A stretch of DNA of 64,000 bases. It comes from Gammaproteobacteria bacterium. Its GTDB lineage: Bacteria > Pseudomonadota > Gammaproteobacteria > Pseudomonadales > Halieaceae. The notes beneath the pieces were generated by a model. That model was not told the DNA's origin. It saw nothing but the letters and a program-made list of their open reading frames with translations, and did no database searches. The position numbers were made by a program, and so were the translations under genes. Positions 1 through 64,000 of this stretch are shown here, in pieces. The DNA is taken from the NCBI GenBank assembly GCA_024742415.1, contig JANSYN010000008.1:1-64000 (forward strand), in the 5' to 3' direction. Within the stretch, counting starts at the first letter, position 1, and each line of letters begins with the position of its first letter.

Positions 1-129
1 GACTATGGGCGAGAACTCTCCAATTTAGGGCAGATGGACGCCTGGAAATTCGTGAGGATCTCGCTCGCGCTACGAGTTTTGCGCGAATGGAGAGCTATTG
101 CCTGGCGGCTGCTTGACTTCCCTATGTAG
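1..129 (+). CDS. 3' end of an unidentified gene, cut by window edge
   Basis: Frame 1 stays open from base 1 to a TAG at 127-129 and reads as a basic, helical C-terminus (ending ...AIAWRLLDFPM). I do not recognise a family. It stops a few bases before the truncated end of the IS3 remnant on the other strand, so it may be the tail of a gene that sat beside the element. It is short, so chance openness is quite possible. Confidence 0.25.
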   Translation, partial: DYGRELSNLGQMDAWKFVRISLALRVLREWRAIAWRLLDFPM

Positions 130-132
130 AAC

Positions 133-668
133 GTTATCACATACAATGGTTCGAGGAAGTGTCCGGCTCCATGCCAGCTTATCCAACTCCCGAGCCAGGC
201 GTTCGCCTGAAATCGAAAAGTCGACAACCTGCAATATGCACTCGCGCGAGTAGTCATCCACTAGATTCAAAATCCCTATCCGCCGACCATTGGCCAACTG
301 GTCTGAGACAAAGTCCATCGACCAACGCTGATTCAGGCCCGACGGGACCTCCATGGGCACGCGCGGTCTGGTCAGTTTCCTGCGTCGCTTGGTGCGGGCC
401 TGAAGACCTTCCTCGCGATAGATCCGATAGGTTCGCTTGTGTTTTCTCACGAATCCTTTGGCTCGAAGCATCGCGTGCAGCGTGGGGTAGCCGTAACGAG
501 GGTACTACTCAGCGAGTACTTTGAGCTGGCCCCGCAAGGGCTCGTCGTTCGCAGCCTGTAGCTGATACTGCGCCACGGACCGACTCAGACCCACCAGGCG
601 GCAAGCCCGACGTTCACTGAAGCGACAATCCTTGAGGTGGTCCACCGCCCGCCGCCGCTCTGCGGGCG
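133..668 (-). pseudogene. IS3-family transposase OrfB, interrupted and truncated
   Basis: Reading -1 from orfA gives a normal OrfB start (TPAERRRAVDHL, then RACRLVGLSRS), which is broken by a TAG at 505-507 inside what should be LAEYPRYGYP. The frame resumes as LHAMLRAKGFV and runs through the first DDE region (WSMDFVSD, residue D in 'MDFV') to TIVCDN. There the similarity stops at about 133, without the GPEF motif and the final Glu. The enzyme cannot be active. Confidence 0.8.
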
Positions 669-935
669 TTACCACTTTTCCTCCACAAGTTTCTTCAGTG
701 CCGCCTTGTCCAGTTCTGCGTCAGCAAGCAGGCGCTTCAGGCGGGGATTCTCGGCCTCCAAGTCACGGAGGCGACGCGCTTCAGAGACCTCCATGCCGCC
801 ATACTTAGATCTCCAACGGTAGATCGTGTTCTCGCAGACGCCGTGTCGCCTGACCAGGTCCGCCACGGAGGCACCTGCGGCGTGTTCCTTCAGGACGCCA
901 ATGATCTGCTCTTCGGTGTGGTGCTTGCGCTTCAT
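669..935 (-). CDS. IS3-family transposase OrfA (helix-turn-helix subunit)
   Basis: This 88-residue protein is a typical OrfA. An N-terminal HTH (residues ~8-45, with HGVCENTIYRWRSKYGGM) is followed by a leucine-rich helix (RLRDLEAENPRLKRLLAD) used for dimerisation. It binds the terminal inverted repeats and normally forms OrfAB by -1 frameshifting. An A-rich stretch near its 3' end (GGAAAAG, about 673-680) could be the slip site; reading -1 from there continues as VVTPAERRRAV, the usual start of OrfB. Since orfB is broken, OrfA can at most act as a DNA-binding protein now. Confidence 0.85.
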   Translation of the reverse strand: MKRKHHTEEQIIGVLKEHAAGASVADLVRRHGVCENTIYRWRSKYGGMEVSEARRLRDLEAENPRLKRLLADAELDKAALKKLVEEKW

Positions 936-976
936 ATCGGGATCTCCTTACTAACAAAATAGTTGGAAATCCCACA

Positions 977-1157
977 TCTTGCATGGCCCGGATTGGAGGG
1001 GTACGGCCATGTAGCCTATATATTCATGTACTCAAAAGCGACATAATATCGAGGGGAGACCCCATGTGATGGCCCTTTTTCTTATAAATTGCTCCAACAT
1101 TGGTTTGGGTGCTGGTAATGTATGGCACATCGCCAATGTTATGTGACATAAACCGAT
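977..1157 (+). promoter_or_regulatory. Upstream region of the ssp defence operon, with an inverted repeat
   Basis: This AT-rich stretch lies between the IS end and the first operon gene. It holds an exact 8-base inverted repeat, AACATTGG at 1096-1103 and CCAATGTT at 1133-1140. It also holds CACAT/ATGTG half-sites around the second arm (about 1127-1145). The small ribbon-helix-helix-like protein encoded directly downstream is the obvious candidate to bind here. I see no convincing -35/-10 pair. Operator role is inference. Confidence 0.4.
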
Positions 1158-1349
1158 ATGAGTATAGGTAGTAGCGGCAGGATAGTCATAGAGATCGAGC
1201 CAGATTTGAAGCAAGAGCTCCATAAAGCTCTACGGAAAGAAGGGTTAAATCTTAAGGCATGGTTTCTTGAGAATGCAGAGGAGTTTTTAGCTGAGCGTGG
1301 TCAGCTGCAACTCGCGCTGCAGGATCCCAATGAGCCAAGGAGTGAGTAA
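1158..1349 (+). CDS. Small ribbon-helix-helix-like protein, putative operon regulator
   Basis: This 63-residue protein has the layout of an Arc/CopG-type DNA-binding protein. One short beta strand (GRIVIEIEP, residues ~7-15) is followed by two helices (DLKQELHKALRKEG and NLKAWFLENAEEFLAERG). I cannot assign a named family. Its TAA at 1347-1349 is one base before the GTG start of sspB, and its 3' end contains the AAGGAG ribosome site of sspB, so the two are translationally linked. That position, and the inverted repeat just upstream, suggest an autoregulator of the defence operon. A structural subunit of the modification complex is the alternative. Confidence 0.6.
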   Translation: MSIGSSGRIVIEIEPDLKQELHKALRKEGLNLKAWFLENAEEFLAERGQLQLALQDPNEPRSE

Positions 1350-1350
1350 C

Positions 1351-2274
1351 GTGCAATTTATAGGAAATAAAGTAACGTTCGGTCGGCATCAGACTTTTGC
1401 CGTGCGCTATGGCTGGCTGTCTAAAGGTTTTCAGGCTTTAAAGAGGAACCCAAGCATACTCCGGTCTGATGAGGCGATTGCCGAACTGGGTGTTGGGAAG
1501 AACATGGTGGAGTCAATAGGATATTGGCTCAGGGCCTTTCAGCTCGTTGAGAGAGATAGTTATAAACCAACCACTTTAGGCGAGATGCTATTCAGCACCT
1601 ACAAGGGCTGTGATCCCTACTTGGAAGATGAGGCAACGATTTGGCTTCTGCATTGGCTCTTGGTGACCAACCCAGAGCAAGCCACTGCCTGGTTCTGGTT
1701 CTTCAATCGCTATCACAAACCCGAATTTACTAGCGCAGAGCTGGCTACCGCGTTATCGGATTTTGTCAGTGACCAAGTCAAAGATGTGAAAAGGCCGGCG
1801 GCGAGTACCTTAAAGAGCGACGCTACTTTGCTCCCCAGGATGTATACCCAAAGTAAAGTGAATCGAAATACTCCAATTGAAGAGGCGTTAGATTCGCCCC
1901 TGTCTATGCTTGGTTTGATACATCAGATGACTGGGGAGAGAGGCTATCAATCGAAACCGGCAGCTCGTCCGAGCCTACCCATCGGTGTATTGGGATATGC
2001 AATTGCGGAACTCTTCCAAGCGAAGGAAACGGAGATTCTACCCATAGAAGATTTGATGTATAGCCGAGACAGTTTTCCAGCACCTGGGGCAGTGTTTAGG
2101 CTGACAGAAGTTGATCTGCTTACAAAGCTGGAAAAATTGGTCGACTACATTCCTGATGTTTTTCAGATAAATGAAACAGCCGGCATTCACCAGCTATTTC
2201 AGTTGAAGGCGGTCGATCCGATATTGTTTATTGAGAAGCACTATGCGGTTAATTCCGAAGAGGTGGCAGCATGA
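1351..2274 (+). CDS. sspB: SspB-like DUF4007 protein, DNA nickase of phosphorothioate modification
   Basis: The protein (307 residues) has the DUF4007 hallmark near its N-terminus (FGRHQTFAVRYGWLSKGF, residues ~10-27). This is followed by an HTH-like segment (LGVGKNMVESIGYWLRAF) and a tryptophan-rich core (ATIWLLHWLLVTNP). In the Ssp system SspB nicks DNA so that sulfur can be placed in one strand of the backbone. I chose GTG at 1351 because AAGGAG lies just upstream at correct spacing and the family normally begins close to the GRHQTF motif; an in-frame ATG exists at 1330. The stop overlaps the sspC start by 4 bases (ATGA). The gene is AT-richer than the chromosome core. Confidence 0.85.
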   Translation: MQFIGNKVTFGRHQTFAVRYGWLSKGFQALKRNPSILRSDEAIAELGVGKNMVESIGYWLRAFQLVERDSYKPTTLGEMLFSTYKGCDPYLEDEATIWLLHWLLVTNPEQATAWFWFFNRYHKPEFTSAELATALSDFVSDQVKDVKRPAASTLKSDATLLPRMYTQSKVNRNTPIEEALDSPLSMLGLIHQMTGERGYQSKPAARPSLPIGVLGYAIAELFQAKETEILPIEDLMYSRDSFPAPGAVFRLTEVDLLTKLEKLVDYIPDVFQINETAGIHQLFQLKAVDPILFIEKHYAVNSEEVAA

Positions 2275-5200
2275 GCTGCTCTGAGTATGTTTCTGTTAAT
2301 GCGCACTATACAAGGTCGATAAATCTCGAGAGAGACTCTGGCTCTGTTGATGTACTAGCGGCATATATTCCGACTTCCAGAGCAATTCGGACGCTTGAGC
2401 GGATTGCAAATAGTTTAAATGTGGAGCAGGCACCACGCGCCTGGTCTCTCGTGGGACCCTATGGGTCTGGCAAGTCCTCATTCTCGGTTTTCACTTCGGG
2501 ACTATTTGGTGATCCGCAAAGCGCACTTTCTAAGATGGCGCACCAAAAACTCAAGGTAGTAGAGCCTAGATTGCAAAAAAGTCTGAGCGATAGCTTTGAT
2601 GGCTCTCGCGGTATGCTTGAGGTTCTTGTAACGGGCTCCCCAGAACCGATGTCTAAAAGAATACTCATTAGTATTAAAGTTGCCATGGAAGACGCCTGGT
2701 CGGGCCGACGAGGTAAGAGGCCCCCATTTTTTCACAACCTAGACCAATTAATTGCTCAGGAAGAGGTGAACTCCTCCCAGATACTAGATTTCATTAAAGC
2801 CCTACAGCAAGGGCTAGAAAAGATAGGATATAAAGGGCTTCTTCTGATAATTGATGAGCTAGGTAAATTCCTTGAATACGAAGCTAGGCATTATGGCGCT
2901 AACGACATTTACCTGCTCCAGCTCCTGGCAGAGCATGCTTGCTCTGGCGGTGCCTGTAACCTTTATGTGTTCGTTATGCTCCACCAATCCTTTGAGCAAT
3001 ACGCAAAAGGACTAGGAGAGAATCTAAAGAATGAGTGGTCTAAAGTACAGGGCCGATTTGAGGAAGTCCCATTCATCGAGTCTTCAGAGCAGGTGCTGCG
3101 TATCGTATCCAGTGCTTTCGTACATAATATCCCCGACAAACTTGCAAAACCAATCGATGCGAAAATTGCAAGGTGGGTTGAGACGCTAGCTGAAGTTCAA
3201 GCGTTACCGGTGTCTCTAAAGCCCAATGAGGCTGTACAGCTATTTGAAGCCTGCTATCCATTGCACCCAGTCAGCGCGTTAATACTTCCAGTGCTTTGTC
3301 AGAAAATTGCCCAGAACGAGCGGACTCTATTTAGTTATCTCGGGAGCCATGAAGAATTTGGCTTGGCCGACATGCTCAGTAAACTTCAGCCACCCGATGA
3401 TTTCGTGCAACCGCATCACATATTTGATTACTTTGTGAGTAATCAGTCTGCCGCGTTGAGTGATTACGCTACGCATCGAAGGTGGGCTGAAGTGGCAACT
3501 GCCATAGAACGTTTGGGTGATGCACCGGAAGGTGACATCGAGCTCCTAAAGACAATCGGCATTCTAAATATATTAGGTTCCAAGGGAGGCTTGAAGGCAT
3601 CTAAGCTACTACTAGAATGCTGTTTTGCCAAAAAGTCCGCGGTTAAAGAAAGCCTCCAGCGCCTGAAACAACAATCCATAATTGCCTATCGAAAATTCAA
3701 TGGCGAATATCGTGTTTGGCAAGGTAGCGATTTCGATCTTGAAGAAGCTGTACAAGAGGCACTCGATCATATTGGTGAGTTTGAGTTGGCTGAGGAGCTC
3801 AACAATCGGCAAGCGCTGCAGCCGGTAGTTGCGCGTAGATATACTATTAGTAACGGCGCCTTAAGATACTTTAGTCCGCTCTTTGTCGATGCTAGAAGTT
3901 ATAAGGCGACACCTGTAAAGGGTAATTTCCCCAGGCTGATTCTGTTTGTCGCAGGTGCCCAAGATGACGAGAAAATATTTCGAGAGCATGTGGCCATCCA
4001 CTTCTCCGACTTGGATATTGTCGCTATCTGCAAGAATGGGTCGTATCTACGCGAATCTACAGCAGAGGTGCTCGCCCTTAAATATGTTGGAGAGTCCCGG
4101 CAGGAGCTCAACAATGATCCAGTCGCAAAGCGTGAGTTTACTGATCGACTCAATGCTGCTGAAGTTACCCAGGCATCTGTGTTGGCCGAACTGCTTGAGA
4201 GACCGGAAGAAAGTAGCTGGTATCACAAAGGTAAGCCATTGGAGGTGGCAAGTAAGCGCGGATTCCAGGAGCAGCTATCGCAAGTATTGTCGAAAGTATT
4301 CAATAGAGCGCCAGAGCTTCACAATGAGCTGGTAAATAGAGATAAACCTTCCTCACAAGCTAACGCGGGAAGAATTAAGTTGCTGCATGCGATGCTTAGC
4401 TTCCCAGGTGTAGCAGATCTGGGTATTGATAAGTTCCCACCCGAGAAAGCAATTTATCGATCCATCTTGATGGAGCCTGGTCTGCATAGAGAGAGCTCCT
4501 TAAATGAATGGAGTTTCCAAGAGCCGGAGAAGGGAACACCCTACTTTCACGTCTGGCGGCGAATAGAGGAATTTTTGGAAGAAACCGAGAGTGAGCCAAA
4601 AAGCTTTGCTGAGTTGAATGCCGAATTGATGGCGCCCCCTTATGGAGTAAAGGCGGGTGTGTTACCTATTCTCTATATAGCAGTTTACTGTGTTTATCAA
4701 CGTGAACTCGCGATATATGAAAGTCGACAATACCGACCTGTTTTCAGCAAGGATATGCTCGAGCGCTTTGTGAAACGTCCCGATGAATTTACCGTTCAAC
4801 GCTTCCGCATTGTTGGTATGCGAGCCTCGATCTATGAAGAATATAAAACACTCTTTACTGATGGAGAAGAGAAGTCGGTAATCCAGCTTGTGCGCCCACT
4901 GGCGGACCTGATTGGTTCTCTTGCGGGCTACACTCAAAAAACGCGCAGTAGTGAGCTTTCTGACGCCGCTTTGCGTGTTCGAGACGCGTTTAAACTGGCA
5001 CGCTCGCCGGAGAAGCTGTTGTTCGAGGACTTGCCCAATGCTCTGGGGTACGGGGCTGAGATTGAAAATGAGGTGGGTGATCTGAGGGGTTATTCAGAAG
5101 CGTTGCAAGAGTCCTTGCGGGAGCTAAAGTATGCCTACCCAAATTTAATAAAGCACGAGAAGAAACTACTCGCTCACGCTTTTCATATCGACGAAGATTT

Positions 5201-5759
5201 ATCCATAGCAGAATTCAGGAAGACTGCGATAGGTCGCTTTGAGGGTCTGGAGCAATATACCGTAGATATCGATGGTCTACGGGCTCTTATCAAGCGAATT
5301 ACAAAGAAATCTGGCAGCGATGATGAATGGCTAGAAAACATACTGATGTTCTTGGGGCAAAAACCAAGTAGCAAATGGACTGATACTGACCGTGCTGAGG
5401 CCGAGGTTAAGCTCAGTGATTATGCTAAGCGTGTTCTGGACTTGCGCACTCTTCGGCTCCATTACGACAAATCCGCTGAAAAGTATGAGGGTGAGTTTGA
5501 GGTTATCTTGCTTAAGACGCTAAAGAGGGGTGAAGAGCCTGTCGAAGAGGTGGTTGCCATAGATCAAGTCCGGCATGAGGCTATAAAAGCTGTCAAAGAC
5601 GAGATTAGGGCATCGTTGGACCAGCACAAGGACAGGGAGTTGAAGCTCGCAATACTCGCCGAGGTAGTCGACGAATACCTGGGAGAGTACAGAGCGAACA
5701 AACAGTCGGCTAAGGATGGTACTCCGACAGTGAAAGGGAGGGCAGTACGTGTCAAATAA
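2271..5759 (+). CDS. sspC: SspC-like large P-loop ATPase of phosphorothioate modification
   Basis: This 1162-residue protein has a Walker A motif near the N-terminus (GPYGSGKSSF, residues ~63-72) and a Walker B-like strand (LLLIIDELGKFL, ~190-200). A long alpha-helical remainder has no further motif I recognise. Its size and its place between DUF4007 and PP-loop genes match SspC. SspC is the ATPase of the SspBCD single-strand phosphorothioation machine, thought to power DNA handling. It overlaps sspB by 4 bases and sspD by 11 bases, so the three are one translational unit. The P-loop is intact and no frameshift is visible. Confidence 0.85.
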   Translation: MSCSEYVSVNAHYTRSINLERDSGSVDVLAAYIPTSRAIRTLERIANSLNVEQAPRAWSLVGPYGSGKSSFSVFTSGLFGDPQSALSKMAHQKLKVVEPRLQKSLSDSFDGSRGMLEVLVTGSPEPMSKRILISIKVAMEDAWSGRRGKRPPFFHNLDQLIAQEEVNSSQILDFIKALQQGLEKIGYKGLLLIIDELGKFLEYEARHYGANDIYLLQLLAEHACSGGACNLYVFVMLHQSFEQYAKGLGENLKNEWSKVQGRFEEVPFIESSEQVLRIVSSAFVHNIPDKLAKPIDAKIARWVETLAEVQALPVSLKPNEAVQLFEACYPLHPVSALILPVLCQKIAQNERTLFSYLGSHEEFGLADMLSKLQPPDDFVQPHHIFDYFVSNQSAALSDYATHRRWAEVATAIERLGDAPEGDIELLKTIGILNILGSKGGLKASKLLLECCFAKKSAVKESLQRLKQQSIIAYRKFNGEYRVWQGSDFDLEEAVQEALDHIGEFELAEELNNRQALQPVVARRYTISNGALRYFSPLFVDARSYKATPVKGNFPRLILFVAGAQDDEKIFREHVAIHFSDLDIVAICKNGSYLRESTAEVLALKYVGESRQELNNDPVAKREFTDRLNAAEVTQASVLAELLERPEESSWYHKGKPLEVASKRGFQEQLSQVLSKVFNRAPELHNELVNRDKPSSQANAGRIKLLHAMLSFPGVADLGIDKFPPEKAIYRSILMEPGLHRESSLNEWSFQEPEKGTPYFHVWRRIEEFLEETESEPKSFAELNAELMAPPYGVKAGVLPILYIAVYCVYQRELAIYESRQYRPVFSKDMLERFVKRPDEFTVQRFRIVGMRASIYEEYKTLFTDGEEKSVIQLVRPLADLIGSLAGYTQKTRSSELSDAALRVRDAFKLARSPEKLLFEDLPNALGYGAEIENEVGDLRGYSEALQESLRELKYAYPNLIKHEKKLLAHAFHIDEDLSIAEFRKTAIGRFEGLEQYTVDIDGLRALIKRITKKSGSDDEWLENILMFLGQKPSSKWTDTDRAEAEVKLSDYAKRVLDLRTLRLHYDKSAEKYEGEFEVILLKTLKRGEEPVEEVVAIDQVRHEAIKAVKDEIRASLDQHKDRELKLAILAEVVDEYLGEYRANKQSAKDGTPTVKGRAVRVK

Positions 5760-6612
5760 AATATCGTATCAAGAGGCCATAGCCATACCAAACACTCGCC
5801 ATGTACTCGGGCTTTCCGGTGGAAAAGATAGTGCTGCACTCGCCATCTATATCAAGGATAGATATCCGGAAGTACATGAGAAGGTGGAATATTTTTTTTC
5901 CGATACAGGTGCTGAACTTAAGGAGGTTTATGATTTCCTCGATAAGATGGAGGCTTATCTTGGAAAAGAGGTTATCAGATTGAGTAGTGGTAAAGACTTC
6001 GATCACTGGCTTCAGGTTTACAACGGGTTCCTCCCCTCGGCGAAGCAGCGCTGGTGCACTAAAGAGATGAAAATTCGTCCATTTGAAAAGTTCGTAGGTG
6101 ACGATGTAGTAGTTAGTTACATTGGTATTAGAGCTGATGAGAATCGCGAGGGCTATATCAGCCACAAAGAAAACATAAAAGCTGTATTTCCATTTGTCGA
6201 AAACGGCATCGTACGGGAAGATGTGTTTCGTATTCTCGAAGAGACCGTCGGTGTGCCCGAGTATTATGAATGGCGCTCTAGGTCAGGGTGTTATTTCTGC
6301 TTTTTTCAAAGGCAGGGCGAGTGGTTGGGCCTCAAGCGCAATCATCCCGAGCTTTTTGAGAAGGCAAAAGATTACGAAAATCGAAAGCGCGAAAGGTTCG
6401 ATTGGGAGACGGGGAAATCTGACGCGGGAGGATATGGGTATACCTGGTCTTCGCAGGGAGACTTGGAAGAGCTTGTAGCCAGGGCTGAGAAGAGAGAAAA
6501 AGAGCAGGGAATCATTGTTAGCTCTACTACACAACGCTGGCAGGATATTTTGATTGATCAAGGCGAAGATGACGACCCTGAGGATCAGGCCTGCCTCATT
6601 TGTAGTCTATAG
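5749..6612 (+). CDS. sspD: SspD-like PP-loop ATP pyrophosphatase (PAPS-reductase family)
   Basis: The 287-residue protein has the N-type ATP pyrophosphatase loop SGGKDS at residues 23-28. Cysteines lie in RWCTKEMK, in SGCYFCFFQRQGEW (~180) and in a terminal CLIC pair. This fits the DndC/SspD group, which activates the DNA phosphate by adenylation and passes sulfur to it, often with an iron-sulfur centre. The start is GTG at 5749, inside the end of sspC. No cysteine desulfurase (SspA) lies in the window, so sulfur presumably comes from a chromosomal IscS-like enzyme. That is inference. Confidence 0.87.
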   Translation: MSNKISYQEAIAIPNTRHVLGLSGGKDSAALAIYIKDRYPEVHEKVEYFFSDTGAELKEVYDFLDKMEAYLGKEVIRLSSGKDFDHWLQVYNGFLPSAKQRWCTKEMKIRPFEKFVGDDVVVSYIGIRADENREGYISHKENIKAVFPFVENGIVREDVFRILEETVGVPEYYEWRSRSGCYFCFFQRQGEWLGLKRNHPELFEKAKDYENRKRERFDWETGKSDAGGYGYTWSSQGDLEELVARAEKREKEQGIIVSSTTQRWQDILIDQGEDDDPEDQACLICSL

Positions 6613-6624
6613 AGGGGTGCTTAC

Positions 6625-8268
6625 TTGGAAGGTGATAGCCATAAGAGGTTAGTCGATTGCTTATCATTACTGGGTGTATCGACGTTAATCAAGTTTCTGG
6701 GTCATGATCAAGCTGAACGGCTTCAGTCGCTTGGCTTGCAGTTAAGTTCAAAGACCATCGCGGAGTTCATGGTTTCCGCTGCTGGTGTCGAAGTTTTTAG
6801 AGATCGAGAGCTTAGATTGCATTTGATTCAAAGTTTAGATCCTAAGGCGCTCTTGTCATTTTTTAGCGAAGATCCTGCTGTTCTGGGTGACGCTGTTGTT
6901 CGTTTCAACAAATTTAATTGGGGTTGCAATCAGAGCTCTAGAAAGTTCCTCGCGCTTTTCGAATTGCCGGGGGAGCTTTTAGATAAGCCCCAAATTGATA
7001 ACTCATCGTCCGTTGATCTTTCGATAGAAAATCCACTGCACAGATATCAAAATTGGCTTAGGAAGAAGGTGGTTAAGGAGCTGATATTTGGAACTGATAA
7101 GCGCTTCCTGCTTCACATGCCAACCGGCTCAGGAAAAACGCGAACTTCTCTTGAGAGCTTGATTGATTATGTTCGTTGCCTAGAAGACACAAATTCGACT
7201 TTCGTCTGGTTTGCTCATAGCGAGGAATTGTGTGAGCAAGCCGCAGAGGCATTTGAACAATTATGGAGTCGAAGAGGTTCGGAGGACGCTCAACTAATAA
7301 AATTGTGGGGGGGAAAAAAGTTACCGGCACTCAATGACAACGGGCCCATATTCGTTGTAACTAGTTTTCAAACCGCCTACCAGTACCTGCACACTGCGGA
7401 TGATCAAAGGTTTTCTTTGTTCTCCCGAATTCGAGCGACTTGCAGTGTGCTCATAGTCGATGAAGCTCATCAATCTACCGCCCCTACATACCAGGCAGCA
7501 ATAGAGCTATTTGCAAACAAAAACTCCAAAATCATAGGATTGACGGCAACGCCCGGCCGCCATCATGTCGGTCAAAGTGGCGAGGAAACCGATGATCTTG
7601 CTGAATTCTATTGCTGCAACAAAATAACGATCGTTGGAGATCAAGGGGAGGAACTCAAGAATCCTATTGAATTTCTAACAAATAGAGGGATTCTTTCTAT
7701 TACTGAGAGATATCAACTCAATTCACATGAAAGTTTTGACTTGTCACCTTCTGAGATCCAGCATATTTCGAATCAGTTAGACATTCCGAGCAGTCTTCTC
7801 GAAACGATAGGAAAAAATGCGGCTAGGACTAATTTGGTCGCCACCCAAGTCCGGAAGATTGTCAATGAGGAAAACGCTTCAATCATTGTATTTGCGCCAA
7901 GCAAGGATAACGCGAATGAACTGGCTTCCCTTCTCATATTTTCTGGTATCGAGGCGAGATCGGTAACCGGCGAAAGCACCGCAATTGCGAGGCGAGAGGC
8001 GATTCTGGCTTTTCGGCAAGGAACAGTTTCAGTTCTAGTAAATTTTGGTGTACTAACAACTGGGTTTGATTCACCAAATATCGACGCTGTCATTGTTGCT
8101 CGACCAACTACATCAGTAGTGCTTTATTCTCAAATGATTGGGCGTGGACTTAGAGGTCCTGCCATGGGTGGGACGAAACGTTGTAAAGTGATCGATGTAA
8201 TCGACAATATTAAAAATATGCCAAAGGCTGATGCTGCATTTACTTTCTTTGATACATATTATTCTTAA
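6625..8268 (+). CDS. DEAH-box superfamily 2 helicase, putative defence effector component
   Basis: The 547-residue protein has an N-terminal region of ~130 residues of unknown function. The helicase core follows: Walker A MPTGSGKT (~165), DEAH (~279-282), the TATP motif of domain 1 (GLTATPGR) and motif VI QMIGRGLRGP (~503). It resembles the helicase subunits of restriction systems. The start is probably TTG at 6625, 12 bases after sspD, behind GAGGGG. It begins the second half of the operon and is a candidate for one of the SspFGH components that attack DNA lacking phosphorothioate. I cannot match it one-to-one with SspF, G or H. Confidence 0.8.
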   Translation: MEGDSHKRLVDCLSLLGVSTLIKFLGHDQAERLQSLGLQLSSKTIAEFMVSAAGVEVFRDRELRLHLIQSLDPKALLSFFSEDPAVLGDAVVRFNKFNWGCNQSSRKFLALFELPGELLDKPQIDNSSSVDLSIENPLHRYQNWLRKKVVKELIFGTDKRFLLHMPTGSGKTRTSLESLIDYVRCLEDTNSTFVWFAHSEELCEQAAEAFEQLWSRRGSEDAQLIKLWGGKKLPALNDNGPIFVVTSFQTAYQYLHTADDQRFSLFSRIRATCSVLIVDEAHQSTAPTYQAAIELFANKNSKIIGLTATPGRHHVGQSGEETDDLAEFYCCNKITIVGDQGEELKNPIEFLTNRGILSITERYQLNSHESFDLSPSEIQHISNQLDIPSSLLETIGKNAARTNLVATQVRKIVNEENASIIVFAPSKDNANELASLLIFSGIEARSVTGESTAIARREAILAFRQGTVSVLVNFGVLTTGFDSPNIDAVIVARPTTSVVLYSQMIGRGLRGPAMGGTKRCKVIDVIDNIKNMPKADAAFTFFDTYYS

Positions 8269-8277
8269 GGATTTCTG

Positions 8278-10008
8278 ATGACACAAATTATTGATGCGTA
8301 TCTAGGCCTTGCTGCCTTACGGCAAGCTGGTTACCGATCTACAGCTACAGCGGTGGCTGAATTGGTAGACAACTCTATCGAAGCAGGAGCCAGCGAAATT
8401 GACATAATCGCAATAAGCCGCTCAGTGACTCTGTCTCAAAGAAAGTCTAACCAGGTTGAAAGTATAGCCGTTTTGGACAACGGCGAAGGTATGACAGATG
8501 AAACTCTTAGTAAATGTTTAAGTCTTGGTTGGGGGACGCGACTTAGTACTAGAGAGGGGTTGGGTAGGTTTGGCTTCGGCTTGAAGGGCTCTTCTATTTC
8601 ACAGGCGAGAAGGGTTGATGTTTATAGTTGGATTAAGGATGGTGCGGTTTACCGAGCTTATCTCGATCTTGATGAGATTAAGGATAAGAAGCTGACACAA
8701 TTGCCTCCGACTAAGAAGTCAAAATTGCCTAAAGAAATATTGAAGTGTTTTTCGGATAAGCTTGGTAGCAGCGGAACACTGGTGGTGTGGTCTGATCTGG
8801 ATCAGATGGATTTGAGAAGAGCGGAAACACTATTAAAACGTGTGAATCACGATTTATGCAGGATTTATCGCCACTTTCTTGATGACTGTGATCAATATGG
8901 AGATAAGCGAACTGTTCGTCTGCATATGCTGCAAGCGGAGGTAACAAAGCTTAAGGACTCTGTTGAGTTGAGGGCGAATGATCCCTTATACCAGCTTGTC
9001 CCGAATAATTTAGACGGCTATGAGAGCGAGAGTACAAATGAACCATTTGAAAAAATGTTCCCTATAGATATTGAGTATTATGCCGGTGATGTTGTGAAGA
9101 CATCTAAGGTGGAATTTCGATTCTCTGTAGCAAAACCATCAATACAGCTTCTAGGAGGGAATTCGACGCAGGGGAAGCACTACCAAAAAAATACAGGAAT
9201 ATCATTTGTAAGAGCGGGACGAGAAATCGACTTCGGATCATTCGGTTTCCTGGATTCCAGTGAGCCTCGTCATAGATGGTGGGGTGCTGAAGTTAGGTTT
9301 GATCCAGTGTTGGATGAACTTTTTGGGGTAACAAATAACAAGCAAGAAGTTCGATCTGTTAAAAAACTCGAGCCAGATGTTTTAAAGGTTTTAGAAGAAG
9401 ATGATACAGGTGATCATTACAAAAGCCGGCTTCTAATAGAACTGAACAAGATTCTTTCCGAGAATATATCGGAAATGATGAAGATTATTAAGGGGCGACG
9501 AGAGGGTGATAAGAAGAAAAAGAAGACGACTGGTTTGACCCAGAAAGTTAATGTGGATGTTGGAAAGAGTCCAGCACAGACTGAGTCGGATGAGTACGCC
9601 AAGACGCTTACAGAAGAAGAAAAGCTTAATGAGCGTACGAAATTGCTACTAAACGATGACTCGACGCTTACTCCAGATGAGGCTAGAGAGATCGCAGAGG
9701 AGACCATTGACTACAAGGTTGATTTGCAAACGTCTGGCTGGCCTGGACATCTGTTTCTAGATAGGAAGCCTGTGGCAAACGCTTCAGTTGGGATCATTAA
9801 CCGCGACACAAAGTTTTATGAGAACTTTTGGCTCTATTTGGAGGATCACTCGGACCGCAAAGGATTCGAAGCCTTAGAAGTTCTTATAATGGCTCTCGTA
9901 AGGGCTGAGGATGAACTGGTTCGTACCTATGATAGAGAGGTCTTTGAAGAATTTAGGCAGCTTTGGGGGAGTTGGGTCGAGAAACTAATCAAGCATGCCG
10001 GAAGCTAG
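8278..10008 (+). CDS. GHKL (HSP90/MutL-like) ATP-binding protein
   Basis: A complete GHKL ATP-binding site is present in the first 110 residues of 576: the N box (ELVDNSIEAGA, ~28), DNGEGM (~67-72) and the glycine lid (GRFGFGLKGSS, ~96-106). The later part has a basic linker (KGRREGDKKKKKTT, ~403-416) and a charged helical C-terminus. Such proteins act as ATP-driven clamps and occur in several anti-phage systems. It starts 9 bases after the helicase stop with AAGGA upstream, so they are co-translated. I take it as part of the restriction module; its exact role is unknown. Confidence 0.78.
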   Translation: MTQIIDAYLGLAALRQAGYRSTATAVAELVDNSIEAGASEIDIIAISRSVTLSQRKSNQVESIAVLDNGEGMTDETLSKCLSLGWGTRLSTREGLGRFGFGLKGSSISQARRVDVYSWIKDGAVYRAYLDLDEIKDKKLTQLPPTKKSKLPKEILKCFSDKLGSSGTLVVWSDLDQMDLRRAETLLKRVNHDLCRIYRHFLDDCDQYGDKRTVRLHMLQAEVTKLKDSVELRANDPLYQLVPNNLDGYESESTNEPFEKMFPIDIEYYAGDVVKTSKVEFRFSVAKPSIQLLGGNSTQGKHYQKNTGISFVRAGREIDFGSFGFLDSSEPRHRWWGAEVRFDPVLDELFGVTNNKQEVRSVKKLEPDVLKVLEEDDTGDHYKSRLLIELNKILSENISEMMKIIKGRREGDKKKKKTTGLTQKVNVDVGKSPAQTESDEYAKTLTEEEKLNERTKLLLNDDSTLTPDEAREIAEETIDYKVDLQTSGWPGHLFLDRKPVANASVGIINRDTKFYENFWLYLEDHSDRKGFEALEVLIMALVRAEDELVRTYDREVFEEFRQLWGSWVEKLIKHAGS

Positions 10009-10026
10009 CGATTTTTGGTATAAACC

Positions 10027-10959
10027 GTGATTTTATTATCTGGAGAGTTTACTAAAGAGTTAATTTCGGCTATTCGCGTTGCAGAACGCGAATATCTGAT
10101 TGCTTGCGCGTTTATCAAATTGGGTGCGCTAGAGACCCTTGCCGATAATTTTGCAGGTGGTGTTGATAAAGTCACAATTATCGCCCGTTGGCAGAAGAGA
10201 GATCTTATTGCGGGAGTATCTGACCTTGAGGTATTCGAGTACTGCCGAGACCGTGGTTGGCGGTTCGGCGTAGACCGAAACCTACATGGAAAGCTTTATT
10301 TGATCGATCAAGAAACTGCCTTTTTGGGATCTGCCAATTTAACGCGTAGCGGGCTCTCGATAGGCGGCATTGGAAATAGTGAATTTGGTACTCGCATGGA
10401 TATGGGCGAGATAGACAAACAGAAGATTAACAAGTTTGTTTCTGATGACGTTACTTGGGTCACAAACGATTTGTTTCTTTTGATTTCCTCAGAGGTATGT
10501 GCAGCAAAAGACATATCTATGCCCGCCATGGAACATTCTTGGTCTTTAGAAATTGCAAGCAAGTTAACTAAAGCAGCGAATTATCTTTGGATTGATGAAC
10601 TTTTTTTCTCAAGTCCTACTGGGTTACTGCGACTAAACCTGAGTGATGGCGCTGTCTTACACGACTTTGATCTTTTGGGTCTCGATTTTGACGATATTAC
10701 GGAAGGGTCAGTGACTAGTGCGTTTAGACGGTCGAAAATGTATTCGTGGCTTTCAGGGCGCTTATCTAAGCATGGTTCCATGAATTTTGGTCTGCTTTCT
10801 CATGAGCTGCACAACGCCATACTCAACGATCCAGCACCTTACCGTAAAGATATAAAGGACTTCGTCCGCATCATATTTGAGTGGTGTGAGTATGATTCTG
10901 ATACTTTCGCCATTACCAATTATTCCAGAACTAAGTCGATAGCGCTTAAAGTCACCTAA
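10027..10959 (+). CDS. Phospholipase D-like nuclease-family protein
   Basis: The 310-residue protein carries one HKD motif, HGKLYLID (residues ~88-95), followed by the usual GSANLTRSGL segment. This is the layout of PLD-type nucleases that act as dimers, each chain giving one HKD. The C-terminal half has no recognisable motif. The start is GTG at 10027, 18 bases after the preceding stop. In this operon it is the best candidate for the DNA-cutting or nicking enzyme. Activity is inferred, since some PLD-like defence proteins have other roles. Confidence 0.75.
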   Translation: MILLSGEFTKELISAIRVAEREYLIACAFIKLGALETLADNFAGGVDKVTIIARWQKRDLIAGVSDLEVFEYCRDRGWRFGVDRNLHGKLYLIDQETAFLGSANLTRSGLSIGGIGNSEFGTRMDMGEIDKQKINKFVSDDVTWVTNDLFLLISSEVCAAKDISMPAMEHSWSLEIASKLTKAANYLWIDELFFSSPTGLLRLNLSDGAVLHDFDLLGLDFDDITEGSVTSAFRRSKMYSWLSGRLSKHGSMNFGLLSHELHNAILNDPAPYRKDIKDFVRIIFEWCEYDSDTFAITNYSRTKSIALKVT

Positions 10960-10980
10960 GGATATGATTGGAGCTGATAT

Positions 10981-11799
10981 ATGAAACCAGGTGATATTAC
11001 CCGGGACACGCTGTCTGTCGGTTGCTCAGTTCTTATATCAACCAGATCACGTAAAGATCGACATTTGATAAAGGGACTGGTGAGCGAGATTCTCACCTCA
11101 TCGAATACACATCCTCACGGCATACTTGTGCGACTTGAATCAGGTGAGGAAGGGCGAGTGCAGGAGTTAGTTGGCAGGGAGGAATCTGCTAAGACCGACC
11201 CCAGGATGTCTGCTTTAGAAGGGCCGGTTAACAACTCGCAATTGCAGGGGCTCATTACCTCTGGGGAAAACCACTTTATAGAGTACAAGGAATCTCTCTT
11301 GTGGAGCCAAGATCTAACTCAAGATGAGTTGAATTCTGTTAGCAATGAAACAAAGCGCTACGGCAGGGACTCATCGAAGATCATCGTTGCAAAAGTTATC
11401 TCTTCTTTCCTAAATTCAGACGGCGGTACTTTGATCATTGGTCTAAGAGAGGATAAGGAACTTACAAAGAATCAAATAGTTGGAATCGAAAAGGAATATG
11501 TGAAGCTCAAGGACAAATGTGAAGACGGTTATCGGCGCATCTTACTGGATGGTGTCCTAAAGGCGTATTTCCCAGAGTTCGTCTTTAATAGATTTTCGGA
11601 TTATTTTCGTATCGATTTTCATAAAGTGCTTGATAAGACGTTATGCATAATTGAAGTCAGTAGGGCGGATGCGCCCGTGTTTATACAGATACGTAAAGAT
11701 AAGCTATTTTTCATTCGAGTAGACGCTTCGGTACGTCAGTTACAGGATGAGTCGATTCTTACCTATTGTCATAGCAGATATCCTGTTAGGCAGTCGTAA
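10981..11799 (+). CDS. Schlafen AlbA_2-domain ATP-binding protein
   Basis: The 272-residue protein has an N-terminal region of ~85 residues (beta-rich, 'VLISTRSRKD') followed by an AlbA_2/Schlafen-type domain. Its motifs are ENHFIEYKESL (~96-106) and FLNSDGGTLIIGLRED (~143-158), ending near residue 255. AlbA_2 proteins bind nucleic acid, some cut RNA or DNA, and others regulate transcription. It is the last complete gene of the run and has the same low GC. Whether it belongs to the core mechanism or is an add-on effector or regulator cannot be told from sequence. Confidence 0.75.
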   Translation: MKPGDITRDTLSVGCSVLISTRSRKDRHLIKGLVSEILTSSNTHPHGILVRLESGEEGRVQELVGREESAKTDPRMSALEGPVNNSQLQGLITSGENHFIEYKESLLWSQDLTQDELNSVSNETKRYGRDSSKIIVAKVISSFLNSDGGTLIIGLREDKELTKNQIVGIEKEYVKLKDKCEDGYRRILLDGVLKAYFPEFVFNRFSDYFRIDFHKVLDKTLCIIEVSRADAPVFIQIRKDKLFFIRVDASVRQLQDESILTYCHSRYPVRQS

Positions 11800-11914
11800 G
11801 CTTCATGCAATATGATCTAGGATTCTTTGACGAAGACGAAAGCCGGGTGGAACCGGCTGAGAACCCCTTCACAACGAAAGTGTTACCCATGTCTTCGGTG
11901 AATGTAGGACTTGC

Positions 11915-11967
11915 GCCGCTTCGCGGCAGACCTCCCTCCGGTCGGCCACCCGCGCCTTTCAGGCGCG
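11915..11967. repeat. Three adjacent small GC-rich hairpins
   Basis: Three perfect stem-loops follow each other: GCCGC-ttc-GCGGC (11915-11927), GACC-N7-GGTC (11929-11943) and CGCGCC-tttca-GGCGCG (11951-11967). They are strikingly GC-rich in an AT-rich island and sit between the end of the defence operon and the IS. They could be a terminator-like or REP-type element, a small structured RNA, or debris from another mobile element. No T-run follows. Confidence 0.5.
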
Positions 11968-11987
11968 AAGTTCAAACCCCGCTGTCA

Positions 11988-12013
11988 CGTAAGCTTCCCC
12001 GTCAAGTGGACAG
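11988..12013. repeat. Left inverted repeat of the IS3 element
   Basis: The motif CGTAAGCTTCCCC (11988-12000), then GTC..GT.GACAG, mirrors the right end. It contains the OrfB stop codon at 12002-12004. Confidence 0.75.
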
Positions 12014-12814
12014 TTCATAAATAGAGTTTCCAGCGGATTGTCTGGCCTCCAGGGGCGTCATGTCCCCCAACGCATCGTGAGGCCGGTCCTCGTTGTATTC
12101 GATCATCCACCACCAGGTGGCTTCTCGAACGTGCTCTAGTGATGTAAACAGATACTGATCCAGTACCTCTTCTCGATACGTGCGATTGAACCTCTCGATG
12201 TATGCATTCTGATTGGGCTTGCCTGGCTGGATGTACTGAATAGCCATGCCAGCCTCTTTGGCCCAAGCGGTAAAGACCTCACCTAAGAACTCCGGCCCGT
12301 TGTCGGTTCGTAGAACCTGAGGCAGACCGTGCTGGTCTCGAAGTTGATCAAACACGCGCACCAGACGAGCTGAGGTGATCGAAGTGTCGATCTCGATATG
12401 GAGCACTTCTCGATTAAAGTCATCAGTGACATTGAACGTCCGGAATCGTTTGCCCGTGTGTAGCGAATCTGACATGAAATCTGCTGACCATACTGTGTCG
12501 GGCAGCGCAGGTACATACAGCTCGGCTCGTTGCCGCTTGGGCAAACGCTTCTTCGCTGGACGCCGCAGGTGCAAGTTCATGAGCTTATACACGCGATAGA
12601 TACGCTTGTGATTCCACGGATAGCCCTTCCTACGAAGCTGCTTTCGACATTTCCAGAATCCTCTGCTGGGCCTGCCTTCGACCAGCTTTGCCAAAGCCGC
12701 TATGACTTCAGCATCTCTCACCGTCCAATGCTCAGGAACCTTGTAGAACGCAGAGCGTGAAAGCCCAACACACCGGCAGGATCTGGCAATCGACAGCCCC
12801 TGTTCACTGACCAA
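12002..12814 (-). CDS. IS3-family transposase OrfB (DDE integrase core)
   Basis: The 270 residues shown hold the N-terminal HTH_21 region (RPSRGFWKCRKQL...NHKRIYRVYKLMNL). An rve/DDE core follows, with the catalytic acidic residues in VWSADFMSD, LRTDNGPEFLG and the final E of NAYIERFNRTYREE. It is normally made as an OrfAB fusion by -1 slipping at 12853-12859; from there the frame reads AVTPAEKRTAASFLVSEQG into this ORF without a stop. The ORF is intact, so the element may still be mobile. Confidence 0.9.
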   Translation of the reverse strand: MVSEQGLSIARSCRCVGLSRSAFYKVPEHWTVRDAEVIAALAKLVEGRPSRGFWKCRKQLRRKGYPWNHKRIYRVYKLMNLHLRRPAKKRLPKRQRAELYVPALPDTVWSADFMSDSLHTGKRFRTFNVTDDFNREVLHIEIDTSITSARLVRVFDQLRDQHGLPQVLRTDNGPEFLGEVFTAWAKEAGMAIQYIQPGKPNQNAYIERFNRTYREEVLDQYLFTSLEHVREATWWWMIEYNEDRPHDALGDMTPLEARQSAGNSIYELST

Positions 12815-12846
12815 GAAGCTGGCTGCAGTCCTTTTCTCTGCCGGTG

Positions 12847-13113
12847 TTACAGCTTTTTTGAGATCAGTTCCTTCATCGCTGCGTTCTCAAGCGCCATATC
12901 GGCGTACATGCGCTTGAGCTTGGCGTTCTCCGCCTCAATCTCCTTAACGCGCTTGAGTTCTGACGCCTCCATGCCACCGTACTTCGATTTCCACGAGTAA
13001 TAGGTCGGCGACGAGATGCCATATTTGCGGCAAATGTCTTTAACCAGCATACCTGCATCGGCTTCCTTCAGGATCGCGACGATCTGATTCTCGGTGTATT
13101 TGGACTTCTTCAT
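12847..13113 (-). CDS. IS3-family transposase OrfA
   Basis: This 88-residue protein has an HTH (DICRKYGISSPTYYSWKSKY) and a leucine-zipper-like helix (RVKEIEAENAKLKRMYAD). It ends at the slip site (SKKL then stop). It shares the general plan of the OrfA at 669-935 but differs at most positions, so the two IS are different members of the family. A GGAGG-type site (complement of cctcc, 13120-13124) precedes the ATG. Confidence 0.9.
   Translation of the reverse strand: MKKSKYTENQIVAILKEADAGMLVKDICRKYGISSPTYYSWKSKYGGMEASELKRVKEIEAENAKLKRMYADMALENAAMKELISKKL
12853..12859 (-). promoter_or_regulatory. Programmed -1 frameshift site (A AAA AAG)
   Basis: The transcript reads UCA AAA AAG CUG UAA in the OrfA frame, which is the classic A6G slippery heptamer just ahead of the OrfA stop. 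Slipping back one base opens the OrfB frame and yields the OrfAB transposase. Confidence 0.8.
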
Positions 13114-13157
13114 GTGAACCTCCTGGCTATAAAATGCCAGAAAGCTCTAGTTATGTC

Positions 13158-13183
13158 CTGTCTACCAGATGGGGAAGCTTACG
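13158..13183. repeat. Right inverted repeat of the IS3 element
   Basis: On the top strand this reads CTGTC...GGGGAAGCTTACG. Its complement matches the left end for the outer 13 bases and further scattered positions. Confidence 0.75.
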
Positions 13184-13191
13184 GCCACGCC

Positions 13192-13231
13192 AAACAAAAA
13201 AGGGCCGCCAAATGGCGACCCTTTTTTGTTT
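13192..13231. terminator. Bidirectional intrinsic terminator of ssrA
   Basis: The sequence is a near-perfect inverted repeat. AACAAAAAAGGG.CGCC pairs with GGCG.CCCTTTTTTGTT around a short loop, giving T-runs on both strands. It follows the CCA end of ssrA directly on the minus strand and also separates ssrA from the IS. Confidence 0.88.
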
Positions 13232-13621
13232 GGTGGAGGCGGCGGGACTTGAACCCGCGTCCGCCAGTACTCTGCCTTAGGCTCTACATGCTTAGACCCC
13301 GTTGATTAATCTAACCGCACACAGCCCAACGGGCAGGACGTGGTTGGCGATCCCCGTAATTAATTTAGCAACTCGGCCCAGGGCGTGCTTCGTTGCGATC
13401 CAGTTCTATATGACAGTCAGTAACGCGGGGCTGGAACCTTGTTAAAGACCGCTAGGGCCGAAGCCACTAGAAGGTGTCTATGACTGCTTACGCAGCCAGT
13501 TGAGCACCGTAGTTGTCGTCGTTGGCAACTAATAGTTTGCAGCTTTGGATTAACGTGATTCGCTACCATCACGGCATGCACCTGAAGGGTTCGCAACCGT
13601 CGTCGAATCCAGATCGCCCCC
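13231..13621 (-). ncRNA. ssrA: tmRNA (trans-translation RNA)
   Basis: The 391-base RNA begins GGGGGCGAUCUGGAUUCGAC and ends CGCCUCCACCA; the 7-base acceptor stem pairs fully with one G-U. The T-arm reads GGUUCAAGUCCCGCC. The resume codon GCC opens the tag reading frame around 13490-13530, giving (A)NDDNYGAQLAA then UAA, a typical gammaproteobacterial degradation tag. It rescues stalled ribosomes with SmpB, encoded nearby. The downstream side of ssrA is a classic integration site for islands, which fits the neighbouring defence cluster. Confidence 0.97.
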
Positions 13622-13634
13622 ATGGTGAACGGTC

Positions 13635-13640
13635 ATTATA
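13635..13640 (-). promoter_or_regulatory. -10 box of the ssrA promoter
   Basis: On the minus strand a perfect TATAAT lies 14-19 bases upstream of the mature tmRNA 5' end. No clear -35 hexamer is seen at standard spacing, so the -10 assignment rests on position and consensus. Confidence 0.6.
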
Positions 13641-13724
13641 GCGCTAATCCTGTGTAATAGCGCTAGCGGTATTCCTTACGGTAATTTTTGCTGCGCTCGC
13701 TATAATGCCGCCGTTTTCAGGGTT

Positions 13725-14771
13725 ATGGGGGCTGTTATTGTGATTTCAAGGCTGCTTTGTGCCGGGCTGGGCCTGCTGTGTGTTGCTGTTTTGTCGCCGG
13801 CAATGGCCGGGGAGGATCGCCTGCTGATGAAAAATGGCTCGGTGATCATCGGCAAATTGATCAGTGCCGATGCCGACAGGGTGAGGTTCGGCACGCCCTT
13901 TGCGGGTGATATTTCCATTCGCCAGGCCAATATCCTGCAGATCGTAACGGCCAACGAGGTAGACCTGCTGCTTAAAGACGGCAGGCTGTATCGCGAAAAG
14001 CGCATCGTGGCACAGGAAGAGAGCCTCGTAGTGCTCAGCCGCGAAGACGAGCCCGTGGTATTTGATGTGCCCGACATTCGCATGGTCAACCCCGAGCCCT
14101 GGCGGCTGGGCCTGGGGTATAAGTGGACGGGCCGGGCAGAGGGCGCCTTCGAGTCAGAGCGCGGTAACTCCGATACCGACGAACTGGACCTCAACCTCGA
14201 GAGCATCTGGCGCGGCCTGCATGACCGCTACACCGCCCGCGGTATTTTTGAGGTAGACGAAACCAACAACCAGCGCAATAAGTACCGCTGGCTGGTGCGT
14301 ACCAAGTACGACCGCTTCAGCGAAGATGACCCAGACAACTACATCGGCCTGCAGGCCGCCTGGGAGCGCGACGAGTTCCAGGACATCGACCTGCGCACCA
14401 CCGTAGGCCCCTACCTGGGCCGGCAATTTTTTGAGGCCGCGTTTATGCAGTTGTATGGGGAGCTGGGTGTGGTGTTTGTGGAAGAGCAATTCGACATCGC
14501 CAACAACACCGACTACCTCGGTCTGAACTGGGAGGTGCGTTGGGCAATAGAGCCATTGGCGGGCTACCAGGTGTACGTGAACCAGGAGGGTGTAGTGGGC
14601 GTGGGTGACCGGGGCAGCACGCTGCTCAATACCATTTTGGGTATTCGCTTTCCCACCTTGTTCGGGTTTGCCGCCTCGGCCGAGGCCGTGTATGAGTACG
14701 ACAGCGGCGCCGTAGAGCAAGTCGACACCACCGACGAAACCTATCGCATCAAGATTGGTTACATCTGGTAG
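13725..14771 (+). CDS. DUF481 outer-membrane beta-barrel protein
   Basis: The 348-residue protein has a signal peptide (hydrophobic residues ~6-23, cleavage near AMAG). A small beta domain follows (LLMKNGSVIIGKLISAD, resembling a repeated 'dG..i.G.i' fold). After that come about 220 residues of alternating strands ending in an aromatic residue (IKIGYIW), typical of a barrel. DUF481 covers YdiY-like salt-induced outer-membrane proteins; substrate and role are unknown. A TATAAT at 13701-13706 lies 19 bases ahead of the ATG. The gene is GC-rich and native-looking. Confidence 0.85.
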   Translation: MGAVIVISRLLCAGLGLLCVAVLSPAMAGEDRLLMKNGSVIIGKLISADADRVRFGTPFAGDISIRQANILQIVTANEVDLLLKDGRLYREKRIVAQEESLVVLSREDEPVVFDVPDIRMVNPEPWRLGLGYKWTGRAEGAFESERGNSDTDELDLNLESIWRGLHDRYTARGIFEVDETNNQRNKYRWLVRTKYDRFSEDDPDNYIGLQAAWERDEFQDIDLRTTVGPYLGRQFFEAAFMQLYGELGVVFVEEQFDIANNTDYLGLNWEVRWAIEPLAGYQVYVNQEGVVGVGDRGSTLLNTILGIRFPTLFGFAASAEAVYEYDSGAVEQVDTTDETYRIKIGYIW

Positions 14772-14908
14772 CGCGCAGGGCACCGCGCAGTGCGCAGGCC
14801 AGAGCGGTGCAGGGCGTTGTTCAAGCCAGCGGTTCGCATGGGTTGCCCGATACAAAAGTGCCAGCGTGCCTTGCGCGTCAGGGCCCAGCGCAGGATTGCG
14901 GCCGCGCG

Positions 14909-15388
14909 CTACTTGTTGTGATCGCGCATGATGCGCTGCTTCTGCCGATCCCAATCGCGCGACTTTTCGGTGTCGCGTTTGTCGTGGGACTTTTTGCCCG
15001 AGGCGAGCGCCACATTCACCTTTACCAGGTGCCCCTTCCAGTGCATCTGGGTGCAGATGCAGGTCTGGCCCTTTTGCTGGGTGGCGGCGAGTATCTTGGC
15101 CAGCTCCTTTTTGTGCAGCAGGAGCTTGCGCGTGCGGGTGGGGTCGGTCACAAAGTGGGTGGAGGCGGTCTCCAGCGGGGTGATGGTGGCGCCGAGCAAA
15201 AAGGCCTCGCCGTTTTTCATCAGCACGTAGGAGTCCCCGAGGTCTACCTTGCCCTCGCGAACGCTTTTTACTTCCCAACCCAATAACGCAATGCCGGCTT
15301 CAAAACGTTCCAGCAGTTCGTAGTCGAAGCTTGCGCGCTTGTTGCGCGCAATCACGTTATCGGGGACTTTAGACTTCTTCCTGGCCAT
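14909..15388 (-). CDS. smpB: SsrA-binding protein SmpB
   Basis: The 159-residue protein carries tmRNA to stalled ribosomes. It shows the family pattern: ARNKRASFDYELLERFEAG at the N-terminus, LLGWEVKSVREGKVDLGDSY, RTRKLLLHKKEL and a basic tail (KRDTEKSRDWDRQKQRIMRDH) that reads the empty mRNA channel. I start at ATG 15388, giving MARKKSK; an upstream extension lacks family similarity. The partner RNA ssrA lies 1.3 kb away on the same strand. Confidence 0.97.
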   Translation of the reverse strand: MARKKSKVPDNVIARNKRASFDYELLERFEAGIALLGWEVKSVREGKVDLGDSYVLMKNGEAFLLGATITPLETASTHFVTDPTRTRKLLLHKKELAKILAATQQKGQTCICTQMHWKGHLVKVNVALASGKKSHDKRDTEKSRDWDRQKQRIMRDHNK

Positions 15389-15482
15389 GGCGCGCATTAT
15401 ACGCATGCTGGGTGTGGCGTGATCATTGCTGAGCGTGAATCTTTCCCTTTTCTCTGCGGCATGCCTTGGGCAACCTAGGCGC

Positions 15483-16886
15483 ATGTCACTTCGCTCCCCT
15501 GTTGCTCTTCCGCCGGGCCCTGCCGCTGTTCAGGGTTGGCGCACGCGCACGACGTTTGTGCTGGCGCTGTCGGCCTCGGCAGTGGGGCTGGGCAACCTGT
15601 GGCGCTTCTCTTACTTGAGCGGTGAGTACGGCGGCGCGCCGTTTGTAATCACCTACCTGGCGTGTCTGTTCCTGATTGCGGTACCGGTGATGGTGGCCGA
15701 GGTGGTGGTGGGTGCCCACGGGCGTGCCGGGCCGCTGGTGGCAATCCGTGAAGCCAGTGACCGCTCCCTGATCTCGCGCGGGTGGATGTTTGTGGGCGCG
15801 CTGGCCTGTGTTACGGGCTTGCTCATTCTTGTGCTGTACATGGTGGTTGCTGCCTGGGGCCTGGCGTATGCGCAGTTTATGTATACGGGGGTGTTTTCTG
15901 CGGCACCGGCGCGTGAGGTGGGTGAACACTTTGGCAAGCTACTGCTGGACCCAGTGCGGCAGGGTTACTGGCTCAGTGTATTTGCGCTGGCGGTGTGCGG
16001 CATTGTGATGATGGGGGTGCGTCGCGGGCTGGGCCTGGCCGTGTGGCTGGCGGTGCCGGCGCTGCTGGCGCTGTTGGGTTACCTCATACGCTTTGGTTTT
16101 GAAAACGGCGATCTAAGAGCCGCCGGGGATTTCCTGTTCAATACCCGGTGGATCGATTTCAACGCAGAGGCCGCGCTGGTGGCCATGGCCCACGCGTTCT
16201 ATACGCTGGGCATCGGTGTGGCCACCGGCGTGTGCTATGGCGCCTACACGCCCGAGCGCATCCCCATAGGCCGCTCCGTCATGGCCGTGGCGGTGTTCGA
16301 TGGCATGATCGCCCTGCTGGTGGGGCTGGCTATTTTCCCGATCGTGTTTGCCAACAATGTAGAGCCCACCTACGGCCCGGGCCTGCTGTTTGTCAGTATT
16401 CCCTACGCGTTTGGCAATACCAGTGAAGGTGAGCTGTACGGCACGCTGTTTTTCATCATGGTGGTTCTGGCGGCGCTGGGCTCGGCGGTGGCGATTCTGG
16501 AGCCCATTGTGGCGGCACTGAAAGAACACACCCCGCTGGGGCGTTTTACCAGTACGGTAGTCGTAGGTTGGACGGCCTGGTTAATGGGTATGGCCGTGAT
16601 TACGTCGCTGGCCTCACGCGAGGCCCCGCAGTGGTATGGCAATCGGAACCTCTTTGAGTTTTTGGATTACCTGGGTGCGGATGTTCTGCTGCCTCTGGTA
16701 TGTTTGCTCTTTGCGCTGTTTGTTGGCTGGCGCCTGCGCCCCGAGATCCTGCGCGCACAGTTGTATCGCGAATCCAATGCGTTCTATGTTGTGTGGCGCT
16801 TCCTGTTGCGTTATATCGTGCCGGCAGCAATCATTGTGCTGATGCTGGCCTCGGTGGTGATGGGGCCAGGTGTGCAAACAAGTTAA
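15483..16886 (+). CDS. Sodium-dependent transporter, NSS/SNF family
   Basis: The 467-residue inner-membrane protein has about 11-12 hydrophobic segments. The first carries the NSS sodium/substrate signature (ALSASAVGLGNLWRFSY then GGAPFVI). These proteins import amino acids or related compounds with Na+. The ATG at 15483 fits the usual short N-terminus; a TTG at 15426 would add 19 unlikely residues. It sits divergently from smpB, between smpB and ratA, where many relatives have no gene. Confidence 0.9.
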   Translation: MSLRSPVALPPGPAAVQGWRTRTTFVLALSASAVGLGNLWRFSYLSGEYGGAPFVITYLACLFLIAVPVMVAEVVVGAHGRAGPLVAIREASDRSLISRGWMFVGALACVTGLLILVLYMVVAAWGLAYAQFMYTGVFSAAPAREVGEHFGKLLLDPVRQGYWLSVFALAVCGIVMMGVRRGLGLAVWLAVPALLALLGYLIRFGFENGDLRAAGDFLFNTRWIDFNAEAALVAMAHAFYTLGIGVATGVCYGAYTPERIPIGRSVMAVAVFDGMIALLVGLAIFPIVFANNVEPTYGPGLLFVSIPYAFGNTSEGELYGTLFFIMVVLAALGSAVAILEPIVAALKEHTPLGRFTSTVVVGWTAWLMGMAVITSLASREAPQWYGNRNLFEFLDYLGADVLLPLVCLLFALFVGWRLRPEILRAQLYRESNAFYVVWRFLLRYIVPAAIIVLMLASVVMGPGVQTS

Positions 16887-16940
16887 GCGGGCCTCCCTGT
16901 GCGGGCCATCTGTGCAGGCCGCCCGTAAAGAGATTCATCC

Positions 16941-17372
16941 GTGACACTGATCGATCGCAGCGCACTGTTACCTTATGACGCGCACCAGCTCTACACGCTG
17001 GTGAACGACGTAGAAGCCTACCCCGGTTTTATGGACGGCTGCGTCGGTGCCCAGGTGATGCAGCAGGGCGCCGATTTTCTTGAGGCCCGGCTGGATCTTG
17101 CCAAGGGCGGCATCAGCCAGAGCTTCAGCACGCGCAATCGCCTGGCGCCACCACATGAAATTATCCTGGAGCTGATCGACGGCCCCTTTGAGTACTTCCA
17201 GGGTCGTTGGCAATTTATCACCCTGGGCGAAAAGGCCTGTAAACTGTGCCTGAACCTGGAATTTGAAATGAACAGCGCTTTGCTGGGCATGGCCGCTGAA
17301 AGACTCTTCGACCGCGTGAGCAACAACCTGGTCGACGCAATCGGCAAACGTGCACTGCAGATATACGGTTGA
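16941..17372 (+). CDS. ratA: RatA/COQ10-type START-domain protein
   Basis: The 143-residue protein matches the RatA/Coq10 family: N-terminal RSALLPYDAHQLYTLVNDVEAYPGF, then a helix-grip lipid-binding fold with DGPFEYFQGRWQF and a C-terminal amphipathic helix. COQ10 homologues bind ubiquinone. E. coli RatA was reported to block 70S ribosome assembly. The start is GTG at 16941. It is followed 4 bases later by rnfH, a very conserved pair near smpB. Confidence 0.92.
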   Translation: MTLIDRSALLPYDAHQLYTLVNDVEAYPGFMDGCVGAQVMQQGADFLEARLDLAKGGISQSFSTRNRLAPPHEIILELIDGPFEYFQGRWQFITLGEKACKLCLNLEFEMNSALLGMAAERLFDRVSNNLVDAIGKRALQIYG

Positions 17373-17376
17373 TGCC

Positions 17377-17691
17377 ATGACGGAAAACACCATCACAGTC
17401 GAGGTGGCCTACGCGCTGCCGCACAAGCAATCGATCCTGGAAGTGCAGGTGGCGGAGGGCACCACCGCGCTTGAGGCGGCCCGGCAATCAAGCATTGTGA
17501 ACGCCTACCCGGAGATTGACCTGGACAACGCCAAGCTGGGCATCTTCGGCAAGATTGTGTCGCCCACCCAGGTGGTGCGCGCAGGCGAGCGGGTAGAGAT
17601 CTACCGCCCGCTGCAGGCAGACCCAAAAGAAGTGCGCAAGGCGCGTGCTGCGCGCGCCAGGGAACGTCGCGCCAGCGGGGAAGAATCCTGA
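17377..17691 (+). CDS. rnfH: RnfH family ubiquitin-fold protein
   Basis: The 104-residue protein has a beta-grasp (ThiS/MoaD-like) fold: VEVAYALPHKQSILEVQVAEGTT at the start, then GIFGKIVSPTQVVRAGERVEIYRPL. It ends in a basic tail (KARAARARERR). It lacks the terminal Gly-Gly used for sulfur transfer. It is commonly paired with ratA, formerly proposed as toxin-antitoxin; the function is unsettled. The start ATG lies just after the ratA stop. Confidence 0.92.
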   Translation: MTENTITVEVAYALPHKQSILEVQVAEGTTALEAARQSSIVNAYPEIDLDNAKLGIFGKIVSPTQVVRAGERVEIYRPLQADPKEVRKARAARARERRASGEES

Positions 17692-17908
17692 AAGCGTAAC
17701 AGCGGGTAGGGCGTGAAGGGTTAGCCGGGGTGGATTGCTGTTTGGCGGCCAGTGCCTGCCCACAACCTGTTTAGTGCCCACTTCCTGCTGAGTGGCCACT
17801 GACTGATAGCCCGTTTATAGCCTGCCTGGAACCTGCCTGGAGCCTGCGTGGTGGTCTTTCGACGCGCGGCCTTGTTGCCGGGGCCTTCTCGCTGGTTTTT
17901 TCGCTGGC

Positions 17909-18295
17909 TTACTCGTTTGCGTCATCCGCGGCGTCGGCCTCGACGTCAGGCTCGCGCGGTGTACCGCCCCAGGCAGGCGGCAGGTTGTCGCCGCGAACCT
18001 CCACCAGGGAGTCGCCTTCAAACACCACCGTAAGGCTGGATTGCTCCAGGATATCCTGCCCGTTACGTTTGACGTAGGGGTAGTCCCAGCGATTCTGGTT
18101 GAAGGCATCTTCGACCAGCGGCGTCCCCAGGATGAAGCGTACCTGGCGGCGGCTCATGCCTGGCTTGAGTTGGTCCAACGCTTCGTTGGTAACGATATTG
18201 CCCTGTTCAACGTCGATCTTGTAGACGCCGGGAAAGCCGATAAAGCCGCAGGCGCTGAGCGCCGCAACAAAAACTGACAACAGGACAATCCGCAT
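17909..18295 (-). CDS. bamE: Outer-membrane assembly lipoprotein BamE (SmpA/OmlA)
   Basis: The 128-residue protein has a lipoprotein signal with lipobox LSAC (Cys ~16), then the BamE fold: VYKIDVEQGNIVTNEALDQLKPGMSRRQV and FILGTPLVEDAFNQNRWDYPY. BamE is an accessory subunit of the BAM complex inserting outer-membrane barrels. An acidic tail (EPDVEADAADDANE) is unusual compared with E. coli. It is divergent from fur, the standard arrangement. Start chosen at MRIVLLSVF, the only one giving a signal peptide. Confidence 0.93.
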   Translation of the reverse strand: MRIVLLSVFVAALSACGFIGFPGVYKIDVEQGNIVTNEALDQLKPGMSRRQVRFILGTPLVEDAFNQNRWDYPYVKRNGQDILEQSSLTVVFEGDSLVEVRGDNLPPAWGGTPREPDVEADAADDANE

Positions 18296-18368
18296 GGGGT
18301 AAAACTTCCACTTACCGTTATGGGGTGGCATCATACAACCACTAGATAGCGCAGAGAACCCCCGCCCC

Positions 18369-18779
18369 ATGGCTGAGCAGAATCAGGAATTACGCAAAGC
18401 GGGCCTCAAGGTCACGCTGCCGCGCGTAAAAATCCTGCAAATTCTTGAATCGAACAAAGACGATTCCCAGCATATGAGCGCGGAGCAGGTCTACGACGCA
18501 TTGCGTGACGCCGGTGAAGACGTCGGCCTGGCCACGGTATATCGCGTGTTAACCCAGTTCGAAAGCGCCAAACTGGTGATTCGCCACAACTTTGAGGGCG
18601 GCCATTCGGTGTTCGAGCTGGCCAAGGGCGAGCATCATGACCACATGATTTGTGAGTCTTCCGGTGAAATCATCGAGTTCACTGACCCTGTCATCGAGCG
18701 CCGCCAGCGCGAAATCGCCGAAGAGCACGGTTTTGACCTGGTGGATCACTCGCTGGTGCTTTACGTACGCAAGAAGTAG
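18369..18779 (+). CDS. fur: Ferric uptake regulator Fur
   Basis: The 136-residue protein has an N-terminal winged helix (LKVTLPRVKILQIL, GLATVYRVLTQFE) and the metal-binding C-terminal domain (ELAKGEHHDHMICESSGEIIEF). The CxxC structural zinc pair of E. coli Fur is not kept: the second position is Ser (CESS). This is also seen in some pseudomonad-type Fur proteins and does not preclude iron sensing through the His/Glu sites. Divergent from bamE with 73 bases between. Confidence 0.95.
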   Translation: MAEQNQELRKAGLKVTLPRVKILQILESNKDDSQHMSAEQVYDALRDAGEDVGLATVYRVLTQFESAKLVIRHNFEGGHSVFELAKGEHHDHMICESSGEIIEFTDPVIERRQREIAEEHGFDLVDHSLVLYVRKK

Positions 18780-18892
18780 CGCGCGCAATCGCCCGGGCGC
18801 TCCATCGCTTGGGTAGGTTGGTGCCAGCCGGGTTGATACTCACTCACCAGGCGGTGACCATTCCGTCGGTTGCCAAGCCGGCGGTTCCCCGC

Positions 18893-18964
18893 CAGGCGGT
18901 CACCCATCAGGCAGTCACCCATCAGGCAGTCACCCATCAGGCAGTGACCCATCAGGCGTTTCCC
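18893..18964. repeat. 15-base tandem repeat downstream of recN
   Basis: The unit CAGGCAGTCACCCAT occurs four times head to tail (18893, 18908, 18923, 18938) with one or two changes, plus a partial fifth copy at 18953. Two more degenerate CAGGCGGT-type pieces lie just before, around 18849-18900. The array ends 14 bases past the recN stop, between the convergent fur and recN genes. It is a plain minisatellite by appearance; no open frame is convincing. Confidence 0.8.
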
Positions 18965-18977
18965 AACCACAGAATGA

Positions 18978-20627
18978 CTAGCCGGCCAGCATCTCCCTGG
19001 CATGGGCCAGTGTGTGCTCGGTAATCTTGACCCCACCCAACATGCGGGCAATCTCGTTGACTTTGTCCTCATCCTGCAAGCGGCTTAGCTGTGTTTCGGC
19101 GGAGGATTTACTGCTGGTTTTGCTCACCCGCAGATGCTGATCGCCCTGTGCAGCTACTTGCGGCAGGTGCGTCACGCACAATACCTGTGTTTTTGTGGCC
19201 AGCTCCCTGAGCAGCTTGCCCACCACCTCGGCAACAGCGCCGCCGATGCCAACGTCTACTTCATCAAACACCATGCTGGGCACGGTGGCGGTGCTGGCGG
19301 TCACCACCTGTATGGCCAGGCTGATACGCGACAACTCACCCCCGGAAGCGATTTTACCCAGCGGTTGGGTAGGTGCCCCCGGGTTGGTACTGATGAGCAC
19401 TTCAACATCTTCCAGACCATGGGGCTGCGGGGCATCGCTGCCGGTGGGTTTCAGGGCAATTTCGAGCTTGCAGTGTTCCATGGCCAGTGAGGCCAGAATC
19501 TTGCTGGCATTTTTGATCAGCTTTTTGGCCGCTGCCTGGCGCTGCTTGCCCAGTTTCAGGGCGGCTGTCTGGTAATCGTTCGCCAGCGTGGTCATTTCAG
19601 CGCGAATATCCTCGATGCGCTGGCCGCCGCTGTGCAGCGCGGCCAGTTCTTCGGCCAGGTCGGTGTGCAATTGCGGCAGTTGCTCGGGCATCACGCGATG
19701 CTTGCGTGCCACGTCGTACAGCGCCTCAAGGCGTGATTGCACATCCTCAAGGCGTTGTGGGTCGACTTCGACGCTGTCGATGTGGTGCTGTATTTCAGCG
19801 TGCGCCTCGTTCAGCTGAATGGCCGCGGAATCGAGCAGTTCGCGCGCATCGCGGGCGGCCTGTGTGGCGTGGGCGTCGTTGCTCATCAGTTGCAGGGCTT
19901 TGCGCACGCCGCTGGCCTGGGCGTCACACAGCTCCAACGCCTGGTGGGCGCTGTGCAGAATGGTTTCAGCGTTGGCCAGTAGCTTTTGCTCCTGCTCCAG
20001 CCTGGTCAGTTCGCCGTCCTGCAGTGCGAGTTTGTCCAGCTCGTCCAACTGGTAGCTCAGTAGTTGCAGGCGCGCGTTGCGCTCATCCCCTGAGCCCGCC
20101 AGCAGTTCAAGTTCGCGTTTGCGACGCAGCCATTGTGAGGCGTGCTGTTCTACCTCGCGCGCCAGCGGCAGGTGTTTGGCGTAGGCATCCAGCAGCGCCC
20201 GCTGCACGGGTTTGCGCAGCAGCGACTGGTGCGCATGCTGGCTGTGAATGTCGATCAGCATCGCGCCCAGTGCCGCGCAATCCTGCAAGGTGACGGGAGT
20301 GCCATTGATATAGGCACGGCTGCGACCCTCGGCGGTGATCACTCGGCGCAGCAGCACTTCGTCAGCGGGGTTGAGGTCGCGCTCCTGTAGCCACTGTGTG
20401 GCGGCGGGAATCTGGCTGATATCAAAGCGCGCGCTGATGTCGGCGCGGTCACAGCCCGGGCGTACGGCCTTTGGGTCTGCGCGGTCGCCCAGGCACAGGC
20501 CCAGGGCATCCAGCATGATGGATTTGCCGGCACCGGTCTCGCCCGTGATCACGGTCATGCCGGGAAGGAAGTCCATTTCCAGGCTGGAGACAATCGTGTA
20601 GTTGCTGATCGTAATCTGGCTGAGCAT
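18978..20627 (-). CDS. recN: DNA repair protein RecN
   Basis: The 549-residue SMC-like ATPase acts in double-strand break repair. Walker A GETGAGKS lies at residues 29-36. A central coiled-coil region (~155-360) separates the two ATPase halves, and the ABC signature (KIASGGELSRISLA) and Walker B (MVFDEVDVGIGG) lie in the C-terminal third. Length matches the family. No LexA-type CTGT-N8-ACAG box is visible directly upstream, although recN is SOS-controlled in E. coli. Confidence 0.97.
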   Translation of the reverse strand: MLSQITISNYTIVSSLEMDFLPGMTVITGETGAGKSIMLDALGLCLGDRADPKAVRPGCDRADISARFDISQIPAATQWLQERDLNPADEVLLRRVITAEGRSRAYINGTPVTLQDCAALGAMLIDIHSQHAHQSLLRKPVQRALLDAYAKHLPLAREVEQHASQWLRRKRELELLAGSGDERNARLQLLSYQLDELDKLALQDGELTRLEQEQKLLANAETILHSAHQALELCDAQASGVRKALQLMSNDAHATQAARDARELLDSAAIQLNEAHAEIQHHIDSVEVDPQRLEDVQSRLEALYDVARKHRVMPEQLPQLHTDLAEELAALHSGGQRIEDIRAEMTTLANDYQTAALKLGKQRQAAAKKLIKNASKILASLAMEHCKLEIALKPTGSDAPQPHGLEDVEVLISTNPGAPTQPLGKIASGGELSRISLAIQVVTASTATVPSMVFDEVDVGIGGAVAEVVGKLLRELATKTQVLCVTHLPQVAAQGDQHLRVSKTSSKSSAETQLSRLQDEDKVNEIARMLGGVKITEHTLAHAREMLAG

Positions 20628-20833
20628 GGCTGATCTACTCTGTTGGCGTCTCCGTTATACCGTAGATGGGCAGCGACATAAACAACCATCGCGAGCAGTT
20701 CCGGGGCGGCGAAGCGTGCGTGTCTTTGGTGGTCGCACGGACAGTTGCGTCTTCCCGTTGGTCGCAGGCCAGGTCTTTGCGATCGTCGGCGGCTGTGATA
20801 AAACGGTCGGGTCAGTGAGCCAGGTTGAGATTG

Positions 20834-21868
20834 ATGCCAACAGGAGATATTTCAGAACGCGCCGGCGTGCTGTTAAAGGCGCTGGTAGAGCAACACATTC
20901 GCGACGGGCAACCCGTTGGGTCCAGCACCCTGCGCGAGGCCTCTGGCCTGCCGGTAAGCGCGGCGACCATTCGCAACGTGCTGTCAGACCTCGAAGAGCG
21001 TGGCTATCTGCATTCACCGCACACCTCGGCAGGGCGCGTGCCTACTGCCAGGGGTTACCGCCTGTTCGTTGACACGCTGCTGCAAGTGCAGCCCCTGGAC
21101 GAAGAGTCCGTGAACACCATGCGCGCGCAGCTCCACCCGGACAAATCCTCGACCGAACTGGTGCAGTCGGCTTCTTCGCTGCTGTCGATGATTTCCGCTC
21201 AGGCCGGGCTGGTCACGGTGCCGCGGCAAAAGGCACAGGAACTGCGCCAGGTAGAGTTTCTGCCCTTGTCCGGAGACCGGGTGCTGGTGATCATGGTGGT
21301 GAACGAGCGCGAGGTACAAAACCGGATCATCCACACACAACGCACATTTTCAGAGGATCAGCTGCGCGCGGCCGCCGCACTGGTCAACCAGCGTTTCGCC
21401 GGCATGCCGTTGCAGCGCGTGCAGGAGCAGGTGCTACACGAGATGCGCGAGGCGCGCTCCCAGATCGACACCTACCTCGAAGCGGCGCTGGACCTCGCCA
21501 ACAAGGCGCTGGACAACGACGACGCAGAAGACTCCTACGTGGTTGCCGGGGAATCGCGCCTGATGGGCAATGCCACCGCAGAAGAGATGCTCAAGCTGCG
21601 GAACCTGTTCGATACCTTCGAAGAGAAGAAAGACGTACTGCACCTGCTGGAGCGCTGTTCGCGCGCCGATGGCGTACAGATTTTCATCGGCGAAGAGGCC
21701 GGCTACGAGGTGTTTGGCGATTACAGCGTGGTGACGGCGCCCTACAGCGACGGCACGGACACGCTGGGCGTTCTGGGCGTTATCGGTCCCACGCGCATGG
21801 CCTATGAGCGCGTGATTCCCGTTGTCGATGTCACCGCCAGGATGCTCAGCGCGGCCCTCGCGCACTAG
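20834..21868 (+). CDS. hrcA: Heat-shock repressor HrcA
   Basis: The 344-residue protein has an N-terminal winged helix (VGSSTLREASGLPVSAATIRN then LEERGYLHSPHTSAGRVPT) and the long GAF-like/dimerisation part of HrcA. HrcA represses chaperonin genes through CIRCE inverted repeats. I see no CIRCE (TTAGCACTC-N9-GAGTGCTAA) at grpE or dnaK here, so its target is probably elsewhere, for example groESL. The ATG at 20834 is preferred to TTG 20825. It lies 170 bases before grpE in the same direction. Confidence 0.93.
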   Translation: MPTGDISERAGVLLKALVEQHIRDGQPVGSSTLREASGLPVSAATIRNVLSDLEERGYLHSPHTSAGRVPTARGYRLFVDTLLQVQPLDEESVNTMRAQLHPDKSSTELVQSASSLLSMISAQAGLVTVPRQKAQELRQVEFLPLSGDRVLVIMVVNEREVQNRIIHTQRTFSEDQLRAAAALVNQRFAGMPLQRVQEQVLHEMREARSQIDTYLEAALDLANKALDNDDAEDSYVVAGESRLMGNATAEEMLKLRNLFDTFEEKKDVLHLLERCSRADGVQIFIGEEAGYEVFGDYSVVTAPYSDGTDTLGVLGVIGPTRMAYERVIPVVDVTARMLSAALAH

Positions 21869-21942
21869 GCTAGGCTCCCGGCTCATCGTTCCAGATTAGA
21901 GGCTTTCCCTTCCACATTCGTGGCTTTTTCTGTAGCGGGTCT

Positions 21943-21970
21943 CTTGAAGCGGGCGGATTTGCCCCCATAT
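21943..21970 (+). promoter_or_regulatory. Sigma-32 heat-shock promoter for grpE
   Basis: CTTGAA (21943-21948), a 14-base spacer, then CCCCATAT (21963-21970): an essentially perfect RpoH promoter, 70 bases upstream of grpE. Confidence 0.88.
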
Positions 21971-22040
21971 CGGCTTGGGAACAGGCGCGCGCGGGTGATT
22001 GCGGGCGACGCTGGCGAATGATTTTGGATGGAGACACAGT

Positions 22041-22670
22041 GTGGCGAAAAACGATCCGACGCAAACCAACACCCCTGAAGACGCGCAAGATGCTGCCGCA
22101 GAGGCTGCCGAGACCGTAGAGGCCGCCGCGGAAGCGCCCCGGGAGGGCGCAAGCGAGGCCGCCGAGGCGACACCGGAAGGATCCGGGGCGGCAGCCGAGG
22201 GCGGGGAAGCGACGCCCGAAGAGGCTCTCGCCCAGATGGAGGAGGAACTGGCCCAGGCCAGGGATGCCGTCCTCAGGGCCCAGGCCGAGGCGCAAAATGC
22301 CGCGCGCCGTGCCGAGCAGGACGTTGAAAAAGCACGCAAGTTCGCGCTGGAGCGGTTTGCCGGTGAACTGCTGCCGGTGATCGACAACCTGGAACGCGCG
22401 CTGGAATCCACCGTAGGTGGCGATGAAAGCATCAAGCCCATCGCAGAGGGTGTTGAACTGACCCTGAAAAGCTTTCTGGACGTAATGAACAAGTTCAACG
22501 TCGAAACGGTAGACCCACAGGGTGAGCCCTTTGACCCGAACCTGCACCAGGCCATGAGCATGGTTGAAAACCCGGATGTTGAGCCCAACTCGGTGATCGC
22601 GGTGATGCAGAAAGGCTACACGCTCAACGGGCGCCTGGTGCGACCTGCGATGGTGATGGTCAGTAAGTAG
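22041..22670 (+). CDS. grpE: Nucleotide exchange factor GrpE
   Basis: The 209-residue protein releases ADP from DnaK. An acidic, Ala/Glu-rich N-terminal region (~1-60) is followed by a coiled coil ([20 protein letters not shown]). The GrpE head follows, with [29 protein letters not shown] and [18 protein letters not shown]. The start is GTG at 22041 behind GGAGA. The acidic front is longer than in E. coli. Driven by the sigma-32 promoter at 21943. Confidence 0.96.
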
Positions 22671-22835
22671 CCGTGGCAGCAGCGGTGCTGGTGTAGGGTG
22701 TGATCGCCCAGGGCAGCCCGGGCACTGCCGCCGCTGCGCAAACGTAGCGAAAAATGGCGGCCGGGCTGCGCCAAACAGCACCGCAACAGGCCCCGGGAAA
22801 GCCCCAAACAGTGAAAAAAACCGGCTTCTCGCAGG

Positions 22836-22863
22836 GTTGAATCTGGCCAAACCAGACCCATAT
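22836..22863 (+). promoter_or_regulatory. Sigma-32 heat-shock promoter for dnaK
   Basis: GTTGAA (22836-22841), a 14-base spacer, then ACCCATAT (22856-22863). The geometry is identical to the grpE promoter, 58 bases ahead of dnaK, so dnaK can be expressed separately from grpE. Confidence 0.85.
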
Positions 22864-22921
22864 AGAAGACAAGCGTATTTGCAATTGGCGGGTCGCCCGC
22901 CTAACGAACTGGAGACGAACA

Positions 22922-24838
22922 ATGGGAAAGATTATAGGAATTGACCTGGGTACCACAAACTCGTGTGTATCTGTACTCGACGGCGGCAAGCCCAAGGTGC
23001 TGGAGAACTCAGAGGGTGATCGCACCACGCCGTCGATTGTGGCGTATACCGAAGATGGCGAGATTCTGGTTGGCCAGAGCGCCAAGCGCCAGGCGGTCAC
23101 CAACCCGGCGAACACGGTGTATGCCGTGAAGCGCCTGATTGGCCGCAAGTTTGAAGACGACGTCGTGCAAAAAGACATCAAGATGGTGCCTTACAGCATC
23201 GTCAAGGCAGATAACGGCGACGCCTGGGTCGAAGTCAAGGGCGAGAAAATGGCCCCGCCGCAGGTGTCTGCTGAAGTGCTGCGCAAGATGAAGAAAACCG
23301 CTGAAGAGTACCTGGGCGAGTCGGTCACCGAAGCGGTGATCACTGTGCCGGCATACTTCAACGATTCACAGCGTCAGGCAACCAAGGATGCCGGCAAGAT
23401 TGCCGGCCTCGAAGTCAAACGTATTATCAACGAGCCCACAGCGGCAGCGCTGGCCTACGGCATGGATAAAGCCGAGGGCGACCGCACAGTCGCCGTGTAT
23501 GACCTCGGTGGCGGTACTTTTGATATCTCGATCATCGAGATCGCCGAAGTGGATGGCGAGCACCAGTTTGAAGTGCTCTCTACCAATGGTGATACCTTCC
23601 TCGGTGGTGAGGATTTTGACCTGCGCCTGATCGAGTATCTTGCGCAAGAGTTCAAGAAAGAAAGCGGCATCGACCTGCACAGCGACCCGCTGGCGTTGCA
23701 GCGCCTCAAGGAAGCGGCAGAGAAAGCCAAGATCGAGCTGTCTTCATCACAGCAAACCGAAGTGAACCTGCCGTACATCACGGCTGACGCCACCGGCCCC
23801 AAGCACCTGGTCGTGAAGTTGTCACGTGCCAAGCTGGAATCGCTGGTGGAAGAACTGGTCAAGCGCTCCATGGAGCCGGTGAAAATGGCGTTGAAAGACG
23901 CCGGACTGTCGCCGTCCGAGATTCAGGATGTCATCCTGGTAGGCGGTCAGACGCGCATGCCGATGGTGCAAAAGGCAGTGGCTGATTACTTTGGCAAAGA
24001 GCCACGCAAAGACGTGAACCCCGACGAGGCCGTAGCGATGGGTGCTTCCATCCAGGGTGCGGTGCTGTCTGGCGATGTCAAAGACGTATTGCTGCTTGAT
24101 GTGACTCCGCTGACCCTGGGTATCGAGACCATGGGCGGTGTGGCGACCCCGCTGATCGACAAGAACACGACGATTCCTACCAAGAAATCGCAGATCTTCT
24201 CGACAGCTGACGACAACCAGAGCGCCGTGACAATTCACGTGGTACAGGGCGAGCGCAAGCAGGCCTCGGGCAACAAGTCGCTGGGCCGCTTTGACCTGGC
24301 GGACATCCCGCCGGCGCCACGCGGTATGCCGCAGATCGAGGTGACCTTTGACCTGGACGCCAACGGTATCCTGAACGTGTCTGCACAAGATAAAGCGACG
24401 GGCAAGGAGCAGTCGATTCGCATTACGGCATCGTCTGGCCTGTCTGACGAGGAAATCGAAAAGATGGTTGCCGACGCCGAGGCCAACGCTGACACCGATG
24501 CCAGGTTCGAAGAACTGGTGGCCGCGCGCAACACCTGTGACGGGCTGATTCACGCAGCGAAGAAAACCGTTGAAGAGGCTGGCGAGCATGCATCAGACGA
24601 CGAGAAGGCCGCGATTGAAGCTGCCATCGCCGAAGCTGAAGAAGCCTTGAAGAGCGACGAGAAGGAGGCCATTGAGGCCGCTTCGACTAAACTGACTGAG
24701 GCCACCGGCCCGGTTGCGCAGAAGATGTACCAGGCGCAGGCGGAGCAGGGACAGGCCGCAGCAGGTGACGCAGAGCCAGGCGGTGCGGACGACGCAGTGG
24801 ATGCCGAGTTCGAGGAAGTGAAAGACGACAAAAAGTAA
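22922..24838 (+). CDS. dnaK: Chaperone DnaK (Hsp70)
   Basis: The 638-residue protein is a full-length Hsp70. The ATPase domain holds [12 protein letters not shown], the [14 protein letters not shown] phosphate loop and [12 protein letters not shown]. The linker [13 protein letters not shown] and the substrate domain ([15 protein letters not shown]) follow, then a helical lid and a Gln/Ala/Asp-rich tail ending [12 protein letters not shown] at 22922 has GGAG upstream. It works with GrpE and DnaJ encoded either side. Confidence 0.98.
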
Positions 24839-24864
24839 AGCGGCGGAGGGTTTCGCCATAGAGC

Positions 24865-24901
24865 TTGCGGCGGGGCGCGTGTAGAATCCGCCCCGCCGCA
24901 A
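24865..24901. terminator. Strong 13-bp hairpin downstream of dnaK
   Basis: TTGCGGCGGGGCG pairs perfectly with CGCCCCGCCGCAA across an 11-base loop, 26 bases past the dnaK stop. No T-run follows, so it may protect the dnaK mRNA 3' end or pause polymerase rather than terminate alone. Confidence 0.6.
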
Positions 24902-24980
24902 CGCCCTGGAAAGCGGTGGGCATGAGGGGTTCTGGCAGCGAATTGCAGAGCCTTGCATCAACCCGGCCGCCAAACACTAT

Positions 24981-25009
24981 GGGGACAGATGCCGAATCTG
25001 TCCCTTTTT
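24981..25009 (+). terminator. Intrinsic terminator/attenuator just before dnaJ
   Basis: GGGACAGAT pairs with ATCTGTCCC around a 5-base loop and is followed by TTTTT. It ends only 14 bases upstream of the dnaJ ATG. That leaves no room for a promoter, so dnaJ must be transcribed by read-through from dnaK. This fits the lower amounts of DnaJ than DnaK that cells need. Confidence 0.75.
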
Positions 25010-25022
25010 GCATGAGAGAACT

Positions 25023-26956
<1,934 letters not shown>

Positions 26957-27070
26957 GGCTTGAACCGGCATTCCCGATAGCCAGAGCTGTGTGGTGAAGC
27001 CCAATACGCTGTGCACGATGCGTCAGTAATGAAGACAGCAGCGCGGCCCCGTGAATAAGCAGGAGAATCC

Positions 27071-27925
27071 GTGACAGAACACATAGTAGATATTGATGAA
27101 TCCAACGCGGCCGCGCTGCTGATCGAAGAGTCCCACAAGCGCCCGGTCGTTGTGGATTTCTGGGCGGACTGGTGCGAGCCCTGTAAAACCCTGATGCCCA
27201 TGCTGGAGAAAATCGCCCTGGAGTACGACGGTGCGTTTCTGCTGGCCAAAGTGAACGCCGACGAGCAGGGCATGATCGCGCAGCAGTTCGGCGTACGCAG
27301 TTTGCCCACGGTCATGGTTGTGCAGGGCGGCCAGCCGGTAGATGGCTTTGTTGGCGCGCAGCCCGAAACACAAGTGCGCGAGATGCTGGGCAAGTACCTG
27401 CCCAAGCCCTGGGATGCGCTCCTGCAGCAGGGTATGGAAGCACTGCAAAATGGCGATACCCAGCAAGCTGTGGCGGTGCTGCGTCAGGCCTGGGATGAAT
27501 CCGGCAAGGCGCACGACATTGCCATGGCTTATGCCACCGCGCTGGTAGAGGCAATGCGCCTGGATGAGGCAGAAGCACTGCTTGCTGACGTGCGCATGGC
27601 CGATCAGGACGCCATGTATGAACAGGTCAGGGCGCAACTGCAGCTCAAGCGCGAGGCGGCCAAATCCCCGGAAATCGAAGCGCTGGAAGCGCGCCTGCAC
27701 GACAATCCCGATGACCTGGATGTGCTGCATCAACTGGGTGTGCAGTACAGTAATAATGGCCAGTTCAAAGAGGCAATGGAGGCCTTTATCACGATCTTGC
27801 GCAAGGACCTCGAGCATGCCGATGGTGCTACCAAGCGCCTGCTGCTCGATACCATCGCCGCGCTAGGCAAGGGTGACCCGCTGGCGGCGGACTACCAGCG
27901 TAAACTCTATAGTCTGCTGTACTAG
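27071..27925 (+). CDS. ybbN: Thioredoxin-TPR co-chaperone YbbN/CnoX-like
   Basis: The 284-residue protein has a thioredoxin domain (residues ~1-110) with active site WCEPC, then TPR-like helical repeats to the end (for example LLQQGMEALQNGDTQQAVAVL and VLHQLGVQYSNNGQF). E. coli CnoX protects proteins from hypochlorite and hands them to DnaK and GroEL. Unlike that protein, which lacks the first Cys, this one keeps both cysteines and could be a working oxidoreductase. The start is GTG at 27071. Location after dnaKJ fits the role. Confidence 0.85.
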   Translation: MTEHIVDIDESNAAALLIEESHKRPVVVDFWADWCEPCKTLMPMLEKIALEYDGAFLLAKVNADEQGMIAQQFGVRSLPTVMVVQGGQPVDGFVGAQPETQVREMLGKYLPKPWDALLQQGMEALQNGDTQQAVAVLRQAWDESGKAHDIAMAYATALVEAMRLDEAEALLADVRMADQDAMYEQVRAQLQLKREAAKSPEIEALEARLHDNPDDLDVLHQLGVQYSNNGQFKEAMEAFITILRKDLEHADGATKRLLLDTIAALGKGDPLAADYQRKLYSLLY

Positions 27926-28223
27926 CGCGCCGTTTGCGCATTGATCGCTGCGGTCAATAATTCTGTGGTGACCCAGCCTTGTGCTGCGTCGCTGATACCG
28001 CTAAGGTTCATTCCCGCAAAATGAAAAACATACCCAAAGGTCAAACCTGCCAGGCGCGTCGGGTGCGGCAGGGTAGGCGCCAGGGCCTGATTCCCGGGTA
28101 GCAAATCGGGCGCTGTTCAGCGTTTTGCGAAAGGTGATGTGCGCAACTGCCCCCAGCGCAGCGGCGCATTGAAGAAGACAGACAAGCCAGGGGCATCCGC
28201 TCCGGCGCTACGGGAGAATTCCT

Positions 28224-29264
28224 ATGAAATTGGGCTTTTTACTTGGCTATTCCGGCAAGCGTATCCAGATTCCCATCGACCTGATCAAGCAGGCGGAATC
28301 CATGGGCTTTGATTCCGTATGGACGGCCGAGGCATACGGCAACGATGCGGTGACCGCAGCGTCGTGGATACTGGCGCAAACCGAAAAAATAAAAGTAGGT
28401 ACGGCGATCATGCAGATGCCTGCGCGCACACCTGCCATGACCGCGATGACTGCCATGTCATTGCATCAGTTGTCTGGTGGGCGGTTCATCGTGGGTTTGG
28501 GAGCCTCTGGTCCGCAGGTGGTTGAGGGTTGGCATGGCGTTCCCTACGGCAAACCCGTGACGCGCACCAAGGAATACATCCAGATCATGCGCAAAATTAT
28601 GGCGCGTGAAGGCCCTGTAGAGTTCGACGGCAAGGTCTACCAGTTGCCAAACAAGGGTGAAGGCACCACCGGGCTGGGCAAACCGCTGAAGTCTATCCTT
28701 GAAGCGTGCAATGACATCCCCATTTACACCGCTTCAATCACACCTGCAGGCTTGCGCTGCGCCGGTGAAGTAGCAGATGGTGTGTTCCCCGTGTGGATGA
28801 ATCCCGACCAGTTTCCCGTGCTGGGTGATTCCATTGAAGAGGGCTTCGCCGCGGCTGGCGGTGGCAAGGGTTTGAAGGACTTTGATATCGCGCCTTTCGT
28901 TACCGTTGCCGCCAACGACGACCTGGACGCTGCTTTCGATTCACTGCGCCCGTGGCTTGCGCTGTACATCGGCGGCATGGGAGCAAAAGGCAAGAACTTC
29001 TACAACGACTACGCGCAACGCCTGGGATATGGCGATGTCGCCCACGACATCCAGGAGCTTTACCTGGCCGGCAAAAAAGCCGAAGCTGAAGCACTGGTGC
29101 CGAACAAGCTGCTTGATGAAGTGGCCCTGGTGGGCTCGCACGATCGCATTCGCGAGCGCCTGGGCGCCTGGAAGGCTGCCGGCAAGCGAGGCGAGGTTGG
29201 CTCTATGCTGTTGGGCGTAGGTGACCCTGCCATCATGGAGCTGTTCGCCAAGGAAATGCTGTAG
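28224..29264 (+). CDS. LLM-class flavin/F420-dependent oxidoreductase
   Basis: The 346-residue TIM-barrel protein matches the bacterial luciferase-like family: GFLLGYSGKRIQIPIDLIKQ at the start, GFDSVWTAEAYGNDAVTA, and GRFIVGLGASGPQVVEG forming the cofactor pocket. Most close relatives are called F420-dependent. Whether this organism makes F420 cannot be seen here, and FMN is the alternative. Substrate unknown. A GGGAGAA ribosome site precedes the ATG. Confidence 0.82.
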   Translation: MKLGFLLGYSGKRIQIPIDLIKQAESMGFDSVWTAEAYGNDAVTAASWILAQTEKIKVGTAIMQMPARTPAMTAMTAMSLHQLSGGRFIVGLGASGPQVVEGWHGVPYGKPVTRTKEYIQIMRKIMAREGPVEFDGKVYQLPNKGEGTTGLGKPLKSILEACNDIPIYTASITPAGLRCAGEVADGVFPVWMNPDQFPVLGDSIEEGFAAAGGGKGLKDFDIAPFVTVAANDDLDAAFDSLRPWLALYIGGMGAKGKNFYNDYAQRLGYGDVAHDIQELYLAGKKAEAEALVPNKLLDEVALVGSHDRIRERLGAWKAAGKRGEVGSMLLGVGDPAIMELFAKEML

Positions 29265-29346
29265 GCTTTGCCTGAATCGTGCTGCGTGTGCGTCAGCATA
29301 CGCGGCACTCACGCTGTTTTGCTAATCAGGGCGTTGGCTAATCGGG

Positions 29347-31137
29347 ATGACATCTGAAATTCAGCCGTACTACCGCGAAGACAAAGCGGACACCTGCGAG
29401 CGTTTCGCGCGCACTATTCTCAACGGCTTCGAGTCGTATTTTGCCGAGTTCCAGAACATTACCCTGGCAGCACGCGCCCGATTTGAAAACGCTGACTGGC
29501 ACGGTATCCGTTCCGCCTCGATTGAGCGCATCGATCTATACAAAGTCAAGACGGCGCTGGTTCTGGAGTTTGTAGAGCTGATAGCCGGTGACGACCTGCG
29601 TGACCTGGACTTCTGGCGGTGCGCCCGTGAGATATATTCACAGCTCATCGAAGGCCATTACAATTTCGAGATAGCCGAAACCTTTTTCAATTCGATTTAC
29701 TGCGCTGTGTTCAAACATCGCAAGATTCGCGATGAATACGTGTTTGTGTTTTCTCCGCTGGGCGATATGCCGCCGGCGGATGTTAGCGCGGTGTATAGAA
29801 CGTACCGCCTGGAGAGCTCCTGGGAAGAGGTCTGGCAGCGCCTGCTGCAGGACTATGCCTTTACCATCCCCTACGAGAACGCCCAGCGCGACATCACCAA
29901 TATCACCGCGGCAGTGCAGGACAGGCTGGCCGATCGCTTTGACCTTAGCGGTGACGTAGAACTGCAGGTACTGGAGCACTATTTCTTCCGCAACAAGGGT
30001 GCCTATATTGTTGGCCGTATTCTTGCGCACGGCGAATCCATGCCGTTTGTGCTGCCCATTCTGCACAACGAGGCGGGCGCCGTTTACGTGGACACTATTT
30101 TGTTCGGTGCTGATAAAGTCAGTGTACTGTTCAGTTTTACCCGGTCCTATTTTTTGGTGGATGCGAGCATTCCCAGTCAATACGTGTTGTTTTTGCAGCA
30201 GCTGATGCCGGCCAAGCCCATTTCAGAAATCTACAGCGCAATGGGCTACAACAAGCACGGCAAAACCTATTACCATCGCTGCGCCTACCGCCACATGCAG
30301 AGCACTGATGACCACTTCATGATTGCGCCCGGTATCAAGGGTATGGTGATGACGGTGTTCACGATGCCGTCGTACGACTTCGTGTTCAAGATTATCAAGG
30401 ACAAGTTCACGCCCCCCAAAGACATGACGCGTGAACAGGTCAAAGCCAAGTATGCATTGGTCAAACGCTGGGATCGTGCCGGACGCATGGCCGACACCCA
30501 GGAATTCAAGAACCTGGCGTTCGCGCGCGAAAAGTTCTCAGATGAAGTGATGGACGAACTGCGCGCCGTGGCCCCATCGGTCATTGAAGAGCATGGCAAG
30601 GCATTGGTTATTAAGCACGTGTATGTAGAGCGCCGCATGACCCCGCTGAATCTGTACCTGCGCAATGCAACAGAACAGCAGATATGGGAGGTCATGGACG
30701 AGTACGGTAATGCCATCAAGCAACTGGCGGCGGCCAATATTTTTCCCGGTGATATGCTGCTCAAGAACTTTGGTGTGACGCGTCATGGACGAGTCGTGTT
30801 TTATGACTATGACGAAATTGTGCCGCTGACCGATTGTAACTTTCGCAAGATCCCCGAACCGCGCACCGAAGCTGAAGAAATGTCGAGTAAGCCCTGGTAT
30901 ACGGTTGCCCCGAACGACATCTTCCCCGAAGAGTTCAGGTTGTTTTTCAGCGGTAACCAGAAAGCACGCAAGGTATTTGATCAACTGCACAGTGACATCT
31001 ACGAGGCCTCATTCTGGAAGGGCCTGCAGGAACAGATTCACAGCGGCTATGTTGAAGACTTCTTTCCCTATCGCAGGGAGTTGCGTTTTGATCGAGAGCC
31101 CACCCCACAGGCCGAGTCACAGTCCAAGCCCGCTTGA
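29347..31137 (+). CDS. aceK: Isocitrate dehydrogenase kinase/phosphatase
   Basis: The 596-residue bifunctional enzyme phosphorylates and dephosphorylates isocitrate dehydrogenase, steering carbon into the glyoxylate shunt on acetate or fatty acids. Family blocks seen include the N-terminal regulatory half, the ATP-site region AYRHMQSTDDHFMIAPGIKGMVM and the kinase core NIFPGDMLLKNFGVTRHGRVVFYDYDEI with catalytic Asp and metal ligands. It is about 18 residues longer than the E. coli enzyme. No aceA/aceB lies adjacent in the window. Confidence 0.96.
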   Translation: MTSEIQPYYREDKADTCERFARTILNGFESYFAEFQNITLAARARFENADWHGIRSASIERIDLYKVKTALVLEFVELIAGDDLRDLDFWRCAREIYSQLIEGHYNFEIAETFFNSIYCAVFKHRKIRDEYVFVFSPLGDMPPADVSAVYRTYRLESSWEEVWQRLLQDYAFTIPYENAQRDITNITAAVQDRLADRFDLSGDVELQVLEHYFFRNKGAYIVGRILAHGESMPFVLPILHNEAGAVYVDTILFGADKVSVLFSFTRSYFLVDASIPSQYVLFLQQLMPAKPISEIYSAMGYNKHGKTYYHRCAYRHMQSTDDHFMIAPGIKGMVMTVFTMPSYDFVFKIIKDKFTPPKDMTREQVKAKYALVKRWDRAGRMADTQEFKNLAFAREKFSDEVMDELRAVAPSVIEEHGKALVIKHVYVERRMTPLNLYLRNATEQQIWEVMDEYGNAIKQLAAANIFPGDMLLKNFGVTRHGRVVFYDYDEIVPLTDCNFRKIPEPRTEAEEMSSKPWYTVAPNDIFPEEFRLFFSGNQKARKVFDQLHSDIYEASFWKGLQEQIHSGYVEDFFPYRRELRFDREPTPQAESQSKPA

Positions 31138-31195
31138 CCCGTTAGCGCCCGACGTAGTGTTGACGCAGGGGCCACGGGCTTAACAAGGAGCGCCC

Positions 31196-31756
31196 TTGGA
31201 TATTTTTCTGGTACGACACGGAGAGGCCTCAGCAACCTGGGGGCAATCGGCCGACCCTGGATTGAGTGAACTGGGGCGGCAGCAGGCGGCCACTGCAGCG
31301 CAGGCATTACTGCCCCTGTTGCCAGACAGCGTTACCCTGATCAGCAGTCCACTGGCAAGAGCGCAGGAAACCGCGGCGCCGCTCGCGTCCGCTTTAGGGT
31401 GCGACGTGGTCATTGAGCCAGTGTTTCGCGAGATACCTTCACCCGTGCCATTGGCCGAGCGTCAGGACTGGCTGCGGCAATTTATGCAACAGCGCTGGCA
31501 GGAGCAGGGTGAAGACCTGCATCACTGGCGACAGGCGGCGGTGGATTACCTTCATGCCATGCCGGGTGCTGCAGTGATCTTTACCCATTTTCTGGTAATC
31601 AATACCGTCGCGGGCTATGCGCTGGGCCGCGCCGAAACCTGCCACTTTTACCCTGACAACGGCTCAGTAACGCACTTGCGCCGCAATGGCGTGGGCACGC
31701 AGAGTGTACTTGAGGTTTCCCGTCTGGGCGCTGAACTTGGCAGCTTTGTGAACTGA
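31196..31756 (+). CDS. sixA: Phosphohistidine phosphatase SixA-like
   Basis: The 186-residue protein begins DIFLVRHGEAS, the RHG phosphohistidine motif of the histidine phosphatase superfamily, with a second arm SSPLARAQETA and a late catalytic His in VIFTHFLVINTV. SixA removes phosphate from His of phosphorelay or PTS proteins. Start TTG at 31196 with AAGGAG six bases upstream. It is somewhat longer than E. coli SixA, so a broader phosphatase role is possible. It ends 6 bases from the convergent tesB stop. Confidence 0.75.
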   Translation: MDIFLVRHGEASATWGQSADPGLSELGRQQAATAAQALLPLLPDSVTLISSPLARAQETAAPLASALGCDVVIEPVFREIPSPVPLAERQDWLRQFMQQRWQEQGEDLHHWRQAAVDYLHAMPGAAVIFTHFLVINTVAGYALGRAETCHFYPDNGSVTHLRRNGVGTQSVLEVSRLGAELGSFVN

Positions 31757-31762
31757 GCGCGA

Positions 31763-32614
31763 TTACTGACGCACCCTGATTAACGATTCCTGCGCGGTTG
31801 ATGCAACCAGTACCCCTTCACGGGTGTAGAAACTCCCGCGTGAAAACCCTCGTGAGGCCTCGGCGCTGGGGCTGTCCAGTGAATAGAGCAGGTATTCGTC
31901 GGCCCGAAACGGGCGATGGAACCACAGGGCGTGGTCTAGACTGGCGCTTTGGATGTCTTCACTCCACCCTGAATGGGGGTGTGGGTAGAGTGCGGTTCCC
32001 AGCAGCGCAAAATCCGACATATACGCCAGCAGGGTTTGATGGCGAATGATATCGTCGCCCAGTTCGCCACAGCCCCTGACCCACACATGCTGCACCGGCT
32101 CACGCACGTCCGGATCGAGCAGGTCACGTCGATCAACGGGTTTGCGCTCCACCGGGTTTATCGTGGGCTTGGGAAAACGCTTGGGATCTTTTTTGGCCAA
32201 CCTTATCCAGTAGTCGTGATCAGATTCCAGATCGTCTGGCGGCGTGACCGCCGGCGCGCTCGACTGGTGCGATAACCCATCCTCGGGTTGCTGGAACGAG
32301 ATGGCAGTATTGAAAATGGCGATGCCATCTTGCTTGGCCACGACGCGACGGGTGGTAAAACTCCTGCCGTCGCGGATTGGGTCGACATCAAAAACGATTT
32401 GTTTGGAAGGATCCCCGGGCCGCAAAAAGTAGGCGTGCATGGAATGCGCATGACGTGCACCCTCAACCGTTCTGCTGGCAGCGTTCAGCGCCTGCGCGAG
32501 TACCTGGCCGCCAAAAATACGCGATGGCCGTTTCGGGCTTTTGCCGATAAACAGGTATTTGTCAATACGTTCAACTTCAAGGTACGCAAGTAGTTTGTCC
32601 AGGTCACTGGCCAC
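31763..32614 (-). CDS. tesB: Acyl-CoA thioesterase II
   Basis: The 283-residue double-hotdog enzyme hydrolyses medium and long acyl-CoA. Signature parts include RIFGGQVLAQALNAASRTV, the active-site region LDHALWFHRPFRADEYLL, and the C-terminal Gln in TAQESLIRV. The 23-base gap after the double-TetR gene suggests joint transcription. With aceK and two enoyl-CoA hydratases it points to active fatty-acid use. Confidence 0.94.
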   Translation of the reverse strand: MASDLDKLLAYLEVERIDKYLFIGKSPKRPSRIFGGQVLAQALNAASRTVEGARHAHSMHAYFLRPGDPSKQIVFDVDPIRDGRSFTTRRVVAKQDGIAIFNTAISFQQPEDGLSHQSSAPAVTPPDDLESDHDYWIRLAKKDPKRFPKPTINPVERKPVDRRDLLDPDVREPVQHVWVRGCGELGDDIIRHQTLLAYMSDFALLGTALYPHPHSGWSEDIQSASLDHALWFHRPFRADEYLLYSLDSPSAEASRGFSRGSFYTREGVLVASTAQESLIRVRQ

Positions 32615-32637
32615 GTTGTTGACTCCAGGTAACGAAT

Positions 32638-33933
32638 TCAGGGTGACTTGCGAGGCAGCAAGCCGTTAAAGAAGATATCAAAGTAATCAGTGGCGGCGGC
32701 GTCGATAGAATCCACTTTGCGCCACAGGTTGATTTGCATGGCGGCATTGATGGCGCCGGCGATAAGGTTCTGGGCGATGAAGATATTCACCGGCCTGACG
32801 CTGCCATCTGCGATGCCTTCTCTGAGGAATTCACCAAAGCGCGCGTTTGCAGCTTCAGTGCGCTGTAGAATCTTGAGGCGCCGCTCCATAGGCAGCGCGG
32901 TGATCGAACTGTAGCGAATGAGCGGGCCAATCTCTGAGTTCTGCACGTGGAATGTTCTGCGACAGATGAGGTCTGCCCTTTGCAGCCCGCTGCCCGGGGT
33001 TTGCGCCGCCTGCTCATGCAGCCGCTCGGTGATGTCGAGTGAGCGGTTGTAGCAGTTTACCAGCAGGTCTTCCTTGTTCTTGATGTGATAGTAAAAAGCA
33101 CCCTTTGACACGTTGAGGTGCTCGGCGATCTCGTCAAGGGAAGTACCGTTAAAGCCTTTCTTGTTGAAAAACCAGGTGCCGGTTTTGTAGAACGCTTCCT
33201 GCTTCAAACGGTTTTGCTCCTCGCGATTGAATCCTTGCAGGGGCAGGGCGGCGCTCTCTTCATCATCAAGTTGCAGTGGGCTGTATTCACCGGTGCCTGC
33301 GTAGAGACCCTTGGCAATCAGGCTCAACGCTTCCTGCGCAGTGGCATGGACCTGGTCCCTGGGCACCGTGTGCAGCCAGGAAAACGTCCAGTTCAGGGAG
33401 CCGAGAATCGCCAGTACCGCAGACGTGGGGTCGCAGCTGCGCAGTGAACCATCGGCAACACCCTCGCGGATATGCCCGCGCAAGCGCTTGAACATCGCAA
33501 TGTAGCGCGCTTCGACTTCTTCGCGGTGATGCCCCTTAAGGCCGGCGATTTCCAGCAGTACGGCAGTGTGCGGCGCACGCCCTTCTTGCGCCGCGAGCCA
33601 ATCATCGAAATGCTGGAGATAAAACCGGGAGGCCCGGTCAACGGCGCGCTCGTGCTTCTTCTCGATATCATCCAGTGCGCTGTGGTGGTGGTCCAGCGCT
33701 GCCATATAGCACTGGTAGATAAGCTCTTCCTTGGTCTTTACGTAGTAGTAGAGGCTTGTCTTGGTGAGGCCCAGGCTTTCAGCGATATCGCGCAGGGTTG
33801 TGGCCCTGGAGCCTTTGTAATTAAACAGCTTGGCAGCCTGCGACAGGATAGCCGTGCGTTTCGCATCGTGCTGCGCCGTTCGGTTGAAGGGCGAAGACGG
33901 GCTATTTTCTTCCGTTTCGGTGTCGTGCGGCAT
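32638..33933 (-). CDS. Double TetR-family transcriptional regulator
   Basis: The 431-residue protein contains two complete TetR units. The first HTH is RATTLRDIAESLGLTKTSLYYYVKTKEEL (residues ~44-71) and the second is TSLDEIAEHLNVSKGAFYYHIKNKEDL (~264-290), each followed by its own helical ligand-binding domain. A usual TetR protein is about 200 residues and works as a dimer, so this is a covalent pseudo-dimer. It lies between a MATE exporter and tesB on the same strand and may control either or a lipid-metabolism set. Ligand unknown. Confidence 0.9.
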   Translation of the reverse strand: MPHDTETEENSPSSPFNRTAQHDAKRTAILSQAAKLFNYKGSRATTLRDIAESLGLTKTSLYYYVKTKEELIYQCYMAALDHHHSALDDIEKKHERAVDRASRFYLQHFDDWLAAQEGRAPHTAVLLEIAGLKGHHREEVEARYIAMFKRLRGHIREGVADGSLRSCDPTSAVLAILGSLNWTFSWLHTVPRDQVHATAQEALSLIAKGLYAGTGEYSPLQLDDEESAALPLQGFNREEQNRLKQEAFYKTGTWFFNKKGFNGTSLDEIAEHLNVSKGAFYYHIKNKEDLLVNCYNRSLDITERLHEQAAQTPGSGLQRADLICRRTFHVQNSEIGPLIRYSSITALPMERRLKILQRTEAANARFGEFLREGIADGSVRPVNIFIAQNLIAGAINAAMQINLWRKVDSIDAAATDYFDIFFNGLLPRKSP

Positions 33934-34042
33934 GCGGGCAGAGTGGGCGCGGGACGCTCACAACCTACTATGAATTCGGAGATTTCAACCTTAAGTATTT
34001 TTTTTGTCGCTGTCTACTCAATGGGTTGGTTCGCCGGGTGTT

Positions 34043-35434
34043 TTATACGTCGGGTACAGGTTCTACGACCTCGATATTGAGCCAGTGCTTGCGTGTGTAT
34101 CGATAAATGAGAATGACAGCCTTGGTCGCGTAATCGAGCAGCATAACGGCAAAAATCCAGTAAACGGACAGCCCCAGCCAGTAGAACGCCAGCGCCGGCA
34201 ACAGGCGCCCGAAGATGATGCCGCAGAAGGTGGCGATCAGTGGCGAGCGCGTATCACCGGCCCCGCGCAGGGCGCCACCCAGGGTGAATTCAAAGGCCAT
34301 CAGCGGCTGGGCAACGGCAATCATGTAGATGAAGACCACAGTCAGCTCGATGACTTCCTCATCCTGGATCATGAATCGTGACAGGGGCTCGGCATACCAT
34401 GCCAGTAAGATGGAGAGGGTCGTCATGGCAAACAGTGCCATGCGCAAGGACCGCGAGACCGCCAACTCGGCAAGGTGCGGCTTACCTGCACCCAGGTGCT
34501 GGCCCACCAGCGTTGCGGTGGCGATGCCAAAGCCGAAACCGATGACAATCGAGAAAGCCACCAGGCTGATGCCGATACCATAGGCGGCAAAGGGCGCGGT
34601 TCCGTACTGCGCAACAATGGCAAAGAAAGCGAGAAACGCCAGTTGGATGATGCCCTGTTCCAGCACCGCCGGGGCGCCAATGTGGATCAGTTGCTTGACG
34701 CTTGGCCAGTCGATCGCCAGCTGTTTGATGGGCTTGAGGTTGAAATTGCCTTTCCACCAAACGATCGCAAAAATGATGGTGATGACAGATGCGCCGAAGC
34801 TCCCTCCCAATGCCACCCCCTCAATGCCCAGAGCAGGGAAGGGACCGATACCGTAAGCCAGCGCCCAGGCACCGGCCACATTGATGGCGGAGCTTGCCAT
34901 GAGGAACCACAGTGGTGTAATCACATCGCCAATAGCGCGTAGCGCGGTACTCAGCATCATGCTGATCGCAGAGAAGATGTTGAACAGGCCCAGCCAGAAA
35001 ATAAAACTGGCGGCCAACTCGGTGGTTTCTGCGTCCAGGCCAAACAGGCCGGCGATACCGTGCGGTGCGAACAGTACCGGAATACTCAGTAGTGCTGCCA
35101 GGCAAATGGCCAGGGTGATTGACGTCCACGAAATCATCTCGGCCTGCCGGACCTGCTTTGCGCCCCAGGCGCGGGCGATCATGGCGGTGGCAGCCACCGA
35201 CACGCCCATAAGAATGGCCTGCACGAGAAAGAAAACGCGGTGCCCCGTGGTGACTGCAGCCACAGAGCTGGTGCCAAGCTCAGCGACGATCTTGATATGC
35301 ATGAAACCTACTGTGGTAAACAGCAGGTTTGAGATGATATTGGGCCAGGCAAGGCGCCAGACATGACGACTGGCAGAGCCCAACTCCTCGGAGGTAGCGG
35401 ACGACAAGTGAGTTACTCTCTTTTGATGCCGCAT
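34043..35434 (-). CDS. MATE-family multidrug/Na+ efflux transporter
   Basis: The 463-residue inner-membrane protein has about 12 hydrophobic segments and the MATE pattern: AWPNIISNLLFTTVGFMHIKIVAELG in helix 1-2, and internal repeat units with LRAIGDVITPLW and LRGAGDTRSPLI. It expels cationic compounds in exchange for Na+ or H+. It is upstream of the double TetR gene, 109 bases away in the same direction. Confidence 0.92.
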   Translation of the reverse strand: MRHQKRVTHLSSATSEELGSASRHVWRLAWPNIISNLLFTTVGFMHIKIVAELGTSSVAAVTTGHRVFFLVQAILMGVSVAATAMIARAWGAKQVRQAEMISWTSITLAICLAALLSIPVLFAPHGIAGLFGLDAETTELAASFIFWLGLFNIFSAISMMLSTALRAIGDVITPLWFLMASSAINVAGAWALAYGIGPFPALGIEGVALGGSFGASVITIIFAIVWWKGNFNLKPIKQLAIDWPSVKQLIHIGAPAVLEQGIIQLAFLAFFAIVAQYGTAPFAAYGIGISLVAFSIVIGFGFGIATATLVGQHLGAGKPHLAELAVSRSLRMALFAMTTLSILLAWYAEPLSRFMIQDEEVIELTVVFIYMIAVAQPLMAFEFTLGGALRGAGDTRSPLIATFCGIIFGRLLPALAFYWLGLSVYWIFAVMLLDYATKAVILIYRYTRKHWLNIEVVEPVPDV

Positions 35435-35467
35435 TTTAGCACTTCAAGCGACTTTGCAGTGAGTAAA

Positions 35468-36055
35468 TCAGCCTTTGGCCAGTTTTTTACAGGCTTTATG
35501 CCGGAAGCAGTCTGTGGTGTGGTCGTTGACCATGCCCGTTGCCTGCATGTGTGCGTACATGATCGTTGAGCCCACGAAGGTAAACCCTCGCTGTTTCATG
35601 TCTTTACTCAGCGCATCTGACACCGCAGTTGTGGCAGGGACTTCACCTGGCGATTTCCAATGATTTTGTATGGGATGTCCGTCAACGAAAGCCCAGATGT
35701 AGTTGGCAAAACTGCCGTGGCTCTCCTGTACCGCCAGAAACGCGCGGGCATTTTTACGCGCTCCGTACACCTTGAGCTTGTTGCGCACGATGCGCGGGTC
35801 GAGCAGGATGCGGTCGAGTTTCTTGTCGGTATAGCGCGCCACCCTTGCGGCATCGAAATTGTCGAACAGGGCTCTGTATCCCTCACGCTTGCGCAAAATG
35901 GTAATCCAGGACAGGCCCGCCTGCGCACCCTCCAGCACCAGAAACTCAAATAGCGCTTGATCATCGCGTACTGGAACGCCCCACTCGGTGTCGTGGTATT
36001 CCATGTAGAGCGGGTCAGTACCGCACCATGTGCAGCGTTCTTTCATGTTGGACAT
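35468..36055 (-). CDS. tag: DNA-3-methyladenine glycosylase I
   Basis: The 195-residue enzyme excises 3-methyladenine in base-excision repair. Family marks are CTWCGTDPLYMEYHDTEWGVP with zinc ligands, FEFLVLEGAQAGLSWITIL, FVGSTIMYAHMQATGMVNDH and a late Cys ligand (TDCFRHKAC). An ATG three codons downstream (MKERCTWC) matches E. coli Tag better and may be the true start. Confidence 0.95.
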   Translation of the reverse strand: MSNMKERCTWCGTDPLYMEYHDTEWGVPVRDDQALFEFLVLEGAQAGLSWITILRKREGYRALFDNFDAARVARYTDKKLDRILLDPRIVRNKLKVYGARKNARAFLAVQESHGSFANYIWAFVDGHPIQNHWKSPGEVPATTAVSDALSKDMKQRGFTFVGSTIMYAHMQATGMVNDHTTDCFRHKACKKLAKG

Positions 36056-36304
36056 CCTTTCTCTCCGGGTGGATTACCGCGCCCGTGTGCTTCGCCAAGG
36101 GCTCCGTGACAGGGCAATTGCAGTTATGCCAAACTGGCGCCGGTGCCGGACAGGTGAGCACGCCGGTTTGTGCTCGCCAGGCTGTTCTGGTGAGACTGCA
36201 ATGGCCTGCGTTTAAGTAGCCCAAGTGTACCTGTCATAGCGCTCTTTTTTTACCGGCAAATCGGCTGGTAAGAACTGGTCCATTCACTTCCTCGGAGTTG
36301 CCTG

Positions 36305-37063
36305 ATGACCGATACCATCCGCTTCAGCCAGCAGGGCTCGATAGCACGCCTGACACTGAACCACGCCGAACGCCATAACGCTCTTGGTCGCGAGCAACTG
36401 GACGCGATGGAAGAAATCTTTGCCAGCCTGGAATCAGGTACCGATGCTCGAGTGCTGGTGCTTGATGCTGTGGGCGACAAGACCTTTTGCGCGGGGGCTT
36501 CACTGCATGAGTTAAGCGCCGGCGATATGGGCGACAATGCCTTTCAGCGCATGACTGCCAGGCTGGCTGCATTGCATGTGCCTACCATCTGTGCGATCGG
36601 TGGCAATGTCTTTGGCGGTGGCGTTGAATTGGCCGCCAGCTGCGATTTTCGAATTGCAGTAGAGGGTATACGGATGCGCGTACCTGCCGCATCACTGGGC
36701 CTGTGTTATCCGCTGGAGGGTATTCATCGTTTTGTGGAGTGCGTGGGGGTTGCCGCCACTCGCAGGATACTGGTCGCCTCTGAAACACTGCATACGGCGG
36801 ATTTGCAACAGATAGGGTTTATCGACCGCCTTGTCACGCGCGAAGTGCTGGAGCGGGAGGTGGATGCATTTGCGCAGCATATAGCCGGCCTGGCGCCATT
36901 GGCAGTGCGATCCATGAACCACATCTTGCGTCAAATCAGCACTGGAAACCTCGATGCAGATCAAGCCCATGATCTGGTGGCCTCGACTTTGGAGTCCGCC
37001 GATTTGCAAGAGGGCTTTGCGGCGCAGCGTGAGAAACGTGCGCCGCAGTTCCGCGGCGTCTAG
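36305..37063 (+). CDS. Enoyl-CoA hydratase/isomerase family protein
   Basis: The 252-residue crotonase-fold protein has the oxyanion-hole segments FCAGASLHELS and CAIGGNVFGGGVELAASCDFRIA. The position of the first catalytic Glu of hydratases holds a different residue (AASLGLCYPLEG has no Glu pair at the usual place), so the exact reaction is open. The family includes hydratases, isomerases and dehalogenases. It stands alone between divergent tag and convergent ApbE-like genes. Confidence 0.82.
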   Translation: MTDTIRFSQQGSIARLTLNHAERHNALGREQLDAMEEIFASLESGTDARVLVLDAVGDKTFCAGASLHELSAGDMGDNAFQRMTARLAALHVPTICAIGGNVFGGGVELAASCDFRIAVEGIRMRVPAASLGLCYPLEGIHRFVECVGVAATRRILVASETLHTADLQQIGFIDRLVTREVLEREVDAFAQHIAGLAPLAVRSMNHILRQISTGNLDADQAHDLVASTLESADLQEGFAAQREKRAPQFRGV

Positions 37064-37181
37064 AGGGGACGCCTGCAGGGCCGGTAGTCGGGCCTGCGCG
37101 ATGGCATTGGTAGTAGTTTCAGCAGCGCGCTGCTAACGTCATCGTTAAAGCGCGGGGTGTATGCGGCTGTGCAGTTAGTGC

Positions 37182-38078
37182 CTAACTGGCAAGCGGGCCG
37201 TGACATTGCAAGTTGCGATCGACCGCAAGCCATCCCAGTTCCAGCGATTCCAACCACTTGATACCGGCTGATTCGGTTTTGAGGCGAGCGACCGTGGCGG
37301 CACCACTCGCGGCGAGGCAGGTATCGGCCGATACAATGACGCTCAGTAAGCCCGGAATAGGGTGGCCGTCTATCGGACTTAGGGCGCGACCAAAGCGCTC
37401 GCCGTTGACGAGCACCGATTGTTCGAAGTCGCCACGCATCGCGAAGCCCTGATTATTAAGTTTTAGTCGTGAGATGGCCGCAGAGTTGCCTTTGGGTAGC
37501 CGAACGCCGATTAGCCAGTTCGCGCCACTTGGCTCCTTGCCGATTGTGGCGATGTCTTGATCCATCTCGATAAGCGCGTGTTTCGCGCCCTGCTTCAGCA
37601 ACCGCCGCTTGAGTGAATCAACAGCGTAGGGCCTGATGCAGCTATTGAGGTCGAGCAGCATACCCTTGCGCGCAAGATGTGCACCAGAGTCAGTACGCTC
37701 CAGGTGATTCAGGCCAACAAGCTTTAGCATGCCATTGAGCTGCTCCTTTGATGCACGCAGGTGGCCGTCTGTGTCATAGCAATTGCGCAGTATCCTGGTG
37801 GTTGGATCAAACAGGTGTTTGCTTTGTTTCCACAAGGCGTCGATGTAATTGAACAGGCTGCTGGCTTCCGCATCCAGCGGTACTGTGACGCCGGTGCCTG
37901 CCGATTGGTTCAGCTTGCTGGTAATACTGTTGGGGTCATACGCACTGAACTTGGCTTCAAGGCGTGCCAGTTCTTCACGGCACATGGCAATCAGCGCTTC
38001 ACCGCGGCCTTCTGAGTTATCGATGGTGAGCTGACAGGCTCTTCCGAAGGCCTGCAAGCGGACTTTGCTGACGTACAC
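37182..38078 (-). CDS. ApbE-like protein with degenerate active site
   Basis: The 298-residue protein follows the ApbE (FAD:protein FMN transferase) plan: FSAYDPNSITSKLNQ, LFDPTTRILRNCYDTDG, PYAVDSLKRRLLKQGAKHALIEMDQDIATIG. Key motifs are altered. The LDLGGIAKGYAVD signature reads LDLNSCIRPYAVD, the H..DP.TG block reads SPIDGHPIPG, and the ADALAT metal site reads AASGAAT. No signal peptide is visible. It is probably a divergent or inactive family member; true function unknown. Confidence 0.7.
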   Translation of the reverse strand: MYVSKVRLQAFGRACQLTIDNSEGRGEALIAMCREELARLEAKFSAYDPNSITSKLNQSAGTGVTVPLDAEASSLFNYIDALWKQSKHLFDPTTRILRNCYDTDGHLRASKEQLNGMLKLVGLNHLERTDSGAHLARKGMLLDLNSCIRPYAVDSLKRRLLKQGAKHALIEMDQDIATIGKEPSGANWLIGVRLPKGNSAAISRLKLNNQGFAMRGDFEQSVLVNGERFGRALSPIDGHPIPGLLSVIVSADTCLAASGAATVARLKTESAGIKWLESLELGWLAVDRNLQCHGPLAS

Positions 38079-38262
38079 TTCCCTACCTGCTTTATTATAG
38101 TGTTATAACCATCTGGTGTTGCTGATTGGTCAAGGGCCTATGGTTGGCTCCGGACCTGCCCTTTTTGCGACTCACAATGTACCACTAGATTCATGGGCTG
38201 TCAGTGGATTGTTCGGGACGGGCAGGTGGGTCGTGTGCTGCGATCGGCTGCCGCGGTAGCGG

Positions 38263-41200
38263 TCAGGCATAAGGCTCAATACGCTCGTCAACAATCCTGA
38301 TCACAACAGCGCTGTCGGAACCCTCAGTTACACGTGCCTCGCCACCAAACTCCGCAAGCAGCGCCAGCAATGTTGCCGCGCCGGAACCGTGGGCCGGATG
38401 CACAAAAAGATCGGGTGGTAATCCCGCTCCACTATCGCCGACGTACAGCTCATACACATAGGCGCCGGTGTCTACTTCCCTGCTTTCAGTGATCTGCAGG
38501 CGGATATAGTTGGCATGTGACTCTGGAGAGAAAGCGTGCTGTACACAGTTGTCCAGCAGTTCATAAAGTACCACGGCCAGAACTGAACATACCGGCGCCG
38601 GAATCAGCGCTCCAGAGATCTCATTTATCGTAATAACAGTGTCGGCATCGGTCGGTGAGCTTTCCAGCAGGTCTGCCAGCGCCAGCTCAGAGAACTTTCT
38701 GACATCGCCCGACGGCCCTCCAGCGCCGTAGAACATGCAGCTCTCCATGAGCGTCAGCGCACTTAGAACTCGTTGACTGGACCTGGAGCTGCCACTTTGC
38801 GAGCCAACAAGTTCGGAGGCCTCGGCGGCGGTAACACCCAATGCAGCTTTTACTAACCCCAACGTATCAACTTTATGCGTATACGCGGTTTGCAGTAACT
38901 CATCCTGGAACTCGAGCTGTTCCTGCATCTCGTCCTCAGCCTGCTCGGCGGTGTCATCCATCTCTTGAGCGAGTACCGCGATTTTTCGCTCGATCAAATA
39001 GCTTTGATACGTCCTATGGGCCGCCCAGAGCGCAAGCAATCCCGCGAGTGTATAGAGCATATGAGCCCACCAGCTACGCCACGGTGGAGGAAAAACCTTC
39101 ACTGGCAAGGCGAGACCAGTATCGTCCCAAATGCCCGCAGCGTTTGCACCCACAGCTCGCAAAGTATAATTGCCCGCCGGAAGGTTGGTATAAGTTGCGG
39201 AGTTTCGAAAACCAATATCACGCCACTTAGGATCAAAGCCTTCGAGCTTATAGCGAAACTGATTCTCCTGGTAACCGATAAAGTCATCCACACTAAACTC
39301 GAACGTTACAAAGTGATCGTAATGAGATATCTCGACAGTCTTCTCTTCTTGCGGTGGGAGTATGTTGACGTAGCTTTTGTCGGGGAAATGGATTGAGCTT
39401 AGGATTGTATTGGGTGGGGTTAGGTCTAGCTCTATGTCGTCGGGGTGGAATTTTATGTAACTATTGATTGCCCCGAAGAACATTTCACCGTTATCCGACT
39501 TCAAAGAACTTGCCCAGCTAAACTCGCCTCCAGTTAGGCTGCCAGCATCTGACAACCTGCTTAGGCTAGATCCTTCCCTCTCCAGTTTAAAGAGCTCTCG
39601 AGGGGTTGTTAACCACAAGTTGTCAGAATCATCTAGTTGCATGTCTAGGATTGTTGCTTGGTTAAGACTGTTTGCCCCTGATGATCTTCTGAGTAGAAAT
39701 TTTCTCTGGAGCCGGTCTTCTGCCGTCCACATAAACAAGCCGTTGTGTTCAGTAGCAATCCAGATATCGTTAGTGTTTGACTCAATGATTGATAGTATTC
39801 GGATGGGTTCTCCATCGGCATTACTAAACATGATTTTTGTGAAGCTTTCTGTTTGCCTGTCGAATAAGTACGCATCATCAAAATTTGCGAACACCATATC
39901 ACCATTTTCTGCAGCAAAAATTTTTAGTAGCTGCTTCTCTCCGAGCCTGCCGCTTCTTAAGAATGACTCAATGCTTTCGGATTTTAGTCGATAGAGCCCA
40001 TTGTTATACGTGGCTACCCAAAGTTCTTCATATCGATCAACATACTCGATATCTGGAATTTCAAAATAGTCGGAACCTGGAATTTCTATAGCCTCAAATC
40101 TACCATTCCATGGCAAGTATTTCTGAAGCTTTCCTCGGACTGGTGCAATCCATATGATCTCTCCATCCTGAACTGCGATTGAGGCAACGCGTTGATCTGT
40201 TAATCCCTGCATGCCTAGATGGTCTGTCGTACCTCCTATGCGCGTGTGAACGTCTTTCTCTGTATCGTACAGAAACAAGCCTGAGTGGCTTGCTATCCAG
40301 ATATTACCGATCTTGTCTTGCTCGATCTTTGAAACATAATTTTGTTTGGAGTTGCTTGTAACGGTTCTAGCTGTAAAACCACTAAATATGTATTGCTGGA
40401 GTCCACTATAGGTCCCTCCTATGGCCCCAGACTTGTTCTCGAGTAGCGAGTACACAATATCTGATGAAACTTCACCCTCAGAGTTTTTAACGAGGACAAT
40501 TTCTGACAAATCATGACTGGCCCAGTGTAGACCTCCGTCGCTACCAATGAGAATTCCGTCTTCAATAAAAAGAATGCTATGAATATCAATTACTTGTTGC
40601 TGGCTAAGTCTAGTAACAGCCACTATCTTGAGGGTTGATTGTTCGATCAATGCAATGTGCCCGGTGTCTGTTCCGACAAGGTAAAGTTGGTTGTCTAGAG
40701 GATGAATTACAGAGATTTTTGGTGCCAGATCTGATTCAAAGTCAGGCAGTTCTCGCTCAGAAAATTCCATTGTTTTTTTATCAAGCACAAGTAGGCTGCT
40801 GCCTGTAACTAGTACAAGCCTTTGAAGCGCGTCCTGAGCGAACGCTAGTATCGTCTGGTTCGGAATGCCCGCGGATGGTAATCCCTCTCCGAAGGACCAT
40901 CTTTTTACGAAGTTGAGATTGGAGTCCAGCAAGATAAGCTGCTGATCACTTCCTATCCACACGTCCCCGTTCGTGGATGAGTGCACAAACTTTATAAATC
41001 GCATTCGCCAATTTCCGAACGAGGCGACTACATCGAATTCCTGAAACGAAGTGTTCCATACCAGGAGTAATCCGTTTCCAGTGCCTGCCAATAACCTGCC
41101 TTTCGGGCCCTCTGTAATGTCGAGAACTTGCTTTATTGCAAGATGCCTTGACCCAGTTTCCGAAGGTCCATAGCTTATAGTCTTGGCACCATCATATTTG

Positions 41201-41433
41201 TGAAGAGCGTCTTGACTTGCTATCCAAAGAAACCCATTGCTGTCGCGATAGAGTTCGCGAATTACACTTCTTTCCAGTATGGGAGGGAGATCTACGAAAG
41301 TCTTTACGGGCGTGTTGGCTCCGAGACTAGCCGAAGATGCACTTACGAGAATTGCTAAACACAGTGTGAGGGCAACATTATCTAGTCTTGTCAGATATGG
41401 CAATCTACCACCTCGAGCGATGTCGCGAGTCAA
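38263..41433 (-). CDS. Beta-propeller sensor protein with GHKL kinase-like C-terminus
   Basis: The 1056-residue protein has a signal/anchor (VALTLCLAILVSASSASLGA). It then has about 12-14 two-component propeller repeats in the periplasm (GFLWIASQDALHKYDG, DIWIATEHNGLFMW), a Y_Y_Y domain (FRYKLEGFDPKWRDIG) and a TM helix (~785-805). The cytoplasmic part is a coiled coil and a HATPase with N box VLYELLDNCVQHAF, VGDSGAGLPPD and a Gly-rich lid. No classic H box (SHEIRTP or HHRVKNN) is seen; His in AYTHKVDTLG is the only candidate. Start is TTG. Base composition changes inside the gene near 39,400. Confidence 0.85.
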   Translation of the reverse strand: MTRDIARGGRLPYLTRLDNVALTLCLAILVSASSASLGANTPVKTFVDLPPILERSVIRELYRDSNGFLWIASQDALHKYDGAKTISYGPSETGSRHLAIKQVLDITEGPKGRLLAGTGNGLLLVWNTSFQEFDVVASFGNWRMRFIKFVHSSTNGDVWIGSDQQLILLDSNLNFVKRWSFGEGLPSAGIPNQTILAFAQDALQRLVLVTGSSLLVLDKKTMEFSERELPDFESDLAPKISVIHPLDNQLYLVGTDTGHIALIEQSTLKIVAVTRLSQQQVIDIHSILFIEDGILIGSDGGLHWASHDLSEIVLVKNSEGEVSSDIVYSLLENKSGAIGGTYSGLQQYIFSGFTARTVTSNSKQNYVSKIEQDKIGNIWIASHSGLFLYDTEKDVHTRIGGTTDHLGMQGLTDQRVASIAVQDGEIIWIAPVRGKLQKYLPWNGRFEAIEIPGSDYFEIPDIEYVDRYEELWVATYNNGLYRLKSESIESFLRSGRLGEKQLLKIFAAENGDMVFANFDDAYLFDRQTESFTKIMFSNADGEPIRILSIIESNTNDIWIATEHNGLFMWTAEDRLQRKFLLRRSSGANSLNQATILDMQLDDSDNLWLTTPRELFKLEREGSSLSRLSDAGSLTGGEFSWASSLKSDNGEMFFGAINSYIKFHPDDIELDLTPPNTILSSIHFPDKSYVNILPPQEEKTVEISHYDHFVTFEFSVDDFIGYQENQFRYKLEGFDPKWRDIGFRNSATYTNLPAGNYTLRAVGANAAGIWDDTGLALPVKVFPPPWRSWWAHMLYTLAGLLALWAAHRTYQSYLIERKIAVLAQEMDDTAEQAEDEMQEQLEFQDELLQTAYTHKVDTLGLVKAALGVTAAEASELVGSQSGSSRSSQRVLSALTLMESCMFYGAGGPSGDVRKFSELALADLLESSPTDADTVITINEISGALIPAPVCSVLAVVLYELLDNCVQHAFSPESHANYIRLQITESREVDTGAYVYELYVGDSGAGLPPDLFVHPAHGSGAATLLALLAEFGGEARVTEGSDSAVVIRIVDERIEPYA

Positions 41434-41505
41434 TCCAGGGAATCTGCACGCTCAATACTTCAGAAGTCATATCCAACTATAGGCAGTAAACTCGAATTGG
41501 TGAAG

Positions 41506-44500
41506 CTACTCAAGAAAGTTTTGAAAGATTGAAACGAACTCTTTGTAAGCCTCAGTGACCGAGTCAACTGCGTTGTTGTTCTCCGCGATATCACCGCATC
41601 TGCCAGCCATCTCAATTTCTGCCGTGATTTCGCGAACTCTCTCGGCTCCGATATTGGCGCTCATTGATTTTATTGCATGAGCTGTTCGGTAGAGACCGGT
41701 TGGGTCCTTATCGGCAATATTCACTGCGAGCTCTTTGAGTTTGTCATTCATCTGCTCTTGGTAACCAGCGAAAAGAATTGGGAGTAAGGGTTTCCCTGTC
41801 TGTCGTTCTACCTCGCGAATACTATCTATCGCCGACGAGTTAACCACTTCGGAGTTTACAGTTAGCTTCTCGATTTCTGGTTTTTTGTTACCCCAATCCG
41901 CCTTGAATTCATGCTTCGGCTCGAAATAGCTCGATACAGCCTTTTCGATGTCAGATAGTGCGAAAGGTTTGGTTACGTAGCCATTCATCCCGGAATCGAT
42001 GCACTTCTCCATATCTTTCTCATCAGAACCGGCTGTCAATGCAATGATCGGGGTCGGCTTTAGGTCTCGCTTCCTTTCATACATTCGAATAGTTTTCGTT
42101 GCTTCGTATCCATCTTTCAAAGGCATTTGACAGTCCATGAACACCAATGAGTAGCTTCTTTCGGCGTACATGTTTGCGGCATCGACTCCATTGCCAGCAA
42201 TGTCAACTGTTGCGCCAAGTATCTGCAACATTTCTCTGATGATTCGCTGATTTGTTTCCACGTCTTCAGCCACCAGTACGTGTTGATTGGCCAAAATCTT
42301 CGTCTCCACGGGCGCGGCCGTAGTAACTCTGTTGATGATGGGGTCCAGCGACGCTGTGAGCAACTCGATTAGTTGAGATGACATTATGGGCTTCGAAAGG
42401 TAAGACCAACCAGTTAAGATGCCCAGCGGGGACTCTTCGGACATAGGTATTAGCATTATTTTGGTTGATGCTTTCAAGCTTTCCACGTTATTGAGCTGCT
42501 GGCTATCAAACTCGCTTCTTCGGTAATCAAAGAAAACGATGTCGCTTGATGCAACTGTTGGATCTAGTTTGCTGACTGAATCTTTGTAAAAAGATCTCAC
42601 GCCAACCCGCTCCAAAAGCGCGGCCAACATAGAAAATGTGGATTCATGAGAAGAGATGATTAGTGCGCTAGCACCTGTAAACATTGGCCAGTTTTCGTTT
42701 CTATGGGTTGCTACAGGAAGGCTAACTGATACTTCAATGCGGGTGCCTTTGCCTGGACTGGAATCAACATTGATAGTGCCGCCCATTAGTTCTATGTAGT
42801 TGCGGGAAATGCTCAGCCCAAGGCCAGTACCACCATATTGTCTTGTAGTGCTGGTATCTGCTTGAGTGAAAGGCTCAAACACTCGATTCTGTGTGTCTTT
42901 GTCCATCCCTATGCCGTCGTCCTCCACCGAAATCGTTATTCTGCTGCTGTTAGAGCCCCCGTCCAAAGGCCCGGAGGAAATGCGCACGTTCACGTCGCCG
43001 TCATGTGTGAATTTAATGGCGTTACTGACGAGATTCATCACGACTTGGCGAAGTTTAGTTGGGTCTCCAATTACTTCGGCAGGTATTTCTGGGCCACAGA
43101 TATGATTGAGTTGCAAACCTTTACGTGCAGCGGGTTCGCTCTGTAAGTAGCAGATGTCTTCGACTAAATCTTGTAGATCGAACTTGACGGATTCCAGCTC
43201 GACCTTTGATGCCTCAATTTTAGAAAAGTCCAATATTTCATTTATGAGGCCAAGAAGCGACTCGCCGCTTTTGTGGGCGGCTTTAGCAAATTGTTGTTGT
43301 TGGCTGGTGAGATTTGTGTGTAGAAGTAGCTCGGTCATTCCTATAATACCGTGCATGGGAGTTCGAATTTCATGACTCATGGTGGCAAGAAAATTGGACT
43401 TTGCTTGTGTCGCCTGCTCGGCCTCTTTTCTAGCAATGTCTAAGTCTCGAGTGCGTTCCTCTACTCGAAGCTCTAGCTCTCTTTTTATTTCCTCGGCTCG
43501 AATCGCTTTACGCCTTTGGTTGTGAAAGTAATAGGCGATAAGCGTCGCGGCAATTATCAGATATAGGATATAGGCTGGCGTGCTTTGCCATGGGGGTGGG
43601 GCCACAACTATTGGTATGCTGCGACCATCCCAGTTCCATGTTCCATCTGGACTGGCTGCAGCAAGCTTGAGGGTATATTTTCCTGGCGGTAATGTGGTGA
43701 AAGACGCTATCCGCGCGTCGGGCGAGATTACCCAATCTGGGTTTATACCTTCAAGCTTATAAGCATAGTTGAGAAGGTCGGGATTAATAAAGTCCGCAGC
43801 AAAGAACTCTACAGAGAGCATTCTGTCCTGATAACCTAAGTCTATCGATTTAAGCGAATGGTATGGTGAGTCGAATTCTCGGCGCTCGTTCATAACCTTG
43901 ATGCTTGAAATTGATACTTTTGGGGGGTCTCTCACTAAAGAAATTTTTTGAGGATTAATCGAATTGAAGCCTGCTATTCCGCCAAAGTATATGTTTCCGT
44001 TATCAGATCTTAGTGAGGCACCAAGGTTGAACTCGGCGGCTTGCAAGCCGTCTTGGACGCTATAGTGGTGAGATTCAAGATTTGATGGGTCAAGCCTAGT
44101 GATGCCTTTATTATGTGAAACCCACAACCAACCGGAGTCATCTGGCTGTATACCGTAAATGCTTGCACTGGGAAGGGATACATTTTCTGAAAAATGACTA
44201 AACTTGGGCTTTAGTAGTTTTCGATGTTCGACAAGCCATGCATTGAGTCCTCCTCCTTCAGTGCCGATCCAGAGGCTCTGTTTGGCATCCTCAGCGAAGC
44301 TCCACACGATCTTGCTGGAGAGCACATCCCCAACTTCGCCGCTTTCAGGGAACCTCTTAAACGTGAGCGTGTCTTCATCAAACAAGTTCAAGCCGTTTTC
44401 TGTCCCCAACCAAATGAATCCAAGAGAGTCTTCAAAGATTGCAAGAACGTTATTGCTACTAATCGAATCCGGATTGTTAATGTCGCTTTGAAAGTTCGTG

Positions 44501-45966
44501 AAGGTATTACTTTCTTCATCCAGTATTCCTATACCCCCTCCATAGGTACCCACCAGGAGTGCACCGCTAGATAGGCGCAGGATCGATGTGACGCCATTTG
44601 AACCGATTGTTGAGGGGTTGATGGGAGAGTGTCGGTAAACCACAGTTTCACCCGTACTCAAATCTAGCTTGTTTAGTCCGCCATCGTAGGTACCCACCCA
44701 CAGGTTGGTATTGTCACTGTATAGACTCATCACCACCCCGCTTGAAATTGAGGGAAGCGTAGACTCATTTATCCATTCAAAAGTCCTTGAGGTCGCTCGC
44801 AGCCGATTTAGTCCATCGTCTGTGCCTACCCAGAGACTGCCGTCTTCTGAGTACGCGAATGCGTTGACCGATTCGTTTGAGAGCTTTCCTTGTAGTGAAT
44901 TAAACTTCTGAAATTGTGCCTCAACTCCACTAACGAGAGCAGTCTGGGTGCCGATCCAGTAAATGTTGTCCCTGGATTGGCTGATGCTCTTGATGTTGTC
45001 ATGGGTTATGCCTGTGTTGTGGGTTGTAAATCTCAGAAATCCTTCGGATTCCGACCAGTATCTATTGAGGCCTTCCGTGGTTGCGACCCAGACGGCGCCC
45101 TCTCTGTCTACGAAGATGTCGGTGGTGCGGTTCGAGGAGATGGATTTAGTATCAGTAGGTGAATGGCGATAGTTCTTTGTAGTACCAGTATATGGGTTGA
45201 ATTTACTGATTCCATTTTCCTTAGAAGCTATCCATATTGATCCTGAGTGATCGATAGCCAGTTCCAACAAGCGCCCCCTCACTATTGAATTTGCGTTCTC
45301 AGGGTCATGTACGATTGAACGAACTACACCATTTTTACGATCAATCTCTACGAGGCCGCTGTTGTGGGTTGCCATCCAGATTCGACCATCACTTGTTTCC
45401 GCGAAATCTCTAACAGCTCCCATAAACGGTATGTTGTTATTTCCCGATATGAAATGGTGAAAACGTCCCGTTTCGGGGTCAAGGCTGCTATAGCCATTCA
45501 GGTATCCAACCCACAACTTGCCAGTGGAGTCTACAAAAAGAGAGTATATGTCATTGGAATACGGTGTGTTTGCGACATTTGGGTCGGCCGATGTCTTAAT
45601 GAATTGATGTTTGATCGAATCGTACATCGCTAAGCCGCCGCCAAGCGTAGAAACCCATAGCCTTCCTCCAGCATCTTCGGCCACTCGAGTGACGATGTTT
45701 GCAGGTAGTGAGGCTGGGTCCGAGGGGATATGACGGAATGTTTCCAGTTCGTGACCTGTGTATCTGTTAAGTCCTTCCTGTGTGACAAACCAGAGGGTGC
45801 CGGTGGAGTCCTGAAAAGTCTGTGTGACGGTTTGCTGAGTGAGTTGGTTGGTGAACGTAGCAGGATTTATCAGTAGTTCCAGCTGAGCGTTTTGCGCTGG
45901 AGTTGCGAAAACAGTAGACGCCACCAGCGGTAGAAACATTAGAACTGCGATCGCCCAGACTTTCAT
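41506..45966 (-). CDS. Beta-propeller hybrid sensor histidine kinase (HK-REC-HPt)
   Basis: The 1486-residue protein has a signal peptide, about 14 propeller repeats ([26 protein letters not shown]), a Y_Y_Y domain ([14 protein letters not shown], ~745) and a TM helix (~805). A coiled coil follows, then HisKA with H box [17 protein letters not shown] and HATPase ([32 protein letters not shown]). After these come a pseudo-receiver, a true receiver ([30 protein letters not shown]) and an HPt domain with His in [13 protein letters not shown]. All steps of a phosphorelay are thus in one chain. No response regulator with DNA-binding domain is adjacent. AT-richer than the core. Confidence 0.9.
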
Positions 45967-46210
45967 AGCAGAAACGCCAATAGTTTAGGCACTTAAGTCT
46001 ACAGAAGCACTAAACAGCTATCTAGAACAGTTGTTTGGGTATATAGAGATTTCTAAAGAAAAGTGTTTTGATCAGAAACACCAAAGCCACGCTAGGGAAG
46101 GCGGCCTAGCGTGGCCTCGTTGGCACCGAGCATACCGGTGCTAGACATCCTAGATTAGGGAGCGTGTGCGCGCCCTCATATCCGCAGAGTCATGCGCTGC
46201 TGGTCATCGC

Positions 46211-46753
46211 CTATCGGCGCCAAGCTCGGCCGGTTTGCTCAAAAGAGTTTGATCGCCAGCGGCTGCCAGTCTGCTCAGAGGTGTTAGATCTCCAGCGGCT
46301 GCCAGTCTGCTCAGAGGTGTTAGATCGCCAGCGGCTGCCAGTCTGCTCAGAGGTGTTAGACCTCCAGCGGCTGCCAGTCTGCTCAGAGGTGTTAGATCTC
46401 CAGCGGCTGCCAGTTTGCTCAGAGGTGTTAGACCTCCAACGACTGCCAGTCTGCTCCGAAGAACTAGAAGTGCTCCACTTATACCCGCTACGTGCCTTGC
46501 CCTCTGTAGCTGAGGTCGCCCAGGCCGACTTTGATGCGGTAGTGGGGGCTGATTCTTTCGCCCACTTGTTGCCGGAGTTCACAGTGCCTGTGTATTGCTG
46601 CGTGTTTGCCAGATTGTGGCTCACGCGGTGTACAACACTGCCAGGGTTGTCAGCTTTTGACTTAGCGGCTGTTTCAGCCAAAGTCGTGGGTGCTGATATA
46701 GCAAGCGCCAGGGTTGCTGCACTTACAAAGCCCACTCTCTTGAGAGTTTGCAT
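46211..46753 (-). CDS. Secreted small protein with six 12-residue TGSRWRSN repeats
   Basis: The 180-residue protein has a signal peptide (VGFVSAATLALAISA, cleavage near TLAE). A 75-residue region follows with single S/T-G-x-K/R-W motifs (SGNKWAKES, SGYKWSTSS). Six near-identical repeats SEQTGSRWRSNT and a final TGRAWRR complete it. I know no family. The repeats are basic and tryptophan-rich, suggesting binding to a polyanion, glycan or cell envelope, but that is a guess. ATG 46753 is chosen as it gives the signal peptide. The opposite strand is also open here but lacks a signal or start context. Confidence 0.65.
   Translation of the reverse strand: MQTLKRVGFVSAATLALAISAPTTLAETAAKSKADNPGSVVHRVSHNLANTQQYTGTVNSGNKWAKESAPTTASKSAWATSATEGKARSGYKWSTSSSSEQTGSRWRSNTSEQTGSRWRSNTSEQTGSRWRSNTSEQTGSRWRSNTSEQTGSRWRSNTSEQTGSRWRSNSFEQTGRAWRR
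46256..46471. repeat. 36-base tandem repeat array, six copies
   Basis: The unit starting CCAGCGGCTGCCAGTCTGCT recurs every 36 bases at 46256, 46292, 46328, 46364, 46400 and 46436. The first five copies are almost identical, differing mainly at GATC[T/G]/GACCT junction bases, and the sixth is more diverged. It is in frame with the 12-residue protein repeat, so copy number can change without frameshift. There are no spacers, so it is not a CRISPR. Confidence 0.92.
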
Positions 46754-47091
46754 GGTTAGTTCCTGCCTTCGTTTACATTGCCTGGCCACAAAATGTGACC
46801 AAGTTCTACTTCTGGCCCTTTGCGGAGGGCCTGGTGCGCATTCTTGTTGCACGATGCTTGACGTATTTATACGTGCAGGGGTAGGGGAATCATAGTCGCG
46901 TTCATACCCCGTTTGGGGCAGGAGGCAGGTTCTGAGTCTGCCAGCGGCAAGAGGGGGCGCCAGAAAGAGACGCTGATGCCGTTTGGAACAGTGTGATTAG
47001 ACACGATTTCAAGCGCCAGGAGGAGTGTTCGCCTGACCCGGAAGGGGTAGAAAGGAGCGCTGCCAGAGGCTGGAAGCAGTAGCCCGGGACG
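46754..47091. other. Gene-free stretch upstream of the repeat protein
   Basis: These 338 bases lie between the S8 protease stop and the start of the repeat protein, both on the minus strand. The part nearest the repeat gene should hold its promoter; a GTATAAAT-type AT patch sits around 46860-46872. The remainder is GC-rich with no convincing gene, hairpin or repeat. Confidence 0.5.
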
Positions 47092-49089
47092 CTAGAGGGG
47101 GTCGGCGGCCAGGCGCTCGATGCGGGCCTTTTCATCCAGGTAGATTTCGAGCCAGCCCCAGTTGAGGTCGTCTTCCGCCAAACTGTCAAGTTCAGCTTGA
47201 TCCAGGCGTTCAATATGTGCCTTGACGCCCCATCTGCGGGTTTCACTCATCCCTTTTTCAGTGGGCACTTTTGATATCAGCTCGCTCCAGCCTGGGAGCG
47301 TGGGGTTGCCCTGCTCATCGCTGATTACCGGCCCGTACAGCGCGCCTTCACCACGCAGGCTCGCCTGTAAGTCTTGTCCTGTCGAGCCGCAGTCGGTTTC
47401 TCCGAGAGTGATTGCCCGTAGTGCGCTGACATAGCCATAGCCCTGTGTGAACGGGCTGTATGCTAGGGTGCCGTCGGTATTGATGGCCGGCTCAGCGCTG
47501 CTTATCAGCAGGCATTTGATGGCTTCATTGCTGAGTTCAGGCTGGAGTTCGAGTAACAGGGCCACGATCCCGGAGACCATGGCAGCGGCCTGGGATGAGC
47601 CTGTGGAGACCAACTCGCCTGTGGGCAGCAGGTTTTCGGGGTCGCTGACTGCCAGGTCGGAATCCGGATGGGTTAGCCCGGTCATGTGGCCGCCAAGGGC
47701 TACGATGTCTGGTTTGACGTGGCCGGTCGGTGTTGGTCCGCGGGAGGAAAAGTCGGGAATGTAGTCATCACTGCGCGTTTCGGTGGTCCACGAATCTGTC
47801 ACGGCTCCCACGGTGATCACCGCGGGCGTATTGCCTGGTGAGCCTATGGTTGCCAACTCAGGGCCTTCATTATCGGCGGCAACGACAACCGTGATGCCGG
47901 CCGCCCAGGCCGCCATGGTGAGCTGCGCGACGGGGTCCTCCCAGTAGGGCCAGCGTGGCTGTTGTCCAAGTGAAATGTTGAGTACGCGAATGTCGTAAGT
48001 CTGCTGGTGATCAATGACCCACTGAATGGCATGTGCTATATCCAGCAGATGGGCCCTGCCAGGGCGATCCAGCACCTTTACAGCAACCAGGTTTACATCG
48101 GGCGCAACGCCTTTGAAGGTGCCGGTTGCCTTGCCTCGGAAAAGGGTTGGCCCACTGTGCGCGATAATGCTACTCATGTGGCTGCCGTGGCCGCTTTCAT
48201 CCACCACTTCCTGATCGAGTGCATGTGTGATGGCGTCGTACCGGGCCAGCACGCGCTGCTCACCGTTCGTATTGAGCATGAGTGCGGGGTGTTCCCATAG
48301 CCCGGAGTCGATGACCGCGACGGTCACGTTTTTGCCTGTCACGCCCTGGCGGTGCAACTCATCAATGCCCGCAACGGTGTTGTAGTAGTAGTCTTCGTCA
48401 TTACTTGGGTAGCCGGGCACCAGTTTGTCTGAGCAGTCGCCCACGAACTTTGCCTCTATTGTGAACTCCTTTTGCTGAGGTGGCGTTTTAGCGTCAGCCC
48501 TGGTGGTTGCGGGGGGGCTGCGGAACTTTACACGCAGATCAGAGCGTTCATGGATGGCATGGCCGTCCTTGGGCGCAAAAACGACCTCAATTGCCCCCGG
48601 CGTTTGCAGTGCGAGGGTTGCAGGCGGGAGCGGAATGTCATTCAGCGTGATTGCTTCGACAGTGCCCAGGCGCTCTGGCCACTTAAATTTGAGTGATTCC
48701 CATACAACGGGCGTGGTTTTCTTGTTGTAGATGGGCCAGAAGATGCCGTCCGGGCGGATATCGAGCTCGATCTGCCCCCGCACCTTGCACACCTCCCCAT
48801 CGTCGTCATCGGGATCGTCATCGCTCAGCGCCAGGTCATTGATATGCCCCGAAACAGCGCGCGATGCCAGCGCCAGGTCAAGTTGCGCTTGGGTAAGCGT
48901 GGCGCCGATGGCCGCAATGCTATGCAGGTCATGGGTGACAGTACCGCCGATGTCCTCAACCAGCCGCGTGAGTGTGGCGGAGGATTCACCGCGTAGTAAC
49001 ACATGGAGCGTTTCGTTGGGCTCGGGCGCGATAGGGGCACAGGCCCCCAGTGTCACGCTCAGCAGGAGGGTTGCGAGTCTGCCGGGCAT
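47092..49089 (-). CDS. S8-family (subtilisin-like) serine protease, lipoprotein
   Basis: The 665-residue protein has a lipoprotein signal with lipobox LGAC (Cys ~17). A ~220-residue N-terminal region contains a propeptide-like fold. The subtilase domain holds the catalytic triad: Asp in VAVIDSGLWEHP, His in ESGHGSHMSSI and Ser in STGSSQAAAMVSG. The Ser motif is GSSQAAA instead of GTSMAAP, an uncommon variant. A ~120-residue C-terminal tail follows. Likely envelope-anchored protease; substrate unknown. Confidence 0.88.
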   Translation of the reverse strand: MPGRLATLLLSVTLGACAPIAPEPNETLHVLLRGESSATLTRLVEDIGGTVTHDLHSIAAIGATLTQAQLDLALASRAVSGHINDLALSDDDPDDDDGEVCKVRGQIELDIRPDGIFWPIYNKKTTPVVWESLKFKWPERLGTVEAITLNDIPLPPATLALQTPGAIEVVFAPKDGHAIHERSDLRVKFRSPPATTRADAKTPPQQKEFTIEAKFVGDCSDKLVPGYPSNDEDYYYNTVAGIDELHRQGVTGKNVTVAVIDSGLWEHPALMLNTNGEQRVLARYDAITHALDQEVVDESGHGSHMSSIIAHSGPTLFRGKATGTFKGVAPDVNLVAVKVLDRPGRAHLLDIAHAIQWVIDHQQTYDIRVLNISLGQQPRWPYWEDPVAQLTMAAWAAGITVVVAADNEGPELATIGSPGNTPAVITVGAVTDSWTTETRSDDYIPDFSSRGPTPTGHVKPDIVALGGHMTGLTHPDSDLAVSDPENLLPTGELVSTGSSQAAAMVSGIVALLLELQPELSNEAIKCLLISSAEPAINTDGTLAYSPFTQGYGYVSALRAITLGETDCGSTGQDLQASLRGEGALYGPVISDEQGNPTLPGWSELISKVPTEKGMSETRRWGVKAHIERLDQAELDSLAEDDLNWGWLEIYLDEKARIERLAADPL

Positions 49090-49149
49090 CGTATTTGCAG
49101 TATTTGCGATGGTCGTGTTTGCAGTAGTCGGATTTGCAAGTGGCGTGGC

Positions 49150-50985
49150 TTAGTTGTCTACGACTTTTTTAAGGTGGTTTTGTACAACCCGTCCGATTTG
49201 CTCAGAAAAGTTCTCGTCAAGCATCAGCGGTACATCCTCCGGGTAAAGGGGGCGTGAAAAGTAAAAGCCCTGCAGCAGGTCACACTCATTGCGGACCAGG
49301 TAGGACAGATGCCTTTCGTTTTCGATGCCCTCCGCTATCACGCGAAGATTCAGGGTTTTGGCCAGCGCCAGAATGGCGTCGACGATCGCCGCGCCATCGG
49401 GGGTGTCCAGATCCGAAATGAAGCTCTGGTCAATCTTGAGGGTGTTGATCGGGAAGCGCTTGAGATAACTCAGCGACGAGTAACCGGTGCCGAAATCATC
49501 AACAGCCAGATCCACACCCAGGGCTTTGAGTTCGCGCAGCCTCGCAATATTGGTTTCTGCATCTGTCATGATGGCGCTTTCTGTCAGCTCCAACTCCAGG
49601 CGCTCTGCAGCCAACCCGGAGCGCGAGAGGAATTTTCCAATCCAGGCGGGAAGGTTGCGCTGGTTAAACTGCAGCGGCGAGATGTTCACGCAGACCCTGA
49701 AGGGCTTGAGGCCAAGATCGTCCCAGTACAGGCAATTGCGGGCGACCTCATCCATGACCCACTCGCCAAGTTCAATAATCTGCCCGGTGCTCTCCGCAAC
49801 CGGAATGAATTCAACAGGAGACACCATGCCCCGCGTGGGGTGTTTCCAGCGCACTAGCGCTTCCATGCTGACGACTTCGCCAGTGCGCGTGTCGATCTGC
49901 GGCTGGTAGCGCAATTCTAGTTCGTTATTGCGCAGCGCATCGCGCAATTCCTCTTCCATCTTGAGTTGCTCTACCGCCTTTGCGTTCATTTCTTCGTCGT
50001 AGAAGCGGTAACAGGCCCGACCCTCTGCCTTTGCGACATACATGGCGGTATCTGCGTTGCGAATCAGTGTGTCGGCGTCTGCGCCGTCCTGGGGGTACAG
50101 CGCGATACCAATGCTGGGTGTAACCACAGGGTTGTGTGACTGCAGCGGTATGGGTTCAGACAGGCTGGCCAGGATGCGCGCCGCGACTTTCTTTATGTGT
50201 GTGATGTCTGAAACGTCAGACAGCACTACCGTGAATTCATCGCCGCCCAGACGCGCGATTTCTGTGGCGTTGCCAACGTCTTCGTCATCCTCGGCACTGT
50301 TATCCGTGAAGTAATTGATGATGTCGTCTTCGCGCAGCTCATTGGTCAAGCGCTTGGCAATCTCAACCAGAAGCCGGTCGCCGCGAGCGTGGCCAATAGA
50401 ATCATTGATGCGCTTGAAGTGGTCCAGGTCGATGAACAGCAGGGCGGCTGAGCGTTTGTGGCGTTGCGCTCGTTTTAGAATGCGGTTCAGGTGTTCATTG
50501 AAACTGCGGCGGTTGGGCAGGCTCGTCAGTGGATCATAGTAGGCGAGGTAGCGCAGCCTGTCTTCCTGGCGCTTGAGCGAGTTGAAGGCATTGCTGGCGC
50601 GCAGCATGTACTGCACGTCGCGGCCGAGTAATGACCAGTTGACCGGCTTGGTCTTGTACTGCGTTGCGCCGGCCTCAAAGCCCTCGTCGATGGATTGGCG
50701 GTCATCCGAGCCTGTCACAATCATGATCGGAATGGATTCGCCCTGGGGCAGCTGGCGAATGCGTTGACAGGCTTCAAGGCCTGTCATGCCGGGCATTTCC
50801 ACGTCGAGAAAAACAAGGTCTGGCCGCTCGCGCACAAACATGTCGATGGCTTCAAGGCCGGTAGAGGCCTCAACAACGGTCATGCCTTCTGCTTCAAGAC
50901 ATTGTCTGGTGAGCAGACGAACATTCTGGTCATCATCGCAGACGAGAATCTTGGCCTGTTGCGTTGTTGAGTTGGGAGTGGCCAT
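49150..50985 (-). CDS. Response regulator with GGDEF and EAL domains
   Basis: The 611-residue cytoplasmic protein has a receiver (KILVCDDDQN, phospho-Asp in LVFLDVEMPG, Lys in YKTKPV), a diguanylate cyclase domain with RLGGDEF, and an EAL phosphodiesterase domain. All EAL metal and catalytic residues are visible (MEALVRW, VNISPLQ, ELTESAI, VDDFGTGYS, LKIDQSF, AEGIENE). Both enzymatic sites look intact and there is no RxxD inhibitory site before GGDEF. An insert in the GGDEF domain (FTDNSAEDDEDVGN) is unusual. ATG 50985 is preferred to TTG 50991. Confidence 0.92.
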   Translation of the reverse strand: MATPNSTTQQAKILVCDDDQNVRLLTRQCLEAEGMTVVEASTGLEAIDMFVRERPDLVFLDVEMPGMTGLEACQRIRQLPQGESIPIMIVTGSDDRQSIDEGFEAGATQYKTKPVNWSLLGRDVQYMLRASNAFNSLKRQEDRLRYLAYYDPLTSLPNRRSFNEHLNRILKRAQRHKRSAALLFIDLDHFKRINDSIGHARGDRLLVEIAKRLTNELREDDIINYFTDNSAEDDEDVGNATEIARLGGDEFTVVLSDVSDITHIKKVAARILASLSEPIPLQSHNPVVTPSIGIALYPQDGADADTLIRNADTAMYVAKAEGRACYRFYDEEMNAKAVEQLKMEEELRDALRNNELELRYQPQIDTRTGEVVSMEALVRWKHPTRGMVSPVEFIPVAESTGQIIELGEWVMDEVARNCLYWDDLGLKPFRVCVNISPLQFNQRNLPAWIGKFLSRSGLAAERLELELTESAIMTDAETNIARLRELKALGVDLAVDDFGTGYSSLSYLKRFPINTLKIDQSFISDLDTPDGAAIVDAILALAKTLNLRVIAEGIENERHLSYLVRNECDLLQGFYFSRPLYPEDVPLMLDENFSEQIGRVVQNHLKKVVDN

Positions 50986-51135
50986 TTGCAACCGTTTTTA
51001 ATACGAATTAGCAGCTTTGTAGGCTATCATTACTGCAGCCTTGCGCCTAGAGGGAATAACAACAATCAGCCGAAAATCAAAGGGTTGCGACGCTGTTCAC
51101 AGAGTTGCATATCATTGGGGGAATTAACCGGGGCG

Positions 51136-52365
51136 ATGCAATTTTATCCAGCGGCATGGTTGAAGCTGATACTGCCTGCGGTGGTGATTGCCGTTGCCTA
51201 CTGGGGCCGCGATTCGGCCGATGACCTGGGGCGGGAAGCACAGGTTTTGCTGGCATATCTGCCGTATCTTTTATGTGTGCTGGCGGCCGCCATGGCTTAC
51301 CAGTTTAACCGTGGGCGCCTGATTTTAGCGGCTGTCGGGGTCGCTGGTTTTTACTGGCTGGTGCAAACCCACCTGCAGGACAGCCTTGCTGCGTCTGGCG
51401 TTGCACGCATCTACCTGGGCCTGACTCTCGCGTTGCCGGTGTTGGGATTTTACCTGTTCGTGCTAAAGGAGCGCGGTGTGTTGACACCGATCGGCGCTGC
51501 GTCAGCGGCAGGCTTCGCGGCGCTGTTCTGTCTGGCCTATTTTCTGGCACCTGCCCTGGCGGATATGAACCAGGGCGCCTCGCAGTACTATGCAGCATGG
51601 CCTACACCTGACTATGTGATGTCGCAAGGTGCAAGCCTGCTGTCAGCTCTGGTCTTTCTGATCGGCTGTGGTGCCCTGGCCATGCGCCATGAAGAGTCAG
51701 AAGCCGCCCTGTTGGGTGCTTTCGTTGCGTTGTGGGTTGTTGCAGCGCAACTGCACTTGCCTTCTGTGTCAGTTTTTCTGTGTACCGCCGCGGCGCTTTG
51801 CATCTTGTGGGGTGTGCTGCGCAGCTCTCATGCAATGGCCTATCGCGATGATCTCACGGGTCTTCCCGGGCGTCGGGCACTCAATGAAAGGATGAAAATG
51901 TTGGGGCGGCGCTACACGATCGCCATGATGGATATCGATCATTTTAAGCGCTTCAATGACACGTATGGTCACGATGTCGGAGACGACGTGCTGCGCCTGG
52001 TCGCCTCACGTTTGCGTCGCCTGGGTTCAGGCGGCACGGCGTATCGGTATGGTGGTGAAGAATTCTGCGTGGTGTTTGTGCGCCGTTCACTGGATGAGTG
52101 TGTAGACGTGATGGAAGCCCTGCGTGAGGAGATAGCCAGCTACAAGATGTCGATCCGCGATCAAACCATGCGGCCCAAGCGCAGCCGGGAAGGTGCCCGT
52201 CGGCGTGGTGCCACCCGGTTGGCCAAGGATGAAGTGCGGGTGACCGTCAGCATCGGCCTTGCAGAGCGCGGCGAGGGCATTCTTGAACCTGAGTCTGTGC
52301 TTAAAACAGCCGATAAAAAGCTCTATCAGGCCAAGCGTGGTGGGCGTAATCGCGTGGCCAGCTAG
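51136..52365 (+). CDS. Membrane-bound diguanylate cyclase (GGDEF)
   Basis: The 409-residue protein has about seven hydrophobic segments in the first 220 residues. A GGDEF domain follows, starting DDLTGLPGRRALNE and with the active-site loop RYGGEEF. It makes c-di-GMP from GTP. A Arg/Lys-rich insertion (MRPKRSREGARRRGATRLAK) lies late in the domain, before the conserved TVSIGLA strand. ATG 51136 lies at the start of the first TM helix. Divergent from the REC-GGDEF-EAL gene with 150 bases between. Confidence 0.9.
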   Translation: MQFYPAAWLKLILPAVVIAVAYWGRDSADDLGREAQVLLAYLPYLLCVLAAAMAYQFNRGRLILAAVGVAGFYWLVQTHLQDSLAASGVARIYLGLTLALPVLGFYLFVLKERGVLTPIGAASAAGFAALFCLAYFLAPALADMNQGASQYYAAWPTPDYVMSQGASLLSALVFLIGCGALAMRHEESEAALLGAFVALWVVAAQLHLPSVSVFLCTAAALCILWGVLRSSHAMAYRDDLTGLPGRRALNERMKMLGRRYTIAMMDIDHFKRFNDTYGHDVGDDVLRLVASRLRRLGSGGTAYRYGGEEFCVVFVRRSLDECVDVMEALREEIASYKMSIRDQTMRPKRSREGARRRGATRLAKDEVRVTVSIGLAERGEGILEPESVLKTADKKLYQAKRGGRNRVAS

Positions 52366-52450
52366 CGGCAAACGGCTCAGAGGTTGAGTGGCCGCTGTCG
52401 GGATTTTCGCTGAGGTAGTGCCGGTAGTGCGGGCCCGCGTTTGACGGCGA

Positions 52451-54157
52451 TCAGGAAAAAACCGGCTCGCGGCGCTTCAGACCCTGCTCTCGAACAAAGC
52501 GCGGCAACTGTTGCAGCGGGATCGCCGGACTATAGTAAAACCCCTGGACCTGCTGGCACTGGTGATCACGCAGAAACTCTATCTGTTCGTGCGTTTCGGC
52601 ACCCTCTGCTACCACCAGCATACCCAGCCTGCGGCCCATCTCGATAATCATGGTGCACACGGCTTCCTGATGCTCATTGTGAGGCAGGTCGCGCACAAAG
52701 CAGGCATCAATCTTCAGGGCTGAAATTGGCAGTTCGGTAAGGTGTGACAGCTGCGAAAATCCTGTACCGAAATCGTCGAGTGAGAATGAGATCCCCAGTT
52801 CGCGAAGTTCGTTCATGCGGTCCTTGATGGAGTCTGTACTTTTCAGAATGGTCGACTCTGTGAGCTCAAACTCCAATCGGGAGGCATCTGCACCGCTGCG
52901 CGTGATGATGTCTTTGACGATGTCGACAAAACGGTCCTCCTGAATCTGCGAGAACGAAATGTTCACCGCAACATCAACGTTTTGCATGCGCTGTTTGGCC
53001 AGCCACGCCTGTGCGTTACACGCATGTTGAATCACCTGGTAGCCGATGGTGCGCATGAGGCCCATATCTTCACAGGCGGCGATGAATTCGCCCGGATAAA
53101 CAATGCCGCGCTCCGGGTGATTCCAGCGCAATAGCGCCTCGAGGCCTACCAGGTGCCCAGTGGGAAGGTCTACCCTGGGCTGGTAATGCAGCTCAAACTG
53201 ATTTTTACGCACCGCTGAGCGCAGCTCTGCCGACAGGGACGTGTTGCCTGTGATGTCAAATGCCAGCTTTTCCGAGTAGCGAATGTAGCGTCCGCCATTC
53301 ATGCTCTTGGCCTGTTGCATGGCACTGCGCGCATGCTCCACGAGATCGGGAAACTCGCTGCCATCCTCAGGATAGATCGCGGCTCCGATACTGGCCTCTA
53401 CCGCAACCTGCTGATCACTGAGAATCATTGGTGCCGAAATTGAGCGCAGCATTTTCTGTGCGATGGTTTCTACATCGTCTACTGAGCTGACATCTTCCAG
53501 TACCACGGCAAATTCGTCACCACCCAGACGCGCAATACTGTCGGAGCTGCGCAGCTTGTTGATCAGCCGACGTGATATCGACTTGATCATGATGTCCCCG
53601 TCGGCCTCACCGTAGTGGTCATTGATATTGGCGAACTGGTCAATGTTGATGTAAAGCAGGGCGGTATTGAAGCCATAGCGTTCAGAGCGACCCATGGCGC
53701 GCTCCAGGTGGGCGCGAAAACCTACCCGGTTGAGGGCGCCGGTCAATGAATCCCGGTTCGACAGCTGCTGTATTTTCTCGCGCGCCTTTTTCAATTGAAT
53801 ACTGTAGTCCAGCACGCGGTGCACCAGGGCATCGGGTAACTCGCCGCGGATCAGGTAGTCCTGCGCGCCAAGTTCCCTGAGTGAGGCCGCCTTGTGCTCA
53901 TCCGACTCATCAATTAGCAAAATGAGCGGAGAGGTCGCCTCATGTTTGCTGGCCAGGCGCAGCAAGTATTCGGTCTCGGGGCCGTAAGCCATGATGACGG
54001 CATCTATCATGGGGTCCAGCAGGGCCTCAACAGGCCGATCGAAGGATTCAGCAGCCGCCAGGCTGAAACGCGCCGGGACCGCGCGCTCCAGCGAGGCGCG
54101 GAGCACCAGATGGTCCGCCTTGTTCTCAGATATGATCAGTACAGTCTGCTGTTCCAC
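52451..54157 (-). CDS. Pseudo-receiver GGDEF-EAL protein
   Basis: The 568-residue protein starts with a receiver fold in which the phospho-Asp position is Ala (AVIMAYGP) and the acidic pair is replaced (SENKAD), so it should not be phosphorylated. A GGDEF domain (RLGGDEFAVV) and an EAL domain follow, the latter with all key residues (LEALLRW, VNISFSQ, ELTESTI, LDDFGTGFS, LKIDACF, AEGAETH). It is expected to act mainly as c-di-GMP phosphodiesterase. Start GTG at 54157. It is convergent with the membrane GGDEF gene. Confidence 0.9.
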   Translation of the reverse strand: MEQQTVLIISENKADHLVLRASLERAVPARFSLAAAESFDRPVEALLDPMIDAVIMAYGPETEYLLRLASKHEATSPLILLIDESDEHKAASLRELGAQDYLIRGELPDALVHRVLDYSIQLKKAREKIQQLSNRDSLTGALNRVGFRAHLERAMGRSERYGFNTALLYINIDQFANINDHYGEADGDIMIKSISRRLINKLRSSDSIARLGGDEFAVVLEDVSSVDDVETIAQKMLRSISAPMILSDQQVAVEASIGAAIYPEDGSEFPDLVEHARSAMQQAKSMNGGRYIRYSEKLAFDITGNTSLSAELRSAVRKNQFELHYQPRVDLPTGHLVGLEALLRWNHPERGIVYPGEFIAACEDMGLMRTIGYQVIQHACNAQAWLAKQRMQNVDVAVNISFSQIQEDRFVDIVKDIITRSGADASRLEFELTESTILKSTDSIKDRMNELRELGISFSLDDFGTGFSQLSHLTELPISALKIDACFVRDLPHNEHQEAVCTMIIEMGRRLGMLVVAEGAETHEQIEFLRDHQCQQVQGFYYSPAIPLQQLPRFVREQGLKRREPVFS

Positions 54158-54485
54158 GTCTTGTTCCTGGCTACTAGAGGGCGTGTTGGTCGCTCCGGCG
54201 GAGTGGACGGACTCGCTGATCCTCTTGGGCTGGCGTAATCCCGAATGATCTTATTCTTTAATTAACATGAAGTTATACGGAATTACTAAATTCTTTTCTA
54301 GTAAATGTTGGTTGAAAATTACCAAGGAAGCAGCGTGCGCTCCAGTGCAGGGTCGGCTGCCCGGTTGCGGCGCCGGCACGGCATCTGTGGCGGCCACACA
54401 AACGGGTACCTAAAGCTGGCCCGGCGAGTCATTGTGTGCCACATCGATTGCAGTACGCTGGCAGCGCCAGTGTAGGGAGGAATTT
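54158..54485. other. Divergent intergenic region, AT-rich core
   Basis: These 328 bases separate the divergent pseudo-receiver and enoyl-CoA hydratase genes. A markedly AT-rich patch at about 54245-54325 probably holds promoters for one or both. A strong AGGAGG ribosome site (about 54475-54481) precedes the hydratase ATG. I see no hairpin, repeat or small gene. Confidence 0.5.
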
Positions 54486-55298
54486 ATGAACGACGAGCTA
54501 CGGTTTGAGGTGACGCAGGGTATTGCGCTGATTACATTGAATCGCCCCGATGCCTACAACAGCCTCTCCAGCGCGATTATCGACGGCCTTGGACAGGCCT
54601 ATCGCGAATGTGACGAGAACGACGACATCAGGGTTGTTGTCGTGACTGGTGCAGGGAAGGCTTTCTGCGCCGGCGCAGACATGAGTGGTGGCGGAGCGAC
54701 CTTCGACGGCTCGGAACAGCGTGGTGATATCGATTCCTGCCCTCTTGCCGTCCAGGCATGGGATGTGCGTAAACCGGTTATCGCCGCGTGCAACGGCCAC
54801 GCTGTGGGCGCTGGCCTGGGTCTGGCGGTGCAGTGTGACATGCGTATTCTGGCCAATGAAGGCAAGTACGGCTTTTTGCAGTCCCGACGCGGCGTGGTGA
54901 CTGACTTTGCTATGGAGTATGTGTTGCCGCGTCTGGTGGGGTTTGAGCGGGCCTTTGAACTACTGGTACGCGCGCCGCGATTGAGTGGTGAGGAGGCGGT
55001 AGCCTGGGGTCTGGCGAGCCGCAGTTTGCCCTCTGCTGAGGTGCTGGATCACGCAATGGAGCTTGCCACTGAGATTGCCAGGGATTGTTCTCCCCTGGCA
55101 GTTGGATTACACAAACGGCTGCTATGGCGGGGCCTGGATATGTCGCTGGGTGAGCTGGCGGCGGCAGAGAGCCGTGCATTGAATCACAGCATGGCGCTTC
55201 CCGACGCCATTGAAGGGGGCATGGCGTATCTCGAAAAGCGCAGACCCCGGTGGACCTCCAGCGTTACCCGGGACTGGCCGCAGTGGTTGCAGGAGTGA
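54486..55298 (+). CDS. Enoyl-CoA hydratase/isomerase family protein
   Basis: The 270-residue crotonase-fold protein shows GIALITLNRPDAYNSLS, FCAGADMSGGG for the oxyanion hole and CNGHAVGAGLGLAVQCDMRI. The catalytic Glu position of classical hydratases is replaced around SRRGVVTDFAMEYVLPR, which resembles PaaG-like or other isomerases. Substrate unknown. It is followed 2 bases later by the DUF3604 gene, so they form an operon. Confidence 0.85.
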   Translation: MNDELRFEVTQGIALITLNRPDAYNSLSSAIIDGLGQAYRECDENDDIRVVVVTGAGKAFCAGADMSGGGATFDGSEQRGDIDSCPLAVQAWDVRKPVIAACNGHAVGAGLGLAVQCDMRILANEGKYGFLQSRRGVVTDFAMEYVLPRLVGFERAFELLVRAPRLSGEEAVAWGLASRSLPSAEVLDHAMELATEIARDCSPLAVGLHKRLLWRGLDMSLGELAAAESRALNHSMALPDAIEGGMAYLEKRRPRWTSSVTRDWPQWLQE

Positions 55299-55300
55299 GC

Positions 55301-57280
55301 ATGCCGCGCGGGCACGCGTTGGCGCTTGCAGCGGTGTTTGTTGCCGGCTGTGGTTTGGAATCACCGCCGCATTCTGCCTATGTTGCCCGTGAGTTCGGCC
55401 CAACTCAATCACAGCCCTGTACCAACCGTACGGCAACCAAACAGGCGCTGTTTGGCGATTTGCACGTGCATACGGCTTATTCCAATGATGCCTTCAATTT
55501 CGATGTCAGGGTAAGTCCGTCGCAAGCTTATGGCTATGCCTTTGGCCAGCCCATTGAGCTGCCACTGGGGGATGATCCAACCGGACGAACTGTGCAGATC
55601 GATCGCCCGCTGGATTTTATGGCGGTGACCGATCACGCCGAATTCCTGGGAGAACAGTCGGTCTGTCTGGATGAGGACAGCGCAGGTTATACGAGCGCAT
55701 TTTGCGAAGTCATGCGCGCCGGCGAGGGTCGTGCACCGGCCTTGGTACGGCAGATTATTTCCCCCTTTTCCTCGCGCAATGCCGAGGTTTGTGGCGACGA
55801 TGGCAGCGATTGCTACCGGCGGCTTGAAGCGGGCTGGCGCGACATCATCGCCGCCGCGCAGCAGTGGAACGACAACTCCGCAGGCTGTGAGCGCACCACC
55901 TTCATTGCCTATGAGTACAGTTCATTTCGCATGGGCTCCAACCTGCACCGCAATGTGGTGTTTCGGAACAGCGCGGTTCTGGCGCGGCCGGTATCCTATA
56001 TCGATGAAACTCGCGAATGGGATCTTTGGAAGATACTGCAAGAGCAGTGTATCGACACCGATACAGGCTGTGACGTGATGGCCATCCCGCATAATTCCAA
56101 TATCAGCAATGGGCGCATGTTTGCGGTGGACTATCCCGGGCTGTACTCGAAGCAGGCCCAGGCGGAACGCGCCGCATTGCGGCAGTCGATAGAGCCGCTG
56201 GTGGAGATAATGCAACATAAGGGCGACTCCGAGTGCCGCAATGGATTGCAGGGTGTGCTGGGCGCGGTGGACGAGCTATGCGGTTTCGAGAAGTTCGAAG
56301 ATCAGGCTTTTCGACAAACCGTTGGTGAAGATGAACCCGTAGGTGAATGCTACCAGGGCCCGCTGGCTGACTGGGTGCCCCACCTGGGGCCGAACTGCCT
56401 GAATCGCAACAGTTACGTCCGTTACGCGCTGATCGAAGGGCTGCGGGAAGAACGCCGCATTGGCGTTAACCCCTACAAGTTTGGCCTCATGGCCAGTACA
56501 GATACCCATAATGGCATGGCGGGCGGGGTACAAGAGGCAAATTTCTCGGGCCACCTCGGTAATGGGGACTCAACGCCTGACCAGCGCGTGCAGTTCGCAT
56601 CCAGCATTGCAGGTAATGCGAGCAATAACCCCGGCGGGTTGATTGGGGTGTGGGCGCCGGAAAACTCTCGCGATGCCATCTTCGACGCGATGCGCGCAAA
56701 AGAAGTCTTTGGTTCCAGTGGCCCGCGCATTGAACCGCGCTTTTTTGCCGCTTGGGAAATGGACGCGGATCTATGCTCACAGGCTGACATGCTCGAGCGC
56801 GCGTATGCTCAGGCAGTACCCATGGGCAGTGATCTGCCACCCAGGCACGGCGGTGCGCAGGCGCCACGGTTTCTGGTGGCCGCCAGCGCCGACATGGGCA
56901 CTCTCGCCTTTCCCGGTATGCCCTTGCAGCGTCTTCAGGTGATCAAGGGGTGGGCAGATGCGCAGGGCAATCATCATCAGCGGATTTTCGACGTAGCCGG
57001 TGATGCCAATAACGGCGCCAGCGTTGACGTGGCAACCTGCGAACCTCTTGGCAGCGGCTATGAGCAGCTGTGCCGGGTGTGGCAGGACCCGGAATTTGAC
57101 CCTGCCGTGGCGGCGGTTTACTACCTGCGCGCCGTTGAAAATCCATCGTGTCGCTACTCGGCGCGCCAGTGCCTGCAACTGCCACAAGACCAGCGTCCGG
57201 CCGATTGCGAACAACCGTTTTTTAGTCCGGTGATTCAGGAAAGGGCATGGAGCTCGCCGATCTGGTACAGCGCGGGCTAG
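55301..57280 (+). CDS. DUF3604 family lipoprotein with PHP-like motif
   Basis: The 659-residue protein has a lipoprotein signal (AAVFVAGCGLE, Cys ~17). A full-length DUF3604 domain follows, starting LFGDLHVHTAYSNDAF, whose HxH resembles the metal site of PHP phosphoesterases, with further His/Asp in MAVTDHAEF and ASTDTHNGM. The many cysteines suit a periplasmic protein. The family is common in marine bacteria; its reaction is not known to me. Start chosen at 55301, behind AGGAG. Confidence 0.85.
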   Translation: MPRGHALALAAVFVAGCGLESPPHSAYVAREFGPTQSQPCTNRTATKQALFGDLHVHTAYSNDAFNFDVRVSPSQAYGYAFGQPIELPLGDDPTGRTVQIDRPLDFMAVTDHAEFLGEQSVCLDEDSAGYTSAFCEVMRAGEGRAPALVRQIISPFSSRNAEVCGDDGSDCYRRLEAGWRDIIAAAQQWNDNSAGCERTTFIAYEYSSFRMGSNLHRNVVFRNSAVLARPVSYIDETREWDLWKILQEQCIDTDTGCDVMAIPHNSNISNGRMFAVDYPGLYSKQAQAERAALRQSIEPLVEIMQHKGDSECRNGLQGVLGAVDELCGFEKFEDQAFRQTVGEDEPVGECYQGPLADWVPHLGPNCLNRNSYVRYALIEGLREERRIGVNPYKFGLMASTDTHNGMAGGVQEANFSGHLGNGDSTPDQRVQFASSIAGNASNNPGGLIGVWAPENSRDAIFDAMRAKEVFGSSGPRIEPRFFAAWEMDADLCSQADMLERAYAQAVPMGSDLPPRHGGAQAPRFLVAASADMGTLAFPGMPLQRLQVIKGWADAQGNHHQRIFDVAGDANNGASVDVATCEPLGSGYEQLCRVWQDPEFDPAVAAVYYLRAVENPSCRYSARQCLQLPQDQRPADCEQPFFSPVIQERAWSSPIWYSAG

Positions 57281-57298
57281 GTTCTTGGCGGGCGGGTG

Positions 57299-57790
57299 TC
57301 AGGCGATGGGCTCACAGCTGAAGACGGGGATGTTGCGATCAGTGCGCGCCTGGTATTCGTCGAAGTCAGGATAGAGCGACAGCAGGTGCGGCCATAGTGC
57401 GGCTTTTTCCTCGTCACTGACGCGGCGTGCAGTGTAGGTTTTCTCCACACCATCGACCATGATTTCAATGCTCGGATGGGCAATGATGTTGTGATACCAA
57501 AACGGATTGTTGGGCATGCCGCCCTGTGATGCAACGAGCAGTTTGTTCTCGCCATGGGGCAGGTGGATCAGCGCTATCCTGCGTATCTTTGCGGTTTTGG
57601 CCCCGCGTGTGGTGACCACGCAGACCGGGTAACCGCCGATGAACGTGTTCATCAATCGACCTTTTGTAGCCCGAAAAACCGCGACCTGCAGGCGCGTCGC
57701 CCAGCGAATAAAGAAGCGTGCAATGGGTACCTGTGCGGGCTTGATTGCAGCCACGTCCTCGCGACGTGTTTTGACATAGTCGTACTTCAC
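57299..57790 (-). CDS. Deazaflavin (DDN)-type nitroreductase family protein
   Basis: The 163-residue split-barrel protein matches the F420H2-dependent nitroreductase group: [39 protein letters not shown] and [20 protein letters not shown]. Such proteins reduce or bind hydrophobic substrates with F420; in species without F420 the cofactor is unclear. It lies between convergent DUF3604 and divergent nadA. Confidence 0.85.
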
Positions 57791-57898
57791 CGGTTTTTGC
57801 GCTCCGTTGCCGGGTGGCTTGTCAGCATAAAACAGAAGTTCTGGAGCGCCAAATTATGGTACGATTTGCAGCCCTTTTGGCGACCCAAAAAAGTTTGT

Positions 57899-58972
57899 AT
57901 GAGCCTGGCCACTGACAAGTTGGAAACCATTCGCGAACAGGTGAAGTATCACCTGGACAAGGCAGAGAAGAAGAAACTCTCTGTCGAGCAGGAGCGAGCA
58001 CTAAAAGATCAGATCAAGGCGCGTCTCAAGGCCGAGAACGCCGTTATCGTTGCGCATTACTACACGGCGCCCGAGATCCAGGCGCTGGCTGAGGAAACCG
58101 GCGGCTGTGTATCGGATTCGCTGGAAATGGCGCGTTTTGGCCATGATCATCCCGCCAGCACCCTGATCGTTGCCGGGGTGAAATTCATGGGCGAGACAGC
58201 CAAAATACTGACGCCCCAGAAGCGCGTGATCATGCCGACGCTGGAGGCCACTTGCTCTCTGGACCTTGGTTGTCCGATAGAAGAATTCTCTGCGTTTTGC
58301 GATCAGCACCCTGACCGTAAGGTTGTGGTGTATGCAAATACCTCGGCTGCGGTAAAGGCGCGTGCTGATTGGGTGGTGACCTCAAGTATCGCGCTGGATG
58401 TTGCCGAACACCTGTCCGAGCAGGGTGAGAAAATACTCTGGGCCCCGGATCAACATCTGGGCAACTACGTGCGCAAGCAAACCGGTGCCGATATCATTAT
58501 GTGGGACGGCGCCTGTATCGTGCATGAAGAATTCAAGGCCCGTGGCATCGCTGACTTGAAGCGCGTCTACCCCGATGCTGCGGTCCTTGTTCACCCGGAG
58601 TCTCCGGATGCGGTGGTGGAGCTGGCAGATCGTGTTGGCTCAACGACCCAGATCATCCGTGCGGCGACCGAAATGGACAACAAGCGGTTTATCGTTGCCA
58701 CAGACCAGGGGATTTTCTACAAGCTGCAGCAGCAGGCGCCCGACAAGGAATTTATCATTGCACCCACCGCGGGCGAGGGCGCAACCTGCCGCAGTTGTGC
58801 CAACTGCCCGTGGATGGCAATGAACGATCTTGAAACCCTGGCGCTTGCCTTCGACCGTACCGATAACGAAATATTCGTAGCGCCCGAGCTCGGTGAGCGT
58901 GCGATGGTGCCGCTGCGCCGCATGCTGGATTTCGCAGCAGAAATTCAGGTAACGGTAAAAGGGAACGCCTGA
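57899..58972 (+). CDS. nadA: Quinolinate synthase A
   Basis: The 357-residue enzyme condenses iminoaspartate and dihydroxyacetone phosphate to quinolinate in NAD synthesis, using a 4Fe-4S cluster. Cluster cysteines are visible in [11 protein letters not shown], in [10 protein letters not shown] and in [13 protein letters not shown]. Conserved [16 protein letters not shown] and [13 protein letters not shown] also match. ATG 57899 gives the right length; longer upstream extensions lack similarity. Confidence 0.96.
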
Positions 58973-59039
58973 GCGCAGGCGCTGGTTGGAGCAGCCCGCG
59001 TTGGTCTTGTCGCACGACCGGGCAGCAAAGTATTGGGTA

Positions 59040-60518
59040 CTAGAAGTTGTCCATCTGCTCGCGCAAATCCTGAATGTCGTTCAGGCGCTCGTTGATGCGT
59101 GCGCTTGCAAGAAAGTCACCACTGGTCAGTTTCAGTGCGTAGCGCAGCTGTCGCTCGGCTTCATCCAGAATACCGTTCAGAATGAAGTACTCAGCCCGCG
59201 ACTGATGCAGCCCTGCGATGTTGCCCGACAACCCCTGCACCTCCGCCAGCAGGTACCATAAACCTGGGTCGTTTGGCCGCAGTTTGCTCTGTGCCAACAG
59301 GACTTCCTCGGCAATGTGGGGTTGCTGGTTTTGCAGTAACGCGCGTGCGTAGGTCATGGTCAGCGGGTGGTTGCCCGGGGTAACGGCGAGCCGGCTGGAA
59401 AGCTTCTTGATCGCACTGGCCGGTTGGTTAGCCGCCATGTCAATCTCTGCATCGGCAACAAGGTATTCGATGCGATTGGGGCTGGCATCAAAGATGGGGG
59501 TGAGCGCCTCTCGGGCTTCGTCCGTGCGACCAGCGGCGGTAAGCGCAATAACCAGCCCGTAATTGGCCGCCTCTGTTGACCGCGATCGCCCCTCCATTTC
59601 GCCACGAAAGGTTTGCACCGCCAGTTCAGGGGTGTCGGCCAGCTGGAATGCCGCTCTGGCGCGCATTAACTGGTAATTGAGGCTGGTTGATCGGATGGTC
59701 TTGGGGTACTGCCGGGCTCGATTGCGGGTGTCGGCGATGCGGCTTTCCGACAGCGGGTGAGAGCGCAGGAACTCCGGCATACGATTGCCTCCGGAGTAGC
59801 GTGTGGATTGCAACATGCGCTCGAACATGGCGGGTGCTGCGTGCGGATCCATGCCGGCCTCCACCATGGTTTGCATGCCGATGCGATCCGCCTCCTGTTC
59901 ATTCGCGCGGCTGTAGCGCAAAGCCGAATCCTGCACGGCGGCCTGCGTGGCCGACAGTGCAGCCACGCCCGCATCGCCGCCGGCAGTGGCGATCAAAACC
60001 AGGCTTGCCAGCATTGCAGCCAGTGCCAGCGGCTGTTGCTTCTTCTGGAATTCCACGCCGCGTGAGAAGTGCCGCTGGCTCAAGTGGGCAATTTCGTGCG
60101 CGATTACCGTCGCCAGTTCGTCTTCGGTCTGGGCGTAGACAAAGAGGCCATTGTGCACACCGATCACGCCGCCGGGCACCGCAAATGCGTTGATGGTCGG
60201 GTTGTCGACAATAACCAGTTCAATGCGGCGATCCTGCAACTCGCTGTGCGTTACCAGCTGGTAGGTCAGGTTTTCGAGGTAGTCAAACATCAGCGGATCG
60301 TCGATTGTAGGTGCCCGGCTGCGAAACATACGCAGCCAGGCCCGGCCGAGTTGATGCTCGAACTGCGAGGAGAACATACTGGTGCTGGATTCACCGAGAT
60401 CGGGCAGCTTCAGGTTCTCGGTGGCACCGAACCCGCCGGGGCTGAACAGGACTGCGCTTACCAGAAGCGCAGGCACTATTCGCTGTATGGCCGCTGCCAG
60501 CCGGTTTAGCGTGTGCAC
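59040..60518 (-). CDS. bepA: Periplasmic M48 metalloprotease/chaperone BepA-like
   Basis: The 492-residue protein has a signal peptide (IVPALLVSAVLFSPGGFGA). The zinc peptidase domain has HEIAH and the third ligand in EQEADRIG, and TPR-type helices occupy the last 220 residues. BepA degrades or rescues LptD and other outer-membrane proteins at the BAM complex. I prefer the GTG at 60518, matching E. coli length; an upstream start at 60656 would add 46 residues. It is divergent from the tusA-like gene, a pairing also known in pseudomonads. Confidence 0.9.
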   Translation of the reverse strand: MHTLNRLAAAIQRIVPALLVSAVLFSPGGFGATENLKLPDLGESSTSMFSSQFEHQLGRAWLRMFRSRAPTIDDPLMFDYLENLTYQLVTHSELQDRRIELVIVDNPTINAFAVPGGVIGVHNGLFVYAQTEDELATVIAHEIAHLSQRHFSRGVEFQKKQQPLALAAMLASLVLIATAGGDAGVAALSATQAAVQDSALRYSRANEQEADRIGMQTMVEAGMDPHAAPAMFERMLQSTRYSGGNRMPEFLRSHPLSESRIADTRNRARQYPKTIRSTSLNYQLMRARAAFQLADTPELAVQTFRGEMEGRSRSTEAANYGLVIALTAAGRTDEAREALTPIFDASPNRIEYLVADAEIDMAANQPASAIKKLSSRLAVTPGNHPLTMTYARALLQNQQPHIAEEVLLAQSKLRPNDPGLWYLLAEVQGLSGNIAGLHQSRAEYFILNGILDEAERQLRYALKLTSGDFLASARINERLNDIQDLREQMDNF

Positions 60519-60687
60519 AGATTGTGACCAGAACAAGTGGGAACGTCGGCCAGCATTGTACTGTATGTACCACCTCTCGACAGTGCTGATGTTGACTCTT
60601 TTGAATGGCCGGGGCTGTAAAAGTTCATTCACGGTGGATCCGTACCGTATACTCACGCCAGCGCATACCCGGGGGAAGGCAGATCAC

Positions 60688-60921
60688 GTGGCAGATGAAA
60701 AAGCGGTTGAAGTGGATGCAACTGGCCTGGATTGCCCCATGCCCTTGCTGCAGGCCAAGCGGGCGCTGAACAACATGGAGTCCGGCCAGTGTCTGAAAGT
60801 GTTGGCCACCGACAGTAGCTCAGTGCGCGATTTTCAGGTGTTTTGTGACCAGGCCGGGCATGCGTTGCTCAGTAGTGGGCAAGAGGCAGGCGTATACCGC
60901 TTTCTGCTGCGAAAACGCTAG
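60688..60921 (+). CDS. tusA: TusA/SirA-family sulfur carrier protein
   Basis: The 77-residue protein has the family motif LDCPMPLLQAKRAL with the active Cys (~17), then GQCLKVLATDSSSVRDF. TusA proteins carry persulfide sulfur to tRNA thiolation, molybdenum cofactor or other acceptors. Start GTG at 60688 behind a purine-rich GGGGGAAGG site. It is followed by perM. It could be one of several TusA-like paralogues, so the symbol is tentative. Confidence 0.88.
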   Translation: MADEKAVEVDATGLDCPMPLLQAKRALNNMESGQCLKVLATDSSSVRDFQVFCDQAGHALLSSGQEAGVYRFLLRKR

Positions 60922-61086
60922 GGGACGCGTAGCGCTGTTGCGTCGCCAGCATCATCATTGCGACTGTGGGCAGGACGTTGCAGCAATTGATTCCGCCGTC
61001 CTGTTTCGTATAGCTTATGCCAATCTTTATTTCACACGCTAATGGGCGCAAGATGCCCCATTGCCCGACGGAGTCATCATTCTCTG

Positions 61087-62172
61087 ATGTTAGAGATTTT
61101 CGAAAAGTGGTACCGACGCTATCTCTTTGAGGAAGAGTCCATACTTCTCCTGGTGCTGTTGGCGCTCGCGCTGGTGCTGCTGGCAACCATGGGCGATATT
61201 CTCGCACCGGTGCTGGCAGCAATCGTGCTGGCTTATCTCGCGCAGGGCCTGTCGTCGCGCCTGCAGCGCATCGGCCTGCCAGAATCCTTTGGTGTGGCGA
61301 TCGCCTTTCTCGTGTTCATCGGCATATTTTTTGGCGTGACACTGGGACTGTTGCCGCTGGTTTGGCGCCAGCTCATCAGCCTGGCATCTGAAGCGCCACG
61401 TATGCTGGATCAGGCGCAGCAGTTTTTGGTAGTGCTGCCCGACCGTTATCCCACGGTATTCAGTGAGGCGCAGCTCCGCGGCTTCGTCACTTCTGCGCAA
61501 GCGGAGTTTGCCGGCCTGGGACAAACCCTGGTCACACGCTCCCTGGCGTCCATCCCTAGCATACTCACGGTGATGGTATACATGATCCTGATACCCATGC
61601 TGGTGTTCTTCTTCCTCAAGGACCGCAACCAGATCCTGGCCTGGCTGGGTGGCTTTTTGCCCAGTAACCGGCCGCTGCTGCGCCGAATCTGGAGTGAGAT
61701 GGACATCCAGGTATCCAATTATGCCCGCGGCAAGTTCGTGGAAGTTATTATCGTGGGCGGTGTGACTTATTTCGCCTTCGTGACCCTGGGGCTGAACTAT
61801 GCCGCCCTGTTGGCACTTCTGGTGGGCCTGTCGGTGATTGTTCCGTATATTGGCGCCGCTTTGGTGACGCTGCCTATCGTGGCGGTAGCGTTCTTTCAGT
61901 GGGGTATTGGCAGTGAATTTTACTGGACGGTTGGTGTCTATCTGGTCATTCAGGCGCTCGATGGGAATGTCCTGGTACCGCTGCTTTTTTCCGAGGCGGT
62001 AAACCTGCACCCCGTTGCGATCATCCTCGCGGTGCTGTTTTTCGGCGGGATCTGGGGCTTGTGGGGCGTATTTTTTGCGATTCCCCTGGCGACGCTGATA
62101 AAAGCGATCCTCAATGCCTGGCCGCGTTCGCAGACGCAGGCAAACGAGCAGACGCAAGACAACGAATTGTAG
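61087..62172 (+). CDS. perM: AI-2E/PerM family transporter
   Basis: The 361-residue inner-membrane protein has about eight hydrophobic segments with the family pattern: LLVLLALALVLLATMGDILAP early, IPMLVFFFLKDRNQIL in the middle and SVIVPYIGAALVTLPIV, EAVNLHPVAIILAVLFFGGIWGLWG near the end. The family includes AI-2 exporters and ion/proton antiporters; substrate here unknown. ATG 61087 chosen; 61042 is an alternative. It lies in the conserved bepA-tusA-perM neighbourhood. Confidence 0.9.
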   Translation: MLEIFEKWYRRYLFEEESILLLVLLALALVLLATMGDILAPVLAAIVLAYLAQGLSSRLQRIGLPESFGVAIAFLVFIGIFFGVTLGLLPLVWRQLISLASEAPRMLDQAQQFLVVLPDRYPTVFSEAQLRGFVTSAQAEFAGLGQTLVTRSLASIPSILTVMVYMILIPMLVFFFLKDRNQILAWLGGFLPSNRPLLRRIWSEMDIQVSNYARGKFVEVIIVGGVTYFAFVTLGLNYAALLALLVGLSVIVPYIGAALVTLPIVAVAFFQWGIGSEFYWTVGVYLVIQALDGNVLVPLLFSEAVNLHPVAIILAVLFFGGIWGLWGVFFAIPLATLIKAILNAWPRSQTQANEQTQDNEL

Positions 62173-62227
62173 CCAGCGGCGCCGCAGCTCGACGCCCGAT
62201 CTGATAATTCATGATGGAGAAAACACG

Positions 62228-64000
62228 TTGACGCGACTACGCCTGCGCTGTGTGCGCTTTTTGTTCGGAATGCTGCTGCTTGCAGGCCTGGTTGCCTGCG
62301 CCTCGGTGCCCAAAAACAGTATTGCGCCTGTACAAAGTCCCAATGACGACTACGCCTACCGGCTGGTCACCCTTGATAACGGCCTGCAGGCGCTACTCAT
62401 TTCAGACCCTGATGCTCCCAAAGCAGCCGCGTCACTGACAGTAATGGTCGGCAGTGGCGACAATCCCCCCGGTCGCGGTGGGCTGGCCCACTTTCTTGAA
62501 CACATGTTGTTCCTGGGTACCGATAAGTACCCCGACGCTGCGGAGTACGAGCAGTACATTACAGAGCACGGCGGTACGCGCAACGCTTATACCAGCTTTG
62601 ATCACACCAACTATTTCTTTGATATCAATGCTGAATTCCTGCCGGAAGCACTGGATCGCTTCGCCCAGTTTTTCATTGCCCCGCGCTTTGACGCCGAATA
62701 CGTCGAACGTGAAAAGAATGCCGTACAGGCAGAGTACCAGATGGGGTTGAAAAGCGACGGTCGTCGCGGACTGGACGTGTTGCAGGAAGTGATGAACCCA
62801 GAGCATCCCTACAGCCAGTTTGCGGTGGGCAGCCTGGATACCCTTGCGGATCGTCCCGGTGCGCCTATTCGCGATGATCTCCTGTCATTTTACGAGCAAT
62901 ACTACTCCGCCAACCTGATGCGCCTGGTCGTTCTGGGCGCCCAGTCGTTGGATGAGTTGGAGGCACTGGTGGCGCCCATGTTCAGTGCGGTGCCCAACAA
63001 GGCCGCCGAGCAGGCGGTAATCGAGGCGCCGTTGTTCGAACCCGAGAGTCTGCCGATGCTCGTCCAGGTTCAACCACTGGCGACGCTGCGCCAGCTGGAA
63101 GTGTCGTTTCCTCTGGCCGATTACCGTGCGCATTATCGGGTGAACCCTGTTGTCTACTTTGGCAACCTTGTGGGCCATGAGGGCGAGGGCAGTTTGCTGT
63201 CACAACTGAAACAGGAAGGGTTGGCCGAAGGGCTCTCCGCCGGGGGCTCGCTTGCCTGGCGCGGTGGCTCGTTGTTCAGCGTGAGTGTGTCACTGACTGA
63301 GAAGGGCGTAGAACACAGGGATCGCGTACTACAGCTGTTGTTTGCCTATCTCGATATGTTGCGCAGCAACGGCCCGGAACAATGGCTGTATGCAGAACAG
63401 GCAAGCCTGGGCGAATTGAGCTTTCGCTTTCGTGAGCAGGGCACAGCGGTGCGCTATGTCACGGGGTTGTCCAGTGGTATGCACCATTATGATCCCGTTG
63501 ATATTCTGCGTGGCCCCTACATGATGGAAGACTACGACGCGCGCATGCTCGACGAGGTGCTCCAGGGCTTGCATCCGGACAACGCCGTTGTCGTTTTCAA
63601 TGACGCCTCTGTGCAGACCAGTAAGCAGTCAGAGCATTACGAAGTGCCGTATTCCGTGGCGCCCCTGGATAGGACGGCAGTCGATCTTCAGGCCGCACAG
63701 GACACTGTCTCGGCCTTTGCGTTGCCAGCACCGAACGAGTTTATTGCCGAGGACGTTGCCCTGGTGCCATTGCCCCGAACACTGCCCGACAAACCCGAAC
63801 GGGTGTACACCGGGCCGCGCAAGGCCGTGTGGTACATGCCCGACGACGAGTTTCGTGTGCCCAAGGGGGCAATTTACATCAACTTTCGTTCACCGGAGGT
63901 CGGCGCAACGGCACGCCAGGCTGCGATGGCCTCGCTCTATACCTCGGTACTGATGGACGATGTGAACGAGTTTTCGTATCCAGCGCGACTGGCGGGACTG
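62228..64000 (+). CDS. M16-family zinc metallopeptidase lipoprotein (5' part)
   Basis: The gene runs off the window end; 591 codons are visible. A lipoprotein signal (LLLAGLVACAS, Cys ~24) precedes the inverted zinc motif HFLEHMLF (HxxEH, ~90) with the downstream Glu ligand in EREKNAVQAEYQ. A second half-domain starts around residue 260. The size and GLAHFLEHMLFLGTDKYP match pitrilysin/insulysin-like proteases that clear peptides. Start is probably TTG at 62228 behind GGAG, because it gives the signal peptide. Confidence 0.9.
   Translation, partial: MTRLRLRCVRFLFGMLLLAGLVACASVPKNSIAPVQSPNDDYAYRLVTLDNGLQALLISDPDAPKAAASLTVMVGSGDNPPGRGGLAHFLEHMLFLGTDKYPDAAEYEQYITEHGGTRNAYTSFDHTNYFFDINAEFLPEALDRFAQFFIAPRFDAEYVEREKNAVQAEYQMGLKSDGRRGLDVLQEVMNPEHPYSQFAVGSLDTLADRPGAPIRDDLLSFYEQYYSANLMRLVVLGAQSLDELEALVAPMFSAVPNKAAEQAVIEAPLFEPESLPMLVQVQPLATLRQLEVSFPLADYRAHYRVNPVVYFGNLVGHEGEGSLLSQLKQEGLAEGLSAGGSLAWRGGSLFSVSVSLTEKGVEHRDRVLQLLFAYLDMLRSNGPEQWLYAEQASLGELSFRFREQGTAVRYVTGLSSGMHHYDPVDILRGPYMMEDYDARMLDEVLQGLHPDNAVVVFNDASVQTSKQSEHYEVPYSVAPLDRTAVDLQAAQDTVSAFALPAPNEFIAEDVALVPLPRTLPDKPERVYTGPRKAVWYMPDDEFRVPKGAIYINFRSPEVGATARQAAMASLYTSVLMDDVNEFSYPARLAGL

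Follow-up and report, generated by a model that had tools for sequence, protein, structure and literature searches.

The window, as we call the whole stretch of 64,000 nucleotides of Halieaceae DNA analysed here, holds a small gene whose protein ends in a tandem array of Trp-containing peptides. The features of the locus are as follows.

46211..46753, minus strand: gene of the Trp-repeat protein, 180 aa, with its stop codon at 46211-46213
46676..46753, minus strand: Sec-type signal peptide, residues 1-26, judged by eye; N-termini of relatives are similar
46466..46675, minus strand: spacer, residues 27-96, with a VHRVSHxLA motif and degenerate W motifs (W64, W78, W93)
46214..46465, minus strand: array of seven 12-residue units, residues 97-180, up to the protein C-terminus
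46082..46119, minus strand: terminator-like stem-loop of 15 bp that separates the repeat gene from the kinase gene, the longest stem of three such sites
47092..49089, minus strand: S8 subtilase, 665 aa, with an I9-like prodomain and a catalytic domain
47206..47238, minus strand: conserved C-terminal subtilase motif RRWGVKAHIER, like the unit core [KR]WG[IV][KR]
49150..50991, minus strand: response regulator-GGDEF-EAL (RR-GGDEF-EAL) protein, 613 aa, directly upstream of the subtilase
52451..54157, minus strand: second GGDEF-EAL protein, upstream (gene cluster c0, which occurs twice in many relatives)
41506..45966, minus strand: hybrid histidine kinase, 1486 aa, with a Reg_prop/Y_Y_Y propeller sensor, HisKA, HATPase, receiver and Hpt
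38263..41433, minus strand: second Reg_prop/Y_Y_Y sensor with HATPase, 1056 aa

The Trp-repeat protein begins with MQTLKRVGFVSAATLALAISAPTTLA, which reads by eye as a Sec signal peptide and so bears out the claim of the first-pass annotation that the protein is secreted. That annotation had also described several S/T-G-x-K/R-W motifs and six near-identical 12-residue repeats encoded by a 36-base array. All of this is confirmed: the degenerate W64, W78 and W93 are present, and they are followed by six near-perfect copies of TGSRWRSNTSEQ and a variant last unit, NSFEQTGRAWRR. The Trp residues of the array are W106, W118, W130, W142, W154, W166 and W178. The spacer motif, VHRVSHNLA in the window, is common to many relatives and absent from some. 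Tandem Repeats Finder gives the 36-base array (46229-46456) 6.3 copies, 91% matches and a score of 365, the top of the window's four tandem-repeat rows; the runner-up scores 116. Another tandem repeat of the window lies at 18893-18957 (15-base period, 4.3 copies, 96% matches), and a tmRNA gene is found at 13231-13621 on the minus strand (Rfam RF00023). AF2 with 25 family members returned a mean pLDDT of 48.7, a pTM of 0.14 and no secondary structure, so the array is predicted to be disordered.

The repeat gene may be its own transcription unit because the terminator-like stem at 46082-46119 comes after it. This site stands out by stem length only, three such sites being found against 2.8 expected in shuffles. 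A promoter scan found none, with 1.2 expected.

A conserved neighbourhood in the Halieaceae

The repeat family was found in 24 of the 57 genomes searched, the window's own included, and the best match in each other genome is 32-64% identical. It is present in 14 of 18 genomes of the window's genus (13 of the 17 others plus its own) and in 10 of 18 from other Halieaceae genera, and in none of the 21 genomes from other families of the order. The Trp-repeat gene is a conserved gene, and its family has no name. As the first-pass annotation had it, the protein is of no known family: neither Pfam, NCBIfam nor PADLOC has a model that credibly covers the family. None of the matches to Sarcoglycan_2, HTH_AraC, Lysostaphin_N and a model of a hydratase involves more than 4 of 25 members, and all were judged artefacts of repeats or composition. 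Lysostaphin_N matches 2 of the 25 (best E 6.7e-07) and was judged to follow the period only. The N-terminal repeats of lysostaphin have a period of 13 residues; the likeness is a 13-residue period in a secreted protein, whereas no peptidase domain is among the Pfam matches of the window protein. A search of PDB sequences gave two weak matches (E 0.031 and 0.42), and a collection scan queried with the repeat protein gave none.

The neighbouring subtilase matches Peptidase_S8 (PF00082, E 3.5e-50), and its catalytic D261, H301 and S499 are invariant in 17 aligned rows. Its N-terminus looks lipoprotein-like by eye in the window species. A fold search matched it to pro-subtilisins (pro-subtilisin E, 3whi, and ProN-Tk-SP, 3afg), with which it has the catalytic fold and the prodomain in common. 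In contrast to these, the clade of the window subtilase has an additional C-terminal Trp motif or repeat array and is linked to propeller sensors. The window subtilase also matches the PADLOC 'subtilase' and IetS models, as an S8 protein may; an anti-phage role was considered for it. A profile of its N-domain matches 86 of 140 genomes of the family (64 of the 78 good ones) and only 2 of 274 in a scan of the class, the window's own being one of the two. In one locus, L091 (G100), the subtilase reads as several ORFs.

The tail of the subtilase carries a motif that resembles an array unit. By pattern it is found in 70 of 71 tails, a count that omits nine loci, and the sole miss (L028) is cut within the motif by the 60-residue tail length used. 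Three residues after the Trp, the 70 WG tetrads have K in 59, R in one and A, G, S or T in ten. The motif may be a leftover array unit. In L085 and L090 a second unit-like motif (GYQWG, NYQWD) follows RKWGVKAHIER. The secondary structure of the subtilase model gives no sign of the motif in the active site.

Could the array be there to control the protease? Acting in trans as a substrate-like inhibitor, chaperone or decoy, its units would occupy the subtilase active site. The tight linkage of the two genes and the unit-like motif in the protease's own tail would both suit this idea. However, the protease model already has a pro-subtilisin-like prodomain, and the link with sensors is left unexplained, so this role seems very improbable to us.

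The first-pass annotation placed the gene between sensor kinases and a protease. This holds, with Reg_prop kinases downstream and the S8 subtilase upstream, and the arrangement is conserved in relatives. We compared 21 loci, the window and 20 relatives chosen for having the repeat gene, with RR-GGDEF-EAL linkage read by tblastn. All 21 have the S8 subtilase gene. All 21 also carry the RR-GGDEF-EAL gene upstream, in the orientation of the subtilase, with 13-129 bases between its end and the subtilase match; in the 20 relatives its protein is 74-90% identical to the window's. In 13 of the 21 loci, L031 among them being cut by a contig end, the kinase's sensor has a match some 1.0-1.4 kb past the subtilase; the second sensor gene matches in 12. 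In the window this second sensor has HATPase_c, and neither HisKA nor a receiver, among its Pfam matches. It has a below-cutoff match to the NCBIfam PorZ model; PorZ, a non-sensor of like fold, is described as binding A-LPS (PMC8545088).

Another 59 loci were read via the subtilase. In 39 of them the array could be measured, three of these (G003, G011, G033) being already known from the repeat-gene search, and 12 of the other 20 are cut short by the end of the contig, either ahead of the array or inside it (L076, L084, L087, L088, L097, L100, L103, L114, L116, L122, L127, L128). The remaining ones are four fused loci (L110, L124, L125, L126), two with a short or degenerate gene (L113, L121), L119 (G153), where the repeat gene is in a broken frame, and L081 (G018). 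This last is an exception, a subtilase with an enoyl-CoA hydratase gene adjoining it and no array gene, in a genome without a kinase match. Subtilase matches in G102, G114, G117, G118, G131 and G146 fall outside the locus set.

The window's kinase sensor is matched in 67 of 140 Halieaceae genomes, of which 64 also have the subtilase, 49 of them within 8 kb. Within the window's genus the sensor is found in 12 of 18 genomes, and in eight of these it is on another contig than the subtilase. In G001, G004, G005, G013 and G016 the region after the subtilase has no kinase match and the kinase is elsewhere in the genome; in G003, G008 and G010 the subtilase contig is cut and the kinase is on a different one. 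A genome search of G017 did not find the sensor. Among 78 good Halieaceae genomes, 52 have both genes, 12 the subtilase only, 2 the kinase only and 12 neither (Fisher p 3.9e-6, from a hand-drawn table that ignores shared descent). Of 74 Halieaceae loci with a separate array gene (the trans form), 44 have a Reg_prop-like ORF by motif count, as do 39 of the 48 that are at least 10 kb long. Nine long trans loci have no propeller gene nearby; L029 and L031 are cut by a contig end and seven others are not. It is well supported that the array, the subtilase, the propeller sensor and the c-di-GMP enzymes form one gene module.

Array units and how they vary

Arrays were measured in 60 of 80 loci, 21 picked for the repeat gene and 59 picked by the subtilase. 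Eleven of the 60 run off a contig end (for example L079, L083, L089 and L105), so their copy number and downstream genes are lost. Those that end in a stop codon have 3 to 21 units between species, with one genome per species; L072 is undercounted because one of its units has no Trp.

The units are held alike by more than fresh duplication. Between neighbouring units of the 60 arrays there are 1508.7 synonymous differences over 3497.5 sites and 1105.3 nonsynonymous differences over 12792.5 sites, a pN/pS of 0.20. Synonymous sites are near saturation in several species, with pS of 0.93-0.98 in L112, L115 and L078, while the peptides still agree, and from this we take it that purifying selection maintains the likeness. 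The first-pass annotation had read the near-identical DNA copies of the window as recent expansion. That reading is right only in part: the units are indeed alike there, but a pS of 0.40 against a pN of 0.05 in the window's own array indicates that selection keeps the likeness. The differences between units fall on codon positions 1, 2 and 3 of the minus frame in the numbers 538, 454 and 1622 in the 60 arrays, and therefore the minus frame is the coding frame. This pattern disfavours expression of the opposite strand only, which the first-pass annotation had named as a finding that would count against it. The antisense ORF at 46164-46895 (243 aa) was rejected as a gene because unit differences lie mostly at the third position of minus-strand codons.

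Units that are uniform within an array differ between species. A unit is 95% identical to its own array's consensus, and the consensus 13-mers of different arrays are 53% identical; the 60 arrays have 54 distinct consensus units. In 57 consensus 13-mers, position 5 is Q in 56, position 9 is K or R in 56 and position 11 is G in 47. The first unit of each longer array was omitted from the consensus, and W was the anchor, so the invariance of W is by construction. The last residue, position 13, is R in 47 of the 57 and otherwise K, N, S, G or Q. In the window the unit has 12 residues, contains WRSN and ends in S. Since the end residue varies and the window's unit ends in S, no single strict cleavage signal is evident.

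The place where the protein stops is nearly constant. Of 49 complete genes, 47 have their stop codon two to three residues past the final Trp, the exceptions being L091 and L111; this spacing was also used to set the register of the units. With the protein end fixed at this point, cuts there in every unit would therefore give equal peptides.

A structural or adhesive repeat protein of the surface or matrix is the idea that the first-pass annotation had raised. Such a protein, sticky with Trp, Tyr and Arg and possibly beta-rich on assembly, would be regulated by c-di-GMP and trimmed by the protease. The signal peptide, the repeats, the variable copy number and the adjacent c-di-GMP genes all fit. 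However, complete arrays of only three units exist, AF2 predicts disorder (a weak test for assemblies), and the link with propeller sensors is left unexplained. The profile matches of the family include no adhesin, curli or amyloid family, and no curlin model is among the Pfam matches of 25 members at E up to 0.1. We consider this idea distinctly unlikely. The word ligand in 'surface or matrix ligand' does agree with the explanation that we prefer, which is itself a tentative proposal.

Subtilases with fused arrays

The nearest subtilases with no array gene beside them, which come from relatives outside the Halieaceae and from two Halieaceae genera, carry the array fused to their own C-terminus (the cis form). 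All 18 cis subtilases read have C-terminal aromatic repeats, 16 of them with Trp; close kin among the 18 loci are L124/L126, L185-L187 and L190/L191. The tails are diverse: GYLWSG in Anaerolineales, GYLWGN in an Acidobacteriota bin, GYLWSN in Woeseiaceae, ALIWRLNFETD in Colwellia sp. TT2012, NYAWAR in Steroidobacteraceae and GVVWNNERAQPSNPVAE in G774, among others. Three genomes of genus g8 have SYFFND, which has no Trp, or SFVWND, and the tail of G185 is loose, with scattered GDPWGGGY. In G022 the subtilase at L110:10194-13175 has a C-terminus made of 56 copies of GNYWNA and sits between Reg_prop sensor genes; these copies have at least 12 synonymous DNA versions. The repeat-tailed clade is rare outside the Halieaceae. 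At E 1e-70 it was met in 3 others among 369 genomes of the class, and a scan of the phylum found 1 other among 299, again in the same class.

The link with propeller sensors extends to the cis form. By motif count 14 of 18 cis loci have a Reg_prop-like ORF (12 of the 14 that are at least 10 kb), against 0 of 15 loci of distant S8 proteins (0 of 11 at least 10 kb), these controls coming from other lineages, where sensors of this kind are possibly less frequent. In 11 cis loci, L110 and ten further cis neighbours, Reg_prop and Y_Y_Y are confirmed by Pfam. Beside repeat-tailed subtilases the propeller is fused to GGDEF in L184, L189 and L193 and to GGDEF-EAL in L219; in L188 and L220 it occurs together with a kinase and with an RR-GGDEF-EAL gene. 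L189 and L217 come from the same contig, and Halieaceae loci met twice were counted once. The Anaerolineales loci have arrays, and no propeller sensor was seen in them. Two of their contigs (L186, L187) carry two neighbouring repeat-tailed subtilase genes, with no propeller sensor seen nearby.

In a tree of 49 catalytic domains all 23 trans forms fall in one clade (support 99/100). It is nested in a larger clade that takes in both cis and trans forms (100/99) and excludes eight distant S8 proteins. There is no resolved order among the cis lineages, and several outgroup branches are long. The simplest reading of the tree would be that a fused array split off once to become a separate gene; the reverse direction, from separate gene to fused array, would be less simple.

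The fused arrays bear on the idea that the units are freed as multi-core RiPPs or secreted antimicrobial peptides by the subtilase. Cationic Trp units in the window and in many relatives, differing from species to species, would be expected of such peptides. However, several cis arrays (GYLWSG, GNYWNA) have no charge, the signal is of the Sec type, and no modifying enzyme was seen on reading through the conserved neighbour clusters. We would give this idea hardly any chance.

What the array may do

Our preferred reading is that the Trp-repeat protein may be the ligand, in multiple copies, of an extracytoplasmic signalling module, a tentative view that we hold at somewhat less than even confidence. 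Sec would export the protein, and its disordered tail would present several near-identical peptides of 12-13 residues. The neighbouring subtilase would cut the tail into unit peptides, each after the unit's last residue, or would trim it. The unit peptides would bind the Reg_prop beta-propeller/Y_Y_Y sensor, which would use a phosphorelay to reach the RR-GGDEF-EAL protein and thereby c-di-GMP; we infer the direction of this response as we do the steps before it. The cis form would do the same with the array fused to the subtilase, and sometimes with the propeller fused straight to GGDEF. The array is read as a propeller ligand cut by the subtilase because of the signal peptide, the predicted disorder, the selected identity of the units, their species specificity and the fixed end of the protein. 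That the subtilase releases the peptides and the propeller senses them is likewise possible, in our view, without being probable.

Several observations stand against this reading, the variable end residue of the unit among them. Cis arrays such as the 56 copies of GNYWNA contain no basic residue, and the protein continues beyond them. The 7 of 48 long Halieaceae loci without a propeller gene nearby, the five genomes of the window's genus in which the kinase is elsewhere, G017 in which the search did not find it, the G018 subtilase with neither array gene nor kinase match, and the Anaerolineales arrays with no propeller seen all count in the same direction. Against a peptide as the ligand, the Reg_prop/Y_Y_Y sensors of the literature sense oligosaccharides (PMC3243724), and the similarly folded PorZ binds A-LPS (PMC8545088).

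Since the end residue of the unit varies and certain cis arrays offer no evident place for a cut, display of the uncut array is a serious rival, even if we think it unlikely. Here the array would be a multivalent ligand or tether whose Trp motifs dock on the propeller, and the protease would end the signal by removing it; the cis form would hold the protease at the sensor, and the trans form would be a separate linker. This accounts for the same linkage of array, subtilase, propeller sensor and c-di-GMP genes. It leaves copy number free to vary, with cis arrays of up to 56 copies, and it suits the one unit-like motif kept in the subtilase tail. It does not explain why 47 of 49 trans proteins share a common stop point within the unit.

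Fungi have Kex2-processed repeat proteins (KEPs), which include the yeast alpha-factor precursors (PMC7329392), and Kex2 is a protease of the subtilisin family (PMC2515848). KEPs are the known system closest to the working plan proposed here. The likeness lies in a signal peptide (by eye in the window protein), tandem near-identical short peptides and units that are diverse between species. Unlike KEPs, the window system is bacterial, its protease is encoded next door and its processing is conjectural; we claim no homology. There is no general dibasic site between units, dibasic ends being found only in some species of the window's genus, and because of this we do not class the repeat protein as a KEP. 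On the sensor side, the HTCS of Bacteroides with Reg_prop/Y_Y_Y sensors sense complex oligosaccharides and are found in polysaccharide loci (PMC3243724). The window kinase is like them in having Reg_prop, Y_Y_Y, HisKA, HATPase and receiver in one protein, but the genes that accompany it encode a subtilase, a Trp-repeat array and c-di-GMP enzymes.

A wider proposal is one that we put forward with slightly more doubt than the preferred reading. The module might be a bacterial counterpart of the prohormone or alpha-factor scheme, with a secreted precursor that has many copies of a species-specific Trp peptide, a dedicated subtilase that frees them and a propeller receptor that turns their level into c-di-GMP, plus a more widely distributed form in which precursor and protease are fused. 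We found no description of the gene pair or module by title or abstract start in the open-access literature, with few subscription journals covered. Halieaceae are described as abundant in coastal seawater (PMC10100682), and the main text of that genomic study does not contain the terms subtilase, c-di-GMP or two-component.

If the signalling reading is true, it would give propeller sensors of the Reg_prop type a concrete ligand, a peptide, away from the glycan setting and would tie extracellular proteolysis to c-di-GMP. A multi-copy peptide precursor would be added for the Gram-negative bacteria, and bacterial production and sensing of peptide signals would gain a route not described before. 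Should the signalling step fall away, this work still defines an unnamed and apparently secreted family through much of the Halieaceae. That family is tied to a clade of subtilases with repeat tails that reaches from the Gammaproteobacteria to the Chloroflexota and Acidobacteriota.
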